A stretch of DNA of 64,000 nt from Hymenobacter yonginensis (GTDB lineage: Bacteria; Bacteroidota; Bacteroidia; Cytophagales; Hymenobacteraceae), in NCBI RefSeq assembly GCF_027625995.1, contig NZ_CP115396.1, positions 558,001 to 622,000 on the forward strand, given 5' to 3'. Numbering within the stretch: the first letter of the stretch is position 1; each line of letters opens with the position of its first letter. Below are positions 1 through 64,000 of this stretch, piece after piece. Under the pieces are notes generated by a model. That model was not told the origin of the DNA. It ran no database searches and saw nothing but the letters and a program-made list of their open reading frames with translations. Position numbers and translations under genes: made by a program.

Positions 1-61
1 CGGTTAATGCTTGTCCGTGCATGGCAATCAGGATTTTGGATGACACATTCATCGTCTTCAT
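1..61 (-). CDS. Possible N-terminus of a gene cut by the window edge
   Basis: Reading leftward from an ATG at 61, twenty codons stay open to the window edge, beginning MKTMNVSSKILIAMHGQ. No family can be recognised from so short a piece and no consensus -7 element lies directly upstream. It would run in the same direction as the MFS gene to its right. It is equally possible that this is non-coding. Confidence 0.22.
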   Translation of the reverse strand, partial: MKTMNVSSKILIAMHGQALT

Positions 62-101
62 GAATGTATGTTATGAATAACTGACGGGCAAAAAATGCCG
101 A

Positions 102-1349
102 CTAATGGGCTTCAGCTACTCCATTTTTCGCCGGCTGGCCGGGCACGCGCCACGCGGCCAGCACCGCCACGGCGGCCAAACACAGCGCAAACCACGCCCA
201 CGGCAGCCGCAAGTCCAGCACCGATAAGGCCCCGAACACCAGTGTGGTGGTAAAGCTGGCCAATCCCTGAAACGCTTGGTTCAGCCCGAAAATCTCGCCC
301 CGGTCCGCGTCGGTGGTGCGCTGGGCCAGCAGGCCTTCCAGCAAGCCCTGAATCAAGGAGAGCGTGAAACAGTCGATGACGACCAGCGCGTAGAGCGCCA
401 CCACCGACGTGCCCACCAGCCCGTAGGCGGCCAGCACCGGCACGCCCAGCGCCGCCAGCCACACAATGGCTTTGCGCTGGTTGATGCGGTCAGCGAGGTA
501 GGTATAGAACACGTAGTTGAGCACGATGCTCAATGCCCCGAAGAACATGAAGAAGTAGGAGATGCCGCGCGCGTCCAGGTGCATCGGGCCCTGGCTGATG
601 AAGGGCACGAAGTAGAAATAATAGCCCGTGCTGAGTGTGAGGGCCACCTGCGTGAGCACAATGCGCCGGATACCGGGCGTGGTGGTCTCTTTCTCGCGCA
701 GTCGCGCCCAGAGCGTGAGCGGGTTGAGGGCCAGCGCAAGCTCGGTGCGCAGCTCGGCGCCGCGCACGCCGTTGCGGCGGGTGTGGGTTTCGCGCAGCAG
801 CACGCTCAGCACCACGTTCAGGGCGGCCAGCACCACCGCCAGCCGCACCACGTAGGCGGCTTCCTGGCCCGGCGCCACCTGCAGCAGCGTCAGCAGTACC
901 CCCGACGCCATCGGGCCCAGCACAAAGCCCAGCGAGATGATGGCGCCCTCGATGCCCAGGTTCTTGAACAGCTTCTCGGGCGGCGAAATATCGGTGAGGG
1001 CCGAGCGCACGGTGGAATACATGCCGTTGGTGAGGCCGTCGGAAACGCGGTTCGCGAAAAACAGCCCCGCCCGCACCGGCAGCAGCAGCCCATTGGCCAG
1101 CAGCGTGCCCACCGCCGACAAAATGAAGATGGGCCGCCGCCCATAGCCATCGGAAAGCCGCCCCAGCACCGGCGCCGAAAACAGCTGCACCCCCAGAAAC
1201 AGCCCCGTGCCCACCGACAGCCACAGCTGCGGCTGCGGCAGGCCCCGCACAAACTCCGGCATCACCGGCCCGATGGCCGCCCCCACAATCACGTCGATCA
1301 GGATAATGAGGTAGATGTGGGGCAGGCGGCGGTCCTTGGGGGCGGGCAT
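102..1349 (-). CDS. MFS transporter (TCR/Tet-like drug exporter)
   Basis: A 415-residue major facilitator superfamily protein, the usual size for a 12-helix transporter. After the first helix comes a stretch ending RLSDGYGRRPIFILSA, which matches the MFS loop 2-3 signature (G-x-x-x-D-x-x-G-R-R/K). Another conserved patch, GFVLGPMASGVL, resembles the motif C of proton-driven exporters. The inner-membrane location and efflux role are inferred from the family; the substrate is unknown. I chose ATG 1349 rather than the longer upstream reading, because a TACCTTTG promoter element sits four bases before it. The gene is monocistronic and divergent from the Bax-inhibitor gene. Confidence 0.85.
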   Translation of the reverse strand: MPAPKDRRLPHIYLIILIDVIVGAAIGPVMPEFVRGLPQPQLWLSVGTGLFLGVQLFSAPVLGRLSDGYGRRPIFILSAVGTLLANGLLLPVRAGLFFANRVSDGLTNGMYSTVRSALTDISPPEKLFKNLGIEGAIISLGFVLGPMASGVLLTLLQVAPGQEAAYVVRLAVVLAALNVVLSVLLRETHTRRNGVRGAELRTELALALNPLTLWARLREKETTTPGIRRIVLTQVALTLSTGYYFYFVPFISQGPMHLDARGISYFFMFFGALSIVLNYVFYTYLADRINQRKAIVWLAALGVPVLAAYGLVGTSVVALYALVVIDCFTLSLIQGLLEGLLAQRTTDADRGEIFGLNQAFQGLASFTTTLVFGALSVLDLRLPWAWFALCLAAVAVLAAWRVPGQPAKNGVAEAH

Positions 1350-1353
1350 GGCG

Positions 1354-1361
1354 CAAAGGTA
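1354..1361 (-). promoter_or_regulatory. Bacteroidota -7 element TACCTTTG, leaderless geometry
   Basis: On the minus strand the sequence reads TACCTTTGCGCCATG, so the -7 element ends four bases before the MFS start codon. Transcription would begin at or very near the A of ATG, predicting a leaderless mRNA. The same string recurs at 43485-43497. Confidence 0.7.
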
Positions 1362-1464
1362 GAGGCTTTGCGCTATGGCACCGGCCGGGATGTCGGGCGT
1401 TAGGTTAACCTGCCGCAAACCTCTAATTTGCCGCAACTTTATCGTCAACCCTCACCCTATTCTC

Positions 1465-2196
1465 ATGGAAGATTTTACTTCTGAAAACTATCAGGAGCCG
1501 CAACCGCAGCTCACCCTCTCGCCCGAGGAAGCCTCCCAGGTGATGTCGCGCTTTATGACGCAGGTGTACGGCTGGATGGCCGGCGCGCTGGCCGTCAGCG
1601 GGGCCGTGGCCATGCTGGTGGCCGGCTCGGCCACGCTGCAGGAGCTGGTGTTCGGCAACCGGTTTGTGTTTCTGGGCCTGATCATCGCCGAAATTGCGCT
1701 GGTCGGTTTCCTCTCGCGCAAAGCCTTCGACTGGTCGGCGGGCACCACCACGGCGGCGTTTATGGGCTACTCGGCACTCAACGGCCTCACGCTGGGCATC
1801 ATCTTCATGGTGTACACCATGGAATCCATTAGCTCCACGTTCTTCATCACGGCCGGCACCTTTGGCCTAATGAGCCTCTACGGCTACTTCACCCGCACCG
1901 ACCTCTCGCGCTGGGGCAACCTGCTGTTCATGGGCCTGATTGGGCTGGTGCTGGCCTCGGTGGTGAATATCTTCCTGAATAGCCCGGCGCTGTACTGGAT
2001 TTCCAGCTTCGTGGGCGTGCTGCTGTTCACAGCCCTCACCGCCTACGACACCCAGAAAGTGAAGATGCTAGCCTTCCTCGGCTACGAAGACGACGCCACC
2101 GACCGCAAAGCCGCCGTGCTGGGCGCCCTCACCCTCTACCTCGACTTCGTGAACCTGTTCCTGTTCCTGCTGCGTCTGTTTGGCCGCCGCCGTTAA
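1465..2196 (+). CDS. Bax inhibitor-1/YccA family membrane protein
   Basis: A 243-residue hydrophobic protein with about seven membrane segments after a short acidic N-terminus (MEDFTSENYQEP). The C-terminal pattern with TAYDTQKVKMLAF, then an acidic loop and YLDFVNLFLFLLRLFG, is typical of the BI-1/YccA (TMBIM) family, whose bacterial members act in the inner membrane as pH-sensitive cation leak or stress-response proteins. The start was set at ATG 1465, where the family-like sequence begins; the upstream in-frame codons overlap the divergent MFS promoter. It is followed by a strong hairpin terminator. Confidence 0.9.
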   Translation: MEDFTSENYQEPQPQLTLSPEEASQVMSRFMTQVYGWMAGALAVSGAVAMLVAGSATLQELVFGNRFVFLGLIIAEIALVGFLSRKAFDWSAGTTTAAFMGYSALNGLTLGIIFMVYTMESISSTFFITAGTFGLMSLYGYFTRTDLSRWGNLLFMGLIGLVLASVVNIFLNSPALYWISSFVGVLLFTALTAYDTQKVKMLAFLGYEDDATDRKAAVLGALTLYLDFVNLFLFLLRLFGRRR

Positions 2197-2215
2197 CGGA
2201 AACTATTCGTGCGAT

Positions 2216-2253
2216 AAAAAGCCCCTGCCAATACAATCGGCAGGGGCTTTTTT
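2216..2253. terminator. Bidirectional hairpin terminator
   Basis: A perfect 9-bp GC stem (GCCCCTGCC / GGCAGGGGC) with a 9-nt loop is flanked by an A-run on the left and six Ts on the right. It lies between two convergent genes, so it can end transcription of both. Confidence 0.9.
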
Positions 2254-2280
2254 ATGGCCATGATTCAGTGAAATGTGTGG

Positions 2281-4107
2281 CTACTTCGCCTTGCCGCTCA
2301 GCCAGGCTTTGCGGAAGGCCAGCTGCTTGCGGGTGGCTTTGTCGTTGAGCACCACTTCCAGATCGGTGCTTTCCTGGAGCGTGACCGGCACGGTGCGCTG
2401 GCCGTCGCGGGCGCGCACTTGCACCTGCAACACGTCGCCGGGCTTGTGGGTGGCCAGCAGCTTCTGCACCTGCGTGTTGCCGGTCAGCTTCTGGCCATCG
2501 AGCTTCAGCAGCACGTCTTCGCGGTCGAGGCCAGCCAGGTAGAGCGGGCTGCCGAGCAGGGTGGTGCCCAACGTGGCGCTGCTGTCGGCGGGGTTGAACT
2601 GCAGGCGGGCGCCCAACGTGGCCTGGCCGGGGTGGGCGCGGCGCACCAGCAAGCCGGCCGGGGCCAGCAGCTCGTCGTACTTCGGCAGCTCGTGGCCGGT
2701 GATGTGCTGGCGGAAGAACTGGCCCGCAAACGCCGTGTCGCGGGTTACTTCGCCCAGCACCCGCTGCAGGTCGCGCAGGGTGTAGGGCTTGGCGGGGGCA
2801 TAGTTCTGCTGGGCGCCGTGCTGCTGCCAGAGCGTGCGCATATAGGTGTCGAGGTCGGTGCGGTAACGCTGGCGCAGCTCCAGATCCAGGGCCAGCGCGT
2901 TGGCCGCCCCGATGTAATAGTAGCTCAGGTAGGTGTTTGTGCGGTTGTTGGGGTCGATGGCGGCAGCGGCATCCACAAACGGTGCCTGCTGGCTCATTTC
3001 CACCGGTGAGTAGCGCTTGGGCCCCGGCGAGTTGAGCATGGCCTGCACGATGCCGGTCAGAGCTTCCTGGCAATACTGCTCGTCGGTATACACCCCGGCG
3101 CGGCGCAGCAGCAGCTCGCCGTAGTACTGGGTGAAGCCCTCGGCAAACCACAGGTTGCTGCTCATGTTGGCCCGCTGAAAATCAAACGGCTCCAGGTCCT
3201 GCGGGCGCAGGCGCTCCACGTTCCAGCTGTGGAAAAACTCGTGCGCCACGGTGCCCAGGTTGTCGATGGCCTCGGGGCCGCGCAGCGGGCGGCGGCTGGT
3301 CAGGGAGGTGGAGTTGCGGTGCTCCATACCGTCGCCGCTGGTTTGGGGCAGGTAGTTGGCCACGAAGGTGTAGCGCCCGAAGTCGTACTCCGGCAGGCCG
3401 CCGAAGATGGCCGCGGCTTCCTTCACCACTTTTTTGGTGTTGGCGGTGTAGGCGTCCAACTCGGCCTCAGTGCCGTCGTGCAGCACCTTCAGCTCGATGG
3501 TGCGGCCGCCTTCCTGCCAGGTGCGCACCTGCTGCTCGCCCAAAGAAGTGGGTGAGTCCATGAGGTACTGCAGGTTGGGCGCCTGCCAGGTGGTGCCGGT
3601 GGCATCCGGCTGCAGCTGGCTGGCTACCGTCCAGCGGGCCGGTAGTGCAAACTGTACCTGGGCCGGCCGCTGCGCCAGCGCCGGGGCGTAGGCCAGGGTG
3701 GCGGGCATGTTGAGGTGGGCGTGGCGGGCGTCAATGCCGGCATAGGTGCCGTCGGTCCGGTCGCCGAACAGGGTGTAGGTGAACACCACCGTGCCGTCGT
3801 GGCCGGGCACGTCCCAGCCGTAGGGGTCGGGGTGCATCACGGGCAGCGCTTTCCCTTTCGAGTCGGTGGCCTGCACGTCGTAGACGTTCTTGGCGAATTC
3901 GTGCAGCGCGTAGCGGCCCGGCGACGAACGGGCCATGCGCACCTGCAGCGGCCCGGCGGGCAGCTCCCGGAACGTGGCCGTAATGCGGGCCTCGTGGTGC
4001 ACGGCGTTCGGAAAGGCAACCTGATAGGCAACGGGCGCCTGCGCCGCCGCCGGCCGGGCCAGGGTTAGCGACGACGCCAGGAAAAGCAGAGCAGCAAGTT
4101 TTTGCAT
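2281..4107 (-). CDS. M61 family metallopeptidase with C-terminal PDZ domain
   Basis: A secreted or periplasmic zinc aminopeptidase of the M61 (glycyl aminopeptidase) family, 608 residues. It starts with a signal peptide (MQKLAALLFLASSLTL, cut after AAAQA). The zinc motif is VAHEFFHSWNVERLRP near residues 285-300, with the downstream NLWFAEGFTQYYGELLLR segment supplying the third ligand, as in the family. A PDZ-like domain near residues 500-580 (GSPLYLAGLDREDVLLKLDG) completes the usual M61-PDZ order. ATG 4107 was chosen because the signal peptide begins there. Confidence 0.92.
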   Translation of the reverse strand: MQKLAALLFLASSLTLARPAAAQAPVAYQVAFPNAVHHEARITATFRELPAGPLQVRMARSSPGRYALHEFAKNVYDVQATDSKGKALPVMHPDPYGWDVPGHDGTVVFTYTLFGDRTDGTYAGIDARHAHLNMPATLAYAPALAQRPAQVQFALPARWTVASQLQPDATGTTWQAPNLQYLMDSPTSLGEQQVRTWQEGGRTIELKVLHDGTEAELDAYTANTKKVVKEAAAIFGGLPEYDFGRYTFVANYLPQTSGDGMEHRNSTSLTSRRPLRGPEAIDNLGTVAHEFFHSWNVERLRPQDLEPFDFQRANMSSNLWFAEGFTQYYGELLLRRAGVYTDEQYCQEALTGIVQAMLNSPGPKRYSPVEMSQQAPFVDAAAAIDPNNRTNTYLSYYYIGAANALALDLELRQRYRTDLDTYMRTLWQQHGAQQNYAPAKPYTLRDLQRVLGEVTRDTAFAGQFFRQHITGHELPKYDELLAPAGLLVRRAHPGQATLGARLQFNPADSSATLGTTLLGSPLYLAGLDREDVLLKLDGQKLTGNTQVQKLLATHKPGDVLQVQVRARDGQRTVPVTLQESTDLEVVLNDKATRKQLAFRKAWLSGKAK

Positions 4108-4179
4108 GGGTAGGGGAGGCAGGTAATACACCGCGAACCTACGCAACCTTGCCCAGCCGTCAGCACACCGCCCCGAAAC

Positions 4180-5363
4180 TTACCAAGCCCAACTCAGCTG
4201 CAGCTCCGTAGCCTGCACCTGCACCTGACGCTCTAGAGTGCCGCCCGTCGTCTGGAACAGCATCGGATGGTAGCGCAGCTCCAGCGTAGGCCGGTAGGCA
4301 CCCACCGGGATTTCCACGCCCGCCCCCGCTACGTAGCCCCTCGACCAGCGGGCCGCCGTAGCATCTTCGGGCAGTACAACGGCCGGGCGGCTGTCGGGGA
4401 ACGACAGGGTGGTAGCCACGCTGAATTCCGACGCCAGCGCATAGCCTGCCGAGATACCGCCCAGCAGCACCGGCCGCCACCGGCCGGCTACGGGCAGCCC
4501 CACGTGGTAGCGTACCAGCAGCGTAGCCAATGCCTGCCGGCGCTTCAGGCTAGTATCCACGAGGCGGGCAAAGCTGGGCGTGTTGGTGGGCACCGAGAGG
4601 CGGCCGGAGCTGGTCAGGCCCTCGTATTCCAGCTCCGACTGCAGGAAAAACCGCTGATTGAAGCTGAGGCGCGCAAACACCGCGCCGGCCAGCCCCACCT
4701 GGCGCCCGAAGTCGGTGTCCTGCAGCTCCCCATCGTAGTGGTAGCGCAGGCGGTAGGAGCGGGGGCCCACCCGCAGGCCGCCTTCCAACCGGGCATTGGC
4801 TTGCAGCGTGGCCGCACGCACAGGCTCCTGGGGCCAGCGGCAACGGTTGTAGCGCAGCACCAGCGGCGCCAGGTCGCGGCCTTTGTACGCCACCCGGCGC
4901 CCTGGCTGCAGAAGCGAACGGGGCCGGAGCAGGCGGGCAAGAGCTGCTGCAGCTGCTTTTGGTAGCTGTTGCGCAGCAAAGGGCGGGCTTCTCCGGCGTC
5001 AGGCGCCAGAATGTACTGCTGGGTGCCCAGGGCATCATAGTAGAGCGCCGTGCGGCCCTGCACCACTTCACTTAGGATAGGGGCCGGCGTATAGGGTTGC
5101 AGGGCCTTGGGCGTCAGCACCAGATCTTCGCCGCGGCTTGTGTGCCAGCGCCGGATTTCGGTGAGCGGAATGGTGCGGGCCGGCCCGGCAGTAGGCTGAA
5201 ACTGCACGGCCTGCTCCCGGTAGCGCACCCAGCCCCGCAGGGTATCGGTCGGATTGGTAGTGAGCAGCAGATAGCCGGCTTCCCAGTTTTTCTGGGCCTT
5301 AGCGGGTAGCGCCACGCTTAGCAGCACTAAGCCTAACAGAGACAATCGGGAGGATACGAACAC
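4180..5363 (-). pseudogene. Frameshifted gene for an exported beta-barrel-like protein
   Basis: Two overlapping reading frames look like halves of one gene. The first begins at GTG 5363 with a signal peptide (VSSRLSLLGLVLLSVALPAKAQ) and a domain of about 120 residues. The second continues from about 4893 (VAYKGRDLAPLVLRYNRC) through a beta-rich region ending ELQLSWAW, with alternating hydrophobic residues and a terminal aromatic as in outer-membrane barrels. The frame switches somewhere in 4893-4990, in a GC-rich stretch. It could be a true pseudogene or a one-base sequencing error. No catalytic motif is visible. A TACCTTTG promoter stands 25 bases before the GTG. Confidence 0.6.
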
Positions 5364-5388
5364 AGGAAGTATAGTAAAATACGGCTGG

Positions 5389-5396
5389 CAAAGGTA
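5389..5396 (-). promoter_or_regulatory. -7 element TACCTTTG for the frameshifted gene
   Basis: The element reads TACCTTTG on the minus strand and lies inside the longer possible coding frame that begins at ATG 5405. That argues for the downstream GTG at 5363 as the real start. Confidence 0.55.
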
Positions 5397-5446
5397 AGGC
5401 CGCATAACCACCGAGCTATAGCAGATTGGCTGGTCAGGCCAACTTT

Positions 5447-6085
5447 TCACTGCCACACCACGGCTTCCACCATGCCGCCAAAAAACCGCTGCTCCTGCAC
5501 CGGCCGCAACCCCAGCCCACCCAGCGTCTGATGAATAGGCGGCAGGCTCCGGGCGCTGATGCCGGTGGTGGCGCGGAAAAAGCCATACATAGCCGCCAGC
5601 AACCCCCGTTGCCACCAGGTGCGGGGCGTGGCAAAGTCGGCCAGCAGCCAGGGGGCGTTGGGCTGGCGTGCCTGTTGCAGGCGGGCCACCAGCTGCCGCA
5701 GCCGCCCGGGCTCAAACAAGTCCAGTAGAAAAAACGTGACGATTACCTCAAACCGCTCGGCCGGGTCCAGCGCCGCCTCGGTGCCCAGCCGAAACTCCAC
5801 CTGCGAGGAGGCGCCGGCGGGCACCTGCCGCCGCGCGCGGGCCAGCATCCGGGGGGAGGCCTCCAGATAGAGCACCTGCGCCTGGGGCCGCTGGCGCAGC
5901 ACTTCGTCCAGCACCCAGCCCGTGCCGCCCCCGATGACAAGCACCCGCGGCGCGCCGGCGGGCAAACCAACTGCCAGCGCCGCCTGCTGCGCCGCCAGCA
6001 GTGCCCGGCCATACACCAGTTTCGCCAGCGGATCATAGAAGGCCGCAACCCGGTCGAAGCCGGAATCTGGCAGATAGGGTGGCAT
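5447..6085 (-). CDS. Class I SAM-dependent methyltransferase
   Basis: A 212-residue methyltransferase. Motif I is VLVIGGGTGWVLDEVL near residues 45-60, followed by an acidic residue ending strand 2 (YLEASPRMLARARRQV) and the motif-IV region RFEVIVTFFLLDLF. The N-terminus FDRVAAFYDPLAKLVYG resembles UbiE/MenG-like small-molecule methyltransferases. The substrate is not evident and no quinone gene is adjacent. The start was placed at MPPYLPDSGFD (6085). It is divergent from the PAP2 gene. Confidence 0.8.
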   Translation of the reverse strand: MPPYLPDSGFDRVAAFYDPLAKLVYGRALLAAQQAALAVGLPAGAPRVLVIGGGTGWVLDEVLRQRPQAQVLYLEASPRMLARARRQVPAGASSQVEFRLGTEAALDPAERFEVIVTFFLLDLFEPGRLRQLVARLQQARQPNAPWLLADFATPRTWWQRGLLAAMYGFFRATTGISARSLPPIHQTLGGLGLRPVQEQRFFGGMVEAVVWQ

Positions 6086-6205
6086 AGGCAGCGGTTTGTA
6101 TCGTATGTAGAGGCCGGAGCATTCCGGGGGCAGCAGCGTGCTGGCCAGAGCAAGGTACCGCCGTTGTACGCGCCGGGCCGCTGCCCACACTATAGTTTAT
6201 TGCGT

Positions 6206-6919
6206 ATGACCAATCCTGTGCGCCGGCTGCTGGCCGGCAGTATGCTGTTTCTGACCGAGTTTGCCGTGACGCTGCTGCTGGGCATCCTGGGCGTTGTGGG
6301 GTTTCTGGCGCTAGGGCGGGAGGTGTTCGACCAGGATGCGGCCACGTTCGATGCCGCGGCGTTCCGGTGGGTACGGCACCTGCTGGGGCCCCGGCAGCAG
6401 TGGGTGGAAGCCGTGACGTTTCTGGCCTCGCGCAACTTCATTACCGTAGCCGGGCTGCTGCTCATCAACTGGCTGCTGCTGATGCGGCGGCACCGCTGGT
6501 ACTCGCTGCTGGTGCCCGTAGTGGCCCTGGGCAGCATCAGCCTCAACTTGGTGCTGAAGCAATTCTATAATCGGCCGCGGCCCCTGCTGCCGCTGGTGTC
6601 GGCCTCGGGGCTGAGCTTCCCGAGTGGGCACGCCATGATTTCAGCTTCCTTTTATGGGCTGCTGGTGTATCTGGTGCAGACCCACGTGCGGCCCCGCGGG
6701 CTGCGCTGGCTGCTTACGGGCATGCTGGTCAGCATCATCCTGCTGATTGGCCTCACCCGCGTGTACCTACGGGTGCACTACGCCACCGACGTGCTGGCCG
6801 GCTTCACGGCCGGGCTGGTGTGGCTGGCAGTGGCCATTCCGGTATTGAAGCGGATAGAAAATCAGGTAAAAAAACGATTTCGCCAGCTGCCGCAATCAAC
6901 TGAAAAACAGCCTGAATAG
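6206..6919 (+). CDS. PAP2 superfamily phosphatase (first of two)
   Basis: An integral-membrane acid phosphatase of the PAP2 family, 237 residues with about six helices. All three catalytic motifs are seen: KQFYNRPRP, SFPSGHAM and LTRVYLRVHYATDVLAG. The family removes phosphate from lipid phosphates such as undecaprenyl pyrophosphate or phosphatidylglycerophosphate on the outer face of the inner membrane. A paralogue with near-identical motifs follows at 7197-7871 beyond a tRNA gene, which suggests tandem duplication. The start is ATG 6206, just before a hydrophobic segment. Confidence 0.88.
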   Translation: MTNPVRRLLAGSMLFLTEFAVTLLLGILGVVGFLALGREVFDQDAATFDAAAFRWVRHLLGPRQQWVEAVTFLASRNFITVAGLLLINWLLLMRRHRWYSLLVPVVALGSISLNLVLKQFYNRPRPLLPLVSASGLSFPSGHAMISASFYGLLVYLVQTHVRPRGLRWLLTGMLVSIILLIGLTRVYLRVHYATDVLAGFTAGLVWLAVAIPVLKRIENQVKKRFRQLPQSTEKQPE

Positions 6920-6995
6920 CGTACAAACCGATTTTATTCAGAAAAATTTACCGGTTTTTTTTGCGCAAAGCTTGTCTGGTGACAAAAGATGCCCC

Positions 6996-7003
6996 TATCT
7001 TTG
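6996..7003 (+). promoter_or_regulatory. -7 element TATCTTTG of the tRNA-Leu gene
   Basis: TATCTTTG lies 51 bases upstream of the mature tRNA 5' end, with a TTG at 6972-6974 at a spacing of about 21 bases as a -33 element. This fits the Bacteroidota housekeeping promoter. Confidence 0.65.
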
Positions 7004-7054
7004 TATCATCAAAAGCCACCCCGGATAGGGCAGACGGCCGCTGACACACAAGAT

Positions 7055-7136
7055 GCGCTTGTGGCGAAATTGGTAGACGCGCTGTCTTCAGGCGGCAGTT
7101 CCGCAAGGTGTGGGAGTTCGAGTCTCCCCGAGCGCA
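7055..7136 (+). tRNA. tRNA-Leu (anticodon CAG)
   Basis: An 82-nt cloverleaf. The acceptor stem GCGCTTG pairs with CGAGCGC, followed by discriminator A. The anticodon stem CTGTC/GGCAG encloses loop TTCAGGC with CAG at 7089-7091. There is a long variable arm, as in class II tRNAs, and a T arm GGGAG-TTCGAGT-CTCCC. The 3' CCA is not encoded. It sits between two PAP2 paralogues with its own promoter and terminator. Confidence 0.95.
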
Positions 7137-7140
7137 CGAA

Positions 7141-7168
7141 AGCCGGTCCAGAAATGGACCGGCTTTTT
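7141..7168 (+). terminator. Terminator of tRNA-Leu
   Basis: A perfect 10-bp stem AGCCGGTCCA / TGGACCGGCT with a GAAA loop and a T-run begins four bases after the tRNA. Confidence 0.9.
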
Positions 7169-7196
7169 CGTTTTTATTCGTGCCACTCTCCACTGC

Positions 7197-7871
7197 ATGA
7201 AGAACCTAACGACTCGATTGCTCGCGCTATTCAGCTTCCTGACGCTGGAAGTACTGGTGGTGGGGAGCGTGTTTCTGGCGTCGTTGGCGCTGTTTTTCTA
7301 CCTCACGCGGGTGGTGTTCGGCGTTCATTCGCTCACCTTCGACAACTGGGCCATCGGGCAGGCCAATGCCCTGCGAGCGGCGTGGCCGCCGCTAACCGGT
7401 GTCGCGCTGTTCGTGACGTTCTTTGCTTCGCTGCCTTTTCTGGTAAGCGCGGCGGTACTGGTACCGGCCGCCATGCGGTGGTGGGGGCACAAGCGGGAGG
7501 CGCTGGAGGTGTTTATGGCCGTAGCCGGGGCCTCGTTGTTCAACCAGCTGCTCAAAACGCACTTTCATCGGGCCCGGCCCGCTACGGCGCTGCTGCCGCA
7601 GCCGGGCCTGAGCTTCCCGAGCGGCCACGCCATGATTGGCATGGCCCTCTACGGCTGCCTGGCGTGGCTGCTCTGGCGGCACGGCCGCCACCCGGCCTGG
7701 GCCGCGCTGCTCCTGAGCTGGGCCGTGCTCATCGGCCTTACTCGCATCTACCTGCAGGTGCACTACGCCACCGATGTGCTGGCCGGCTTTGCTGCTGGTC
7801 TGCTCTGGCTGATACTGCTGCGGACCGCGCTGCGCCTGTACTGGCGCGAAAAGCAGCAGCTGCTGCCGTAA
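7197..7871 (+). CDS. PAP2 superfamily phosphatase (second of two)
   Basis: A 224-residue membrane phosphatase paralogous to the one at 6206. The motifs are KTHFHRARP, SFPSGHAM and LTRIYLQVHYATDVLAG, so all catalytic residues are kept. The start at ATG 7197 follows the tRNA terminator by 28 bases; the longer in-frame reading would run back through the tRNA and was rejected. Role and location are as for the first copy: dephosphorylation of a lipid phosphate at the inner membrane. Physiological substrates of the pair may differ, because the N-terminal helices diverge. Confidence 0.87.
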   Translation: MKNLTTRLLALFSFLTLEVLVVGSVFLASLALFFYLTRVVFGVHSLTFDNWAIGQANALRAAWPPLTGVALFVTFFASLPFLVSAAVLVPAAMRWWGHKREALEVFMAVAGASLFNQLLKTHFHRARPATALLPQPGLSFPSGHAMIGMALYGCLAWLLWRHGRHPAWAALLLSWAVLIGLTRIYLQVHYATDVLAGFAAGLLWLILLRTALRLYWREKQQLLP

Positions 7872-7998
7872 ACCAGACGCGAAAATCGGCGTATGGCGCC
7901 ATGCCTGCCGCCCGCCAAAAACCAAATGCCGGCATTTACGGTATGATACGGCTTCCCGAGCGTCTGAACCCTAAGTTTCACCCTGTTTTTCAGCTCTT

Positions 7999-8859
7999 AT
8001 GGCTTCTGATCCTTTGTGGGAAGCTTCCTTCTATTCTGTCGACCCTTCCCTGCAGTATATGCTCTGGATGTACGAAATGCCTACCTGGCTGCTGGCGCTC
8101 TGTATCACAGGAACTACCGTGTTGGTTTCGCTGATCGGGCTGTACTTTGCCCACCGACGCCTGCATGGCAGCGCCGCCGCGGCCCTCATCGACAACGGTA
8201 CGGTGGGCTGGTTTTTTTCGGGCGTGACGGTACTCTACGGCCTCACGCTGGGTTTGCTCACGGTGGCTACCTGGCAAAACTATTCCGATGCCTCGGCCAT
8301 TGCCTCGCAGGAAGCCGCCTCGCTGGCTGTCCTCTACCGCGACCTGAGCGGCTACCCCGACAGTACCGCCCGGCCGCTGCAGGCCCAGCTGCGCAGCTAC
8401 ACCGAGTTCATCGTGCAGAAATCGTGGCCGGCCCAGCGGCAGGGCATGGCCAACGACACCGAGCGGCGGGTGCTTACCCGGTTTCAGCTTGATTTGCTGC
8501 GTACCAACGTACGCACCATGAGCCAACAGGTGCTGCACGGCGAGGCCATCGAAACCTTCAACCGGCTGGTGGAGCTGCGGCGGCAGCGCATTGAGAGTAT
8601 CAGCTCGGGCGTACCGGGCGTGCTGTGGGCCGCGGTGTTGCTGGGCGCCGTCATCACCATTGCGTTTTCCTACTGCTTCGTGGTCGAAAACCTGCGGTTC
8701 CACGCCCTGCTGACCAGCCTGCTGGCACTGATGGTGGGCATCATGATTTTCCTGATTGCGGCCCTCGACCATCCTTACCTTGGCGATGTAAGTGTCACGC
8801 CCGACGCCTACCAAGTGGTGCTGGATAAAGTAATGGTGCCGCTTTCAGACACGCTGTAA
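7999..8859 (+). CDS. DUF4239-like (bestrophin-like) membrane protein
   Basis: A 286-residue protein with two N-terminal helices (around residues 28-50 and 70-90), a soluble helical middle, and two C-terminal helices. The layout and the patch GLTLGLLTVATWQNYSDA followed by an EAA-x-L-x-x-L-YRDL segment match DUF4239 proteins, which are called bestrophin-like and have no firm function. Monocistronic; it converges with the GAF-domain gene, and the gap holds a twin-hairpin repeat. Confidence 0.75.
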   Translation: MASDPLWEASFYSVDPSLQYMLWMYEMPTWLLALCITGTTVLVSLIGLYFAHRRLHGSAAAALIDNGTVGWFFSGVTVLYGLTLGLLTVATWQNYSDASAIASQEAASLAVLYRDLSGYPDSTARPLQAQLRSYTEFIVQKSWPAQRQGMANDTERRVLTRFQLDLLRTNVRTMSQQVLHGEAIETFNRLVELRRQRIESISSGVPGVLWAAVLLGAVITIAFSYCFVVENLRFHALLTSLLALMVGIMIFLIAALDHPYLGDVSVTPDAYQVVLDKVMVPLSDTL

Positions 8860-8898
8860 ACGCTGCGCACTAATGATACTTAGCTGCTAAGCAGCAGT

Positions 8899-8985
8899 AG
8901 TAGCGCGACCTTTGTAATTCGTATCTCTGCGCCGTTGGACTGGCGTTAATGGCGCGGGGACGCGAACTACAAAGTTCGCGCTACT
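8899..8985. repeat. Family A twin-hairpin repeat, copy 1
   Basis: Arms 8899-8925 and 8959-8985 are inverted copies of one about 27-base sequence beginning AGTAGCGCGA. The right arm contains its own palindrome, CGCGAACT-ACAA-AGTTCGCG, so each arm can fold alone or the two can pair. The left arm carries several substitutions. Other copies lie at 31106-31211 and 53483-53580. Confidence 0.8.
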
Positions 8986-9054
8986 GACCCAACACCACTA
9001 AAACTAATGACTTGTCTAGCAGTAGTTAAGTAACTTCAATAGTGTCATGGCATA

Positions 9055-9100
9055 GCAAAGCCGCGCAACTTCCCGTTTGGGAGTGGTTGCGCGGCTTTGC
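9055..9100 (-). terminator. Hairpin downstream of the GAF gene
   Basis: A perfect 15-bp stem (GCAAAGCCGCGCAAC with its complement at 9086-9100) encloses an inner small hairpin. It lies 20 bases beyond the GAF gene's stop. The T-run is weak, so this may be a terminator or an mRNA-stabilising hairpin. Confidence 0.55.
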
Positions 9101-9119
9101 AGTAGGTGGCGGTTGTGGG

Positions 9120-11453
9120 CTAGGTTAGCTTCACTTTCACGCGCAGGGCCAGCAGGCCTTTCACGCCCTGCAACTCTTCCAGCTCCAGTTCCTCGATGTC
9201 GTCTTCGAGCATGCCCCGGTCCTGGAGGTAGTCTAGGTATTCGAGATACTCGTCGGCCTCGCGCTGCTGCGAGTACACCAGCGCAATGCGGCCGGGCTGC
9301 GTGAGTCGCTCGCCGGTGCCCTGCACGGTGGCCTTGTCGATGCGCTTCTTGATGATTTCGTAGCGGATGTTGTAGGCGCCGTCCACGTCGAACTGGCGCT
9401 CATCCTGCCGGAATCGGATGCCCAGCGGCTGGCTGTGAATCAGGATGAGCTGGGTGGTGTCGAGCGGCACGGGCAGCTGCGGCTTGAGGGCCGCCGTGCG
9501 CCGCGTAATCTCAATCATGGTGAGCAGCTGCCACAAACGCAGGTTTTTCAGGAACACCAGGTCGAAGGGCTTGTGCTCTACCAGCGAGGCACCCACATAG
9601 ATGTTGTACTCCACGCCGTCGGTTTTGAAGCGTTGGAAGTAGTGCGGGAACATCTGCTGGGCCTTTTCCTCTTCGTCGTCGAGGTAGTCGCTCACGGTGT
9701 CGTTAAGCAGGGTGGTGCTTTGCTCGAAGGCCTTGCGGCGCTTGTAGAGCACGCCCAGCTCGGGGTCGATGTTCGACCAGTACTGGCTGATGACGGCCTG
9801 CAGCTCGGGCGTGTTCTGCCCCAGGTACTCAAACAGCGGCTCCACCTCCGTCCGGAGCGACTCGAAGATGCTCACCTCGTCGCCCGAAATTAGGCCCTGG
9901 CGCAAACGGCGCAGGTTTTTGTTGACGTAGAACTTCAGCTCGTCGAGAATGGGCAGGGCCTGAAACTCGGAGGCCTTTTTCAGCACCTTGTTGGCCAGCG
10001 TGAGGTGCTCCACCAGGTCGCCCTGGATGGCTTCGTTGCGGGCCGTGCTGGAGCCGCGAATGTCGCAGGAGCCGTGCAGCGGGTACACGTCGTGGAACAC
10101 GATGTCCTCCATTTCGGCGCCGCGGTTGCCGTCTTCCTGCTTCTGGAGCAGGTTTTCGGCCGCGTTGGTGAACCGCCATTCCATGCTCGGGTGGATGGCC
10201 GTGAATTTCTCCTTGATAATGGACTGCACGCGGGTCTGGATTTCCTCGGCGTTGCGCTTCACGGCCACCGCAAACAGCGGCGCAAACTGGGCCACCGTCT
10301 CAATATCAAACTCGTCCAGGTCGCCGACGTTGGGCGAGCCCAGCTCCAGCAAGCCCACCGTGTCGTCGCCGTAGCGGAGCAGCGCCAGGATGGCCGAGCG
10401 GATGCCGATGCTCAGGATCTGCTGGCGCAGGTCTTCGGGAATGGCGGCCGTTTCCACGTCTTCCAGCACCAGCGGCTGTCGGTTTTGCCAGAGCTCCGTG
10501 TAGATCTGGCGGAAGCCCGAGCCGGCATCCTGGCTGTGGAGCTGCTTGGTGAGGAAGCTGTGGTTGATTTTGCGGCCGAAATCCACGAAGGCGCGCTTCT
10601 TCTCGTTGTAGGCCGCAATACCCAGCTGCAGAAACGGCCGCTTAAACAGCACCCGCAGCTTTTCCTGAATCTGCTCCAGCCGGTCGGAGGCCTGCAGCAC
10701 GTCGCGCTCCAGCAAATCGTATTTCAGCTCCGACAGGATTTCCTGCTCGGTCACATCGGCTAGGTGCAGGATGTTGAAGCCTTCGAGCACGAAGCTGGCC
10801 GGCGGCAGCAGCTCCTGCCAGATATCGGAGCGGTTGGGGTTGCGCGTGAGCAGCTCCACCTGCTCCGACGTCAGCTCGGGCCGGGGCCCCACCACACGCA
10901 CGTCCAGAAACGTGGAGTCGAACCCCACGCTGTAGTGCCGGTATAGCCCAATGCTGTAATCAGGCACGGTGAAGATGATGGTGCCGTTGTCGGGCATCTG
11001 CACCCCGTAGATCTTGTCCAGAATCAGCTGGTAGGCCATACGGGCAGTGTGCACTTCCAGCGTGGCCGCATCGATGTTGAGCGGCTGCTTCACGGTTTTG
11101 GCACTCGTGAGCAGCACCTCGGCAAACCGCGGCGTGTGGTAGAAGCTGTAGCGCTGAAACGGCACAATGGCCCCGCTGATGTCGTGGCGGAACGAGGCCG
11201 GCGGAAACATGGCCAGCATCAGCGTATCCACCAAGTCGCAGTGGCACTCCAACACGCTCATATCGGTGATGGGGCCGCGGCACCAGGGCTCGGCGGCCAC
11301 CTTCTCGCCGATGGCGCGGGCCAGCAGCGCTACGCCGGGGTTTTCATCGTCTTCGCGGGCCCGCCAGTAGGCAATAATGGGCTCGAGGCTAAGCGAGGTC
11401 TGGAAAGGAAAAGCGGCAGAGGCCGGACGGGCAACGGTGGGTTCGGGTAGCAT
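9120..11453 (-). CDS. GAF-domain protein of unknown role
   Basis: A 777-residue soluble protein without membrane segments. A GAF-like sensory domain lies around residues 310-450 (IGIRSAILALLRYGDDTVGLLELGSP, then a helix ending FAPLFAVAVKRN). The rest has no motif that I recognise; there is no kinase, GGDEF or HTH signature. Large single-GAF proteins of this type occur across Hymenobacteraceae, but their ligand is unknown. Start ATG 11453 is preceded by TACCTTCG at 11471-11478, a one-base variant of the -7 element. Monocistronic. Confidence 0.7.
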   Translation of the reverse strand: MLPEPTVARPASAAFPFQTSLSLEPIIAYWRAREDDENPGVALLARAIGEKVAAEPWCRGPITDMSVLECHCDLVDTLMLAMFPPASFRHDISGAIVPFQRYSFYHTPRFAEVLLTSAKTVKQPLNIDAATLEVHTARMAYQLILDKIYGVQMPDNGTIIFTVPDYSIGLYRHYSVGFDSTFLDVRVVGPRPELTSEQVELLTRNPNRSDIWQELLPPASFVLEGFNILHLADVTEQEILSELKYDLLERDVLQASDRLEQIQEKLRVLFKRPFLQLGIAAYNEKKRAFVDFGRKINHSFLTKQLHSQDAGSGFRQIYTELWQNRQPLVLEDVETAAIPEDLRQQILSIGIRSAILALLRYGDDTVGLLELGSPNVGDLDEFDIETVAQFAPLFAVAVKRNAEEIQTRVQSIIKEKFTAIHPSMEWRFTNAAENLLQKQEDGNRGAEMEDIVFHDVYPLHGSCDIRGSSTARNEAIQGDLVEHLTLANKVLKKASEFQALPILDELKFYVNKNLRRLRQGLISGDEVSIFESLRTEVEPLFEYLGQNTPELQAVISQYWSNIDPELGVLYKRRKAFEQSTTLLNDTVSDYLDDEEEKAQQMFPHYFQRFKTDGVEYNIYVGASLVEHKPFDLVFLKNLRLWQLLTMIEITRRTAALKPQLPVPLDTTQLILIHSQPLGIRFRQDERQFDVDGAYNIRYEIIKKRIDKATVQGTGERLTQPGRIALVYSQQREADEYLEYLDYLQDRGMLEDDIEELELEELQGVKGLLALRVKVKLT

Positions 11454-11565
11454 AGCAACAGCAACAACTCCGAAGGTAGCCAATTCGTAGCAGCCAGCCT
11501 TCAGGAGTACGCTATACGTAATGGCCGGGCCCATGGACGTATGTTGAGCGCCCCTGCCTGGTCGG

Positions 11566-12108
11566 CTAGCGGGTCAGCACCACCGGTACAGCTTTATCCT
11601 GGCCGCTGGGGTCGGTGACGTCGATAGGCTGCGGGTTTCCGTTGAGAAACACGCGCTTAAGGGTGTTGTTGTTGCAGGTGCAGCAGCCGTCACTCTCTAG
11701 GCGGCTGTTGAGCTGAATGCTGTCGATGGCGAAGCGCACCGTGGGGGCGCGGCGCTTGCCCAGGTAGAGCTGGTAGCGGTATTGGTTGAGCTTGCGGGTG
11801 CCGCGCTGCCCAAACGGTTGGGCGTTGTTGAGCACCACGTTGCTGCCGCGCTGCTCGGCGATGCGCACCAGCAGCACGGTATCAATAACCGGCCGGCGGG
11901 CAGTGTCGCGGCGCAAAGCGCGCACAAAAAACACCGAATCCAGCTCTTCCAAGGTGAAAGGCCGGGCCGTGCCGGCGGTCTGGTTGAAGCTGAACGACAC
12001 GGCATCGTCGAGCGAGTCCTGGCAGTCGCAGGCCACGGAGCCGCAGCAGGCGGCCAGCGCCGTGGCAGCAATAAAGAACAGAAGCCAGGTAAACGGAGTG
12101 CGCAGCAT
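11566..12108 (-). CDS. Hypothetical lipoprotein
   Basis: A 180-residue protein with a lipoprotein signal peptide (FFIAATALAAC, lipobox LAAC). The mature part is unusually Cys-rich at its start (CCGSVACDC) and near its end (DGCCTCNNN), and beta-rich between. A near-consensus -7 element, TATCTTTA (12115-12122), is six bases before ATG 12108, another very short leader. It is probably membrane anchored. No family recognised. Confidence 0.6.
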   Translation of the reverse strand: MLRTPFTWLLFFIAATALAACCGSVACDCQDSLDDAVSFSFNQTAGTARPFTLEELDSVFFVRALRRDTARRPVIDTVLLVRIAEQRGSNVVLNNAQPFGQRGTRKLNQYRYQLYLGKRRAPTVRFAIDSIQLNSRLESDGCCTCNNNTLKRVFLNGNPQPIDVTDPSGQDKAVPVVLTR

Positions 12109-12177
12109 AGGGCGTAAAGATAAGCAGCAGCCGGCGCCAACCAGCTGTTTGGCGCGGCGGCTGGCATCCTGCATAAA

Positions 12178-12204
12178 AAAGCCAGCCCCATCAGGGCTGG
12201 CTTT
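12178..12204 (-). terminator. Hairpin between the lipoprotein and T9SS cargo genes
   Basis: The stem GCCAGCCC / GGGCTGGC with a short loop has an A-run on its left, which gives the minus-strand transcript a U-run. It ends the gene at 12224-13078. Confidence 0.8.
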
Positions 12205-12223
12205 CAACGAACGGCGGGCCGCA

Positions 12224-13078
12224 TTATTCTTTCACGAAGCGGCGGGTTTCGGCGCCGGTGCGCGTGCTGATCTTGTAGAAGTAGATGCCGGCTGGCAAGT
12301 CGCTCAGGTCGATGGAGAGCGTGTGCGGGCCTTTGTCCTGGCGGCTTTCCTGGGCCACGGTGCGGAGCGTGTTGCCGCGGCCGTCCAGCAGCTCGACGGT
12401 GACGGGGCCGGGCTTTTGCATTTCATACGTCAGCTGGCTGGCGGCTACGGCCGGGTTGGGGTAGAGGCTGGCGGCGGTTCCGGCCGGCGCCTGGGTTGGG
12501 GCTGCCGGATCGAGGAGCAGGAAGCGGACCGGGCGCAGCAGGTGGCTGGCGGCGGCGTGCCGAGGCGGGCCGGCCGCTGCTGCTTCCGCAGAAGCAGGCG
12601 TGTGCCGCGCCCGGATAGCGGCCAGGTCGGCGGCCCATTTCTGTTGCTGGGGCTGCAGCGGCTGGGTTAGCTGGCTGATGTCGGCCTCGTATTTCCGGGC
12701 CAGCTGCGCTACGTTCAGCAGGAGGGCTTTGGTGGCGGCGCGTAGCTGCTGGCGCTGCTGCTGTTGCTCGGGCGTGAGGTCGGGGCGGGCGGTGCCGGCG
12801 GCGGGTCTGGCCGCTTGGCGGAGCGTGTGGGCCTGCTGGCGGAGCGTGTGCAGCTCGGTGCGGTAGCTGGCCAGCTGCGTGCGGTCGGCGGAACTGAGCC
12901 GGGTTTCCAGCTGCTGGCGCTGCTGCCGCAGCACGGGCAGCACGTTTTGCTGAAGGTAGGCTTTGGTTTCGGTGCGGGCAGGAGTGCCGGGGCCCTGCCA
13001 GCGCGGGCGGGCATCGGTGCCGGTAGTCAGTAGCAGCAACAGCGTAGCAGCCAGTAGTTTGAGGGAAGTTGTGTTCAT
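12224..13078 (-). CDS. Secreted coiled-coil protein with T9SS sorting tail
   Basis: A 284-residue exported protein with signal peptide MNTTSLKLLAATLLLLLTTG. Residues about 30-165 are Gln/Leu/Arg-rich helices (RQQRQQLETRL, PEQQQQRQQLR). A typical Por-secretion C-terminal domain follows: SLYPNPA, then a beta-rich segment with LSDLPAGIYFYKI and the terminal RRFVKE. That tail directs transport by the type IX secretion system and anchoring at or release from the cell surface. The helical part may bind metal or act as a Spy/periplasmic-chaperone-like domain, which is speculative. Monocistronic with its own terminator. Confidence 0.82.
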   Translation of the reverse strand: MNTTSLKLLAATLLLLLTTGTDARPRWQGPGTPARTETKAYLQQNVLPVLRQQRQQLETRLSSADRTQLASYRTELHTLRQQAHTLRQAARPAAGTARPDLTPEQQQQRQQLRAATKALLLNVAQLARKYEADISQLTQPLQPQQQKWAADLAAIRARHTPASAEAAAAGPPRHAAASHLLRPVRFLLLDPAAPTQAPAGTAASLYPNPAVAASQLTYEMQKPGPVTVELLDGRGNTLRTVAQESRQDKGPHTLSIDLSDLPAGIYFYKISTRTGAETRRFVKE

Positions 13079-13154
13079 GAGGCAGCGTGTAAAATCCGTA
13101 GGGAAGATGCCGTGATAGATGCTTCGCCCACCCGCGGGTTTAACTCCCCAAACG

Positions 13155-13187
13155 AAAAAACCGCTCCAGTCATGCACTGAAGCGGTT
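13155..13187 (-). terminator. Terminator of the 13233-13883 gene
   Basis: The stem ACCGCTCCAGT / CACTGAAGCGGT (imperfect) with a six-A run on the left gives a U-run on the minus strand. Confidence 0.8.
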
Positions 13188-13232
13188 CTAAGCCTGAAAA
13201 AACAGCAACCGGCTCTTCGGTTCCCAGCCAGA

Positions 13233-13883
13233 TTACTGCCCGCTGGAGGTATTGGTGTCGACGGAATCTTCCTGCAGGGGGCCGGTAGCCAGCAGCTGCT
13301 GCCGCAGCGTATCGGCGCTGGCCTCCAGCTGGGGCCGGATCTGGTCGAGGGCCAGGCGCAGGGCCTGCATGTCGGCCAGGCGCGGGGCGTTGGCCTGGGA
13401 GTAGCCGTGGTACATGGCCACCCGCACCTTGGAGCGGCCCGCGCCGCTAAACGTCCCGATGACGTCGTTGTGGGCGTTCAGAATCTGCACTTCGGCCTGC
13501 ACGTTGGTGCGGTAATACTCCACGGGCAGCCCCAGCAGGCTGGGCACCATCATCGTCACCATCTGCACGCCCTGAAAAAACCGGCCGGTGCGCGTCACTT
13601 CGGCCTGCTTCACCAGCAGCTTCACGTAGCCGTAGCGGCTGGTATCGGCGGCTTCCATCAGGTTCTGGCCCACTTCCTGCCGGAACACCCGCAGCGGGTC
13701 GTCGGGCAGGGCGCCTTCCGTGAAGGCCATCGGGCCGTTGTCAACGGTGATTTCGAGCGGCGGCAGCTGGCTGCTCAGCCGGTGGTTGGGCGTCTGGAAC
13801 ATCACCCGGTCGGCGGATTTGCATCCAGCCAAGACGGTAGCGGCCAGCAGCAAAGACAATGGAAGGCGAAGAAGTGCAATCAT
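13233..13883 (-). CDS. Hypothetical lipoprotein
   Basis: A 216-residue protein starting MIALLRLPLSLLLAATVLAGC, a clear lipoprotein signal with lipobox LAGC. The mature sequence has a mixed alpha/beta core (YGYVKLLVKQAEVTRTGRF, TNVQAEVQILNAHNDVIGTF) and ends in a Ser/Thr/Gln-rich tail. The pattern suggests a small periplasmic-side domain of unknown function. The start at ATG 13883 avoids an improbable upstream extension. The upstream 90 bases are AT-rich. Confidence 0.62.
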   Translation of the reverse strand: MIALLRLPLSLLLAATVLAGCKSADRVMFQTPNHRLSSQLPPLEITVDNGPMAFTEGALPDDPLRVFRQEVGQNLMEAADTSRYGYVKLLVKQAEVTRTGRFFQGVQMVTMMVPSLLGLPVEYYRTNVQAEVQILNAHNDVIGTFSGAGRSKVRVAMYHGYSQANAPRLADMQALRLALDQIRPQLEASADTLRQQLLATGPLQEDSVDTNTSSGQ

Positions 13884-14017
13884 ACTAAGTGGACTTTTCA
13901 GGTTTCGTAGGCCAGAACCCCGAATGTATGTATTTGGGTTCAGATAAAATGGCATTACTAATATAACTTAAAAGTGAAAATATATTATCATTAAAATGTT
14001 CTTTAAAGCAGAAACAA

Positions 14018-14049
14018 AACGCCCCGATCTGAAACCAGATCGGGGCGTT
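14018..14049 (-). terminator. Terminator of the dicarboxylate symporter gene
   Basis: A perfect stem around GCCCCGATCTG / CAGATCGGGGC with a four-base loop. The minus strand continues with GTTTTGTTT as the U-rich tail. Confidence 0.85.
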
Positions 14050-14083
14050 GAAAATCGGAAGCACCGAGTGCTTTTGCTTGAAA

Positions 14084-15502
14084 TTAGTGGGCCTGCGCAA
14101 TGCTGCTGTCAGGCTCGGCCAGCTCCTGCACGGGCTCGGGGGCCACGTAGTTGTCGATGAACTCGCCTTCCCAGCGGGCCACCACGGCCGTGGCCAGGCA
14201 GTTGCCGATAACATTGACGGCGGTGCGGGCCATGTCCATCAGGGCATCAATGCCCAGGATGATGAACACCGGCCAGGCCGGCAGGTTGAAGGAAGCCACC
14301 GTGGCCAGCAGAATCACGAGCGAGGCGCGCGGCACCCCGGCCACGCCTTTGGAGGTCAGCATCAAAGTGAACACCATCACCAGCTGCTGCCCGAAGGAGA
14401 GGTCGACGCCGGCGGCCTGCGCCACGAACACCGCCGCCAGCGACAGGTAGAGCGTGGTGCCATCGAGATTGAATGAGTAGCCGGTTGGCATCACGAAGGC
14501 CACAATGCGGCGCGGCACGCCGATGCTTTCCATGGCTTCCATGGCCCGGGGCAGCGCCGCCTCCGACGAGGTGGTGGCAAACGCAATGCTCACGGGCTCG
14601 GCAATGGCCTGCACAAAGCGCTTGATGGGAATGCGGGCGAAAAACGCAATGGGCAGCAGTACCACCAGCAGAAACACAATCAGGGCCGCGTAGAGCGTCA
14701 GGAGCAGCTGAAAGGCATTCAGCAGCGGGCCGAAGCCCATTTTACCCACGGTGTAGGCCAGCGCCCCGCCCACGCCCAGCGGCGCGAAGAACATCACCAC
14801 GTTGGTGAACTTGAACATCACCTCCGACAAGCTCTCCGACCACTCCAGCATGGGGCGGCGGTGCTTGGGGTGCACCATGGCCAGCCCGATGGCGAAGATG
14901 ATGGCAAACACCACCACCTGCAGCACCTGGCCTTCGGCAATGGATTTGGCAATGTTTTCGGGGAAGATGTGCAGGATGATGTCGGACGTGGACTGCTCCA
15001 CCGTCTGCAGCTTCTCAGTGTCGGCCGCTACGCCGGCCTGGCTGATGCCCACGCCGGCTTTGGTGAGGTTGATGGCCGCCAGCCCGATGAACAGGGCGAA
15101 GGTGGTTACGATTTCAAAGTACACCAGCGCCTTGAGGCCCATCTTGCCCACCTGCTTGAGGTTGGCGTGGCCGGCAATGCCCACCACCAGCGTGCCGAAT
15201 ACCAGCGGCGCAATAATGGTTTTCACCAGCCGCAGGAAGGCGTCGCTGAGCACCTTGAGGTTGACGGCGAGGGTAGGATAGTCGTTGCCGATTTCGGCCC
15301 CGACGAACATGCTCACCACAATCCAGAAGGTGAGGGAGCGGCGCTGCACGCCATAGGCCACAAAGGCGGCCAGAAACACCCACCGGGCAGCCTGGGCCAC
15401 GCCGGAGCTGATGCCGCCCACGCCGTAGGAGGCCAGCACTGTGAGAAGCACGGCCACTACAGCCAGCAACAATACGAGAGGAAGGAGTCGCGAAAACTTC
15501 AT
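14084..15502 (-). CDS. Dicarboxylate/amino acid:cation symporter (DAACS family)
   Basis: A 472-residue inner-membrane symporter of the GltP/DctA family that imports glutamate, aspartate or C4-dicarboxylates with Na+ or H+. Family signatures are complete: the serine-rich hairpin (IAFATTSSEAALP), NLDGTTLYLSLAA, the second hairpin near GVAGVPRASLVIL, and DALMDMARTAVNVIGNCLA, whose Asp/Arg/Asn residues bind substrate and cation. The N-terminus has an extra pair of helices before the usual start. ATG 15502 has TACCTTTG 44 bases upstream. The exact substrate cannot be read from the sequence. Confidence 0.93.
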   Translation of the reverse strand: MKFSRLLPLVLLLAVVAVLLTVLASYGVGGISSGVAQAARWVFLAAFVAYGVQRRSLTFWIVVSMFVGAEIGNDYPTLAVNLKVLSDAFLRLVKTIIAPLVFGTLVVGIAGHANLKQVGKMGLKALVYFEIVTTFALFIGLAAINLTKAGVGISQAGVAADTEKLQTVEQSTSDIILHIFPENIAKSIAEGQVLQVVVFAIIFAIGLAMVHPKHRRPMLEWSESLSEVMFKFTNVVMFFAPLGVGGALAYTVGKMGFGPLLNAFQLLLTLYAALIVFLLVVLLPIAFFARIPIKRFVQAIAEPVSIAFATTSSEAALPRAMEAMESIGVPRRIVAFVMPTGYSFNLDGTTLYLSLAAVFVAQAAGVDLSFGQQLVMVFTLMLTSKGVAGVPRASLVILLATVASFNLPAWPVFIILGIDALMDMARTAVNVIGNCLATAVVARWEGEFIDNYVAPEPVQELAEPDSSIAQAH

Positions 15503-15546
15503 GCGCGGCGGCAAAAGGAGAAATGTGGGGGGCCAGGGAACAGCAA

Positions 15547-15554
15547 CAAAGGTA
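15547..15554 (-). promoter_or_regulatory. -7 element TACCTTTG of the symporter gene
   Basis: Perfect consensus on the minus strand, predicting a leader of about 40 nt before ATG 15502. Confidence 0.6.
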
Positions 15555-15623
15555 GTTTTTGGTTTCTAGTTTCTGGTTTTCGGTTATTGCCGCCGGATTA
15601 AGGGTTGTTTGCTGCTCGTTGTC

Positions 15624-15714
15624 AGTTGTTCGTTGGCAATTGACGGTTGCAGAAAAAGTAGACGTGGCCCACATCAGCCGCCAACCGCCAACCAGCGCCC
15701 GACAACGAACAACT
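15624..15714. repeat. Imperfect inverted repeat built from the word GTTGTTCGTTG
   Basis: AGTTGTTCGTTG at 15624-15635 is matched by CAACGAACAACT at 15703-15714, and related words occur nearby (CTCGTTGTCAG). The same word appears as an inverted pair upstream of the flavoprotein gene (54378-54388 and 54504-54513). Confidence 0.5.
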
Positions 15715-15736
15715 ACCAACTAGCACCTATACAAGT

Positions 15737-16768
15737 ATGCCCATCTGGTCGCTGACTACTTTGGAACTGCCGTTGCGGTTCACCTGGAAAATCTCGCGCA
15801 ACGCGTCCACCGCCAAAACCAACCTGCTGGTGCAGGTGCGCGACGAGGCCGGCGGCCCCGGCGGCTACGGCGAGGCGGCCCCCAACGTGCGCTACGGCGA
15901 AACGCCGGCCGGTCTGCAGGTGGAGTTTGAGGCGCTGCTGCAGGCCGGCCTGAACCGGGTAAGCTCGGAGGCGGCCCTGCACGAATTTCTGGCTGGCCAG
16001 CCGGTGGCGCACGCGCTGCGGTTTGCGCTGGAGTCGGCGGTGGTGCACTGGGAGGCGGCACGGGCGGGCCAGCCGGTGTGGCAGTGGCTGGGCGTGCCCG
16101 CGCCGGCTGCGGCTGTGCCTACGGCCTTCACGCTGCCCATCATGGAGCCGGGCGCCGTGGCGGGCTTTCTGCAGGAGCACGACATGGCCCGGTTTGCGCT
16201 GCTCAAAATCAAGGTGAACCAGGAAATGGGCTACGAGCTGCTGCGCGAAGTAACGCGCGTGCTGCCCGGCCGGCCCCTCATCATCGACGGCAACGAGGCC
16301 TGGACCGACCCCGATGCCCTGCTGCGGTTTGTGGAGCAGGCCGCCCCGCTGCTCGGCCTGCGCGTGCGCCTGCTGGAGCAGCCGCTGCCCGCCGCCGAAG
16401 CCGCCGCCTACCGCTACCTGCACTCCCGCACGCCCTGGCCGCTGTTCGCCGACGAGTCGGTGACCGATGCGGCCGACTTCGCCGACATTGCCCGGCAGTT
16501 TCACGGCGTGAATATGAAGCTGATGAAGGCCGGCGGCTACCGCAATGGCCTGCGCATTCTGCGCGAAACCCAGGCCCACGGCCTGCAGACCATGATGGGC
16601 TGCATGGTGGAAACCTCGCTGGGCATCTGGTCGGCGCTGCAGCTGAGCGGGCTGGCCGAAATCTGCGACCTGGATGGCCTGCTCATCATCCGCGACGAGC
16701 CTTTCGGGCTGGTGCGCGAGCAGGCCGGGCAGCTGCACGCGCAGGCCGCACTGCCGGCCACGCTGTAG
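15737..16768 (+). CDS. Dipeptide epimerase (enolase superfamily)
   Basis: A 343-residue enolase-superfamily enzyme of the muconate-lactonizing subgroup, most like L-Ala-D/L-Glu epimerase. Catalytic features appear in order: the KxK pair in LLKIKVN, metal ligands in IIDGNEAW, LLEQPLP and LFADESV, the second catalytic lysine in VNMKLMKAGGY, and the family-specific GCMVETSLGIWSAL. Such enzymes salvage muropeptide-derived dipeptides. A related alternative is o-succinylbenzoate synthase, but the CMVE motif and the lack of menaquinone neighbours favour epimerase. It is followed by a strong terminator. Confidence 0.85.
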   Translation: MPIWSLTTLELPLRFTWKISRNASTAKTNLLVQVRDEAGGPGGYGEAAPNVRYGETPAGLQVEFEALLQAGLNRVSSEAALHEFLAGQPVAHALRFALESAVVHWEAARAGQPVWQWLGVPAPAAAVPTAFTLPIMEPGAVAGFLQEHDMARFALLKIKVNQEMGYELLREVTRVLPGRPLIIDGNEAWTDPDALLRFVEQAAPLLGLRVRLLEQPLPAAEAAAYRYLHSRTPWPLFADESVTDAADFADIARQFHGVNMKLMKAGGYRNGLRILRETQAHGLQTMMGCMVETSLGIWSALQLSGLAEICDLDGLLIIRDEPFGLVREQAGQLHAQAALPATL

Positions 16769-16804
16769 CTCAGGCACGAAATCCGAGGCGTAGATTTTTC
16801 ATTT

Positions 16805-16842
16805 TTGGCCGGATTAAAATATAATCCGGCCAATTGTTTTTT
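16805..16842 (+). terminator. Terminator of the epimerase gene
   Basis: A perfect 12-bp stem TTGGCCGGATTA / TAATCCGGCCAA with a five-base loop and a run of six Ts. Confidence 0.9.
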
Positions 16843-16868
16843 GTGTTAAGGTAATATTATTTATCCGT

Positions 16869-16876
16869 TATATTTG
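16869..16876 (+). promoter_or_regulatory. -7 element TATATTTG of the ABC exporter operon
   Basis: TATATTTG lies 142 bases before ATG 17019, giving an unusually long leader for this window. Nothing in that leader looks like a GG-type peptide precursor. Confidence 0.55.
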
Positions 16877-17018
16877 CCGGAACACCAAAGTCCCAATTGT
16901 AGACTTCGGGGCCTGATGCACAGGTTTTCGGAGCTGCAGCGCCGGGCAATGGTTGCCGCTATCCAGTCTGTCTGGCGCCATAATCAGGTCGAGTATTCTT
17001 CTAGCGTTACCCTTACCC

Positions 17019-19232
17019 ATGTTTCCTTTCTACAAGCAGCAGCATGCCGCCGATTGCGGCAGCGCGTGCCTGAAGATGATAGCCAAGCACTACGGCCGGC
17101 CGTGTGCGGGCCTGAAAGCCGCGCCGGCTGAACAGGCTGCCAGCCAGCAAAACCCCTTCAACAGCCTGAGCAAAACGGCCGAGGAAATGGGGTTCCAGAC
17201 GCTGGGCGTGAAGATGAGCTTCTGCCGGCTGGCCACCGAGGCCACCATCCCGTGTATTGTGCAGTGGGAGCAGCGGTTTGTGGTGGTGTACGGCTTCCGG
17301 AAGCCTCGTTTCCGCAACCAGGACCACGCCCGCACCACCGTGCTCGTGGCCGACCCGGCCCTGGGGCTGCTAACGTATTCCTACGAGGAGTTTCTGGCCG
17401 GCTGGCTGGTAGACCGGCCGGTGGGCGTTAGCCAGGGGCAGGTGCTGCTGCTGGAACCCACCCCGGAGTTTTACCTCGACAAAGAATTAAGAGAAGATCA
17501 GCAGGTGGGCATGAAGCAGGCGTTTTCCTACCTGCTCAAGTACAAGAAGCTGCTGTGGCAGCTGCTGTTCGGTATCGTGGTGGGCTGTGGCTTCCAGCTG
17601 ATACTTCCGTTTCTGGCACAGGCCGTGGTAGATGTGGGGGTGAACACCCACAACCTCAGCTTTGTGTACCTGATTCTGATTGCCCAGGTAACGCTGCTGG
17701 TCAGCCAGAACGTGGTGGACTTTGTGCGGGGCTGGATCATTCTGCACATCAGCGCCCGCATCAACGTGCTAGTGCTGTCCGGTTTTCTGTCGAAGCTGCT
17801 GCGGCTGCCCGTATCGTTTTTTGACGTGCGCCAGCTCGGCGACATCATGCAGCGCTTCCACGACCACGAGCGGATCGAGGTGTTTCTGACCAACACTCCG
17901 CAAAGCACGCTGTTTTCGGCCCTGAGCATTGTGGTGTTCGGTACCGTGCTGTGCATCTACGACAGCACCATCTTTTTCGTATTTCTGGTGGGCACGGCGC
18001 TGTATGTGCTGTGGGCCATCATGTTTCTGAAGCGTCGGCGCGAGATTGACGCGCTGCGCTTCAAGGCCCAGGCCCGCAACCAAAGCTCCATCATTCAGCT
18101 GGTGCAGGGCATCAAGGAAATCAAGCTGGCCAACTCCGAGCGGCAGAAGCGCTGGGAATGGGAGAAGATTCAGGCCTCGCTGTTCAAAATCAACCACGAG
18201 GGCCTAGCCGCCGTGCAGTACCAGAAAGCCGGGGCCGTCATCATCAACGAGGGCAAAAACATCCTGATTACGTTTCTGGCGGCCAAAGCCGTTATCAACG
18301 GGCACATCACGCTGGGGGCCATGCTCACGGTGCAATACATCCTGGGCCAGCTCAACAAGCCCGTCGAGCAGATCATCCTGTTCACCCAAACCTGGCAGGA
18401 TGCCCAGATCAGCATGGAGCGCCTGAACGAGATTCACCACCTCGACGACGAGGAAACCAGCAACGACTTCAGTTTGCAGCAGCTACCGGCCGAGCACTCT
18501 GTCAGCCTTAAAAACGTGGACTTTGCCTACCCAGGTTCGGAGGCGCGGCTGGTGTTGTGCGGCATCAGCCTGCACATTCCGGCCGGCAAAACCACGGCCA
18601 TTGTGGGGGCCAGCGGCAGCGGCAAAACCACCCTACTTAAGCTGCTGCTGAAATTCTACCAGCCCACGCACGGCAAAATTCAGGTCGGCCACGTCAACCT
18701 GGCCCAGATCAGCCAGGAGGCCTGGCGCCGCGAGTGTGGCGTGGTGACGCAGGAGGGCTTTATTTTCTCGGATACCATTGCCCGCAACATTGCGGTGGGC
18801 GAGGAGCAGCCCGATGCCAACCGGCTGATGCAGGCCGTACACATTGCCAATATTCAGCCCTACATCGAGTCGTTGCCGCTGGGCTTCAACACCCAGATTG
18901 GCACCGATGGCAGCGGCATGAGCCAGGGCCAGCGCCAGCGCCTGCTCATTGCGCGGGCCGTGTACAAAGACCCCGCCTTCCTGTTTCTCGACGAGGCCAC
19001 CAACGCCCTGGACACCCAGAACGAAACGGCCATCCTGCACAACCTGGAGCAGTTCATGCGGCACCGCACAGTGGTGGTAGTGGCGCACCGCCTGAGCACG
19101 GTCAGGAGCGCCGACAACATCATCGTCATGAACCAGGGCAGCATTGTGGAGCAGGGCACCCACGACAGCCTCATTGCGCAACAGGGCTACTACTTCTCGC
19201 TGGTGAAAAACCAGCTGGAGCTGGACGCCTAG
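17019..19232 (+). CDS. C39-domain ABC exporter with altered peptidase site
   Basis: A 737-residue fused exporter: a C39 peptidase-like domain (residues about 1-130), six membrane helices (about 150-440) and an ABC ATPase (about 490-737). Cys13 is in place (HAADCGSACLKM) and Asp112 fits the ADP motif, but the catalytic His, normally before FVVxY, is Arg86 (QWEQRFVVVYG). Walker A is GASGSGKTT, the signature MSQGQ replaces LSGGQ, Walker B is LFLDEA and the H-loop is VVAHRLS. It would export a peptide or protein together with the HlyD protein 50 bases downstream. No substrate gene is visible. The start MFPFYKQ matches family starts. Confidence 0.9.
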   Translation: MFPFYKQQHAADCGSACLKMIAKHYGRPCAGLKAAPAEQAASQQNPFNSLSKTAEEMGFQTLGVKMSFCRLATEATIPCIVQWEQRFVVVYGFRKPRFRNQDHARTTVLVADPALGLLTYSYEEFLAGWLVDRPVGVSQGQVLLLEPTPEFYLDKELREDQQVGMKQAFSYLLKYKKLLWQLLFGIVVGCGFQLILPFLAQAVVDVGVNTHNLSFVYLILIAQVTLLVSQNVVDFVRGWIILHISARINVLVLSGFLSKLLRLPVSFFDVRQLGDIMQRFHDHERIEVFLTNTPQSTLFSALSIVVFGTVLCIYDSTIFFVFLVGTALYVLWAIMFLKRRREIDALRFKAQARNQSSIIQLVQGIKEIKLANSERQKRWEWEKIQASLFKINHEGLAAVQYQKAGAVIINEGKNILITFLAAKAVINGHITLGAMLTVQYILGQLNKPVEQIILFTQTWQDAQISMERLNEIHHLDDEETSNDFSLQQLPAEHSVSLKNVDFAYPGSEARLVLCGISLHIPAGKTTAIVGASGSGKTTLLKLLLKFYQPTHGKIQVGHVNLAQISQEAWRRECGVVTQEGFIFSDTIARNIAVGEEQPDANRLMQAVHIANIQPYIESLPLGFNTQIGTDGSGMSQGQRQRLLIARAVYKDPAFLFLDEATNALDTQNETAILHNLEQFMRHRTVVVVAHRLSTVRSADNIIVMNQGSIVEQGTHDSLIAQQGYYFSLVKNQLELDA

Positions 19233-19282
19233 CCCCCGGGCGGCCCGCATTTTTTAGCGTTTATCAGGTAAGAAACTGCCGT

Positions 19283-20560
19283 ATGGAGATAGTGCACAGC
19301 GAAGAACTAGAGGAAATTATTTCCAACCAGCCGCATTGGTTTATCCGGTTGGGAACCGGCTTGTTTTTGGTGTTGCTGGCGGGCCTAGTGGTGCTGAGCG
19401 GCCTCGTGAAGTATCCCGTGATGGTGCGGTGCTCGTTTGCCCTCACATCGGCCAACGCGCCCAAGCCCGTGGTCAGCAAAACCGACACCCGCCTCACCAC
19501 GCTGCTGGTGCACGACCGGCAGCAGGTGGCCGGCCAGCAGGTGCTGGCCTACCTCGAAAACTCCGCCGACAATGCCCACGTGCTGCAGCTGGCGGCCTAC
19601 CTCGACTCGCTGCACCGCCTGGGGCCGGCCGGCCACGGCCGCCTGCGCGAGCGGGCCTACTTCCCCGAAAAGCTGGGCGAGCTGCAGGCCAGCTACCAGG
19701 CCTTTGCCCAGGCCTACTCCCAGTACCGCAGCCAGCACAGCCAGACATTCTACCGCCAGAAGCAGGCCATGCTGCGGGCCGAGCTGCAGAACCTGCGGCG
19801 CATCGGGCAGAACCTAGCTCAGCAAAACAAGCTGTACGCCAGCGACCTGGCCCTTACGCATGCCGAAGTGCAGGCCCAGCGCACCCTGGCCCGGCAGGGC
19901 GTCATTGCCTCGTCGGATTTCCGGCGCGAGGAAAGCAAGGAGCTGGCCAAGCAGTTTCCGCTCAAGCAGGTGGAAGGAGCGGTGCTGGCCAATGTGGCGG
20001 CGCAGCAGGCCAAGGAAGAGCAGCTGCTGGAGCTGGAGCAGCAGCTCAGCGACCAGGCCAATGCCTACGTTCAGGCCCTCAACACCCTGCGCAGCGCCAT
20101 TGATACCTGGAAAAGCCGCTACGTGCTGCAGGCGCCGGTGGCGGGCCGGGTGCGCTTTGCCCGGTTTGTAGAGCCCGGGCAGGTAGTGCGCGCCAACGAG
20201 GAAGTGTTCTACATGGAAGCCGCGCCGGTGGCCTACTACGGAGCCATGTCGGTGCCGCAGCAGAACCTGGGCAAGGTGCAGGTGGGCCAGCAGGTGCTTA
20301 TCCGCCTCGATGGCTACCCGTTCAGCGAATACGGCATGCTGGAAGGCCGCGTGGCCGCCCTGTCGGCCATTCCAGCCGCCGACAACACGTTTATGGCTAA
20401 AGTAGCGCTGCCGCACGGCCTGGTGACCAGCTATGGCCGCCACATCGCCTACCGTCACCGCATCAGCGCGCAGGCCGACATCGTAACCGAGGACATCAGC
20501 TTGCTGGCGCGCATTTTCTTCCGGCTCCGCTCTATCTGGAGCGGCTCGGCAGCCGGCTAG
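19283..20560 (+). CDS. HlyD-family periplasmic adaptor
   Basis: A 425-residue membrane-fusion protein. One N-terminal helix (RLGTGLFLVLLAGLVVLSGL, about residues 22-41) is followed by the first lipoyl half, a long coiled coil (about 100-280, rich in Gln/Ala/Leu/Glu), and the second lipoyl half with APVAGRVRFARFVEPGQVV. It bridges the ABC exporter to an outer-membrane TolC channel, which is not encoded nearby. Encoded 50 bases after the transporter in one operon. A longer upstream frame overlaps the transporter and was discarded. Confidence 0.88.
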   Translation: MEIVHSEELEEIISNQPHWFIRLGTGLFLVLLAGLVVLSGLVKYPVMVRCSFALTSANAPKPVVSKTDTRLTTLLVHDRQQVAGQQVLAYLENSADNAHVLQLAAYLDSLHRLGPAGHGRLRERAYFPEKLGELQASYQAFAQAYSQYRSQHSQTFYRQKQAMLRAELQNLRRIGQNLAQQNKLYASDLALTHAEVQAQRTLARQGVIASSDFRREESKELAKQFPLKQVEGAVLANVAAQQAKEEQLLELEQQLSDQANAYVQALNTLRSAIDTWKSRYVLQAPVAGRVRFARFVEPGQVVRANEEVFYMEAAPVAYYGAMSVPQQNLGKVQVGQQVLIRLDGYPFSEYGMLEGRVAALSAIPAADNTFMAKVALPHGLVTSYGRHIAYRHRISAQADIVTEDISLLARIFFRLRSIWSGSAAG

Positions 20561-20598
20561 ATAAATTCCGGCGACGACTTCGCAAGCCGCATAAATGG

Positions 20599-20632
20599 AA
20601 AAAACCGCGCCTGGCCAAGGCCGGGCGCGGTT
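20599..20632 (-). terminator. Terminator between HlyD and DUF6799-like genes
   Basis: The stem AACCGCGCCTGGCC / GGCCGGGCGCGGTT with a two-base loop and a six-A run on the left serves the minus-strand gene. Confidence 0.8.
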
Positions 20633-20667
20633 GCAATCAGAAAGCAAGGCTGACCTTGGAGCGTCTA

Positions 20668-21252
20668 TCAGCGCCCGATCTGGGCATCCAGCTGCTGCAG
20701 CTGCTGGTTGAGGCTGTTGATGGCCGCCTGGTTGGCCGGGTTGGGCGTCATTAGGTTGATCTTCTCGGTGAGCAGCTGCACTTTGCGGGTCAGCAACGAC
20801 GTCAGGTCGTTGGGCGTGCCGATGGCCGTGACGGTGGTGGTGGCCGGAGCAGCTGGCGTGGTACCTTTCTGCACGTAGGGCGTGTATTGCGCGCTGGCGG
20901 GCACCGAGTTGTCGCCGCGGGCGGCGGCGGCACTGGCGGGCGTGGCAAACACCACCTCGCCGGCAGTGGTTACGTAGTCGCCTTCGCCGAGCGTCGTTTT
21001 CTTGCCGGTCGGAAATTCCACAATACCGCTCTTATAATTTACCTTCGTACCGTTGGGAAGTACTACGTTTTTGGTGAGCGGCGTCAGGCGCGTGCCTTGC
21101 CGGAGCAGCACTTCGGCGTTCTGCATCACATACTGGTCGGTGCTGGCAGCAGCGGCGGCGGTTTTCGGCGCGGTTTTCGTTTGGGCGGTGCCGGCATGCG
21201 GTGCAGCCACGGCCAACAGTGCCGTAACGGCTAGAAAAGCAAAGGTTTTCAT
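20668..21252 (-). CDS. Secreted DUF6799-like protein
   Basis: A 194-residue protein with signal peptide MKTFAFLAVTALLAVAAPHAGTAQ. The middle has two short repeats of the type 'QNAEVLLRQGTRLTPLTKNVVLPNGTKV' / 'VEFPTGKKTTLGEGDYVTTAGEV', each pairing a label-like beta hairpin with a Lys-Gly turn, as in DUF6799 proteins of Hymenobacter. The C-terminus is a helix rich in Gln/Leu/Asn. Function unknown; probably periplasmic. Divergent from the MarR gene. Confidence 0.65.
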   Translation of the reverse strand: MKTFAFLAVTALLAVAAPHAGTAQTKTAPKTAAAAASTDQYVMQNAEVLLRQGTRLTPLTKNVVLPNGTKVNYKSGIVEFPTGKKTTLGEGDYVTTAGEVVFATPASAAAARGDNSVPASAQYTPYVQKGTTPAAPATTTVTAIGTPNDLTSLLTRKVQLLTEKINLMTPNPANQAAINSLNQQLQQLDAQIGR

Positions 21253-21372
21253 ATACTGAAGTGCTTGAAATGGGGGAAGGCTTCTGCTTACGGAAGCCTG
21301 CGCCAAAAGGCTGGGACGCTCAGCCACCCAAAAAGAAAAAATATTTCACGGGAACAAATGTTGCTACATAGA

Positions 21373-21384
21373 ATGTATGTACAT
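21373..21384. promoter_or_regulatory. Candidate MarR operator ATGTATGTACAT
   Basis: A palindrome with five-base arms (ATGTA-TG-TACAT) occupies the spacer immediately before the -7 element of the marR gene. Position and symmetry suit autoregulation by the MarR protein; this is inference. Confidence 0.4.
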
Positions 21385-21391
21385 ATATTTG
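21384..21391 (+). promoter_or_regulatory. -7 element TATATTTG of the marR-yceI unit
   Basis: TATATTTG, with a TTG at 21361-21363 twenty bases upstream as the -33 element. Confidence 0.65.
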
Positions 21392-21413
21392 CAACATCAT
21401 TTCCCCGCAGCGA

Positions 21414-21872
21414 ATGCCGGCCATGAAAATTGAGGACGAAATCAAGCAGACAGTTTTCCGCGACTCCCATCAGAAAGCCCACATCAATGTGATGTACACG
21501 GCGGGCTGGCTGGGGCAGCGGCAGGCCGCGGCTTTCAAATCGTTTGGTGTTACGCTGCCCCAGTTCAACATTCTGCGCATTCTACGGGGCCAGCACCCCA
21601 AGCCATCCACGGTCAACCTGCTGATTGAGCGGATGCTGGACAAAACCAGCAACGCCTCCCGCATCGTCGACAAGCTGGAAAGCAAGGCCCTTGTAACGCG
21701 TACCGTATGCCCCAGCAACCGCCGCGCCGTGGACATCTGCATCACGGATGCCGGCCTGGAGCTGCTGCAGCGCATGGATCTTGTGATGCAGGAACAGCCC
21801 ATCGGGCTGCACAACCTCACCGAAGAGGAGGCCACGCAGCTCAGTGCCCTGCTCGACAAAATCCGGGATTAG
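21414..21872 (+). CDS. MarR-family transcriptional regulator
   Basis: A 152-residue winged-helix regulator. The helix-turn-helix region spans about residues 45-100 (LPQFNILRILRGQHPKPSTVNLLIERM, then TSNASRIVDKLESKALVTR), with the wing after RTVCPSNRRAVDICITDAG. MarR dimers repress their own and neighbouring promoters and release DNA on binding phenolic ligands or on oxidation. A YceI gene follows 51 bases later on the same strand, a pairing seen often in Bacteroidota. ATG 21414 is used; ATG 21423 (MKIEDEI) is an equally good start. Confidence 0.88.
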   Translation: MPAMKIEDEIKQTVFRDSHQKAHINVMYTAGWLGQRQAAAFKSFGVTLPQFNILRILRGQHPKPSTVNLLIERMLDKTSNASRIVDKLESKALVTRTVCPSNRRAVDICITDAGLELLQRMDLVMQEQPIGLHNLTEEEATQLSALLDKIRD

Positions 21873-21923
21873 GCTCCCACTCGTTTCGTTTACTCCCCAC
21901 ACACCTTTCTTTTTTCAAAAACC

Positions 21924-22571
21924 ATGAAAAAGCTCCTTTTGCCCGCTCTTATTGCTGTTTCGCTGTTGGCCGCTCCGGCCTACGCCGGCAACCCTGCCAC
22001 GGCTGCTGCCGCTGCCCGCACCAGCAAAGCTGCCGATAAGTCGTACAAGCTGCAGCCGCAGCTGAGCACGCTGGGCTGGGTAGGCAAAAAAGTAACCGGC
22101 CAGCACAACGGCAACATTCAGTTCAAAGACGGTACCGTGCTGGTGCGCGGCACCCAGATTGTGGGCGGCATGTTCACGGTTGACATGAACTCGCTGAAAG
22201 TGGAGGACATCAAGGAAGCCGAATACAACGGCAAACTGGTGGGCCACCTGCGCTCCGAGGACTTCTTCAGCATCGAGAAGAATCCTACCTCGACGTTCAA
22301 AATCACGAAAGTAGCCGCCCTGAAAGGCGACGCGGCCGGCAACAACGCCACCATCACCGGCGACCTGACCATCAAAGGCATCACCCAGAGCATCAGCTTC
22401 CCCGCTAAAGTAGGCGTGAAAGGCGGCGTAGCTTCGGCCAGCGGCACCGCTACCATCGACCGTACCAAGTTCGACATCAAGTACGGCTCCAAGTCGTTCT
22501 TCGAAAGCATCGGCGACAAGGCCATCATGGATGACTTCACGCTGAGCTTCAACGTTATTGCCAAGCAGTAA
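21924..22571 (+). CDS. YceI-family periplasmic lipid-binding protein
   Basis: A 215-residue exported protein with signal peptide MKKLLLPALIAVSLLAAPAYA. The mature part is the YceI lipocalin-like barrel: LSTLGWVGKKVTGQHNGNI, GGMFTVDMNSLKVEDI, LRSEDFFSIEKNPTSTFKIT, and the final DFTLSFNVIAKQ. The family binds polyisoprenoids or quinone-like lipids in the periplasm and is often stress-induced. Co-transcribed with the MarR gene upstream, so probably its target, and ended by a strong terminator. Confidence 0.92.
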   Translation: MKKLLLPALIAVSLLAAPAYAGNPATAAAAARTSKAADKSYKLQPQLSTLGWVGKKVTGQHNGNIQFKDGTVLVRGTQIVGGMFTVDMNSLKVEDIKEAEYNGKLVGHLRSEDFFSIEKNPTSTFKITKVAALKGDAAGNNATITGDLTIKGITQSISFPAKVGVKGGVASASGTATIDRTKFDIKYGSKSFFESIGDKAIMDDFTLSFNVIAKQ

Positions 22572-22616
22572 TTCTGCTGGCGGAATGCCGTTGAATGGAT
22601 GATTCGGCATTGTGTT

Positions 22617-22654
22617 AAAAAGCCCCTCTGGCAGCTGCCGGAGGGGCTTTTTTT
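22617..22654. terminator. Terminator after the YceI gene
   Basis: The stem AAAAGCCCCTC / GAGGGGCTTTT extends inward with one mismatch and ends in seven Ts; the left A-run makes it usable from both sides. Confidence 0.9.
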
Positions 22655-22667
22655 GTGCGTCTGGCTT

Positions 22668-23444
22668 TTACTGGTTGCGGCTCTGGCGTTCCAGCATCTG
22701 CTGGTGCAGCGTGTTGGCGAGGGCCGGGGAAGGTTGCCGTACGGGGGCCACGGCCAGGTTGCGCAAATCGAAGCGCAGCCAGTAGGTGCCGTCGGCATAG
22801 GTATATTCCCGGTCGTGGTTGGTGTCGGGGCGCACTTCCACCAGTAGCAGGCTGGTGCCGGGCAGCAGCAGGCGGCCCTCCAGATGGGTGCCGTCAGGGG
22901 TGAGCTGGCGCAGCTGCTGGCCGCTGCGGTCCGATACGAAAAGGGCGCTGGCGTCTTCCTGGTCCTGGTGGCCGTCGGCGTTGGTATCGGCCTTCAGAAT
23001 GGTGTAGAACAGGTAGGGCCAGCGGCTGTCGGGCTTCTTTGCGTCGTCGATTTCGGTGACAACGAAGCGGCCGTGCGGCAGCAGCGTCTGCTGGGCCTGC
23101 GCACTGCTCCGCCGAAAGAACAGCACGTTGTAGCAGGTGCCCACAATACGGTCGGAGCTGCTGCTTGCGCCATCATAATAGGAGCTGCTTTCCAGCAGGC
23201 GGGTGGTGCGGCTGTTATCCTGCGCCACCACCGATACAGGTTGGTAGTAATAGTCGGTGCTGTCGAGGCTGACGGGCGTGTTGTAGTGCACGCGGTACTG
23301 CTGGGCGGCTTTGCGTACGGCGGCCGTATAGGGCGCCGCCTGGGTGGCCGGGGCATTGGCCGGGCGCCCAGCGGGGCCGTCGGACGAGCAGGAGGGGAGG
23401 GCGCCGAGCAGCAGCAGGGCCGGCAGGTAGCGGAATAGGGGCAT
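22668..23444 (-). CDS. Hypothetical lipoprotein
   Basis: A 258-residue lipoprotein (signal YLPALLLLGALPSC). The mature part has an EF-hand-like acidic loop, DTNADGHQDQEDAS, and a second, DTNHDREYTYADG, both of the dockerin or calcium-loop type. Overall it reads as a small beta-rich domain displaying a measured value (YLFYTILKADTNADG). No family name recognised. Start ATG 23444 was chosen over an upstream in-frame ATG because the signal peptide begins there. Confidence 0.6.
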   Translation of the reverse strand: MPLFRYLPALLLLGALPSCSSDGPAGRPANAPATQAAPYTAAVRKAAQQYRVHYNTPVSLDSTDYYYQPVSVVAQDNSRTTRLLESSSYYDGASSSSDRIVGTCYNVLFFRRSSAQAQQTLLPHGRFVVTEIDDAKKPDSRWPYLFYTILKADTNADGHQDQEDASALFVSDRSGQQLRQLTPDGTHLEGRLLLPGTSLLLVEVRPDTNHDREYTYADGTYWLRFDLRNLAVAPVRQPSPALANTLHQQMLERQSRNQ

Positions 23445-23492
23445 AGCGCGGATATTTTCCGGCAAGTAACCGGTTATTCCGATACTGCCCAG

Positions 23493-24050
23493 CTACTCCG
23501 GCAGCACCAACTCGCGGGGCAGCTCGAACTTGAGGCTGCGGCTTTTGGTGCGGGCGTGCAGCTGCTGCAGAAAGTCGTCGATTTCGGCTTTGTACTCCAG
23601 CCACAGGTCTTCGTGCAGGTTGTTGAGCACGAGCTGGGCCGTGCGGGCCGCCAGCCGGGCCGTGCCGGTGTAGAAGCCGGCGTACATGCTCTCAAACTGC
23701 CCTGTGTAGTTCTCAAAGATGTGGCGCAGGGTGTAGAGGTTCAAATCCACTTCCAGGCGCTTGTCTTTGGTGATGCGGCGGGCGCGGGCCACTTCCTTGG
23801 TGGCTTTGCCCAGGGCCTTGGTGAGGCTGCGGTTAAGCAAACGGCCGGTAGCGCCCACCGCAAACAGTTCGTGAATCTGGTCGGAGGCCTGCTCGAACAC
23901 GGTTTCGGTGGTCACGTCGGGCAGCAGCTCGTAGCAAAGCGTGTCGTAGAGCTCGGCGTCGCGGCGGGCGGCGCGCAGCAGCAGGGCCTCCTTTTCCTTG
24001 TCGGACAGCTTCTTGAGGGCGCGCTTGAATTCGGCGGACGGAACGGGCAT
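23493..24050 (-). CDS. Conserved hypothetical helical protein
   Basis: A 185-residue soluble, highly charged, mostly helical protein: MPVPSAEFKRALKKLSDKEK at the start, an acidic-basic middle (KATKEVARARRITKDKRLEV), and an end rich in Glu/Leu. No signal peptide, membrane segment or catalytic motif is visible. It lies downstream of the DPP-IV-like gene on the same strand, separated by a 26-bp-arm inverted repeat, so it is probably transcribed on its own. I do not recognise a named family. Confidence 0.55.
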   Translation of the reverse strand: MPVPSAEFKRALKKLSDKEKEALLLRAARRDAELYDTLCYELLPDVTTETVFEQASDQIHELFAVGATGRLLNRSLTKALGKATKEVARARRITKDKRLEVDLNLYTLRHIFENYTGQFESMYAGFYTGTARLAARTAQLVLNNLHEDLWLEYKAEIDDFLQQLHARTKSRSLKFELPRELVLPE

Positions 24051-24070
24051 TTCTGAGGAATTAAAAATTA

Positions 24071-24140
24071 AGAATTGCGCATTAAAGATTGGCTGGTTTC
24101 ACCAACAGTGTCGGCCAGTCAATCTTTAGTGCGCAATTCT
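24071..24140. repeat. Inverted repeat with 26-base arms
   Basis: Arm AGAATTGCGCATTAAAGATT... (24071-24096) is matched with two mismatches by the complement at 24115-24140. It fills the gap between two minus-strand genes and could terminate the upstream peptidase transcript, though no U-run follows. Confidence 0.8.
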
Positions 24141-24147
24141 CACCGGG

Positions 24148-26376
24148 CTACAGATTGTCGTCGAAGTAGTCGGTGATTTTCTGGTAGAGGTGCACCCGGT
24201 CTTTGCCGCCGACGTTGTGCGGATGTCCTGGGTACACGAAGTAGTCGAGCTGCACGCCCTTGTCGACGGCGGTTTTCAGGTAGTCGAGGCTGTGCTGCCA
24301 CACTACTACGTCGTCGATGGTGCCGTGGATGAGCAGCAGCTTGCCTTGCAGCTTGTCTACGTAGTTGAGAAGGTTGGCCTGGGCGTAGCCGTCGGGGTTT
24401 TCCTGGGGCGTGTCCATGTAGCGCTCCGTGTACATGATTTCGTAGAGGCGCCAGTCGATGACTGGGCCGCCGCCCACGCCTACTTTGAATGTGCCGGGGC
24501 TGCGTGTCATCAGCGTGGTGGTCATGAAGCCGCCGAAGCTCCAGCCGTGGATGCCGATGCGGGCCGCGTCTACGTAAGGCAGACTTTTGAGGTAGTCGAC
24601 CCCCTTGAGCTGGTCCTGCATTTCCACGGTGCCCAGCTGCCGGAACGTGGCCCGCTCGAAGGCCGAGCCGCGGTTGCCGGAGCCGCGCGAATCCACGGTG
24701 AACACCACGTAGCCTTTCTGGGCCATCAACTGCATCCAAAGGTTGGATCCGCCCAGCCACGAGTCCGTAACGAGCTGCACGTGCGGGCCGCCGTAGAGGT
24801 ACACCACGGTCGGGTATTTCTTGGCCGGGTCAAAGTTGGGCGGCGTGATGAGGCGGCCGTAGAGGTCGGTCTGGCCGTCGGCGGCTTTCAGCGTCACCAT
24901 TTTGGTTTCGCCCAGTTGGTACTCGGCCACAGGATTGGGGGCCGTGAGCAGCGTCTGGGTGGTTTTGCCGTCGGCCACGCTCACCGTGCGGATGATGCGG
25001 GGCGTAGTGGTGCTGCTGAACACGTCGAGCAGCTGTTTGCCCGAGGGGCTCAGCGTGGCTGTGTGCGTGCCGGTTTCCCGCGTGATTTCGCGCAGCTTGC
25101 CGCCGCTGAGCTTCACGGCGTACACCCGCCGCTGCAGCGGGCTGGCGGCCGTGCTCTGGAACACCACTTCGCGGTTGTTATCGGCGAAGCCCAGCACGTC
25201 CGTCACTTGCCACGAGCCTTTCGTGAGCTGCAGCGGCTTGCGGTAGCCGCTCAGGTCATATAGGTAGAGGTGGTTGTTGCCGTCCCGCTCACTCTGCCAG
25301 AGCGCGTACTTGGCATTGCCGGGCACGAACTCCAGCGGGTGCAGCGGCTCCACGAAATCCTTGTCGGACTTCTCCTCGAACAGCGTTTTCACGAAGGCAC
25401 CGGTGGCGGCGTCGTACTGCCGCAGCTGCATCTGGTTCTGGCCGCGGTTGAGCACCGCTACGAAGATGCTTTTCTCGTCGGGGCTCCAGCTGATGTTGGT
25501 CAGGTACTGCTCCTTAGGTTCGCCGGTTTGCAGAAACACCGTTTTGCGCGTGTTCAGGTCGTACACGCCCACCGTCACCTCGTGGCTTTTGTCGCCGGCC
25601 ATCGGGTATTTAAACGGCTTGGCCTGCGCCGGCGTCACCGAAATATCCACCAGCGGATAGTCCGTTACCATGGTCTGGTCCATGCGGTAGTAGGCCAGCC
25701 GATTGCCGGTGGGGCTCCAGAAGGTGCCCTTCGTGATGCCGAACTCCGAGCGGTGCGCGGCCTGCCCGTTCACAATGGCCGGGTTGGTTTCCTGCGTCAC
25801 GGCCTCGTTTTCGCGGCCCGCCAGCGACACGTACAGGTTCTGGTCTTTAGTGAAAGCCACCCGCGTGTGAGTAGGGTCCATTTCCACGTTGTCGGCGGCC
25901 TGGTCGTAGCCGAAAAGCCTAACGGGAGTGGTCAGGCCCACAGAATTTAGTGCACTGGCTTGTACATGATAGGTTTCGTTGCTAACCGATGTCTTGAATA
26001 CTTGGTTGTCGGCTGTGATTACGAATTCGCCGCTTTTCACCCAGCGAATCGTGGAGAAAGTTGCTGTTCTCTTCGAACCTGCCGATGCCAAAGAGGCATT
26101 AAGTAAAGACAACGGAATAGAAGTGACGTTTCCGGGCTGTTGTAAACTGCTAATGACCAGCTCGTCCTGCTGTTCAGACGTTTTGAGACGCACGTAGCTG
26201 TATTCATCTTTCGAGCCCGGAATCCAGGAAAGCTGGCGCAGGTTTTCGGGCTGCAGGCTGCGGTTGAGGAAGGCGTCGGCCATGGTCAGGCGCTTCTGCT
26301 GGGCCTGGAGCGCCGGTAGCTGCGCTGCCACCAGCAGAAGCGCCAGCAGCAGCCGGCGCAAAGGAAATGTACGCAT
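24148..26376 (-). CDS. Dipeptidyl peptidase IV-like S9 serine peptidase
   Basis: A 742-residue exported peptidase with a signal peptide (LLLALLLVAAQLPALQAQ). An eight-bladed propeller (residues about 60-480) precedes the alpha/beta-hydrolase domain. The catalytic serine is in HGWSFGGFM (near residue 612), Asp in LIHGTIDDVV (near 686) and His in YPGHPHNV (near 718). The family releases Xaa-Pro dipeptides from peptide N-termini in the periplasm. The DPP-IV DW/EE recognition pair could not be assigned with certainty. Monocistronic, divergent from clpS. Confidence 0.9.
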   Translation of the reverse strand: MRTFPLRRLLLALLLVAAQLPALQAQQKRLTMADAFLNRSLQPENLRQLSWIPGSKDEYSYVRLKTSEQQDELVISSLQQPGNVTSIPLSLLNASLASAGSKRTATFSTIRWVKSGEFVITADNQVFKTSVSNETYHVQASALNSVGLTTPVRLFGYDQAADNVEMDPTHTRVAFTKDQNLYVSLAGRENEAVTQETNPAIVNGQAAHRSEFGITKGTFWSPTGNRLAYYRMDQTMVTDYPLVDISVTPAQAKPFKYPMAGDKSHEVTVGVYDLNTRKTVFLQTGEPKEQYLTNISWSPDEKSIFVAVLNRGQNQMQLRQYDAATGAFVKTLFEEKSDKDFVEPLHPLEFVPGNAKYALWQSERDGNNHLYLYDLSGYRKPLQLTKGSWQVTDVLGFADNNREVVFQSTAASPLQRRVYAVKLSGGKLREITRETGTHTATLSPSGKQLLDVFSSTTTPRIIRTVSVADGKTTQTLLTAPNPVAEYQLGETKMVTLKAADGQTDLYGRLITPPNFDPAKKYPTVVYLYGGPHVQLVTDSWLGGSNLWMQLMAQKGYVVFTVDSRGSGNRGSAFERATFRQLGTVEMQDQLKGVDYLKSLPYVDAARIGIHGWSFGGFMTTTLMTRSPGTFKVGVGGGPVIDWRLYEIMYTERYMDTPQENPDGYAQANLLNYVDKLQGKLLLIHGTIDDVVVWQHSLDYLKTAVDKGVQLDYFVYPGHPHNVGGKDRVHLYQKITDYFDDNL

Positions 26377-26575
26377 GCGTAGGGAAGGGTAGGAAGGTAG
26401 GAAAGCGGAAAATTACGGCAGATTTCCCGGAGCCGGCGCGCCGGTCCGCCCGCGGCGGCCGCGCCGGCCGGCCCCGCTGCCGATTCCGGCAAAATGCGGA
26501 AACGATTCAGGGCCTGAATCGGTTATAGCAGGCCGGGTGACGTGTTCGCAGTCCGGTTATCTGCCCGTTTTTCCG

Positions 26576-26583
26576 TATTTTTG
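26576..26583 (+). promoter_or_regulatory. -7 element TATTTTTG of clpS, leaderless geometry
   Basis: The sequence TATTTTTGCGCCATG places the element four bases before the clpS start codon, the same spacing and the same CGCC linker as at 1349 and 43485. Confidence 0.7.
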
Positions 26584-26587
26584 CGCC

Positions 26588-26869
26588 ATGAACAGCAAGC
26601 CGTTAATCGAGTACGACGAAGACGTACTGCTCCTGGAAGAAACCACCGATGTGCGCGACCTAATCGTGTACAACGACGACGTCAACACCTTCGACCACGT
26701 CATCAAAACCCTGATGGACGTGTGCGGCCACCAGCCCGAGCAGGCCGAGCAGTGCACGCTCCTCATTCACTACAAAGGGCAGTGCACCGTCAAGCACGGT
26801 GCCTACGAGGAACTGGCCGCCATGTGCACCGCCCTCCACGACCGGGGAATTTCGGCGGATATCCTCTAA
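26588..26869 (+). CDS. clpS: ATP-dependent Clp protease adaptor ClpS
   Basis: A 93-residue ClpS: IVYNDDVNTFDHVIKTLM contains the hallmark Asn-Asp-Asp and the hydrophobic pocket helix, and the His/Cys region follows (CTLLIHYKGQ). It delivers N-degron substrates to ClpAP/ClpCP. The start ATG 26588 lies four bases after a TATTTTTG promoter element. A large inverted repeat separates it from recR. Confidence 0.93.
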   Translation: MNSKPLIEYDEDVLLLEETTDVRDLIVYNDDVNTFDHVIKTLMDVCGHQPEQAEQCTLLIHYKGQCTVKHGAYEELAAMCTALHDRGISADIL

Positions 26870-26880
26870 ATGGCTCAAGT

Positions 26881-26946
26881 GTTTAATGGCTGGATGGCTG
26901 GTCGTTCAACGCGTGAGCAGAACGGCCAGCCATCCAGCCATTAAAC
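26881..26946. repeat. Inverted repeat with 27-base arms between clpS and recR
   Basis: Arms 26881-26907 and 26920-26946 begin GTTTAATGGCTGGATGGCTG and differ at one base, with a 12-base loop. This forms a very stable hairpin in the clpS transcript; there is no U-run, so it may stabilise the mRNA or terminate weakly. Confidence 0.85.
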
Positions 26947-26965
26947 AATCCAACAATTCAACTGA

Positions 26966-27580
26966 ATGGAGTTTCCTTCCAAGCTGATAGAAAACGCGGT
27001 GGGCGAGCTGTCGAAGCTGCCCGGAGTAGGCAAAAAGACGGCCCTGCGGCTGGCCTTGCACCTGCTCAAGGCCGAAGCCGACACCACGGCCACCCTGGCC
27101 GAGGCCTTGGCCAAGATGCGCTTCGAAATCCGCTACTGCGACACCTGCCACAATATTTCCGACACGCCGGAGTGCGCCATCTGCGCCAACCAGCTCCGCG
27201 ACCATAGCACGGTGTGCGTGGTGTCAGACATCCGCGACGTTATTGCCATCGAGAATACCGGCCAGTACAAGGGCACCTACCACGTGCTCGGCGGCGTCAT
27301 TTCGCCCATTGAGGGTGTGGGCCCCAGCGACTTGCAGATCGACAGCCTCGTGGCGCGCATGGGCGGGCCGGAGTCGGAAATCAAGGAAGTAATTCTGGCC
27401 ATCAGCCCCACCATGGAAGGCGACACCACGGCCTTCTACCTCTCGCGCAAGCTCCGCGACTTCGAGGGCGTGCACATCAGCACCATTGCCCGCGGCATTC
27501 CGATGGGCGGCGAGCTGGAATACGCCGACGAAATCACGCTGGGCCGCAGCATCGTGGAGCGCCAGCGCCAGGCGCGGTAG
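26966..27580 (+). CDS. recR: Recombination mediator RecR
   Basis: A 204-residue RecR: an N-terminal helix-hairpin-helix ([20 protein letters not shown]), a zinc finger ([16 protein letters not shown]), and a Toprim domain ([16 protein letters not shown], then DSLVARMG and the GDTTAFYL motif). With RecO and RecF it loads RecA on gapped DNA. Length and motif order are normal. Followed by a hairpin terminator. Confidence 0.96.
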
Positions 27581-27590
27581 CCGGGGAGTT

Positions 27591-27708
27591 GCAAGCTATA
27601 AGCTGCAAGCCGCAAGCCTTCTTTAGGTTTGCGGCTTTTTTGCTGCCTATGGCTTGCACATGGCATTCCGCTTTGGGGGTAAGCTGCAGCTTGTGGCTTA
27701 TAGCTTGC
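27591..27708. repeat. Inverted repeat around the recR terminator
   Basis: GCAAGCTATAAGCTGCAAGC (from 27591) pairs with a copy at 27688-27708 at about 18 of 20 positions, enclosing the recR terminator. The pair spans the whole recR-glycosyltransferase gap. Confidence 0.65.
27608..27641 (+). terminator. Terminator of recR
   Basis: The stem AGCCGCAA / TTGCGGCT with adjoining partial pairing, followed by TTTTTT. Confidence 0.8.
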
Positions 27709-27736
27709 AGCTAAAACTGCTACCTTTCGGCCCTCT

Positions 27737-29806
27737 ATGCCGCCGCTATCCGTGAAGCTTTCCGTCGTCATCGTCAATTACAACGTCTGCTACTTTCTGG
27801 AGCAGGCCTTGCTGTCGGTGCGGCGGGCCACGGAGCGGCTGGGGCAGCCGGTGGAGGTATTTGTGGTCGATAACAACTCCGTGGACGGCTCGGTGGCCAT
27901 GGTGAAAGCTCGGTTTCCGGAGGTTGTGCTCATCGAAAACAAGGATAACCCCGGCTTCAGCAAAGGCAACAACCAGGCCCTGCGCCAGGCCACCGGCGAG
28001 TATCAGCTGCTGCTCAACCCCGACACGGTGGTGGAGGAAGACACCTTCCGGGCCTGCTGCGAGTTCATGGATGCCCACCCCAACGCCGGCGGGCTGGGCG
28101 TGAAGATGCTGGACGGGCAGGGCAAGTTTCTGCCCGAAAGCAAGCGCGGCCTGCCCACGCCGGGCGTGGCGTTCTACAAGATATTTGGGCTGGCGCGGCT
28201 GTTTCCGACCTCGCGCCGCTTCGGGCGCTACCACCTCGGCTTCCTCGACAAAGACCAGCCCCACGAAATAGACGTGCTCAGCGGGGCCTTCATGCTCATG
28301 CGCAAAGCCACCCTCGACCAGGTGGGTTTGCTCGACGAAGACTATTTCATGTACGGCGAGGACATCGACCTCTCGTACCGCATCACGCAGGGCGGCTGGA
28401 AAAACTACTACTTACCCGGCACCCGCATCATCCATTACAAGGGCGAAAGCACGAAGCGCACCAGTGTCAACTATGTGTTCGTGTTCTACCGGGCCATGGT
28501 GATTTTTGCGCAGAAGCACTTTGCGCCCGGTCGGGCCGGGCTGTTTTCGTTGCTCATCAACGGCGCCATCTGGCTGCGGGCGGGGGCGGCGGTGGCCATG
28601 CGGCTGCTCACCCAGGCCGCGCCCATTTTGCTGGATGCCGGTCTGATTTACGGCGGCATGTTTTTCCTGAAAAACTACTGGGAAAACAACCACAAATACG
28701 TGCGCACTGACTACCCGCCGGAGTTTATGCTGGTGGCGGTGCCGGCCTACCTGGTGGTGTGGCTGACCTCGGCCTACCTGAGCGGGGCCTACGACCAGCC
28801 CACCAAAACGGCCCGCATCGTGCGCGGCATCTTCGTGGGCACGGTCCTGATTTCGGCTATTAGCAACTTCTTCGACGCCTACCGCTTCTCCAAGGCACTA
28901 ATTATTCTGGGCGGCGTGTGGGCGGTGGTGGCGCTGGTGGGACGGCGCCTGGCCACGCACTTCCTGCGCTACCACGATTTACGCCTGAGTGAAAAGCGGC
29001 AGAAAAACGTGGCCATCGTGGGCTCCGGGGCGGAAAGCCTGCGAGTGCGGCACCTGCTGGAGCAGGCGGGCGTGCAGGCCCGCATCATCGGTTTCATCAC
29101 GCCCGCCGCCGAAGTAGCCGCCGCCGTGCCTGTAGCAGTTGAAGCGCCCGGCGAATACGCGGCCGGGGGCGGCACGGCTACGCTGGCGGCACCTCCGCTG
29201 CTCTCGGCCGGGCCCGCCGACGAGGCTTTGGGTGAGGTGCGGCAGCTGGAAGACATCATCCGCATCTACGCCCTCGACGAGCTGATTTTCTGCGGCCGCG
29301 ACCTGTCGGCCAGCCAGATTATCAGCCTCATGGTGAGCTTGCCGCAGCAGCCGCCTGTGGCCTACAAAATCCTACCCCAGGACAGCGAGTACATCATCGG
29401 CAGCTCCAGCAAAGACTCGCCCGGCGACTACTACACGCTGGATATTACCCTGAACCTGTTCCGGCCCGAGCAGGTGCGCAACAAGCGGCTGCTCGACATC
29501 TTCACCAGTCTGCTGCTGCTGCTGGCCTCGCCGCTGCTGCTGGGGTTTCAGCAGCACAAGGGCGGTTTTCTGCGCAACTGCGGGCGGGTACTGGCCGGCT
29601 CCTGCACTTGGGTGGGGCTGCGCTACGCCGCCGCGCCCCAGCGCCTGGCCCGCGCCATCCTCTCGCCCGCCGACGGCGTGCAGGCCCGCGGCCCGCTCAC
29701 CGAGGCCACCCGCCGCCGCCTAGAGCTGCTCTACGCCAAAGACTACGAGCCCGGCACCGACCTGCGCATCCTGCTCCGCCGCTTCCGCTGGTTGGGCACC
29801 GAGTAG
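27737..29806 (+). CDS. Glycosyltransferase 2 fused to a degenerate sugar-transferase-like tail
   Basis: A 689-residue composite. Residues about 8-240 are a GT2 domain: VVIVNYNVCYFL, DNNSVDGS, LLNPDTVVEEDTF (DxD-like), and a late EDIDLSYRI acceptor motif, as in rhamnosyltransferases. Membrane helices follow (about 275-400). A Rossmann-like region begins NVAIVGSGAESLRVRHLL (about 422) as in the N-half of polyprenyl glycosylphosphotransferases. The last 100 residues (KRLLDIFTSLLLLLASPLLL, VLAGSCTWVGLRY) echo an ExoY/WbaP-type transferase but lack its catalytic core. Probably makes a surface polysaccharide. TACCTTTC (27721-27728) is the likely -7 element. Confidence 0.8.
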   Translation: MPPLSVKLSVVIVNYNVCYFLEQALLSVRRATERLGQPVEVFVVDNNSVDGSVAMVKARFPEVVLIENKDNPGFSKGNNQALRQATGEYQLLLNPDTVVEEDTFRACCEFMDAHPNAGGLGVKMLDGQGKFLPESKRGLPTPGVAFYKIFGLARLFPTSRRFGRYHLGFLDKDQPHEIDVLSGAFMLMRKATLDQVGLLDEDYFMYGEDIDLSYRITQGGWKNYYLPGTRIIHYKGESTKRTSVNYVFVFYRAMVIFAQKHFAPGRAGLFSLLINGAIWLRAGAAVAMRLLTQAAPILLDAGLIYGGMFFLKNYWENNHKYVRTDYPPEFMLVAVPAYLVVWLTSAYLSGAYDQPTKTARIVRGIFVGTVLISAISNFFDAYRFSKALIILGGVWAVVALVGRRLATHFLRYHDLRLSEKRQKNVAIVGSGAESLRVRHLLEQAGVQARIIGFITPAAEVAAAVPVAVEAPGEYAAGGGTATLAAPPLLSAGPADEALGEVRQLEDIIRIYALDELIFCGRDLSASQIISLMVSLPQQPPVAYKILPQDSEYIIGSSSKDSPGDYYTLDITLNLFRPEQVRNKRLLDIFTSLLLLLASPLLLGFQQHKGGFLRNCGRVLAGSCTWVGLRYAAAPQRLARAILSPADGVQARGPLTEATRRRLELLYAKDYEPGTDLRILLRRFRWLGTE

Positions 29807-29825
29807 CGCTGCGTTACTTTCGCCG

Positions 29826-29833
29826 TACTTTTG
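29826..29833 (+). promoter_or_regulatory. -7 element TACTTTTG of the aminotransferase gene
   Basis: TACTTTTG, 32 bases before ATG 29866. Confidence 0.55.
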
Positions 29834-29865
29834 CCCGCATCCCCACCCCAAATTCCCCCTCCCGC

Positions 29866-31086
29866 ATGTCCGACGCCGCCCCGCTCACGTCTTCCGTTCT
29901 CTCCGACCGTATCCTGGCCATGCAGGAGTCGCAGACCATTGCTATGGCCAAAAAGGCCCGCGAGCTGGCGGCGCAGGGCGTGGACGTCATCAGCCTCAGC
30001 TTCGGCGAGCCCGACTTCCAGACGCCGCAGTACATCAAGGACGCCGCCAAAAAGGCCCTTGACGACGGCTACACGTTCTACACGCCGGTACCCGGCATCC
30101 CGGAGCTGCGCCAGGCTATCTGCGACAAGCTGCAGCGCGACAACCAGCTCAGCTACAAGCCCGAAAACATTGTGGTGAGCACGGGCGCCAAGCAGGCCCT
30201 GGCCAACGCCGTGCTCAGCCTCATTAACCCCGGTGACGAGGTGATTGTGTTTGCGCCCTACTGGGTGAGCTACGAGGAGATGGTGCGCCTGGCCGAGGGC
30301 ACCAGCGTTACGCTGATGGGCTCGTTGGAAAACGATTTCAAGGTGACGGCCGCCGAACTGGAAGCTGCCATTACGCCGCGCACCAAGCTTGTTATGTACT
30401 CGTCGCCGTGCAACCCCACGGGCTCGGTGTTCAGCCGCGAGGAGCTGGGCACCATTGCCGAGGTGGTGGCCCGCCACCCGCAGGTGCACGTGCTGGCCGA
30501 CGAGATTTACGAGTACATCAATTTCGTGGGCGAGCATGTGAGCATGGCGCAGTTTGAGGCCATCAAAGACCGGGTGATTACCGTGAACGGCTTCTCGAAG
30601 GGCTACGCCATGACGGGCTGGCGCGTGGGCTACCTGGCCGCCAACAAGGAAATTGCCGGCGCTTGCGAGAAGATGCAGAGCCAGATTACGTCGGGCACCT
30701 GCTCCATTGCCCAGCGCGCGGCCCTGGCGGCCCTGCTGGGCGGCCGCAGCTCCGCCGATGAGATGGTGGCTGCCTACCGCCGCCGCCGCGACTTGGTGCT
30801 GGCCTTGTGCCAGGAAATCCCCGGTTTCCGCACGCCCACGCCCAGCGGCGCCTTCTACGTCTTCCCAGACGTGAGTAACTGCTTCGGAAAAACCACGCCC
30901 GACGGTAAGGTAATCGGCAACGCGTCGGACCTAGCTATGTTCATGCTGCACGACGCCCACGTGGCGGCCGTGGATGGCGGCGCATTCGGAGCCACGAACT
31001 GCATCCGGTTCAGCACCGCCGCCGCCGATGAGAAGCTGCGCGAAGCATTCATCCGCATCAAAAACAGCCTAGTAAAGCTGAAGTAG
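29866..31086 (+). CDS. Class I/II aminotransferase, aspartate aminotransferase type
   Basis: A 406-residue PLP enzyme of fold type I. The N-terminal ISLSFGEPDFQTP, the YFYTPVPGIPELR-like helix, the SPCNPTGSVFS loop, the LADEIYEYI Asp/Tyr pair, and the lysine in VNGFSKGYAMTGWRVGYL all match the aspartate aminotransferase (AspC/AAT-1b) group; a late RFSTA supplies the carboxylate-binding Arg. It interconverts aspartate and glutamate with their keto acids. ATG 29866 was used because the longer upstream frame overlaps the glycosyltransferase. A family A repeat follows. Confidence 0.9.
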   Translation: MSDAAPLTSSVLSDRILAMQESQTIAMAKKARELAAQGVDVISLSFGEPDFQTPQYIKDAAKKALDDGYTFYTPVPGIPELRQAICDKLQRDNQLSYKPENIVVSTGAKQALANAVLSLINPGDEVIVFAPYWVSYEEMVRLAEGTSVTLMGSLENDFKVTAAELEAAITPRTKLVMYSSPCNPTGSVFSREELGTIAEVVARHPQVHVLADEIYEYINFVGEHVSMAQFEAIKDRVITVNGFSKGYAMTGWRVGYLAANKEIAGACEKMQSQITSGTCSIAQRAALAALLGGRSSADEMVAAYRRRRDLVLALCQEIPGFRTPTPSGAFYVFPDVSNCFGKTTPDGKVIGNASDLAMFMLHDAHVAAVDGGAFGATNCIRFSTAAADEKLREAFIRIKNSLVKLK

Positions 31087-31105
31087 TAGCGGGTGTAGCT
31101 CAGGT

Positions 31106-31211
31106 AGTAGCGCGAACTTTGTAGTTCGCGTCGCCGCGCCGTTTGCGCGTCTCCGCACTGTTGGAGTCATTCAAGCGGCGCGGGGGCGTGAACTACAAAG
31201 TTCGCGCTACT
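31106..31211. repeat. Family A twin-hairpin repeat, copy 2
   Basis: Arms 31106-31132 and 31185-31211 (AGTAGCGCGAACTTTGTAGT...) are nearly perfect inverted copies. Each contains its own palindrome CGCGAACT-TTGT-AGTTCGCG. The 52-base middle is not conserved with copy 1. Confidence 0.88.
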
Positions 31212-31249
31212 GCTTTTCCGACACCTGGTTAGCGCAACGCGTTACTTCC

Positions 31250-31257
31250 TACCTTTG
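31250..31257 (+). promoter_or_regulatory. -7 element TACCTTTG of the heptose kinase gene
   Basis: Perfect consensus nine bases before ATG 31267, so the leader is at most a few bases. Confidence 0.65.
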
Positions 31258-31266
31258 CGGCTTCTT

Positions 31267-32298
31267 ATGCCCGAACCTGTTGTAATGCCTGCTGCTGCCT
31301 CCGCGCCCACTTCCCTGCCCGATTTGTTTGTTGCCTTCAACGGCCTCACCGTCCTGATTGTGGGCGACGTGATGCTGGATGCCTACGTGTGGGGCAAGGC
31401 GGCGCGCCTCTCGCCCGAGGCCCCGGTGCCCGTCGTGACGGTAAGCCGCACCGAGCAGCGGCTGGGCGGCGCCGCCAACGTGGCCCTGAACGTGCAGGCC
31501 TTGGGCGCCACGCCGCTGCTGTGCGCCGTCATCGGCGACGACCAAGGCGGCGACCAGCTGCTGGAGCTGCTGCACACCACCGGCCTCGCCCCCGACGGCA
31601 TGGTGCGCTCCAGCCACCGGCCCACTACCGTGAAGCAGCGCATCCTGGCCCACGGCCAGCAGCTGCTCCGCATCGACTCCGAAGTGGAAACCGACCTCAA
31701 CAGCACCGAAAACGCCGACCTAACCGCCCGCTTCGAGCAGTTGCTGGACCGCGCCGACGTGGTGGTGTTTGAGGACTACGACAAAGGCGTGCTCTGCGAG
31801 GCCAGCATCCAGCACTTCATCGGCCTGGCCCGGCAGCGCGGCATCCCCACTGTTGTCGACCCGAAGAAAAAGAACTTCCTGGCCTACCGCCACTGCACGC
31901 TGTTCAAGCCCAACCTGAAGGAGCTGCGCGAAGGCCTGGGCGTGGCCTTCGACGATGCCGACCAGCCCGCCTTCGAGGCGGCTGTGGCGCGCCTGCGCGA
32001 GATGCTCACGCCTGACAACGTGCTCGTGACGCTGTCGGAGCGCGGCGTGTTCATCGAAAACGGCGAGTCTGCCAAAACCTACCTGCCGGCCCACCTGCGC
32101 AGCATTGCCGACGTTTCGGGCGCCGGCGACACGGTTATCAGCATTGCGGCGCTTTGCGTGGCCCTGGGCATGTCGGCGCCCGTTACGGCCGCGCTGGCCA
32201 ACCTCGGCGGTGGCCTCGTGTGCGAGCAGGCCGGCGTAGTGCCCATTGAGAAAAGCCTGCTACTGGCCGAAGCCCAAGAAACCGGATTAGTGTTGTAG
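31267..32298 (+). CDS. rfaE1: D-glycero-beta-D-manno-heptose-7-phosphate kinase
   Basis: A 343-residue PfkB-family kinase matching the N-terminal half of HldE. Motifs: IVGDVMLDAYVWGKAARLSPEAP, GGAANVALNVQALGA, FEDYDKGVL, VDPKKKNF, and the catalytic DVSGAGDTV near residue 285. It phosphorylates heptose 7-phosphate for LPS inner-core heptose synthesis. The adenylyltransferase half of HldE is absent, so a separate RfaE2 protein must exist elsewhere. Start ATG 31267 lies just after a consensus promoter; a TTG reading four codons longer is inside it. Confidence 0.88.
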   Translation: MPEPVVMPAAASAPTSLPDLFVAFNGLTVLIVGDVMLDAYVWGKAARLSPEAPVPVVTVSRTEQRLGGAANVALNVQALGATPLLCAVIGDDQGGDQLLELLHTTGLAPDGMVRSSHRPTTVKQRILAHGQQLLRIDSEVETDLNSTENADLTARFEQLLDRADVVVFEDYDKGVLCEASIQHFIGLARQRGIPTVVDPKKKNFLAYRHCTLFKPNLKELREGLGVAFDDADQPAFEAAVARLREMLTPDNVLVTLSERGVFIENGESAKTYLPAHLRSIADVSGAGDTVISIAALCVALGMSAPVTAALANLGGGLVCEQAGVVPIEKSLLLAEAQETGLVL

Positions 32299-32350
32299 GG
32301 CTTAGTGGTGCCTGGTGTCTAGTGCTTGGTGCTTAGGAATGAGTAAACAG

Positions 32351-32385
32351 AAAAAAAGAGGCCCCGCCGTAACCCGGCGGGGCCT
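32351..32385. terminator. Bidirectional terminator between rfaE1 and hemE
   Basis: The stem AGGCCCCGCCG / CGGCGGGGCCT with a seven-A run on the left serves hemE; the right side has only three Ts. Confidence 0.85.
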
Positions 32386-32397
32386 TTCATATAAGCC

Positions 32398-33432
32398 CTA
32401 AGCCCTAAGCCGCGTGCTGTATTCCTTTACGGTTTCGATGAACACCTTCACATTGTCGGGGTTGGTGTCGGGGTAGACGCCGTGGCCGAGGTTGGCAATG
32501 TGGCGGTGCGGGCCGAACTGGTCGAGCATGGCGATGGTGGCGGCTCGCACCTGGTCCGGGGTGCCGTAGAGGGCGCAGGGGTCGAGGTTGCCCTGCAGGG
32601 TTTTGTCGCCGGTGAGGGGGCGTACGGTGCGCGGGTCCTGGTTCCAGTCGAGGCCGATGGTGCGGCAGTTGAGCTGGGCGAAGTCTTCCACGGCCCAGAA
32701 AGCGCCCTTAGCAAACACCGTCACGGGCACTTCCGGAATGGCGGCGCAGATTTCGGCAATGTAGCGTGTGCTGAACTCCTTATAGTGCGCGGGTGGCAGA
32801 ATCCCGGCCCACGAATCGAACACCTGCACGATGTTGGCGCCGGCCGCTACTTGGGCCTTCAGGTAGGCAATGGTGGTCGCCGTAATTTTGCGGAGCAGCT
32901 CGTGCGCCAGCGCCGGATCCTGATACAGCATGCGGCGGGCCTTGCTGAAGGTTTTGGAGCCGTGGCCCTCCACCATGTACGCCAGAATAGTCCAGGGTGC
33001 GCCGGCAAACCCGATGAGCGGCACCCGGCCGTTGAGGGCGCGCTTGGTCACGCGGATGGCTTCCAGCACGTAGCCGAGATGCTCCTCGGGGTCGGCGATA
33101 CGCATGCGCGCCACGTCCTGCGCGGTTTTGATGGTTTCCGGGAACAGCGGGCCGCGGGCTTCCACCATTTCGTAGGTGAGGCCCATGGCATCGGGCACTA
33201 CCAGAATGTCGGAGAAAATGATGGCGGCATCCACGTCCAGCGCGTCGATGGGCTGAATGGTGACTTCGGCGGCCAGCTCGGGCGTTTCTACCAGCTCTTT
33301 GAAGCCGCTGAGGCGGGCGCGCAATGCGCGGTATTCGGGCAGGATGCGGCCGGCCTGGCGCATCAGCCAGACAGGCGTGCGCTCGGTTTCTTCGCCACGG
33401 GCGGCACGGAGGAGGAGGTCGTTCTTAAGCAC
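32398..33432 (-). CDS. hemE: Uroporphyrinogen decarboxylase
   Basis: A 344-residue HemE. Signatures: [18 protein letters not shown] (substrate-binding Arg), [15 protein letters not shown] with the catalytic Asp, [25 protein letters not shown], and the final [10 protein letters not shown] with its His. It converts uroporphyrinogen III to coproporphyrinogen III in haem synthesis. Length is standard. Monocistronic. Confidence 0.96.
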
Positions 33433-33551
33433 AGGTTTCGCTGATTATTTCGCAGATTCCGCCGCTGCCGAGGCCAGCAGCCGGGGCGCAAAGGTACGCT
33501 ACATAGTTTGCAACCGCACACGCCTCATCAGCAGTCCGAATTAGAGTTCTT

Positions 33552-34112
33552 CTAACTACTGCACCGGTAGATAATGATGGTTTTGCGGTCGGCTAAAAAG
33601 CCAATAAACCGATACGCATTCATGGCGGAACTACCTCCGCTTAAGCTATGGGCGAATAAAGCAGGCTCTATACTGCCCGCTACTGCAGTAAATGGTCCGC
33701 TGCTGATAAATGTGGAATCATGGGCGAAAGTCACCCGTGAAAGGGTTGTATCAGTAGCCACCTCGTGCAGAATATGCTGATAAACAGAAGCCGGAACCTC
33801 AATTCGTGCGCAGGCGCTGTAGTCGCCGTGTTGGTCAGGGTAGCTTGCATCTTTATCTGTGATGCGACCATCCTCGGGAAAAGGGAAAGAGGTGATTTGG
33901 TGAAATTCTTTCTCGTAAAATTCGTCGGTCGGATAGAATGCAGTGTATATAAAGTAGCCTGCTATCAGGTAAATAGTTATGGGCAAAAACAGAAACAACC
34001 TAGCTGCTTTTCGGGAACGTTTGATCAACCAGTGGTAAACGCCCCAGCAGATGCTTAACGGTCCGATCAGCAGTAAACAGACTGCGAGCAGAAGTATCAA
34101 TAAAAGACTCAT
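33552..34112 (-). CDS. Hypothetical two-helix membrane protein
   Basis: A 186-residue protein with two N-terminal membrane helices (about 2-25 and 38-58) and an extracytoplasmic domain of about 120 residues (ACARIEVPASVYQHILHEVA, SLSGGSSAMNAYRFIGFL). The coding is visibly less GC-rich than the neighbouring genes. Its ATG (34110-34112) lies two bases after the marC stop, so it is translated from the marC transcript. No family recognised. Confidence 0.55.
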   Translation of the reverse strand: MSLLLILLLAVCLLLIGPLSICWGVYHWLIKRSRKAARLFLFLPITIYLIAGYFIYTAFYPTDEFYEKEFHQITSFPFPEDGRITDKDASYPDQHGDYSACARIEVPASVYQHILHEVATDTTLSRVTFAHDSTFISSGPFTAVAGSIEPALFAHSLSGGSSAMNAYRFIGFLADRKTIIIYRCSS

Positions 34113-34114
34113 TG

Positions 34115-34741
34115 CTACCGGCTCAGCCCCGGAAACAGCGCTATAATAGCCGTAGCCATAAAATTAACGCCGATAGCCAGCGTCAGGAAGCCCATGATGC
34201 GAGCCAGCGCCGCCATGCCGGGCCGCCCCAGAAACCGCGTAAGCCTGAGCGACGACATCAGGATGATGTAGGCCGCCAGCGCCACCAGCACAAAGCCCAG
34301 CACAATCAGGCCCATGTCGGAGTAGCTAAGCTTGCCCGTAAACAGGCCGATGCACACGGCCATGGAGCCCGGCCCCGAAAGCATGGGCATGGCTAGCGGC
34401 GTGAAGCTGATGTCGTTTTTGTGCATGCTTTCCTCTAGCGTTTCCTCCGACACCTTGGCCCGGTTGCCGCCTGGCGTGAGCAGGTCGAAGGCCGAGCGCA
34501 TGAGCAGGATGCCGCCCGCAATGCGCAGGTGGTGGATATTGATGCCGAAGAAGTTGAGTACGTATTGTCCCGCAAAAAACGACACCATGAGCACGCCCAC
34601 CATGTACAGGCAGGCCTTGAGGCCGATGTTGGCGCGTTCGGCCGGCGTGTCTTCCTCGGTCAGGGTCAGGAATACCGGCATGGCCCCAAAGGGGTTCACA
34701 ACCGAGAACAGCGTGGTAAAAGTGGCGAGCAGTATCTCCAT
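34115..34741 (-). CDS. MarC-family integral membrane protein
   Basis: A 208-residue protein with about six helices. The N-terminus (LLATFTTLFSVVNPFGAMPVFL), the centre SFTPLAMPMLSGPGSM and the C-terminal FLTLAIGVNFMATAI are characteristic of MarC/UPF0056 proteins, whose transport role is still unproven. TACCTTTA at 34764-34771 is the likely -7 element. It is the first gene of a two-gene unit with the membrane protein downstream. Confidence 0.9.
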   Translation of the reverse strand: MEILLATFTTLFSVVNPFGAMPVFLTLTEEDTPAERANIGLKACLYMVGVLMVSFFAGQYVLNFFGINIHHLRIAGGILLMRSAFDLLTPGGNRAKVSEETLEESMHKNDISFTPLAMPMLSGPGSMAVCIGLFTGKLSYSDMGLIVLGFVLVALAAYIILMSSLRLTRFLGRPGMAALARIMGFLTLAIGVNFMATAIIALFPGLSR

Positions 34742-34897
34742 GGGCCGGGCGTGTAGCTACGGGTAAAGGTACGAGCCTTTGAGAATCAGCAAGCAGGGAA
34801 AATGCTATGTTTATGCCTCAACCGTAGCCCGGGCAGCCCGTAGAAGCAATTCCCCGGCAGGCCTATCCTGTTTTTCCCTCTCTCTCGTTCCGCTCGC

Positions 34898-35458
34898 ATG
34901 AATACCACGCTTCCTCCCACCGTGGCGGCCGCCGACGCCGCTGCTGCCACCGAAACCCCTCTGGTGGGCATTATTATGGGTTCCCAGTCAGACCTGAAGA
35001 CCATGTCGGCGGCGGCCGAGCTGCTGCGCCAGTTCAACGTGCCCTATGAAATTACACTGGTTTCGGCGCACCGCACGCCGCACCGGCTGGTAGAATACGC
35101 CGAAACGGCCCGTAAGCGTGGCCTGCGCGTGATTATTGCCGGTGGGGGCGGGGCGGCCCATCTGCCCGGTATGGTGGCGGCTTTCACCACGCTGCCCGTC
35201 ATTGGCGTGCCCATCAACTCGGCGGCCTCCATCCACGGCCTCGACTCCATCCTGTCGATGCTGCAGATGCCGGCCGGGGTGCCCGTGGCTACCGTGGCCC
35301 TCGATGGGGCCGCCAACGCCGCCGTGCTGGCCACCCAGATGCTGGCTCTCAGCAATGCCCGCCTGCACGATGTACTGGAAAAATACCGTGCTTCGCTGAA
35401 AGACAAAGTGATGCGCACCATCGAGGAGCTGCGAAAAGGCGGCTTCAACGACGAATAG
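34898..35458 (+). CDS. purE: 5-(carboxyamino)imidazole ribonucleotide mutase
   Basis: A 186-residue class I PurE. Key motifs: GIIMGSQSDLKTM, SAHRTPHRL, IIAGGGGAAHLPGM, and GLDSILSMLQMPAGVPVATV. It converts N5-CAIR to CAIR in purine synthesis. The first twenty residues are an Ala-rich extension relative to family starts. No purK is adjacent. The endonuclease/exonuclease/phosphatase gene begins 50 bases downstream on the same strand. Confidence 0.95.
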   Translation: MNTTLPPTVAAADAAAATETPLVGIIMGSQSDLKTMSAAAELLRQFNVPYEITLVSAHRTPHRLVEYAETARKRGLRVIIAGGGGAAHLPGMVAAFTTLPVIGVPINSAASIHGLDSILSMLQMPAGVPVATVALDGAANAAVLATQMLALSNARLHDVLEKYRASLKDKVMRTIEELRKGGFNDE

Positions 35459-35508
35459 TTACCCTGCCTGCTCTCCCGCCGATTCCCTTCCACACCTTTT
35501 CTGCTCTG

Positions 35509-36681
35509 ATGCCTGATTTCGACTCGTTGCCTTGGTGGCTCACTACCATTCATGGCCTGGTAATGCTCCTGACGCTGGCCAGCATTGTGGCCACCGTGCT
35601 GCCGCTGCTGCGCGCCACCGCCTGGTGGATCCGGGTGTTCGACTTCCCGCGTCTGCAGATTGTAGCCGTAACCCTGCTTACGATGTTAGGGGCAGTGCTG
35701 CTGGGCTGGCACCTGCTGCCGGGCTGGGGCGGCGTAGCGGCGCTGGTGCTGATGGGGGCAGCCGTGGTGTATCAGTTCTTCCGGATTGTGCCCTACACCC
35801 CGCTGGTGAAAAAACAGGTGGGCGACAGCACGCTCAAAGACGGCAAGCGCCACCTGAGCCTGGTAATGATGAACGTACTGCAGTACAACAAGCAAGGCAA
35901 GAAGGCACTGCAGGCCATTCAGAAGATGGACCCCGATATCATCATGGCCGTGGAAACCGACCAGTGGTGGTACGAGCAGCTGAAGCCGCTGGAAGAAACG
36001 CACCCCTACACCTGCCATGAACCGCTCGACAACACCTACGGCCTGTTGTTTTTCTCTCGTTTGAAGCTCGACAGCTGCGCCATCAAGTATCTACTCGACG
36101 ATGACGTGCCCAGCCTGCATACCCGCGTGCAGCTCGCCGACGGCAACACCTGGGTGCAGGTGTACGGCCTGCATCCCAAGCCGCCAGCACCGGCTGAGTC
36201 CAAAACCAGCACCAAGCGCGACGCCGAATTGCTGCTGGTCGGCAAGGCTATCGACAAAAAGGACGAGCCCACCATCGTATTCGGTGATATGAACGACGTG
36301 GCCTGGTCGCATACTTCCGAGCTGTTCCGGCGCATCAGCGGCCTCATGGACCCGCGCGTGGGCCGCGGCCTGCTGCCCACTTTCCACGCCGACCATTACC
36401 TGCTGCGCTGGCCCCTGGACCACGTGTTTGTGTCGGCCCACTTCAAGGTCGATGACATGGAGCGCCTGCCCTACGTCGGCTCCGACCACTTCCCCATCTA
36501 CATCAAGCTCAGCTACGAGCCCCACGACAAGGAGGAACAGGAAGAAAACTGCGAGGAAGCCGACGCCGACGACCACGCCGAAGCCACCGAGAAGATAAAG
36601 GAAGGCTTCGAGGAAGAAGACGAAGAGGAAACCGAGGAAGCCGAAAACCCGGAAAAGGCTCAAAAGGAACTGACTACTTAG
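35509..36681 (+). CDS. Membrane-anchored endonuclease/exonuclease/phosphatase family protein
   Basis: A 390-residue protein. Three N-terminal helices (about 12-32, 45-65, 70-90) are followed by an EEP domain. Catalytic elements: IIMAVETDQWW, VYGLHPKPP, VFGDMNDVAW, WPLDHVFV and VGSDHFPIYI. The last roughly 60 residues are extremely Glu/Asp-rich. The family hydrolyses phosphodiesters (DNA, lipids); the membrane anchor suggests a lipid or extracytoplasmic substrate. Likely co-transcribed with purE. A 31-bp perfect palindrome follows. Confidence 0.82.
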   Translation: MPDFDSLPWWLTTIHGLVMLLTLASIVATVLPLLRATAWWIRVFDFPRLQIVAVTLLTMLGAVLLGWHLLPGWGGVAALVLMGAAVVYQFFRIVPYTPLVKKQVGDSTLKDGKRHLSLVMMNVLQYNKQGKKALQAIQKMDPDIIMAVETDQWWYEQLKPLEETHPYTCHEPLDNTYGLLFFSRLKLDSCAIKYLLDDDVPSLHTRVQLADGNTWVQVYGLHPKPPAPAESKTSTKRDAELLLVGKAIDKKDEPTIVFGDMNDVAWSHTSELFRRISGLMDPRVGRGLLPTFHADHYLLRWPLDHVFVSAHFKVDDMERLPYVGSDHFPIYIKLSYEPHDKEEQEENCEEADADDHAEATEKIKEGFEEEDEEETEEAENPEKAQKELTT

Positions 36682-36719
36682 CGAGGCGACTGCAAACCGC
36701 AAATCCTCAGCAGACAGCT

Positions 36720-36783
36720 AGCAAGGCCAGTAACGCAAACAGCCCAGGCAAGTGCCTGGGCTGTTTGCGTTACTGGCCTTGCT
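36720..36783. repeat. Perfect palindrome with 31-bp arms
   Basis: Arm 36720-36750 (AGCAAGGCCAGTAACGCAAA...) and 36753-36783 are exact complements with a two-base gap. It could form a cruciform or a very strong RNA hairpin after the exonuclease gene; there is no T-run. Confidence 0.92.
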
Positions 36784-36955
36784 GTAAATCGACTGGCGGA
36801 TGGCGGTCTGGTAGGTGAGGTAGCGGCCGGGAATCTTCCGCTCCGTTACGACGCACTTATGCAGAATCAGGCGGCCGCCGACGTTCAGGCCCGCCGCAGT
36901 ACCGGTGCCGGCAGTAGCCGCTAAGTGGCGGAAGACAGCCCGGCTACAAAACAGA
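36784..36955. other. Gap of uncertain content between palindrome and dnaK terminator
   Basis: A minus-strand frame reads through here (GRLILHKCVVTERKIPGRYL) to an end inside the palindrome. It resembles the tail of a protein but has no good start or relative that I know. It may be a gene remnant. Confidence 0.25.
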
Positions 36956-36990
36956 AAAGGCCCGGAGCAAGCTGCTCCGGGCCTTTCCAT
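36956..36990 (-). terminator. Terminator of dnaK
   Basis: A perfect 14-bp stem AAAGGCCCGGAGCA / TGCTCCGGGCCTTT with a three-base loop; the minus strand continues TTTTCTG. Confidence 0.9.
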
Positions 36991-37017
36991 TATCAACAAT
37001 CAGCGCTGATCAGCGAT

Positions 37018-38961
<1,944 letters not shown>

Positions 38962-39410
38962 CTGAATGGTTATCGGTTAGGAGTTGGAGTGTCAGGTTGT
39001 AGGATGCGAATTGCTCGCGTCGGGGGAGTTACAAGACGCGTACCAGCCCGAAAAACGGCCTCTGTTCGTGACAGATTGTCATTTTGGGCAAAGCTGGGTC
39101 GTTCTTTCCGGACGGTCTGACTTCTACGGGAAAATCACCGTGGGGATTTCCTGACAGGCGGGCAGGAGCAATACTGGCGACGGTCACCTGCGGTGTGGCC
39201 TCGTTATGGAGAAGCTGTTTAGTAAGTCTAAAAATTTCAGGGAAGTCATGCACAGCATGTGGCCCAGCAAGCCAGTTCCGAAGCATAACGGTCTGCTGAC
39301 TTCTAAACAGCTTCACTGCCTGCTTGATCGGCTCCGATTCATGTTGCCGCGCCTTTCCCAACTTTTTATACCTTACTCCGCGTTGCCACTCTCGCTCTGC
39401 GCACCACTAA
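38962..39410. other. 449-bp non-coding gap between dnaK and the AraC gene
   Basis: No credible gene. It contains the palindrome TGACA-GAT-TGTCA at 39069-39081 on the dnaK side. Further right is an imperfect inverted repeat GAAGCTGTTTAGTAAGTC (39211-39228) with GACTTCTAAACAGCTTC at 39298-39314. Both divergent promoters must lie here; no perfect TAnnTTTG stands out. Confidence 0.6.
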
Positions 39411-40208
39411 ATGAATCATCTGAGTAAGGAAACCTATCTGGGCACTACCGAACACAAGTTTAGTAGCGGGCAGGGCGTTTCGGTGATTGAGGCGGAGTAC
39501 AAGCAGAAGGTTTCGGAGAACTGGCACTCGCACCAGAACGCGCACATCACGCTGTTTCTGAAGGGCGGGACTCTCGAAAAAAGGCGGCACGAAACCCACG
39601 CCGTGCACCCGGGCTCCGTGCTGTTCTACCACAGCGACGAACTACATCTAAATCAGGAGACCCTGTTCCCGTCGAAAAACATCAACGTGGAGTTTGATGA
39701 ATACTTTCTGAAAACCCACGGCATTACCGAGGAGCAGCTTCAGCAAGGTGCTGCTAATTTGGTTAAGACACAGCTTCTGGTTCTGAGGATGTACAAAGAG
39801 TCGTTGGTGAAGGATGCATTTTCGGATGATTCCATCAAGATGCTGCTTGCCGACTACGCTGCGGATGCGAATTTTGCGCAACGGTTTGTGCACAACCCTC
39901 AATGGGTGAGTAGTTTGTTTGAGTTGCTGAATGATTGTTGGAATGAAAACCCTAGCTTGGGGCAGCTGTCAGCAACACTTGGTATCAGTCCGGTTTCCAT
40001 TTCGAAGCACTTCCCCCGATACTTTGGCTGCACCTACGGCGAGTATATGCGGCGCTTAAAGATTAGCCGCTCGCTGGGGCTGCTGGCCCGGCCGGCTCAT
40101 TCCCTGACGGAAGTGGCTCTGGAGTGCGGTTTCGCCGACCAGAGCCATTTTATCCGGACGTTCAAAGAGCAAACCCGTTTTCTGCCCAAGGATTTCAGGA
40201 AGTTGTAA
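39411..40208 (+). CDS. AraC-family transcriptional regulator
   Basis: A 265-residue regulator. The N-terminal cupin-like half (NWHSHQNAHITLFLKGGTL, PGSVLFYHSDELH) is the ligand sensor. The C-terminal third has two helix-turn-helix motifs (SLGQLSATLGISPVSISKHF and SLTEVALECGFADQSHFIRT), ending FKEQTRFLPKDFRKL. The ligand is unknown, and no transport or metabolic operon lies beside it to suggest one. Monocistronic. Confidence 0.9.
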   Translation: MNHLSKETYLGTTEHKFSSGQGVSVIEAEYKQKVSENWHSHQNAHITLFLKGGTLEKRRHETHAVHPGSVLFYHSDELHLNQETLFPSKNINVEFDEYFLKTHGITEEQLQQGAANLVKTQLLVLRMYKESLVKDAFSDDSIKMLLADYAADANFAQRFVHNPQWVSSLFELLNDCWNENPSLGQLSATLGISPVSISKHFPRYFGCTYGEYMRRLKISRSLGLLARPAHSLTEVALECGFADQSHFIRTFKEQTRFLPKDFRKL

Positions 40209-40480
40209 CGGGAGTTCGGCTGGCGAACAGCCGGCTGGGGGCAACCCGGCCGATGAGCCGATGAGCTTCCCGGCTATGTGGTTAAAGCGCCCGGGGGGCC
40301 ATGCAATGAAGGTGATGCTTCACCGGCGTGGCATTTATGATAGCGCGGGATAAACCGGGCGCGGCGGCCAAACACCAGGAAACGGGCGCGGTGAAAAAAT
40401 AAAGGGGAGGCTAATTTCATTCTATTTCTGGCCGTCGGTAAGGGGCACATTTGTCGCAACAACCCCTAACCCGTACTCCC
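40209..40480. other. 272-bp gap with nested inverted repeats
   Basis: No gene seen. GCGCCCGG near 40287 pairs with CCGGGCGC near 40356, and between them GCCATGC pairs with GCGTGGC. It probably holds the AraC terminator and the CPBP promoter; the latter does not match the consensus well. Confidence 0.45.
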
Positions 40481-41371
40481 ATGAGCGCTGCATCTTTTAA
40501 ACAGAGGGTATTGAGCACGTCGATAGCCAGAATATTCGGTGGCATACTGATTTGCTTCGTGGTATTTATCCTGGCCCAACAGCTCGCCGCCAACCTCTTC
40601 GATGTATTTCCTGTCGACAGAAACTCCCGCAACCTCATCAAAGGGCTGATTTCTTCCGCGGCCGTAGTCTGGACTTACCGCAGCTTCTACGGGCGCATCG
40701 AGCGCCGGGCCGTTACGGAACTGTCGCTGAGCCGCTGGGGCAGGACTATTGGCACCGGACTGGCACTGGGCGCGGCTCTGCAAGGTCTGACTATCCTGGT
40801 CGTTGCGTTGCTTGGCAAGGTGCAGGTGGTAGCCGTGAAGCCGGCGGCCAGCGTACTGATTCCCCTGTCAGTGGCTTTCTCGGTGGCTATTTTTGAGGAA
40901 GTGCTGCTGCGCGGTATCCTGTTCAGAATTGCGGAAGAAAAGCTGGGCAGCTACTGGGCCCTGGCCATTTCAGCACTCGTTTTCGGACTGCTGCACCTGG
41001 CCAATCCGGGCAGTACGCTGTTGTCGGGACTGTGTGTGGTGGTGGCCGGGGCGGTGTTCGGCTTAGCCTACGTGGCTACCCGCAACCTATGGTTCCCAAT
41101 TGCCATTCACTTCGCCTGGAATTTTGTGCAGTCAGGCATTTTTGGGGCCGTGACTTCCGGCAATGAAAAAACCAGCAGCCTGCTCACCACGAACCTCATG
41201 GGGCATCCGCTGCTAACCGGGGGCGCGTTTGGGCCGGAGGCCAGCTTCCAGGCCGTGTTGCTGCTGCTACTGGCCGCCGCGCTGCTGCAGCAAAAAGCCA
41301 AACGCAACCTGATTATTCCACGCCGGAACCACAAGCCCGCTGCCTCCGCCGAGGTTGTGTTGGCAGGGTAG
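40481..41371 (+). CDS. CPBP family intramembrane metalloprotease
   Basis: A 297-residue membrane protein with about eight helices carrying the three CPBP/Abi motifs: FEEVLLRGILF (EExxxR), LVFGLLHLANPG (FxxxH) and IHFAWNFVQ (HxxxN). The family includes CAAX-type proteases and immunity proteins against bacteriocins; here there is no bacteriocin gene nearby. ATG 40481 was chosen, since the longer TTG reading has no support. Confidence 0.9.
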   Translation: MSAASFKQRVLSTSIARIFGGILICFVVFILAQQLAANLFDVFPVDRNSRNLIKGLISSAAVVWTYRSFYGRIERRAVTELSLSRWGRTIGTGLALGAALQGLTILVVALLGKVQVVAVKPAASVLIPLSVAFSVAIFEEVLLRGILFRIAEEKLGSYWALAISALVFGLLHLANPGSTLLSGLCVVVAGAVFGLAYVATRNLWFPIAIHFAWNFVQSGIFGAVTSGNEKTSSLLTTNLMGHPLLTGGAFGPEASFQAVLLLLLAAALLQQKAKRNLIIPRRNHKPAASAEVVLAG

Positions 41372-41405
41372 CTCAGTCCGGTTTCTGCGGCTCGTATGAT
41401 AGCAT

Positions 41406-41442
41406 AAAAAAAGCCCTGTCGACGCCGGCAGAGCTTTTTTTG
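41406..41442. terminator. Bidirectional terminator
   Basis: Stem AAAGCCCTGTCG / CGGCAGAGCTTT with two mismatches, seven As on the left and seven Ts on the right. The next minus-strand stop in a coding-like frame is at 41459, eighteen bases away. Confidence 0.85.
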
Positions 41443-41458
41443 TGAGGCGGATGACAAG

Positions 41459-41605
41459 TTATTTCACTGCCGGCACTTTCTTAAACTGCCGCGCCTTGCC
41501 GGGCAGCGTTTTCTCCCGTTCCTGGCCCAGCGCCGCAACTGGCTCGGGTACCCAGTGGTGACGGCCGCCGGCGCGCTCAACGAACCGGTGCGTGGCGGCT
41601 ACACC
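41459..41605 (-). pseudogene. Coding-like remnant ending next to the terminator
   Basis: Minus-strand reading of 48 codons, open from a TAG to TAA at 41459-41461, containing ERAGGRHHWVPEPVAAL and ending ARQFKKVPAVK. It has no start codon. It overlaps the end of the hydrolase gene in another frame. It may be the true C-terminus of the hydrolase after a frameshift, or a leftover of a lost gene. Confidence 0.35.
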
Positions 41606-42527
41606 AGTGGGCTACTCTACGTTTCCAAAGCACCTGATGCTTCCACCAGTACGGCTCGTGGCCAGAACCCACAAAATCTTGCCGCTGCTTGGGGCCGGCC
41701 AGTGCCGCGAAAATGGCGTCGGTTTCCGGGCGGGTCACGCGCGGGTCGGCGGTGCCCCAGAGCAGCAGGGTGGGCGTGCTGACTTGGGCGGCGTAGCGCG
41801 TGGCGTCGAGGTCGAAAGCCCAGAAGTTGTTGGCCAGGCCACCCCACAGCACCAGCAAGTTGGCCATCGGGAAGGGCGGCACGTGCATGGAGCGGAAGCG
41901 GCTTTGCGCGGTCTGCAGCATCGAGCCGTAGGGGCACTCCAGGATATTGGCGGCGGGCCGGACGCCCAACTCAGCTTCGGCGCGCAGCGTGGCCACGGCC
42001 CCCATGGAGTTGGCGTAGATGAACACCGGGCCGGGTTGCTGCTGCAGCCAGCGCACGGCCGTGGCTACGTCGGCGGCTTCGTGGTGGCCCACGGTGCAGA
42101 CGTTGCCCGCTGAGCCGCCGTTGCCGGCAAAGTCGGTGAGCAGCACGTTGTAGCCGAGGCTACGGAAGTAGCCGGCTTCGGTCAGGAGTTTGCTTTTGCA
42201 ACTGGTATAGCCGTGAAACAGGGCCACGGTGCCGCGCGCCCGGGGCACCGTGGCGTACCAGGTTTCCAGCCACCCGTTAGGGCTGCTGAGGTACACCGTG
42301 CGGTATGGGAAAGCCGGCCGCTGCTGGTTGACAGGCTTGGGGTTTTTGATACCCGTGAGCAGAATGCCCACTTTCTGCAGCGCCGTCAGCTGCTCCGGGT
42401 TATCGGTGTGGGAGCCGGCTTCAGTGGTAAAATGCGTGAAGCGCCAGGCGTGGAAGAACGCCACGGCGTTTAGGGATAGGGCTGCCAGCAAGAGACAGAC
42501 GAGGAGCCGTTTTAGGATAGGGGGCAT
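41577..42527 (-). CDS. Alpha/beta hydrolase, membrane anchored
   Basis: A 316-residue hydrolase with one N-terminal helix (LKRLLVCLLLAALSLNAVAFF). Oxyanion region LFHGYTSCKSKLL, nucleophile serine in YANSMGAVATL (AxSxG rather than GxSxG), Asp in LLWGTADPRV and His in VGSGHEPYW. It resembles BAAT/lysophospholipase-type esterases; the substrate is unknown. The terminal WCSRHAPVR looks atypical and the adjacent frame continues plausibly, so the last residues may be affected by a frameshift. ATG 42527 was chosen at the helix start; the long upstream frame overlaps the pseudouridine synthase. Confidence 0.78.
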   Translation of the reverse strand: MPPILKRLLVCLLLAALSLNAVAFFHAWRFTHFTTEAGSHTDNPEQLTALQKVGILLTGIKNPKPVNQQRPAFPYRTVYLSSPNGWLETWYATVPRARGTVALFHGYTSCKSKLLTEAGYFRSLGYNVLLTDFAGNGGSAGNVCTVGHHEAADVATAVRWLQQQPGPVFIYANSMGAVATLRAEAELGVRPAANILECPYGSMLQTAQSRFRSMHVPPFPMANLLVLWGGLANNFWAFDLDATRYAAQVSTPTLLLWGTADPRVTRPETDAIFAALAGPKQRQDFVGSGHEPYWWKHQVLWKRRVAHWCSRHAPVR

Positions 42528-42579
42528 GTATAAAGCTAGCTTTAGCGCTAATAGCACGCTCGGTAAGGAGTGTCGGCTA

Positions 42580-43485
42580 CTAGCCGCGGCTGCTACGGCC
42601 GCCACCGGCCGAACCGGGCTTGCGCCCCACCGTGCCCCGCCCCGCCGATTTTGGGCCGGGCTTGCTGCCGGTTTTGCCGGGCGAGGCGTTTTTGGGCTTG
42701 CCGTTGGAGGGCTTGGCGCTGAACGTGCCCGGCCGGCCGGCCCCGCGACCATCGGCGCCGCCGGGTTTGGCACCGCTCTGGCCGCCAAACCCGCCCCGGT
42801 TGTAGCCGCCGGCGCTGTTCTGGCCGGTTTTGCTGTTGGCCGGGCGCACGCCGCCGGGCCAGTATTCCGAGGTTTTGGTGGTGGGCTTGTAGGTGCCGGC
42901 GGCGGCCGTCTGGGCGGCCATGTCTTCACGCAGGGCCTGCACTTCCACTTCGGTCAACTCGCGCCACTGGCCGGGCTGCAGCTCCGCTACGGCCAGATCG
43001 GCGATGCTGGAGCGCACGAGGCGCAGAGTGGGGAAGCCCACGGCGGCCGTCATCTTGCGCACCTGCCGGTTCATGCCCTGCGAAATCCGGATTTGTACCC
43101 AGCTGGTGGGAATGGCGGCCCGAAAGCGCACCGGCTTGCTGCGTTCCCACAGCTCGGGCGCCTCCGGCAGCAACGCCACCTCGGCCGGGCTGGTGTAGCC
43201 GGTTTTCAGGTCGACGCCGCGGCGCAGGTTTTCCAGCGCGGCCTCGGTCGGAATGCCTTCCACCTGCGCCCAGTACGTTTTCGGCACCTTGAAGCGCGGC
43301 TCCGACAGGCGGTGTTGCAACTGCTTATCGTCAGTGAGCAGCACGAGGCCCTCGGAATCGTAGTCCAGCCGGCCTACCGGATAAATGTCGGGTACGGCCA
43401 CGAAATCCTTAAGCGTTTTGCGCCCGGCTTCGTCGGTGAACTGAGTGAGGACTTCGTAGGGCTTGTTGAGCAGAATGTAACGCAT
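42580..43485 (-). CDS. rluE: RluE-type 23S rRNA pseudouridine synthase with long basic tail
   Basis: A 301-residue protein. Residues 1-190 are a RsuA/RluE-family catalytic domain: RYILLNKPYEVLTQF, the catalytic Asp in PVGRLDYDSEGLVLLT, and SQGMNRQVRKMTAAVGFPTLRL. The last 110 residues are low-complexity Gly/Ser/Lys/Arg/Pro, probably disordered and RNA-binding. E. coli RluE modifies U2457 of 23S rRNA; the exact site here is inferred. The start is immediately after TACCTTTGCGCC, so the mRNA is predicted to be leaderless. Confidence 0.85.
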   Translation of the reverse strand: MRYILLNKPYEVLTQFTDEAGRKTLKDFVAVPDIYPVGRLDYDSEGLVLLTDDKQLQHRLSEPRFKVPKTYWAQVEGIPTEAALENLRRGVDLKTGYTSPAEVALLPEAPELWERSKPVRFRAAIPTSWVQIRISQGMNRQVRKMTAAVGFPTLRLVRSSIADLAVAELQPGQWRELTEVEVQALREDMAAQTAAAGTYKPTTKTSEYWPGGVRPANSKTGQNSAGGYNRGGFGGQSGAKPGGADGRGAGRPGTFSAKPSNGKPKNASPGKTGSKPGPKSAGRGTVGRKPGSAGGGRSSRG

Positions 43486-43489
43486 GGCG

Positions 43490-43497
43490 CAAAGGTA
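43490..43497 (-). promoter_or_regulatory. -7 element TACCTTTG of rluE, leaderless geometry
   Basis: The minus strand reads TACCTTTGCGCCATG, identical from the element through the start codon to the MFS gene at 1349. Confidence 0.72.
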
Positions 43498-43539
43498 CCA
43501 CGCATTATTGCGTCAGAGTATGTGCCGGCTATAGAACAA

Positions 43540-43641
43540 TGTAGAGACGCGACACTTCGCGTCTCGTCGTTGGGGATGTTGTTCAGTAAGCGAGGGGCCT
43601 AGACCGTTCAACGACGAGACGCAAAATATTGCGCCTCTACG
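43540..43641. repeat. Family B twin-hairpin repeat, copy 1
   Basis: The left arm TGTAGAGACGCGACACTTCG... with CGTCTCGTCGTTG, and the right arm from 43607 to 43640 with CAACGACGAGACGCAAAATA... are inverted. Each arm also folds on itself (GAGACGCG...CGCGTCTC). It lies between rluE and the VWA-like gene. Other copies: 47758-47865 and 59922-60065. Confidence 0.82.
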
Positions 43642-43653
43642 CCGTTCAAAACA

Positions 43654-45774
43654 TTACACGCCACCCGAATACTTGCGGGTGGCCCATTCCAGCGTGGCCA
43701 GCGCCAGCAGCACAAAAAACAGCCACTTCAGGTTGATCAAGTCCTTTAAATCCTCCTGCGAGTAGATGACGGGCTTGTAGTCGGCCTTCAGAATATCATC
43801 CGTCAGCTGCTGGAGCTGCTGGGGGAAGTAGAGGCGGGAGTTGCTGCGGCGGGCCAGCTGGTAGAGCAGGTTGTGGTCGGCGCGGCTTTGCAGGGCTTCG
43901 AGCTGCTGCTCCTGCACCAGCACCTCGCCGCGGTCCTGCTGCGGCTGGCCCGAGAGGGTGGCGCGGGCCACGTAGCGGTAGAGGCCGCCGGGCAGCACGC
44001 CCAGGTGCAGCGGGGCGCCGTCTTCGGTGGTGGTGTAGGTGAAAGTGCGGGTTTTCTGCTGCTCGTCGGTGAGCGTGAGCGTGATTTGCTGGCCGTAGAT
44101 GCGCTCGAAGATGGTGTTGTATGTTTCGGCCGTAAAGGTCACGTCGTCCTGCGAGTTGAAGGCGTCTTGGGTGGGGTACACGTCGAGGCGCTTCTTGTTG
44201 GCGTTCTGGGTGAGCAGCTGCAGCGTGCGGTTCACCAGCCGGTCGTAGGCTTCGGGCCGGTCATCGTGCTCCACGGCTTCCTGCAGGCGCCACTGCCAGC
44301 TGCCCTCGGTGAGCAGGGTGGCCTGGCGCTGCTGCGGAGTGCCTCCGAAGACCAGCAGCGGCTTCTGGGTGCGCACTCGGCCCACCTGCTGCCAGAGCGC
44401 GGCTTCGGCGCCGCCGCCCAGCCGGTAGTCGCCGAACGGCACCGGGGCGGGCGGGTAGGCGGCAAAGCGGCGCAGAGCATCTTCCTCGAAGGTGAAGCGC
44501 GAGAAAGCTGGGTTGAGCGTGGGCGTCACGTCGTCCGTCTGGGAGCCGCGGGGCTGCACCGTGAGGCCGGTGCCGAGGGCGTTGTAGGCCCCAAAATCAG
44601 ACTGCGCGCCCAGCACGTACAAGGCCGGAATGCGGCGGCGGCGCACCTCGGCCAGCACCTCAGCCCCCACGCCGGAGCGGGCCGGGAGCTGGTGCAGAAT
44701 GGCCACATCATAGTCCTGGCCGGCTTTCAGGGGGCTAATGCCGGGCAGGTAGGAGACAAGGTCGAAGTTGTCATTGCCCTGGATGGCGGCGCGCAGGGCC
44801 TTGAGGTCGGGGTGGGGGGCGGCACCGGCCAGCAGCACCCGCAGCTTGCCTTTCACCACCTCGATGTAGGCAAACTTGCTGTTGTTGAGGGCCGTGAATT
44901 CGCCGGCCTGGCGCTCCACCACCACCTCGTAGCGGCGCTTGCCGGGGGCGGGAGCCACCACCGTGAAGGCCACCTTGGTACGCCGCTGGCCCGCGGGCAG
45001 CGCCACGCGCCGGGTCTGGAGCACGCGGCCGTTTTCGCGCAGCTGCACTACCGCCGCACCGCCCGCAAAGCCGTCGTAGGTGAGGTCGGCTTCGAGGGGG
45101 AAGCGGTTGCCGCTGAATGCCACCCGGTTGTAGGTGAGGGCGGGCAGGCTGAGGTCTTTTTTCGGCACCGTGTCGCCGAGGGCTAGGCTGTAAATCGGGA
45201 ACCGGAACTCCGCGAAAGTAGGCGACTGGCCCTGGTTCACGATGCCGTCGGAGGCCAGCACCACGCCGGCCAGGTTGCGGCCATCGTAGCTTTCCTGGAT
45301 TCCACTGAGCAGGGCGTTGAGGTCGGTGGCCGGAGCCGTGAAGCGCAGCGAATCGGCAGCTAGTGCCGGGCCGGCCAGCGGGCGGGTTTCCACCGTGAAG
45401 CCCTTGGCCTGCAGGGCAGCGGCCAGCTCACGCAGCCCGCCGGTGGCCTGGCTCAGCACCGGCCGGGGCGTGAACAGCGCCACCGACTGCGAGTTGTCGA
45501 CGGCCAGCACGATGGTGGGTTTCTCGGTGGTGGTGGTCGTAGTGTTGAGGAAGGGCGAGAGCAGCAGGAAGCTCAGGAAGCTCACCACCACAAAGCGCAG
45601 CGCCGCCAGCCCGTAGTTCAGGCGGCGGCTCCAGGGGGCCTTGGCCGAATAGAGCAGCGCCGCATAGGCCGCGCCCGCCAGCAGGCACGGCAAAATCAAC
45701 CAGGGAGAAGCAGCTATAGAAATCAAAAGACGGAAATAGCGGGTGAGCAGGCTAAGAACCCCGGTAAGCGCCAC
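43654..45774 (-). CDS. Large VWA-like membrane protein
   Basis: A 706-residue protein: two or three N-terminal helices (within about 12-75), a VWA-like domain with a DNSQS metal-site motif (IVLAVDNSQSVALF, near 95), beta-sandwich regions (about 200-300), a GATase1-like segment with YDVAILHQLPAR, and a C-terminal helix (LINLKWLFFVLLALATLEWA). The layout resembles BatA-type Bacteroidota proteins. The start is GTG at 45774, with CTACCTTCG (45805-45812 element) upstream. The partner AAA ATPase (MoxR) is not in the window. Confidence 0.72.
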   Translation of the reverse strand: MALTGVLSLLTRYFRLLISIAASPWLILPCLLAGAAYAALLYSAKAPWSRRLNYGLAALRFVVVSFLSFLLLSPFLNTTTTTTEKPTIVLAVDNSQSVALFTPRPVLSQATGGLRELAAALQAKGFTVETRPLAGPALAADSLRFTAPATDLNALLSGIQESYDGRNLAGVVLASDGIVNQGQSPTFAEFRFPIYSLALGDTVPKKDLSLPALTYNRVAFSGNRFPLEADLTYDGFAGGAAVVQLRENGRVLQTRRVALPAGQRRTKVAFTVVAPAPGKRRYEVVVERQAGEFTALNNSKFAYIEVVKGKLRVLLAGAAPHPDLKALRAAIQGNDNFDLVSYLPGISPLKAGQDYDVAILHQLPARSGVGAEVLAEVRRRRIPALYVLGAQSDFGAYNALGTGLTVQPRGSQTDDVTPTLNPAFSRFTFEEDALRRFAAYPPAPVPFGDYRLGGGAEAALWQQVGRVRTQKPLLVFGGTPQQRQATLLTEGSWQWRLQEAVEHDDRPEAYDRLVNRTLQLLTQNANKKRLDVYPTQDAFNSQDDVTFTAETYNTIFERIYGQQITLTLTDEQQKTRTFTYTTTEDGAPLHLGVLPGGLYRYVARATLSGQPQQDRGEVLVQEQQLEALQSRADHNLLYQLARRSNSRLYFPQQLQQLTDDILKADYKPVIYSQEDLKDLINLKWLFFVLLALATLEWATRKYSGGV

Positions 45775-45841
45775 AGAGTTGCGTAGCGCGCCAAGGCCGG
45801 GTAGCGAAGGTAGCAGGTTGCGGGGGGAGGGATTGGAATTA

Positions 45842-45863
45842 TATGTGAGCTTTATGTGAGCTT
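45842..45863 (+). repeat. Two tandem copies of an 11-bp unit
   Basis: TATGTGAGCTT occurs twice in direct succession, between divergent starts and just upstream of the 45892 gene. It may be a binding site for a regulator or chance slippage. Confidence 0.6.
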
Positions 45864-45891
45864 TGTAGCTAGACCTGCTTATTCCTTTGCT

Positions 45892-46506
45892 ATGGGTATT
45901 GCTTTAAAAATTCTGATCGGTGTCGGTGTGGGTATAGCAGTCATAGTCGCCGCATACGTAGGCTATATTTTGCTGATTGCAAACGCGTTTGGCGTATTTG
46001 ACAAGGACTACACTCGCCAGGAACTTGTAAGCGGTTATGCGGAACACCGTAAGGCCATACAAACTGTGATTCGCTATTACTCGGCCATGATCCCGGCTGG
46101 CAAGCAAGTGGAAGTTGAGTTTGAGGGCACTGCCATCGACCGGATAATCCTACGGGAAGGACCTGAGCGAAACCCTACCTATACCTATGCTTGGGCCAGT
46201 TCATCCAAACCTCAACTCGACAGCTTGGTCGCCAGTCTGGGTTGGAGCGAGGCTACTATTCAGCAGCTTCAAGAAAAGCTGGGGGCCGCCGACTGTATTT
46301 CCATCCAGAACGGTGAGCCTGCCGTTTTGGGCTTCAAGAGAAGTGGTATGGGTATGTACTCGTTCAATGTTTTTAGCAGGCCAATTGCGGACAGCCTTCG
46401 GGAACAATACGCACGCGGTTGCACCCACATCATTCAGTCCGATGAATTAGTGCTGGAATATGGTGGCGGTGCTATTGGCCCTCAATGCTTTCCGGATGGC
46501 TACTAG
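45892..46506 (+). CDS. Hypothetical membrane-anchored protein
   Basis: A 204-residue protein with one N-terminal helix (LKILIGVGVGIAVIVAAYVG) and an extracytoplasmic domain (TRQELVSGYAEHRKAIQTVI, SFNVFSRPIADSL). Codon use is less GC-rich than in its neighbours. Its stop codon TAG (46504-46506) abuts the last base of the ackA gene on the other strand, with no intergenic base. No family recognised. Confidence 0.58.
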   Translation: MGIALKILIGVGVGIAVIVAAYVGYILLIANAFGVFDKDYTRQELVSGYAEHRKAIQTVIRYYSAMIPAGKQVEVEFEGTAIDRIILREGPERNPTYTYAWASSSKPQLDSLVASLGWSEATIQQLQEKLGAADCISIQNGEPAVLGFKRSGMGMYSFNVFSRPIADSLREQYARGCTHIIQSDELVLEYGGGAIGPQCFPDGY

Positions 46507-47706
46507 TTATACACCAATCACTGCGCACAGCCGCGCAATTTCCAGCTCCTCGTTGGTGGGCACTACCAGCACCCGCACCCGGCTGCCGGGTGCCGATAAG
46601 TCGCGGGTGCCGGGGGCGCGGCGGGCGTTTTCGGTTTCATCGAGTTGGATGCCCAGGAAATCCAGGTTTGCGCACACCAGCTGGCGCACCAGCGCGTCGT
46701 TTTCGCCCACGCCGCCCGTGAACACCACGGCATCGGCCCCGTTGAGGACGGCCAGGAAGCTGCCGAGGTATTTCTTGATGCGGTGGGCATAGAGGTCGTA
46801 GGCGAGGCGGGCGCGCGGGTCGCCTTCGTTGAGCAGGCGCGTGATGTCGCGCATGTCGCTGTGGCCGGTGAGGCCGAGCATGCCGCTTTCCTTGTTGAGC
46901 AGGTTCTTCACGTCGTCGAGCGAGTAGCCCAACTGCTCTACCAGGTGGAAAATGACGGCCTGATCGGTGTCGCCGGCGCGGGTGCCCATCACCAGCCCGT
47001 TCATGGGGCCGAAGCCCATGCTGGTATCCACGGCGCGGCCGGCCACGGTGGCGGCCATGCTGCAGCCGTTGCCCAGGTGCACTGTAATCACGCGGGCGTC
47101 GGGCTGGCCCAGGTAGCGCAGGGTTTCGCGGCTCACAAACTGGTGGCTGGTGCCGTGGAAGCCGTAGGCGCGCAGCCCGTGCCGGGTGTACAGCTCCTCG
47201 GGCAGCGCGAAGCGGTAGGCGTGGGGCGGGAGCGTGCTATGAAACGCCGTGTCGAACACCGCCACTTGCCGGGCCTGCGGAAACAGCTGCTCGGCCACCT
47301 CCATGCCCAGCAGGTTGGCCGGGTTGTGCAGCGGGGCCAGCGGAAACAGCTCCCGGATGCGGGCCTTCACTTCCGGCGTTACCAGCGTTGGCTCCCGGAA
47401 TTCCTCACCGCCGTGCACGGCCCGGTGGCCCACCAGCTGCACATCGGCGGGGTTTTGCAGCACGCCGGTGGCGGGGTCGGTGAGCAGGCGCATGGCATGT
47501 TCCAGGCCGGTGCGGTGGTCGGGGATGGGCAGGGTGTGGCGCTCGGTGTGCTCCTGGCCGTCGGGTTGTAGGGTGGTGTGCGTGAGCTGGCCATCGGGCA
47601 GGCCGATGCGCTCCACCAGCCCGCGGGCCAGCGGCTGCTCCTGCGGCCAGCGAAACAGTTGGTACTTCAGTGAGCTGCTGCCGGAGTTGATGACGAAGAT
47701 GTGCAT
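46507..47706 (-). CDS. ackA: Acetate kinase
   Basis: A 399-residue AckA: N-terminal IFVINSGSSSLKYQLF, LVGHRAVHGGEEF with the catalytic residues, YGFHGTSHQFVS, ITVHLGNGCSMAA, VFTGGVGEND. It converts acetyl phosphate and ADP to acetate and ATP. The Pta partner lies 2.25 kb away on the same strand rather than adjacent, with DUF808 and a foreign-looking gene between. The gene converges directly on 45892-46506. Confidence 0.96.
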   Translation of the reverse strand: MHIFVINSGSSSLKYQLFRWPQEQPLARGLVERIGLPDGQLTHTTLQPDGQEHTERHTLPIPDHRTGLEHAMRLLTDPATGVLQNPADVQLVGHRAVHGGEEFREPTLVTPEVKARIRELFPLAPLHNPANLLGMEVAEQLFPQARQVAVFDTAFHSTLPPHAYRFALPEELYTRHGLRAYGFHGTSHQFVSRETLRYLGQPDARVITVHLGNGCSMAATVAGRAVDTSMGFGPMNGLVMGTRAGDTDQAVIFHLVEQLGYSLDDVKNLLNKESGMLGLTGHSDMRDITRLLNEGDPRARLAYDLYAHRIKKYLGSFLAVLNGADAVVFTGGVGENDALVRQLVCANLDFLGIQLDETENARRAPGTRDLSAPGSRVRVLVVPTNEELEIARLCAVIGV

Positions 47707-47757
47707 AGAGAGATAATGAGCAGATCGTGCTGTATTAAGCCAATACCGTTCCTGCCG

Positions 47758-47865
47758 GTGTAGAGACGCGTACTCGCGTCTCGTCGTTGCTGACGTTGTT
47801 TCACTGGCACAGTTTGGCTCAGTTCCGGCCGTTCAACGACGAGACGCGAATACGCGTCTCTACAC
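47758..47865. repeat. Family B twin-hairpin repeat, copy 2
   Basis: Arms 47758-47789 and 47834-47865 (GTGTAGAGACGCG..., ending CGTCGTTG) are near-perfect inverses; each arm self-folds around GAGACGCG / CGCGTCTC. It fills the ackA-DUF808 gap. Confidence 0.88.
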
Positions 47866-47887
47866 CCAGGCAGACAGGAAGTCTGCG

Positions 47888-48823
47888 CTACTGCGCAACC
47901 TCCTTCTTGGCCGGCATCAGCTTCTTTACCAGCCGTACTACCTGGTCAACCACGAAGCCAATCACCAGACCGCCTAGGCCGCAGGCCACTACTTTGGCCA
48001 GCCAGGCCACGGCGGGCATGGAGGCCAGGGCTACTTCTAGGTCGTGCAGCAGATGGGCGGTGAAGGGGATGCCGTGGGCAATGATTTCGGCACCCACCCA
48101 CAGCATGGCGGCGGTGCCCACGTAGCTCAGGATGCTGAGAAACTTCGGCATGAACTTCACGAGGCCGCGGCCGAAGCTCTTGGTGGCCGCGCTGTTGTCG
48201 CCCTCGGCCAGGTGCAGGCCGATGTCGTCGGCTTTCACAATCAGCCCTACGAAGCCGTACACGGCCACCGTGATGAACACCGCCACGGCCAGCATCACCA
48301 CAATCTGGTTCACGATGGGCTGGTCGGTTACCTGGCTGTAGGCAATGGCCATGATTTCAGCCGACAAGATGATGTCGGTGCGGACGGCACCGGCCACGCG
48401 CTGCTTTTCCAGCTCCTCCGGCGTAATGGTTTCCAGCTGCTCGGTTTCCGCGTGGGCCTCGGGGTGCTGGCTGAACATGGAGTGCACCTTCTCGTAGCCC
48501 TCGTAGCACAGGTAAGCCCCGCCCAGCATCAGGATGGGCGTGATGGCCCAGGGCGCGAAGTAGCCAAGCACCAGCGCCGCCGGGGTCAGAATCAACAGCT
48601 TGTTGAACAGCGACTTTTTGGCAATCTGGAAGATGATGGACAGCTCCCGGCTGGGGTCGAGGCCGACCACGTATTTGGGCGTCACGGCCGTATCGTCAAT
48701 CACGATGCCCGACACCTTGCCGGTGGTTTTAGCCACCTGCGCCGGCACATCGTCCAGGCTGGCGGCACTGACTTTCACTAAAGCCGAAATATCATCTAGT
48801 AATGCAAAAAGTCCGGAGGCCAT
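47888..48823 (-). CDS. DUF808 (YedI-like) membrane protein
   Basis: A 311-residue protein. The N-terminal MASGLFALLDDISALVKVSA and the central PAALVLGYFAPWAITPILMLGG, followed by helices with LIVKADDIGLHLAEG, are typical of DUF808/YedI. About six helices; function unknown. TACCTTTG at 48905-48912 would give an 80-nt leader. It separates ackA from pta. Confidence 0.88.
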   Translation of the reverse strand: MASGLFALLDDISALVKVSAASLDDVPAQVAKTTGKVSGIVIDDTAVTPKYVVGLDPSRELSIIFQIAKKSLFNKLLILTPAALVLGYFAPWAITPILMLGGAYLCYEGYEKVHSMFSQHPEAHAETEQLETITPEELEKQRVAGAVRTDIILSAEIMAIAYSQVTDQPIVNQIVVMLAVAVFITVAVYGFVGLIVKADDIGLHLAEGDNSAATKSFGRGLVKFMPKFLSILSYVGTAAMLWVGAEIIAHGIPFTAHLLHDLEVALASMPAVAWLAKVVACGLGGLVIGFVVDQVVRLVKKLMPAKKEVAQ

Positions 48824-48883
48824 GTAGGTTGTTTGGGTGAAAAAAGCAGAGTTAAAAGCGTGCAGCCGGCCCGCGTGCCCGGG

Positions 48884-49228
48884 TTATCGGGCGGCAGGCC
48901 GCTGCAAAGGTATCCGGAGCAGCTGTACGTTGGCTACAGGCCCGGAGCCGAAGCTCGGCAGGCCAGCCGGTACGTAACGACCGTAGGGGTGCGACATGCT
49001 ATTACGGTTTTCCCGCAAAAAAGACGAGTGGCGTGGGTAGCTGATGGTAGGTGCCGGTAATCTTATTACTCTGGGATCGTTCGGCCGCATCAGCATCAAA
49101 ACCATTGATATTTGGCCCTGTGTAGCGCGACGCAGTCGATCTGCTTCTATTCTCGATAGCCAAGGTTGTGCGGACTGAGTTTCGGAAATAAGCTTAACGT
49201 CGGTGCTGTTGCTGAAAGATTGCTGCAT
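48884..49228 (-). CDS. Possible small ORF of 114 codons
   Basis: Open from ATG 49228 (MQQSFSNSTDVKLISETQ) to TAA at 48884. The composition (many Arg/Pro/Ser) does not look like a known family and the DUF808 promoter lies inside its end. It is probably not a real gene, but the 500-bp gap holds nothing better. Confidence 0.2.
   Translation of the reverse strand: MQQSFSNSTDVKLISETQSAQPWLSRIEADRLRRATQGQISMVLMLMRPNDPRVIRLPAPTISYPRHSSFLRENRNSMSHPYGRYVPAGLPSFGSGPVANVQLLRIPLQRPAAR
48905..48912 (-). promoter_or_regulatory. -7 element TACCTTTG upstream of DUF808
   Basis: Perfect consensus on the minus strand with a leader of about 80 bases. Confidence 0.5.
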
Positions 49229-49255
49229 ACACAGCGTATATTGCCAAAAATCAAA

Positions 49256-49294
49256 CGTCCTCGCTACTTTCGGCAACAAGGGTATTGTGCGTCG
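49256..49294 (+). other. attC-like right half upstream of the AT-rich gene
   Basis: The string ...TCGGCAACAAGGGTATTGTGCG and its left context align loosely with the right half of the element at 49871-49896. It ends 29 bases before the foreign gene's start, where a cassette boundary would be expected. Confidence 0.4.
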
Positions 49295-49323
49295 TTTTAT
49301 AAAAAAAACAGACACTTAAAAAT

Positions 49324-49797
49324 ATGAACAAAATAAAAATTGTAATAATCATGGCAGGGCTTTTTTCTTGGTTTACAGGTTGCAAAGAACAGTCTGACGA
49401 ACAAGATTTTCAAGATGATAAATTTAAAGTAGGGCAAATATGGAAATATGATACTCGATTAGGAGAAGAAAATTCAGTAATCAAAATTTTGAAGGTTGAA
49501 AAATATGATAGTTCGGGAATTGTTATTCATATCTATGTTAACGGGCTTAAAGTGAAAAATCCACATAATCCAACAGGTTTTTCAGACGAAATCGGACACT
49601 TGCCTTTATCTAAAGATGCCCTTTTGAGAAGTGTAACAACGCTTGTTTCTGAATGCAATAAATTGCCTGACTATAAAGGGGGATATAGTACTTGGAAAGA
49701 AGTGTTTGATAATAATAAAGGTGGAATATTTTCTATTGCTGTTAAAGACGCTGTGAAATATGTTGAGGAAGCAATGATTGATGCAACAAAAATTTAA
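49324..49797 (+). CDS. AT-rich hypothetical lipoprotein, likely acquired
   Basis: A 157-residue lipoprotein (IIMAGLFSWFTGC) of unknown function. The mature protein is charged and Lys-rich (KFKVGQIWKYDTRLGEENSV) and shows a WxY domain start seen in small extracytoplasmic proteins. Base use is strikingly AT-rich (codons such as AAA, ATA, GAA, AAT) against GC-rich neighbours. It is flanked by attC-like sequences on both sides, and lies between ackA and pta, which normally adjoin. Horizontal capture as a cassette is the likely explanation. Confidence 0.75.
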   Translation: MNKIKIVIIMAGLFSWFTGCKEQSDEQDFQDDKFKVGQIWKYDTRLGEENSVIKILKVEKYDSSGIVIHIYVNGLKVKNPHNPTGFSDEIGHLPLSKDALLRSVTTLVSECNKLPDYKGGYSTWKEVFDNNKGGIFSIAVKDAVKYVEEAMIDATKI

Positions 49798-49810
49798 AGA
49801 ACAAAACACG

Positions 49811-49896
49811 AATGCATAATAAGCGTTTGGCGAAATTGGGGCGACAGTGCTGAATTAAATATTTGTGCTTCTAAGTCCCCACCTTCACCAAGACCC
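49811..49896 (+). other. attC-like imperfect hairpin, 3' truncated
   Basis: GCATAATAAGCGTTTGGCGA opens a left arm (49826-49841) that pairs with 49877-49892 at about 12 of 16 positions, with a loop containing TTGTGCTTCTAAG. This word set resembles attC sites of Bacteroidota cassettes, as I remember them. The expected right-end core is missing. No integrase is nearby. Confidence 0.45.
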
Positions 49897-49903
49897 AAAA
49901 ATA

Positions 49904-49945
49904 AAAAAGGCCCCGTTGCTTCACCTGAAGCAACGGGGCCTTTTT
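49904..49945. terminator. Bidirectional terminator of the AT-rich gene and pta
   Basis: A perfect 20-bp stem (AAAAAGGCCCCGTTGCTTCA with its complement 49926-49945) with a two-base loop; A-run left, T-run right. Confidence 0.93.
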
Positions 49946-49958
49946 GCGGCTGCCGAAA

Positions 49959-52049
49959 CTAGCCCTGCGCCTGAATGGCCGTCAGCAGCACCGTGTTGTA
50001 GATGTCGTCGACGGTGCAGCCACGGCTCAGGTCGTTGACGGGTTTGTTCAGGCCCTGCAGCATCGGGCCGATAGCCAGGGCGCCGGTTTCGCGCTGCACG
50101 GCTTTGTAGGTGTTGTTGCCGGTGTTCAGGTCGGGGAAGATGAGCACGCTGGCCTGGCCGGCTACCGGCGAGCCGGGTAGCTTCTGCTGGCCCACGGCGG
50201 GGTCCACGGCGGCATCGTACTGGATGGGGCCTTCCACCAGCAAATCGGGGCGGAGCTGGCGCACGAGCTGGGTGGCCTGGCGCACCTTGTCCACGTCGGC
50301 GCCCTCGCCGGAGGTGCCGGAGGAGTAGGACAGCATGGCCACCCGCGGCTCGATGCCGAAGCGCCGGGAGCTGTCGGCCGAGGAAATGGCAATTTCGGCC
50401 AGCTGCTCGGCGGTGGGGTTGGGGTTCACGGCGCAGTCGCCAAACACGGCCACCCGATCCGGCAGACACATAAAGAACACCGACGACACCACCGACACGC
50501 CCGGCCGCGTCTTGATAAACTGCAGCGCCGGCCGAATGGTGTGCTGCGTGGTGTGCACCGCCCCCGACACCATACCGTCGGCCAGGCCCTTGTACACCAT
50601 CATCGAGCCGAAGTACGACACGTCGGTCATCAGGTCGCGGGCCATTTCCAGGGTCACGCCCTTGCTGCGGCGCAGCTCGAACAGGGTTTCGGCGAAGTCC
50701 TGGAACAGTGCGGAATGTTGCGGGTCGAGCAGCTGCACGCGCTGCGGGTCCAGGGGGCGGCCGAGGCGCTTGGCAGCGGCCAGAATCTGGGTCGGGTCGC
50801 CGAGGATGGTGAGGCTCACCACGTCCTGCTCCAGCAGGCGGGCCGCCGCGCGTAGCACCCGGTCGTCGTTGCCTTCGGGCAATACAATGTGCTTGCGCTG
50901 ACTGCGCGCCCATTGCAGCAGCTGGTACTGGAACATGTGCGGCGTGAGGCCGCGCGGCGCAAACGTGCTGAGCTGCTCCAGCAGGCGCGGCGCATCGAGG
51001 TGGCGCTCAAACGTCTGGATGGCTAGCCGGATTTTCTTGGTTTGCTGTGGCCCGATGCGCGCCTGAATATTGCCGATGCGGGTGGTGGTCTGGAACGTGC
51101 CCGACTCCACCAGCAGCATCGGCACGGCCACGGGCAAACCCTCAATCAGGCGCAGCACCGAGTCTTCGGGCCGGTAGCCGCTGGTGAGCACCAGCCCCGC
51201 TACGCGCGGGTAGCTGGCCGACATATTGGCCTGCAAGGCACTTAAAATAAGGTCGGCCCGGTCGCCGGGCGTGATGATGAGCACGTTTTCCTCGAGGCGC
51301 AGCAAAAAGTTGGGCACCTGCATCGAGCCGTTGATGAAGTGGTCGACGGGGTTGGTAAGCTGGTCGGCCCCGAACAGCAGCTCGCCGCCCAACTGGTCGT
51401 GGATTTCCTGCATGGTGGGGCTGCGCAGGGCCGGGCTTTCCGGAATGAGGGCCAGCTGGGTTTCGGGCGGCAGCTGGTCGCGCAGTAGGGTGCGTACCTC
51501 GTCCAGCTGCGCCGGGGCCACGCGGTTGAGCACCAAAGCCAGCACCTGCACCTCGCTTTCCAGTGCGTCGCGCCGGATGGACAGGGCGGCGTTGACGAGC
51601 TGCTCAACGGTTTTGTCGAGGCCTGAAATCAGCAGTACCACCGGCACGCTCAGGTTGCGGGCCACCTGCCAGTTGAGGTCCAGCTCCAGTGCCAGGCTGC
51701 TGCCCACGAAGTCGGTGCCTTCCACCACCACAAAATCGTGGGCGGCTTCCAGCTGCTTGAAGCGGTGGATGATGGTGTCGAGCAGCTCGCCAGCGCGGCC
51801 GGCCTCCACCATGCGCAGCGCCTCCTGGCCGGTGTAGGCGTAGGTGTCGGGGTAGGCGAGGGGCAGCTGGAAGTGCTGTAGCACCGTCTGGATGTGGTAG
51901 TCGGGCTGGCCGTCGGCGAGGGGCGTGATGATGGGCTTGAAGTAGCCCACCCGCTGCGCCTGCCCCAGCAGCAGGTGCACCAGCCCCAGCGTCACAACGG
52001 ATTTGCCGCTGTACGGCTCGGCAGTGGCAATGAAAACGGCTTTGCTCAT
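49959..52049 (-). CDS. pta: Phosphate acetyltransferase
   Basis: A 696-residue long-form Pta. The N-terminal P-loop/CobQ-like domain (VFIATAEPYSGKSVVTLG) and DRTGG-like middle domain are regulatory; the C-terminal catalytic domain has PEGNDDRVLRAAARLL, FFMCLPDRVAVFGDCAVNPN, and MLSYSSGTSGEGADVDKV. It makes acetyl phosphate from acetyl-CoA, feeding AckA encoded 2.25 kb away. The protein is complete. Transcribed towards the foreign gene, ending at the 49904 terminator. Confidence 0.96.
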   Translation of the reverse strand: MSKAVFIATAEPYSGKSVVTLGLVHLLLGQAQRVGYFKPIITPLADGQPDYHIQTVLQHFQLPLAYPDTYAYTGQEALRMVEAGRAGELLDTIIHRFKQLEAAHDFVVVEGTDFVGSSLALELDLNWQVARNLSVPVVLLISGLDKTVEQLVNAALSIRRDALESEVQVLALVLNRVAPAQLDEVRTLLRDQLPPETQLALIPESPALRSPTMQEIHDQLGGELLFGADQLTNPVDHFINGSMQVPNFLLRLEENVLIITPGDRADLILSALQANMSASYPRVAGLVLTSGYRPEDSVLRLIEGLPVAVPMLLVESGTFQTTTRIGNIQARIGPQQTKKIRLAIQTFERHLDAPRLLEQLSTFAPRGLTPHMFQYQLLQWARSQRKHIVLPEGNDDRVLRAAARLLEQDVVSLTILGDPTQILAAAKRLGRPLDPQRVQLLDPQHSALFQDFAETLFELRRSKGVTLEMARDLMTDVSYFGSMMVYKGLADGMVSGAVHTTQHTIRPALQFIKTRPGVSVVSSVFFMCLPDRVAVFGDCAVNPNPTAEQLAEIAISSADSSRRFGIEPRVAMLSYSSGTSGEGADVDKVRQATQLVRQLRPDLLVEGPIQYDAAVDPAVGQQKLPGSPVAGQASVLIFPDLNTGNNTYKAVQRETGALAIGPMLQGLNKPVNDLSRGCTVDDIYNTVLLTAIQAQG

Positions 52050-52195
52050 AAGTAAGTCGGAGGTAGTCAGAAGCCCTTACGGATGCGGCGCAAGGTAGGG
52101 CGAGCGGCGCAGAGAATCCCGCCGTGAAGCGGCAGCTACCCGCATTGCTTACCTTGACGCCTGCTATCCTTCTACGATAAAACAGCTAAGCCGCT

Positions 52196-52735
52196 ATGGG
52201 GGCACTATCCAGACGTTCCGCCACAAGGGTATGGTTGATTGGCGCAGCCCTGGCGGGTCTGCTAACCGCTTGCACATCCAACAACAAGCTCACTCCTGCA
52301 AGCAGCGCCCCAGCGCCTTACGCCGAGGCAAAGCTCCGTGGCTGCCTGCCCGAGCGCTGGACGGTGCAGAAAGTAGCGGCCGACAGCAACAAAATTGCCC
52401 TGGCGCACATCGGCAAAGCAGACTTTGAGCTGCATTTCGAGGCGCAGTATTCGGTAGTGGATACGCTGTATGCCCGGCAGCTGCGCAAGAAGCCCAGCAA
52501 TACGTACCAGCCGCTCATCGTCCTGCACTTCTACCGGCACTCAACTGAAATACAGCAACAGGCGCGCTTCGTACAGGATAACAGGGCCATTATATCGGCG
52601 CTTGAGTTTCCGCAGGATTTCGGAGAAACGCAGGATTTTCTGGTGTATGAATCCACCGGCCCGGTTGCTCTGCGCGCTGTTGATGCAGCAGAAGTGCAGC
52701 TGAGGAAGTGCCTTCAGTCCAAGCTGCGGGAGTAA
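52196..52735 (+). CDS. Hypothetical lipoprotein
   Basis: A 179-residue lipoprotein (signal ending LAGLLTAC, then TSNNKL). The mature domain has a beta-rich part (IGKADFELHFEAQYSVVD, TYQPLIVLHFYRHS). No named family. It is divergent from pta and converges with the NlpC/P60-like gene. Confidence 0.6.
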   Translation: MGALSRRSATRVWLIGAALAGLLTACTSNNKLTPASSAPAPYAEAKLRGCLPERWTVQKVAADSNKIALAHIGKADFELHFEAQYSVVDTLYARQLRKKPSNTYQPLIVLHFYRHSTEIQQQARFVQDNRAIISALEFPQDFGETQDFLVYESTGPVALRAVDAAEVQLRKCLQSKLRE

Positions 52736-52786
52736 ACGAAAAAGCCCCGTGGCGCTGTGGCGGGCCAGTGGGAATAAACCAGATCC

Positions 52787-53455
52787 TTACCGCACCGTTA
52801 CCAGTTCCGGGCTTTCCAGCATCCGTACCGGCGAAATCACCAGCTCATCGAGCGGGAGCTGGCGGCCGTACCGCTCGCGCAGCTTGGCCTGCACGGCGGG
52901 GTGGGAGAGGTCGAAGTCGCGCAGGTGCTGGAGCTGCCCGATTTTGCGGCCGGTGGCTTGCTGGTACATCTTCCAGAGCAGCTCCGAGCAATAAATCCGT
53001 TCGTCCGACCAGCCAAAATACAGGTCGTAGCTGCGGCCGCGGTACTGCTCGCCGGCGGCGTATAGCTTCCGTAGCACCGGGGGCGTCAGCACGATTTGGG
53101 CGTCGCGCAGGCGCTTTACCACGAAACGGCCGCCCTGGCCCCGCGCCACCCAGGCTGCCAGGGAGGTTTCACTCACGGGCTGCACGGCCTCAAACACGCG
53201 CCACTCGCCGTTTTTCCGGAACAGAATGCCGCAGTGGCTGTACTCGGAATGCGTAGCCAGCTGAATGGCCCGGCTCTGCGCTGATTGGGAGGTCTGGAAA
53301 ATCAGGTCGCCGTCGTGGAGGCGCGGGGCCAGCTGCTGCACGGCGGTGCTGGCCGCCTGGGTTTGGCGCAGGCGGGTGTAGCGGCGGTGCAGGCGCGGGT
53401 AGGCCAGCACCGTGAGCAGCAGCAGTGGCAGCAGAAACAGCAGGAAGCGGCGCAT
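52787..53455 (-). CDS. YiiX/YebB-like permuted NlpC/P60 cysteine hydrolase
   Basis: A 222-residue protein with an N-terminal helix (FLLFLLPLLLLTVLA). The permuted papain-like core has LHDGDLIFQTS, the catalytic His in SEYSHCGILF, a Glu in RVFEAVQPV, and the catalytic Cys in IYCSELLWKMY. This is the circularly permuted NlpC/P60 (YaeF/YiiX) group; members may hydrolyse peptides or lipid-linked bonds at the cell envelope. Substrate unknown. Confidence 0.8.
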   Translation of the reverse strand: MRRFLLFLLPLLLLTVLAYPRLHRRYTRLRQTQAASTAVQQLAPRLHDGDLIFQTSQSAQSRAIQLATHSEYSHCGILFRKNGEWRVFEAVQPVSETSLAAWVARGQGGRFVVKRLRDAQIVLTPPVLRKLYAAGEQYRGRSYDLYFGWSDERIYCSELLWKMYQQATGRKIGQLQHLRDFDLSHPAVQAKLRERYGRQLPLDELVISPVRMLESPELVTVR

Positions 53456-53482
53456 GGTGGGGTGGGGGAGTAAGGAAAGGAT

Positions 53483-53580
53483 GTAACGCGAAGTTGCACT
53501 TCGCGAAGCGCCGCAGCATCGTTTTCAGGGCTGCTACCCCAAACGACGTGTACGCTCCGCGAAGTGCAACTTCGCGTTAC
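53483..53580. repeat. Family A-related twin-hairpin repeat, copy 3
   Basis: Arms 53483-53510 and 53553-53580 (GTAACGCGAAGTTGCACTTC...) are inverted copies; each holds CGCGAAGT-TGC-ACTTCGCG. The arm differs from copies 1 and 2 mainly in the loop but keeps the GTA(G/A)CGCGAA start. It separates the hydrolase and fabG genes. Confidence 0.85.
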
Positions 53581-53596
53581 AGACAGGACCGCAGTG

Positions 53597-54346
53597 CTAC
53601 GTCAGCATGCCGCCGTCTACCTGCAGCACCTGGCCGGTGATGTAGCTGCTGTCGTCGGAAGCCAGAAACGCGGTGGCTTTGGCCACGTCTTCGGGGGTGC
53701 CGCCGCGGCGCAGCGGAATGGCTTTGCGCCACTCGTCTACCTGCTTGGCGTCGAGGGCGTCGGTCATTTCGGTTTCGATGAAGCCGGGCGCTACGGCGTT
53801 GCAGCGGATGTTGCGCGAGCCCAGCTCCAGCGCCACCGACTTCGTGAAGCCGATAATGCCCGACTTGGAGGCCGCATAGTTGGCCTGGCCGGCGTTGCCT
53901 TTGATGCCCACTACCGAGCTCATGTTGATGATGCTGCCGGCTTTGGCGCGCATCATGGGCTTGGTGGCGGCTTTGGTGAGGTTGAACACCGACTTCAGAT
54001 TCACCGCAATAACCTGGTCCCACTGCTGCTCGCTCATGCGCATCAGCAGGCCGTCCTGCGTGATGCCGGCGTTGTTCACCAGAATGTCCAGCTTGCCGAA
54101 TTCGGCCACCACGTCGTCCACCAGCTTTTCGGCTTCGGCATACACCGAGGCATCGGAGCGGAAGCCTTTCACTTTGGTGCCGTGGGCGGCCAGTTCTTCT
54201 TCGAGCTGCTGGCCTTTCTCCACGCTGGACAGGTAGGTGAAAGCCACCTGGGCGCCCTGCTGGGCAAAATATACCGCAATGGCGCGGCCGATTCCTTTGG
54301 AAGCGCCCGTAATCAGGGCCACTTTTCCGTCGAGCTGTTTTGTCAT
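53597..54346 (-). CDS. fabG: 3-oxoacyl-[ACP] reductase FabG
   Basis: A 249-residue classical SDR. Cofactor motif ALITGASKGIGRAIA, NNAGITQDG, catalytic SSVVG, YAASKSG, and the C-terminal YITGQVLQVDGGM. It reduces 3-oxoacyl-ACP with NADPH in fatty acid elongation. No acpP or fabD is adjacent. TATCTTCG lies four bases before ATG, so the mRNA may be leaderless. Confidence 0.92.
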   Translation of the reverse strand: MTKQLDGKVALITGASKGIGRAIAVYFAQQGAQVAFTYLSSVEKGQQLEEELAAHGTKVKGFRSDASVYAEAEKLVDDVVAEFGKLDILVNNAGITQDGLLMRMSEQQWDQVIAVNLKSVFNLTKAATKPMMRAKAGSIINMSSVVGIKGNAGQANYAASKSGIIGFTKSVALELGSRNIRCNAVAPGFIETEMTDALDAKQVDEWRKAIPLRRGGTPEDVAKATAFLASDDSSYITGQVLQVDGGMLT

Positions 54347-54350
54347 GCGG

Positions 54351-54358
54351 CGAAGATA
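54351..54358 (-). promoter_or_regulatory. -7-like element TATCTTCG of fabG, leaderless geometry
   Basis: TATCTTCG-CCGC-ATG on the minus strand; one base from the TAnnTTTG consensus but with the same four-base spacing. Confidence 0.55.
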
Positions 54359-54516
54359 GGCGCGTTATTGGTTTTTTGTTGTTCGTTGCCCGTAGGGCAT
54401 TGGCGAAGCCGGGGCGTCGGAAACCAGTGCGTCGACGGTTACCTTGCAGCTTCTCTGGCGCGTTGGTACTGCCTACGGATAGAGCGAAAAACGAAAACCC
54501 AATAACGAACAACGAG

Positions 54517-55758
54517 TTGCTCGAAACCGACATCTGCATTCTGGGCGCCGGGCCCGGCGGCGCCACGGCGGCCCTGCACCTGGCCAACGCCGGCCACCGC
54601 TGCCTGCTGCTGGACAAGGCCACTTTCCCGCGCGACAAAGTGTGCGGCGACGCACTCAGCGGCAAAGTCATCAACGAGCTGCGCCGGATAGGGGAGGCGC
54701 TGCCCGCCCAGCTGGCCGCCGACCCCGCCCAGGTGCCCAGCTGGGGCATCGACTTCTACGCGCCCAACGGCCGCAAGCTGGCGGTGCCCTTCAAGCCGCA
54801 CTACAACAAAGCCGCTGACCGCGCCGCCGGCCACATCATCAAGCGCCTCGACTTCGATAATTTCCTGATCGAGGAAGTGCGCCGCCGCTCCGAAATCGAC
54901 TTCCGCGAAGGCCTGGACGCCGCCCTGCCCGAGCAGCAGCCCGACGGCCGCTGGCTGGTGCGCGACGCCGCCGGCGCACCCGTGGCGCTGGCGCGGCTGC
55001 TGCTGGTGGCCAACGGCGCGCAGTCGGGGTTTGCGCGGCTGGTGGCGGGGCACGCGCTGGAGCCGGCCCACCACTGCGCTGGCCTGCGGGCCTACTACCG
55101 CGGCGTGCAGGGCCTGCACGCCGATAATTTCATCGAGCTGCACTTCATTCAGGACTTTCTGCCCGGCTACCTGTGGGTGTTTCCGCTGCCCAACGGCGAG
55201 GCCAACGTGGGCGTGGGCATGCTCACGGAAGCCGTATCGAAAAAGAAAGTGAACCTGCGCGAACGGCTGGCCGAAATCCTGCAGACGCACCCGGCCCTCA
55301 AAGACCGGTTCGCTGGGGCCGAGCGGCTGGGCCCGGTGCGCGGCTTCGGGCTGCCGTTGGGCTCTAGGCGCCGCGTGCTGTCGGGCCCCAGCTACCTGCT
55401 GCTCGGCGACGCCGCCTCGCTTATCGACCCGTTCACGGGCGAAGGCATCAGCCACGCCATGGTATCGGGGCGGCACGCCGCCGACTGGGCCGGCCGGGCG
55501 CTGGCGGCACAGGATTTCTCGGCAGGTTTCCTGCGCGGCTACGACGCGGCCGTGTACAACCGCCTGGGCCAGGAGCTGCGCCTGAGCCGCGCCATGCAGA
55601 AGCTGCTCGACTACCCGTGGCTGTTCAACTTCGTGGCCAACCGCGCCGCCAACAACCCCACCCTGGCCGAAACTCTCTCGATGATGTTCCTGGACCTGGA
55701 TATGCGTGAGCGGCTGCGCCAGCCCAGCTTCTACCTGAAGCTGCTGTTTGGGCGGTAG
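54517..55758 (+). CDS. Geranylgeranyl-reductase-family flavoprotein
   Basis: A FAD-dependent oxidoreductase, 413 residues from the chosen start. FAD motif DICILGAGPGGATAALHL, the FPRDKVCGDALSG segment, and the GDAASLIDPFTGEGISHAM motif identify the GGR/BchP group. Such enzymes reduce prenyl double bonds or hydroxylate aromatics; the actual substrate is unknown. The start is uncertain: there is no ATG near the conserved region; TTG 54517 gives a natural N-terminus, while TTG 54463 is also in frame. Its stop is part of the 34-bp palindrome. Confidence 0.78.
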   Translation: MLETDICILGAGPGGATAALHLANAGHRCLLLDKATFPRDKVCGDALSGKVINELRRIGEALPAQLAADPAQVPSWGIDFYAPNGRKLAVPFKPHYNKAADRAAGHIIKRLDFDNFLIEEVRRRSEIDFREGLDAALPEQQPDGRWLVRDAAGAPVALARLLLVANGAQSGFARLVAGHALEPAHHCAGLRAYYRGVQGLHADNFIELHFIQDFLPGYLWVFPLPNGEANVGVGMLTEAVSKKKVNLRERLAEILQTHPALKDRFAGAERLGPVRGFGLPLGSRRRVLSGPSYLLLGDAASLIDPFTGEGISHAMVSGRHAADWAGRALAAQDFSAGFLRGYDAAVYNRLGQELRLSRAMQKLLDYPWLFNFVANRAANNPTLAETLSMMFLDLDMRERLRQPSFYLKLLFGR

Positions 55759-55835
55759 CTCGCTGTCATTGCGAGCAGACTGTCATTGCGAGCGGAGCGA
55801 AGCAATGACAGTCTGCTCGCAATGACAGCGAGCTA
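55756..55835. repeat. Perfect palindrome spanning the whole gap between two convergent stops
   Basis: Arms 55756-55789 and 55802-55835 are exact complements (34 bp, beginning TAGCTCGCTGTCATTGCGAG) with a 12-base loop. The first three bases are the flavoprotein's TAG and the last three are the TPR gene's stop on the other strand. It contains CATTGCGAGC...GAGCGAAGCAATGACA, a word found in dispersed repeats of many genomes. Confidence 0.95.
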
Positions 55836-56567
55836 CTTACCAGCATACCGCCGCAGGCTTTTGGCGGCTTCGGGGTTGAGTTGGGTGGCTTTTTCGAGGT
55901 CGGTTTTGGCCTCGGCGGGCTTGTTGATGGAAGAGTAACTGATGCCGCGGTACTCGTAGGCGTCGGCGTAGGTGGGGTCCAGCTCGATGGCCTTCGTGAA
56001 ATCAGGGATGGCGCCTTTGAAGTTGAACATCTGCATGCGGGCCGCGCCCCGGCCGAAGAAGGCTTCCTTATCGGTGGGGTTGTACTTGGTGGCCTTGCTG
56101 AAGTCGGAGATGGCGGGGGTGTACTGTTTGAGCTTGAGACGGTTCAGGCCGCGGTTGTAGTACACCTCGGCGTTGGTGGGCTTGAGGCGGGCGGCCAGGT
56201 TGTAGTCGGCAATGGCGTCGGCGTAGTCCTTGAGGTGGCTTTTGGCCTTGGCCCGGGTCAGCAGCGCGTCGAAGTTGCGGGGCGAGCCTTTGAGCGTCGC
56301 ATCCGCAATGCGGATTTCGTTGCGGTAGTCGGCGCTGGATTTGCGGGCGGCGGCTTCCATGGTGCCGGGGACGGGCACGGGCGCGGCGGCGGAGGCCGTT
56401 GCTGCCTCCGTGCCGGTGCTGGCGGTAGCGGCCGGCGCGGAGGCTGTTTCCTGGCGCATGGCGCGCTGGGCGGTGCCAGGCTTGTCGGTTTCGACGGTGG
56501 TGGCGCACTGGCTGAAAAACAGCAGGCTGCCGGTGATGGAAAGCAGGGAGAGTAGACGGTGGCTCAT
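55833..56567 (-). CDS. TPR-repeat lipoprotein
   Basis: A 244-residue lipoprotein (signal LLSITGSLLFFSQC). An Ala/Pro/Thr-rich linker (about 25-75) is followed by four TPR motifs: DALLTRAKAKSHLKDYADAI, AEVYYNRGLNRLKLKQYTPA, EAFFGRGAARMQMFNFKGAI, ADAYEYRGISYSSINKPAEA. It probably serves as a protein-interaction scaffold at the membrane. TACATTTA at 56611-56618 may be its -7 element. Confidence 0.8.
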   Translation of the reverse strand: MSHRLLSLLSITGSLLFFSQCATTVETDKPGTAQRAMRQETASAPAATASTGTEAATASAAAPVPVPGTMEAAARKSSADYRNEIRIADATLKGSPRNFDALLTRAKAKSHLKDYADAIADYNLAARLKPTNAEVYYNRGLNRLKLKQYTPAISDFSKATKYNPTDKEAFFGRGAARMQMFNFKGAIPDFTKAIELDPTYADAYEYRGISYSSINKPAEAKTDLEKATQLNPEAAKSLRRYAGK

Positions 56568-56735
56568 AAGCGAAGCAGTAGGAGGGGCGCCGTGCTGGCG
56601 CGGTAAGCGGTAAATGTAAATCGGGTCTTCTACGGCACATCGGCCCGAACGGATATAGGCCAGCTGTTGTTTTAAGCGTCCTGCCGGGCTGGCAGGCGGC
56701 TGGTGGCCGTCAGTTGGCGAGTTGCGCGGCCTGCC

Positions 56736-56743
56736 TATCTTTG
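56736..56743 (+). promoter_or_regulatory. -7 element TATCTTTG of lpdA
   Basis: TATCTTTG with a TTG at 56714-56716, nineteen bases apart, matching the -33/-7 layout. Leader about 65 nt. Confidence 0.65.
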
Positions 56744-56808
56744 CCGGGCCCCCGCCAGCAGTTCGTGCCCGGTGTGGGTTTTTCTATCTCACCCTCAAGT
56801 ACAACAAC

Positions 56809-58203
56809 ATGGCATTGCAATACGACCTGGTCGTTGTCGGCAGCGGCCCCGGCGGCTACGTGGCTGCTATCCGGGCTTCGCAGCTTGGTCTGAAAGTCGG
56901 CGTTATCGAGCGGGAGTCGCTTGGCGGCATCTGCCTCAACTGGGGCTGCATTCCAACCAAAGCCTTGCTCAAAAGCGCCCAGGTGTTTGAATACCTCAAC
57001 CACGCCGCCGATTATGGCCTCAAGGCCGAAGGCGTGGGCTACGATTTTGACGCCGTTATCAAGCGCAGCCGCGGTGTGGCCGAGGGCATGAGCAAGGGCA
57101 TCAACTTCCTATTCAAAAAGAATAAAATCGACGCCCTGATGGGCACCGGCAAGCTGCTGGCCCCCGGCAAGGTGGAGCTCACCAAAGCCGACGGCACCAA
57201 GGAAACCGTGGAGGCCAAGAGCATCATTCTGGCCACCGGCGCCCGCTCGCGCGAGCTGCCCACCATGCCCGTCGACAACAAGAAAATCATCGGCTACCGC
57301 CAGGCCATGGTGATGCCTGAGCTGCCCAAGCGCCTCGTGGTGGTGGGTTCCGGCGCTATCGGCGTGGAGTTTGCCTACTTCTACCGCACCATGGGTTCGG
57401 AGGTGACGGTGGTGGAATACCTGCCCCGCATCGTGCCCGTGGAGGATGAGGAAGTGAGCCGCCAGATGGAGAAATCCTTCAAGAAAATCGGCGTGAACGT
57501 GCTGACTTCGGCCGAGGTAACCAAGGTGGACACCAGTGGCGCCGGCTGCCTCGTAACCGTGAAAACGGCCAAAGGCGACCAGCAGATTGAGTGCGACGTG
57601 GTGCTGAGCGCCGTGGGCGTGCAAACAAACCTCGAAAACATCGGTATCGAGGAGCTGGGCATCAAGGTGGAGAAAGGCCGCGTGATTGTGGACGACTTCT
57701 ACCAGACCAACGTGCCCGGCATCTACGCCATCGGCGACATCGTGCCCGGCCCCGCGCTGGCCCACGTGGCTTCCGCTGAAGGCATCATCTGCGTGGAGAA
57801 AATTGCCGGCCATCAACCCGAGCCGCTCAACTACCAGAACATTCCCGGCTGCACCTACGCTTCGCCGGAAATTGCCTCGGTGGGCCTCACCGAAGCCGAA
57901 GCCAAAAAGCAGGGCTACGACATCTTGGTCGGCAAATTCCCGTTCTCAGCCTCCGGCAAAGCCTCGGCCGGCGGCGTGAAAGACGGCTTCGTGAAAGTCA
58001 TCTTCGACAAGAAGTACGGCGAGTGGCTGGGCGCCCACATGATTGGCGCCAACGTAACCGAAATGATTGCCGAAGTGGTGGTAGCCCGCAAGCTGGAAAC
58101 CACCGGCCACGAAATCATCAAGGCCGTGCACCCGCACCCCACCATGAGCGAAGCCATCATGGAAGCCGCCGCCGCCGCCTACGGCGAGGTAATTCACCTT
58201 TAA
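56809..58203 (+). CDS. lpdA: Dihydrolipoyl dehydrogenase
   Basis: A 464-residue E3 flavoenzyme. FAD motif DLVVVGSGPGGYVAAIRA, redox disulfide GGICLNWGCIPTKALL, NAD motif VVVGSGAIGVEFAYF, and the His-Glu interface motif in AVHPHPTMSEAIMEA. It reoxidises dihydrolipoamide in 2-oxoacid dehydrogenase complexes; E1/E2 genes are not adjacent. ATG 56809 is the natural start, as the upstream frame has no support. Strong terminator after it. Confidence 0.95.
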   Translation: MALQYDLVVVGSGPGGYVAAIRASQLGLKVGVIERESLGGICLNWGCIPTKALLKSAQVFEYLNHAADYGLKAEGVGYDFDAVIKRSRGVAEGMSKGINFLFKKNKIDALMGTGKLLAPGKVELTKADGTKETVEAKSIILATGARSRELPTMPVDNKKIIGYRQAMVMPELPKRLVVVGSGAIGVEFAYFYRTMGSEVTVVEYLPRIVPVEDEEVSRQMEKSFKKIGVNVLTSAEVTKVDTSGAGCLVTVKTAKGDQQIECDVVLSAVGVQTNLENIGIEELGIKVEKGRVIVDDFYQTNVPGIYAIGDIVPGPALAHVASAEGIICVEKIAGHQPEPLNYQNIPGCTYASPEIASVGLTEAEAKKQGYDILVGKFPFSASGKASAGGVKDGFVKVIFDKKYGEWLGAHMIGANVTEMIAEVVVARKLETTGHEIIKAVHPHPTMSEAIMEAAAAAYGEVIHL

Positions 58204-58238
58204 AAATGTAGCATAGGCTTCAGTCTGTGCCGCATGCG

Positions 58239-58273
58239 AAAGGCCCCGAAACCGTCTGGTTTCGGGGCCTTTT
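58239..58273. terminator. Terminator of lpdA
   Basis: Stem AAGGCCCCGAAACC / GGTTTCGGGGCCTT with a four-base loop and T-run. Confidence 0.92.
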
Positions 58274-58320
58274 CAGTATACTTGTCTCTGTTTATCCGGA
58301 AACGCTAACCCCCTACAATT

Positions 58321-58536
58321 ATGAAGTGGCTGCCAACTTTCACGAAACTGTTTTTACTATTCGTCTTGGGGTTAATCCTGAGTGTAGTCGGAGCAATAGG
58401 TTTCAATATGACACTGGGAAACTACACTGCATCTTCAATATTCGACCTAGCTAAGATACTCGGCTTTGTTCTGACAGTGCTGGCGCCGCTGCTGATCCTG
58501 CTGAAGTTCTTTATGCGGCTGGATAGCAAAGCCTAG
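58321..58536 (+). CDS. Small two-helix membrane protein
   Basis: A 71-residue protein with two membrane helices (LFLLFVLGLILSVVGAIG and ILGFVLTVLAPLLILLKFF) and a positively charged N-terminus. TATACTTG (58277-58284) is a one-base variant of the -7 element, 36 bases before ATG. The coding pattern and promoter support it, but the function is unknown. Confidence 0.5.
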   Translation: MKWLPTFTKLFLLFVLGLILSVVGAIGFNMTLGNYTASSIFDLAKILGFVLTVLAPLLILLKFFMRLDSKA

Positions 58537-58563
58537 CCCTTTCCGGTGCTGTCTCCTTGCCGA

Positions 58564-59862
58564 CTACGTCAGGCGGCTGCCCGTCCGGAACCGCGCCACC
58601 TTCGCCCGGATTTCTTCCAGCCCCAGGTTATGCACGCTGCCCAGGTGAGTGGTCTGGAATTCCTTATGGGGCACGTAGGAGCCGTCTTCCACGGCTAGGC
58701 CCACTTGCTTGTAAGCCGTGCGGAAGGGCGTGCCGGTCTGGATCAGCTGGTTGATATTCTCCACCGTAAACACGGCATCGTACTTGGGCTGGTTGAGCAG
58801 GTCGGGTTTGATGCGCAGCTGGGGCAACGCAAACAGCACTATGTCGAGGATGTCCAAAAACTGCGTCATCGGCTCGAACAGGATTTCCTTCAGAATCTGG
58901 AAGTCCCGGTGGTAGCCGCTGGGCAGGTTGCCGGTGGCTAGTATCAGCGTGTTGGGTAGGGCCTGCAACGCGTTGCAGCGGGCCCGGATCAGCTCAAACA
59001 CATCGGGGTTTTTCTTGTGGGGCATGATGCTGCTGCCGGTGGTAAACTCTTTGGGCAGCTCCACGAAGGCCATATCCTGCCCGTTGTAGAGCACTAAGTC
59101 GTAGCTCATTTTGGCCAGGGTGGCGGCCATGCCGGCCAGGGCGAAGGCCACGGTTTTCTCGGTTTTACCGCGCAGCATCTGGGCCCCTACGCTGCTCACG
59201 GCCAGGTTCCCGAAGCCCATTTCCCGCGTCGTCTGCAGCCGGTCGATGGGGAAGGAGCTGCCGAAGCCCGCGCCCGAGCCCAGCGGGTTCTGGTCGGCCA
59301 CGGTGTGGGCCGCCTCGAACAGGGCCAGGTCCAGCAGCAGGTGCTCGGCGTAGGCCGAAAACCACAGCCCGAACGAGCTGGGCATGGCCGCTTGGAAGTG
59401 GGTGTAGCCCGGCATCAGATCGGTTTTGTGTGTTTCCGCCTTTTGCAGCAGCACTTCCACCAGCTCCAGCGTTTTAGCCGCCGCGCGCCGGGTGTAGTCT
59501 TTCAGGAACAGCTGAATGGCGGTCAGCACCTGGTCGTTGCGGGAGCGGGCGGTGTGGATTTTCTTGCCCGCGTCGCCGTAGTGCTCGGTGAGGTAGGACT
59601 CAATTTTGGAGTGCACGTCCTCGAAGTCTTCGCCGATGGTGAACGTGCCGGCTTCCAGCTGCGCGGCCAGCTCCTGCAGACCCTGCTGCAGCTGCTGGTT
59701 TTCCGCCGCGGAAATCAGCCCCGCCCCGGCCAGCATGTTGGCCTGGGCCCGGGAGGCCTGCACGTCGAACTGCGCCAGGTACATATCCAGCTCCCGGTCG
59801 CGCCCGACGGTGAACTGCTCGATTTTTTTGTCAACGGCAATGCCTTTATCCCAGATTTTCAT
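58564..59862 (-). CDS. argH: Argininosuccinate lyase
   Basis: A 432-residue fumarase/aspartase-superfamily enzyme. HTARSRNDQVLTAIQLF, LMPGYTHFQAA, and the signature GSSIMPHKKNPD with the catalytic Ser. It splits argininosuccinate into arginine and fumarate, the last step of the pathway. Start ATG 59862 (MKIWDKG) matches the family; the longer frame runs into the family B repeat. It is the end of the minus-strand arginine unit. Confidence 0.95.
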   Translation of the reverse strand: MKIWDKGIAVDKKIEQFTVGRDRELDMYLAQFDVQASRAQANMLAGAGLISAAENQQLQQGLQELAAQLEAGTFTIGEDFEDVHSKIESYLTEHYGDAGKKIHTARSRNDQVLTAIQLFLKDYTRRAAAKTLELVEVLLQKAETHKTDLMPGYTHFQAAMPSSFGLWFSAYAEHLLLDLALFEAAHTVADQNPLGSGAGFGSSFPIDRLQTTREMGFGNLAVSSVGAQMLRGKTEKTVAFALAGMAATLAKMSYDLVLYNGQDMAFVELPKEFTTGSSIMPHKKNPDVFELIRARCNALQALPNTLILATGNLPSGYHRDFQILKEILFEPMTQFLDILDIVLFALPQLRIKPDLLNQPKYDAVFTVENINQLIQTGTPFRTAYKQVGLAVEDGSYVPHKEFQTTHLGSVHNLGLEEIRAKVARFRTGSRLT

Positions 59863-59921
59863 AGGTGAAGGGAGTAGCGCTAAGCCTTTGCTTCGCGTTT
59901 GATGAGTAAGTTGATTCAGGC

Positions 59922-60065
59922 TGTAGAGACGCAATATTTTGCGTCTCCTCGTTGCTGATATTGCTGTAGTTAGTTTCAAGTCGTTTAACGGTGCGCGTTA
60001 CTACGGTCAGCATTCCACGCAGTACCAATCGTTCAACGACGAGACGCAAAATATTGCGTCTCTAC
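59922..60065. repeat. Family B twin-hairpin repeat, copy 3
   Basis: The left arm 59922-59954 (TGTAGAGACGCAATATTTTG...) and right arm 60031-60065 (ending GCGTCTCTAC) are inverted, with a 76-base middle. The arm self-palindrome is GAGACGC-AATATTTT-GCGTCTC. It lies between argE and argH and may separate their transcripts. Confidence 0.9.
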
Positions 60066-60066
60066 C

Positions 60067-61134
60067 TCACAGCTCCAGCCCGTCCAGCATCTCCACGTAG
60101 CCCTGCACGCCGGCGCGGATTTCGCTGAGCAGGATGTACTCGTCGGGGGTGTGGGAGCGGGCCGAGTCGCCGGGGCCGATTTTGACGGTGATGAAGGGCA
60201 TCATCGACTGATCGGAGAGGGTGACGGAGCCGAAGGTACGGCGGCCCAGCGCCACGCCGCGCTGCACCAGCGGGTGCGTGAGCGGGATGCGCGAGGAGTT
60301 GAGGTGGGTAGAGCGGGGCGTCACCTCAGCCCCGATGAGGCCGCGCACGAGCTCCACTACTTCCGGGTTAGTGTATAGCTCGTTGGTGCGCACGTCGGCC
60401 ACGAAGGTGCAGCGGTCGGGCACCACGTTGTGCTGGGTGCCGGCCTGAATTTGGGTAACCGTCAGCTTCACCGGTCCCAGCAGCTCCGACACCCGCTCGA
60501 ACCGATAGTCGCGCAGGCGCTGCACGTCGTCGAGGGCTTTGTAGAGGGCATTTTCGCCTTCCTCGCGGGCGGCGTGGCCGGTACGGCCGTGGGCCACGCA
60601 GTCGAGCACCACTAGGCCTTTTTCGGCCACGGCCAAGTCCATCTGGGTTGGTTCGCCCACGATGCCCAGGTCAATCCTAGGCAGCAGCGGCAGCAGCCGG
60701 CGGATGCCATTCGCGCCCGATACTTCCTCCTCGGCCGTAATGGCGCAGATGAGGTTGTAAGGCAAGTTCTCCCGCTCGTGGAAGTAGAGGAACGTGGCCA
60801 GCAGACTCACCGCTGAAGCCCCCGCGTCGTTGCTGCCCAGGCCGGTCAGCCGGTCGCCGTCTACCACGGCCCCGAACGGGTCGGCGGCCCAGGACGCGCC
60901 GGGCTTCACCGTGTCGTGGTGGGAGTTGAGCAGGATGGTGGGCTTGGCCGGGTCAAAGTGCTTCGAAACGGTCCACACGTTGTTCGCGTCGCGCTGGGGG
61001 CGGGCCCCCCGGAACGCCAGAAACCGGAAAATCAACTCGGCCGTCTGGTCCTCTTCCCGCGAGAAGGAGGGCGTCTGCACCAGTTGAATCAGCAGCTCAA
61101 TGGCGGCGTCGGTAAGGGCGGTTAGCTCCGGCAT
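60067..61134 (-). CDS. argE: M20 deacylase of arginine biosynthesis (ArgE-like)
   Basis: A 355-residue M20 metallopeptidase. Zinc ligands and catalytic residues: LLNSHHDTVKPG, GLGSNDAGASAVSL, and the Glu pair in AITAEEEVSG. In the Bacteroidota pathway it removes the acyl group from N-acetyl- or N-succinyl-citrulline or ornithine. Its first four codons overlap the end of argB by 13 bases, implying translational coupling. DapE-type activity is less likely given the neighbours. Confidence 0.88.
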   Translation of the reverse strand: MPELTALTDAAIELLIQLVQTPSFSREEDQTAELIFRFLAFRGARPQRDANNVWTVSKHFDPAKPTILLNSHHDTVKPGASWAADPFGAVVDGDRLTGLGSNDAGASAVSLLATFLYFHERENLPYNLICAITAEEEVSGANGIRRLLPLLPRIDLGIVGEPTQMDLAVAEKGLVVLDCVAHGRTGHAAREEGENALYKALDDVQRLRDYRFERVSELLGPVKLTVTQIQAGTQHNVVPDRCTFVADVRTNELYTNPEVVELVRGLIGAEVTPRSTHLNSSRIPLTHPLVQRGVALGRRTFGSVTLSDQSMMPFITVKIGPGDSARSHTPDEYILLSEIRAGVQGYVEMLDGLEL

Positions 61135-61904
61135 AGCACGGTTTTTACGGACTCGTTGATGCGCAGGGCGTGCTCGATAACCACCCGCTCCACGCCGGCT
61201 TCCAGGGCGGCAAAGGCGTTATCCAGCTTGGGCACCATGCCGGCCGCAATGACGCCCTCGGCCTTCAGTTGCCGGTACTCAACGACGGTTATCTGCGGAA
61301 TTACGGAGGCGTCATCATCCACGTCGCGCAGCACGCCGTCCTTCTCGAAGCAGTAGTGCAGCTCCACGGCGTAGTGCGGGGCCAGGGCGCAGGCCAGCAC
61401 GCTGGCAATGGTATCGGCGTTGGTGTTGAGCAGCTGGCCCGCGCCGTCGTGGGTGATGGCGCAGAACACGGGCAGCAGGCCGGTTTCCAGCAACTGGCGC
61501 AGCAGGGTCACGTTCACGGCGTCGGCCGGCAGGTCGCCCACGAAGCCGTAGTCGATGTCGCGCACCGGCCGCCGCACGGCCCGGATGGCGTTGCCATCGG
61601 CCCCCGACAAACCCAGCGCATTTACGCCCGCGGCCTGCAGGCCGGCCACCACCTGCTTGTTGGTTTTGCCGGCGTAGAACATGGTTACGATGTCGAGGGT
61701 GGCCGCGTCGGTGATGCGGCGCCCCTGCACCATCTGGGGTTCCTGGCCCAGGTCGCGCAGCATCTGGCTGGCACCTTTGCCGCCGCCGTGCACCAGCACC
61801 TTGCGACCCGGCACCCGCGCCAGCTCCCGCAGAAACCGCTGCAGCTGGGCGTCATCATCAATAATGCCGCCCCCGATTTTAAAAATTTTCAGGCCTTCGC
61901 TCAT
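61122..61904 (-). CDS. argB: Acetylglutamate kinase
   Basis: A 260-residue amino-acid kinase: FKIGGGIID, VLVHGGGKGASQML, GLSGADGNAIRAVRR, LLNTNADTIASVLACAL, and ITVVEYRQLKAEGVIAAGMVPKL. It phosphorylates N-acetylglutamate (or N-succinylglutamate in some Bacteroidota). First gene of the minus-strand arginine unit; the start at ATG 61904 (MSEGLKIF) is clear. Divergent from the GNAT synthase over a 603-base regulatory gap. Confidence 0.94.
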   Translation of the reverse strand: MSEGLKIFKIGGGIIDDDAQLQRFLRELARVPGRKVLVHGGGKGASQMLRDLGQEPQMVQGRRITDAATLDIVTMFYAGKTNKQVVAGLQAAGVNALGLSGADGNAIRAVRRPVRDIDYGFVGDLPADAVNVTLLRQLLETGLLPVFCAITHDGAGQLLNTNADTIASVLACALAPHYAVELHYCFEKDGVLRDVDDDASVIPQITVVEYRQLKAEGVIAAGMVPKLDNAFAALEAGVERVVIEHALRINESVKTVLCRS

Positions 61905-62048
61905 AGGATGCAAGTAGGGAGAAATGCGGCATTGCGCGCCGTACGCTGCCAAAATGGAGCTCGTTGGGCCTCGGTCGCAACCGGGCGGCCTCACTGTTAA
62001 GAAATTTATTTTGCTCCCGGAGCGGCAAAGTTTCCGAAAAAAATCCTC

Positions 62049-62056
62049 TAGTTTTG
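62049..62056 (+). promoter_or_regulatory. -7 element TAGTTTTG of the GNAT-argG unit
   Basis: TAGTTTTG fits TAnnTTTG and would start an mRNA leader of about 450 nt before the GNAT gene, by far the longest in the window. Confidence 0.5.
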
Positions 62057-62507
62057 CAACGATTTAGCGGTTTAAACGATTTAAACCGTGAAAACACTCC
62101 CTCGCCGCCCCGCGGCACCCGTCATGATTCAACTCTCTTCTATTGCGCTTCTGCGACGACCTAGCATGGTCGTGCGAATCATGCCAGCTTAACCGCTGGC
62201 TGCAATAGTACGTCCGGGTTCCGCCTCTACCGCGAACCGACGCCGGGTCCTCCCTCCGGAGCCCACCCCAAGAGACACTTTACGAATCAACCGACCTTAG
62301 TCCGAGTGTAAGCCTTCGTGTGACGTTGCCCGGTATCCGCCGGGATGCCCCGCTCCCCGGCCTGCTGGCCCCACCTTCTTTTTGGGTTTTTGTCGCTATC
62401 GGCGTTGCTGCCTGAGCATAGGCTTTGTCTGGCCCGCGCCGTTCCCCTCCTGCTTTTCGTCTTTCCGAGTCTGCTGCCCAACTCCGGCAGCCCACCGAGC
62501 TTTGACC
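62057..62507 (+). promoter_or_regulatory. Long structured 5' leader of the arginine plus-strand unit
   Basis: The leader holds the 22-codon ORF and several hairpins: CATGATTC (62123-62130) with GAATCATG (62176-62183); ACGACC with GGTCGT inside it; CCAGC-TTAACC-GCTGG over the ORF's stop; GGTTC (62217-62221) with GAACC (62234-62238); and GGTATCC (62332-62338) with GGATGCC (62343-62349). Pyrimidine-rich stretches occur near 62390. An attenuator or riboswitch role is inferred. Confidence 0.45.
62124..62192 (+). CDS. Candidate arginine leader peptide (22 codons)
   Basis: An ATG-to-TAA ORF about 70 bases after the predicted transcription start, containing ALLRRPSM then VVRIMPA. It has three arginines, all encoded by CGA, which is used sparingly in the surrounding genes. 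Two are adjacent and followed by Pro, a context prone to ribosome pausing. The ORF is enclosed by an 8-bp inverted repeat. It precedes the arginine genes by 316 bases. Stalling under low arginyl-tRNA could change the fold downstream; this is a hypothesis. Confidence 0.5.
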   Translation: MIQLSSIALLRRPSMVVRIMPA

Positions 62508-63077
62508 ATGTTCCTACGAGTCGCCGATGCTGCCGATGCGCAGTATGTGGAAACCCTCTGTCAATGGTACGCAGAATCCGCCAAAACCCGCGGCGTCGGC
62601 ATTGCCAAGCGTGATCCTAACTATCTGATTAAGAAGATGGAAAAGGGTGATGCCATCATTGCCTTCATCGATGACCAGCTGGCGGGTTTCTGCTACATCG
62701 AAACCTTCGAGGATGCCAAGTTTGTGGTGAACTCGGGGCTGATTGTAAACACCGAGCTGCGCAAAGAGGGCCTGGGCCGCGCCATTAAGCACCGCGTGTT
62801 TGAGCTGTCGCGCACCAAGTACCCGGCGGCTAAGATCTTCGGTATCACCACTTCGGCGGCCGTGATGAAGATCAACAACGAGCTGGGCTACCGCCCCGTG
62901 ACCTTCCCCGAGCTCACCCAGTCGGACGACTTCTGGAAGGGCTGCTCCAGCTGCAAAAACTACGGTATCCTGATGGAAAACCAGCGCAAAATGTGCCTCT
63001 GCACCGGTATGGTGTACGATACGCTGGACGACAGCTTCACGCAGCAATCCATCGAAATTCTGGAGCAGAAGCACTAA
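62508..63077 (+). CDS. GNAT-family acyltransferase of the arginine cluster (ArgA-like)
   Basis: A 189-residue GNAT enzyme. The acyl-CoA-binding segment is GLIVNTELRKEGLGRAIKH, with FELSRTKYPAAKIFG and INNELGYRPVTF after it. A C-terminal Cys cluster (GCSSCKNYGIL, RKMCLCTGMVYD) is typical of the version found beside argG in Bacteroidota. It is believed to make N-acetylglutamate, in place of a classical ArgA/ArgJ. The start at ATG 62508 is chosen because the longer frame is antisense-like noise in the leader. Confidence 0.88.
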   Translation: MFLRVADAADAQYVETLCQWYAESAKTRGVGIAKRDPNYLIKKMEKGDAIIAFIDDQLAGFCYIETFEDAKFVVNSGLIVNTELRKEGLGRAIKHRVFELSRTKYPAAKIFGITTSAAVMKINNELGYRPVTFPELTQSDDFWKGCSSCKNYGILMENQRKMCLCTGMVYDTLDDSFTQQSIEILEQKH

Positions 63078-63090
63078 TTGGTAGTCACCA

Positions 63091-63270
63091 GAACGTCATG
63101 CTCCATCTGGCGTCCGCTTGCCGAAGCATCTCTACCGCTTCGTTGCAATGGTAATTAATTGGCCAGAGGTAGAGATGCTTCGACTACGCCTCCGGCTTCG
63201 CTCAGCATGACGTTCTTTTTCCCACAACCTCAGCACGCGAGATGCTTCGGCTCCGCCTCTGCATGACGGC
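63091..63270. repeat. Inverted repeat cluster (family D) between GNAT and argG
   Basis: Outer arms GAACGTCATGCT (63091-63102) and AGCATGACGTTC (63204-63215) and inner arms CGAAGCATCTCTACC (63122-63136) and GGTAGAGATGCTTCG (63168-63182) are perfect complements, followed by five Ts. A third, partial module (GAGATGCTTCGGCTCCGCCT, CTGCATGACGG) lies at 63239-63270. It could terminate or attenuate transcription into argG. Confidence 0.9.
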
Positions 63271-63293
63271 CCACTAATACTACACAGCACTCC

Positions 63294-64000
63294 ATGAAAA
63301 AAAAGGTAGTTCTCGCCTATAGCGGCGGCTTGGATACGTCCTATTGCGTGGTGTACCTGACCCGGGAGCTGGGTCTGGAAGTCCACACGGTGATTGTCAA
63401 CTCGGGCGGGTTCTCCCAGGAGGAGCTGGCCGGCATCGAGCAGCGCGCCTACGAAATGGGCTCCACGCGCCACGAGGTGATTGACGTAACCGAGCGGTTC
63501 TACCAGCAGTGCCTGCGCTACCTGCTGGCCGGCAACGTGCTCAAAAACGACACCTACCCGCTGAGCGTGAGTGCCGAGCGCATGTTTCAGAGCCTGGCGC
63601 TGGCCGAATACGCCCGCGAGAACAAGGCCGACTACATTGCCCACGGCAGCACCGGCGCCGGCAACGACCAGGTGCGCTTCGATGTGGCTTTCTCGGTGAT
63701 TTCGCCCGACACCGAAATCATCACGCCCATCCGCGACCTGGGCCTCTCGCGCCAGCAGGAAATCGAGTATCTGCAAGCTAATGGCGTGGAGATGAGCTGG
63801 GAAAAAGCCAAATACTCCATCAACAAAGGCATCTGGGGCACTAGCGTGGGCGGCGTAGAAACCCTGACCTCCCGCCAGGGGCTGCCCGAGTCGGCCTGGC
63901 CGACGCAGCTGAGCCAGCACGAGCCCCAGGAAATCAGCATCACCTTCGAGAAAGGCGAGCCGGTGGCCCTGAACGGCGAAACCATGAAGCCGGTGGACCT
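63294..64000 (+). CDS. argG: Argininosuccinate synthase (3' end beyond the window)
   Basis: The first 235 codons of ArgG. The ATP pyrophosphatase loop VVLAYSGGLDTSYCVVYL, SVSAERMFQSLALAEYAREN, the substrate-binding HGSTGAGNDQVRFD, and SINKGIWGTSVGG are clear. It joins citrulline and aspartate using ATP. The gene is open to the window edge and follows GNAT after a large inverted repeat. The rest of the pathway (argC, argD, argF') would be expected just beyond. Confidence 0.95.
   Translation, partial: MKKKVVLAYSGGLDTSYCVVYLTRELGLEVHTVIVNSGGFSQEELAGIEQRAYEMGSTRHEVIDVTERFYQQCLRYLLAGNVLKNDTYPLSVSAERMFQSLALAEYARENKADYIAHGSTGAGNDQVRFDVAFSVISPDTEIITPIRDLGLSRQQEIEYLQANGVEMSWEKAKYSINKGIWGTSVGGVETLTSRQGLPESAWPTQLSQHEPQEISITFEKGEPVALNGETMKPVD

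Follow-up and report, generated by a model that had tools for sequence, protein, structure and literature searches.

Attenuators of the his and trp type comprise a short ORF, with codons for the amino acid of the downstream genes, and alternative RNA pairings. Leader-peptide attenuation is known mainly for amino acids other than arginine and for phyla other than Bacteroidota. The Bacteroid-trp RNA is presumably an attenuator as well. It is described, in the available part of the source, as a candidate cis-regulatory RNA of Bacteroidetes (RF01692; PMC2864571) and relates to a different amino acid; an Rfam search of the leader studied here returned no match to it. A 2010 survey, in the part available, states that to its authors' knowledge leader-peptide attenuation had not been shown outside Proteobacteria and Actinobacteria, adding a histidine case in Firmicutes (PMC2965389). 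Leader-peptide control in Bacteroidota is suggested in general terms in the available parts of two reports (PMC9723704, PMC7366714), the latter describing short ORFs within long 5' UTRs of Bacteroides thetaiotaomicron (PMC7366714), and searches of the open PubMed Central library revealed no arginine leader peptide 5' of arginine genes in Bacteroidota.

By analogy, the nearest working model for the leader here presented would be orf34-speF of Salmonella, as described in the available part of its report (PMC6386406). There, as here, the leader ORF is short and two of its Arg codons are consecutive (codons 12-13 in that system), hairpins occur at and after the stop codon, and the ORF takes part in long-range pairing with downstream RNA. 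The same part of the report gives no intrinsic terminator, in agreement with none being consistently found here, and low arginine sustains expression, as proposed here. On the contrary, orf34-speF governs polyamine formation and not arginine synthesis, and effects of Rho and RNase G are demonstrated there, whereas Rho is here only proposed. According to the available part of its description, rbfL of Staphylococcus aureus is also alike in that a leader peptide senses arginine via rare Arg codons, but it has 8 codons, overlaps the ribosome site of its target and, under arginine limitation, lowers translation of a biofilm regulator (PMC13009471). The carA leader of Pseudomonas aeruginosa, again from the part of the source available, shares a leader peptide 5' of a gene for arginine and pyrimidine synthesis, but differs in that possible attenuation is by pyrimidines while arginine acts at the transcriptional level (PMC4997734).

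The locus analysed lies in a 64,000-nt stretch of Hymenobacter yonginensis DNA (contig NZ_CP115396.1, positions 558,001 to 622,000), hereafter the window. On its plus strand the leader is followed by the gene that opens the unit, encoding a GNAT-type acetyltransferase-like protein (62508..63077; weak acetyltransferase matches, under curated cut-offs), and then by argG, for argininosuccinate synthase (63294..63998, plus strand; Pfam match over the cut-off, NCBIfam match on the partial protein, the gene being truncated by the window end). The minus strand carries argH, a gene for an ArgE/DapE-type deacylase, and also argB. Among 59 loci, themselves retrieved with the GNAT protein, 58 carry argG downstream of GNAT on the same strand. 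A search of the plasmid collection gave no match. Several repeats were observed in the vicinity: a 25-nt inverted repeat with 96% complementarity (59930-59954 / 60034-60058) between argH and the deacylase gene and, in the GNAT-argG gap (63122-63259), an 18-nt inverted repeat with 94% complementarity together with a 21-nt repeat that is present twice and starts with GAGATGCTTCG. The pattern of this 21-nt repeat is absent elsewhere in the window, and it is possibly a dispersed genome repeat.

The first-pass annotation regarded this leader as a candidate arginine attenuator. The present analysis supports that reading through an Arg-bearing ORF kept in relatives and conserved helices, some of them with compensating changes, and the GNAT-argG arginine unit probably is under the control of a leader-peptide attenuator that senses arginyl-tRNA, a regulatory role that we infer for the ORF and leader together. 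Upstream, TAGTTTTG (62049..62056, plus strand) constitutes a promoter-like -7 box of the TAnnTTTG type, judged from the sequence and from the box consensus and position given in the available part of PMC9723704. Applying to it the Flavobacterium box position (-12 to -5; PMC9723704, same part) places the predicted transcription start at ~62061 and gives a leader of ~447 nt, the median leader in the Flavobacterium species of that report being 24 nt over 890 genes. A TAnnWTTG box is located within 110 nt 5' of the leader ATG in all 40 ORF-bearing loci of the Hymenobacter clade.

The leader ORF of the window, MIQLSSIALLRRPSMVVRIMPA (62124..62192, plus strand, from the ATG at 62124 to the TAA at 62192), has 22 codons, including three for Arg, all of them CGA (codons 11, 12 and 18), as had been claimed. 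The two adjacent CGA codons, Arg11-Arg12, are followed by Pro and constitute the proposed stall site (62154..62159, plus strand), with Arg18 at 62175..62177 on the same strand. CGA is rare among Arg codons, with 2/100 in six neighbouring genes and 66/876 in a set of 28 long ATG ORFs from the window, not all of which need be genes. Nonetheless, the leader ORF taken alone is not beyond chance, at least three Arg being found in 105 of the window's 208 ATG ORFs of 15-40 codons and adjacent Arg in 59; it is the comparison with relatives that raises it above chance.

This comparison covered 51 loci of the Hymenobacter clade, namely the window and 50 others, and used two ORF searches. The conserved stretch CTTYTGCGACGACC, searched without any length condition, matches 31/51 loci, and all 31 have their in-frame ATG and their stop in common. 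The second search demanded 22 codons and the ending [RLK]xxPA, permitting Arg, Leu or Lys at position 18, and detected the ORF in 40/51 loci, its length, Pro21 and Ala22 being in this set partly the result of selection. Met1, Ser5, Arg12 and Arg18 are invariant among the 40 ORFs, while position 14 holds nine different residues, and the stop codon is TAA in 31, TAG in 8 and TGA in 1. Conservation of a short ORF with Arg codons had been suggested as a check, and relatives do keep one. The three-CGA pattern is retained in part: Arg12 is present in 40/40 loci (CGA 34, CGG 5, CGT 1) and Arg18 in 40/40, always as CGA, but Arg11 is absent in 6/40, so that codons 11-12 are both Arg in 34/40, and other leader families differ. 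The synonymous share of single-base codon differences, computed on pairs of related sequences and not on independent events, is 0.57 in frame versus 0.23 and 0.34 out of frame, and an in-frame synonymous excess is found in three separate leader families. From these comparisons, the leader ORF is very probably translated.

With the 22-codon, [RLK]xxPA search, the ORF is absent from 11/51 loci (L019, L036, L038, L040-L045, L050 and L057), so that some members of the Hymenobacter clade have lost the device or carry a replacement. A promoter-like box of the TATGTTTG type is located ~300 nt 5' of GNAT in five of these loci (L036, L040, L041, L050, L057), and in L019 and L044 such a box was recognised by eye. 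A possible six-codon ORF was also observed, reading MMRRRV in L036 and L040 and MTRRRV in L041 and L057, and ending in the CGRGTGTAR motif described below. A covariance model of the ORF region, R1, gave one match per genome in 13/80 family genomes, all 13 directly 5' of the GNAT match (coordinates compared by eye); at least 6 other genomes of the 80, with GNAT identity of 81-89%, have no R1 match, in agreement with the ORF-less loci.

The leader RNA is predicted to be strongly structured. For the window, the RNA 62060-62320 shows a fold z of -4.48, none of 200 shuffles being as low, and the truncated leaders of the 40 loci show a mean z of -3.57, with values below -2 in 35. Hairpin P0 is located at the leader 5' end (CGGTTTAAA/TTTAAACCG, 62068..62088, plus strand), with 78.1% of cells paired and 3/9 pairs changed on both sides over 32 sequences. 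In the minimum-energy fold of the window, the outer closing helix LR0 pairs ACACTC with GAGTGT (62094..62099 with 62304-62309, plus strand); at least 4 expected pairs are retained by it in 30/40 loci in the truncated leader and in 11/40 in the full leader, a drop due to the CGRGTGTAR motif being predicted to pair downstream. Inside it, LR1 joins TGATTC and TCTCTT with AAGAGA...GAATCA (62125-62130/62284-62289 and 62134-62139/62270-62275, plus strand), as indicated by folding, pairing and the cognate scan. Pairing reaches 92.9% in its outer half, where 4 cells show a compensated change from T-A to C-G, and 83.9% in its inner half, where no cell does. P1 (CTATTGC/GCAATAG, 62140..62146 with 62202-62208, plus strand) is 82.6% paired with 3 compensated cells, and P2, a hairpin within codons 11-17 (ACGACC/GGTCGT, 62156..62173, plus strand), is 95.9% paired and shows changes on both sides in 6 cells. 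P3 (GCCAGC/GCTGGC, 62183..62200, plus strand), which holds the stop codon in its loop, is 100% paired over 37 distinct sequences and, being invariant, is uninformative on covariation. After the ORF, hairpin P4 (62211..62242, plus strand) is 74.8% paired, with 5/9 pairs changed on both sides. At least 4 expected pairs are found in the truncated leaders of 38 of the 40 loci for LR1, 30 for P1, 39 for P2 and 40 for P3.

The first-pass annotation had anticipated compensatory changes in the leader stems, and these differ between helices. Covariation is clear in the sequences of the flanking hairpins P0 and P4, which together have 31 cells changed on both sides, versus 12 in shuffles and at most 21 in slid structures. 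For the helices that involve the ORF (P1, P2, P3 and LR1) it is only modest because slid structures score nearly equal (8 vs 9 changed cells in the test of P1/P2/P3 and 11 vs 13 in the test that included LR1), though with far fewer paired cells, while shuffled partners never match the double-change counts of these helices. Whole-leader RNAalifold on a MAFFT alignment recovered only 2/26 pairs with changes on both sides, and the helices were consequently tested singly, having been picked after viewing the sequences. An inverted repeat CATGATTC (62123-62130) / GAATCATG (62176-62183), previously pointed out, is indeed present in the window; as a conserved stem it was rejected, since over 37 distinct sequences no pair is changed on both sides and two of the inner pairs are disrupted, one in 18 and the other in 16 of them.

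In an alignment-free test of own versus foreign strands over 24 loci, P1 came out best of 406 stop-anchored tests (z -5.9), followed by the LR1 area (z -4.3), while the best of 406 GNAT-anchored tests reached z -3.0. In another family, comprising 13 loci whose leaders mostly have 21 codons, a site ~50 nt past the stop pairs with codons 7-11, own partners giving on average -11.2 versus -7.9 kcal/mol for foreign ones (permutation p 5e-5, for stretches picked after having been seen). The own partner ranked first in 4/13, as several of these loci share an identical strand. No convincing long-range helix was found in the leader groups a and b described below (best z -3.3 among 168 tests and -3.0 among 272). 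According to these models, the layout shared between families would be one in which early ORF codons pair beyond the stop and thereby enclose the Arg codons.

No motif of the leader is kept more widely than CGRGTGTAR (CGAGTGTAA, 62303..62311, plus strand), which is partly the 3' strand of LR0 and is present in 50/51 loci. It lies ~190-280 nt 5' of GNAT in 49/50 clade loci and persists where the ORF is absent; its pairing in LR0 accounts for this conservation only in part. The possibility that it marks the end of a second small ORF was discarded as a general rule, its frame relative to upstream sequence varying by locus and start codons being inconsistent.

Leader ORFs of other families differ in peptide and partly in Arg codons. 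In group a (L062-L101, GNAT identity 70-77%), an ORF of 32-34 codons is present in all 40 fetched loci and ends in CGA-CGA-NNN-TAG, with CGACGA in 40/40 and NNN being CCC in 38 by alignment. The DNA of this group around CGACGACCCTAG is similar to CGACGACCTAGC of the window, suggesting from the sequences that the Hymenobacter leader form may have descended from that of group a, lacking one base and having a longer frame. Of 14 more distant loci (L102-L115, 53-59%), 13 make up group b and have an ORF of 42-44 codons that ends in R-x-R-P-stop or, once, R-P-R-R-stop, L115 having a different one. Six further Hymenobacter-like loci (L116-L121) carry the 22-codon ORF, two of them duplicating L046 and L039.

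On a wider scale, GNAT homologues were found in 64/158 sampled Bacteroidota genomes, and the upstream regions of 59 were examined. Of these regions, 29/59 contain an ORF in which 4 or more of 8 codons are Arg, versus 1.6 +/- 1.2 in shuffles (largest of 40 shuffle sets 4; z 22), and 38/59 one in which 3 or more are, versus 8.4 +/- 2.2 (largest 14), leaving 21/59 loci without an ORF of 3 Arg in 8 codons. For the other 19 amino acids, the top count at 4 or more in 8 is 6/59, for Leu (4.8 expected), and the next z-scores after Arg are 7.0 for Val (3/59) and 5.6 for Ala (4/59), all of these phylum z-scores overstating independence because the loci are related, 13 of them sharing one 21-codon form. 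Several forms feed the Arg enrichment, such as RIPRRR-stop, PTRRRP-stop, RRPYMPRA-stop and RRRRYFFRV-stop. Together with the conserved codons of the Hymenobacter clade, this points to arginine being quite probably what is sensed through the leader ORF. Two other traits were observed. Flavobacterium-like leader ORFs with SPEVR near their end, mutually alike and with few clustered Arg, are found in L167, L168, L174, L175, L177, L058 and L059, the first five, which are phylum loci, being scored as misses by the enrichment test. In L136, L155, L139, L159 and, with a variant loop, L134, a hairpin with loop TAGGTGAGTCC and varying stem letters lies 3' of the leader ORF.

Regarding the step through which the leader would act on the downstream genes, no consistent intrinsic terminator was detected. 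With a home-made scan, candidates occur in 22/51 Hymenobacter loci versus 34% of shuffles and, at a stricter cut, in 14/51 versus 15%, and the window has one weak site versus 0.8 expected. There is some excess in group b (L102-L114, 7/13 vs 18% of shuffles) and in the phylum set (12/59 vs 12%), and a deficit in group a (L062-L101, 4/40 vs 23%). In equilibrium folding with masked ribosome footprints, neither the GNAT start nor the C-rich region changed, so that the model shows no translational switch at equilibrium. P1, P2 and P3 do respond to the masked footprints, and LR1 falls modestly, from a mean of 7.4 to 5.0 expected pairs; at least 4 expected pairs of LR1 are kept in 31 of the 40 loci when the RNA is free, 22 with the ribosome at Arg12, 24 at Arg18 and 27 at the stop. 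The leader past the ORF (62193..62507, plus strand) is C-rich and G-poor (C 37.8%, G 25.1%), a possible Rho loading region, and C exceeds G there in 40/40 loci versus 2/40 for the start of GNAT, although composition is weak evidence. As no consistent intrinsic terminator was found, Rho acting on this stretch is regarded as the most likely output, but only tentatively.

Within the proposed mechanism, ribosomes would translate the ORF during synthesis of the leader. With ample arginyl-tRNA, the ribosome would reach the stop codon, where it would cover P3, and depart, letting the closed domain of LR1, P1, P2 and P3 reform, and expression would go down. With scarce arginyl-tRNA, it would wait at CGA-CGA, where it would cover the 5' strand of P1 as well as P2 but not P3, and the downstream genes would be expressed. 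Rho, by inference only, would act on the C-rich stretch past the ORF.

Other readings of the same leader were considered. One is that the ribosome is stalled by the nascent peptide itself, acting with either free arginine or an intermediate of the pathway, in the manner of TnaC or SpeFL. The peptide is indeed conserved beyond Arg inside each family and the endings R-R-P-stop and R-x-R-P-stop recur, TnaC presumably also ending in R-P-stop, but little besides the Arg codons is common between families, which do not share one peptide, and in Hymenobacter the stop-adjacent residues are explained by the stop-codon hairpin without any role for the peptide. Such an arrest sensor is consequently judged improbable.

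Somewhat less probable still is that the leader is a structured RNA regulator with an incidental ORF, acting as a riboswitch or by binding a protein. In favour of this reading are (i) the stable predicted fold, with z below -2 in 35/40 loci, (ii) the clear compensating changes of P0 and P4, and (iii) the presence of CGRGTGTAR in 50/51 loci, ORF-less ones included; yet an incidental ORF hardly agrees with a constant start, frame and stop, the latter realised by three stop codons at one place, with the in-frame synonymous excess, or with Arg enrichment at an equal position across different leaders, nor did Rfam return a match at gathering (the best hit, at E = 2, scored 16.6 bits where 50 are required). 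That the ORF encodes a small functional protein, or is Arg-rich without any regulatory role, appears very improbable: chance alone yields many short Arg-rich ORFs in the window, but the place before GNAT stays the same although the peptide varies between families in sequence and in length, and the ORF belongs to a conserved predicted fold.

The proposed attenuator, which would sense arginyl-tRNA through its leader peptide, shares with the his and trp types a short ORF, translated according to the comparison, clustered Arg codons, placement 5' of argG and, as predicted, alternative RNA pairings. It differs in that a terminator was sought and not consistently found, and for this reason it is not classed as a classical attenuator, though it would work like one. 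As a tentative extension, Bacteroidota as a phylum might control GNAT-argG through Arg-codon leader peptides of many unrelated sequences, which would have replaced each other in evolution while one layout was kept, with early codons pairing past the stop to enclose the Arg codons; several families would in addition enclose a hairpin that contains the stop codon. If true, this would provide a simple rule for matching arginine synthesis to supply across Bacteroidota, as well as natural variants for attenuation without Shine-Dalgarno sequences or intrinsic terminators, and its terminator-less output would represent a distinct, Shine-Dalgarno-independent kind of attenuation.
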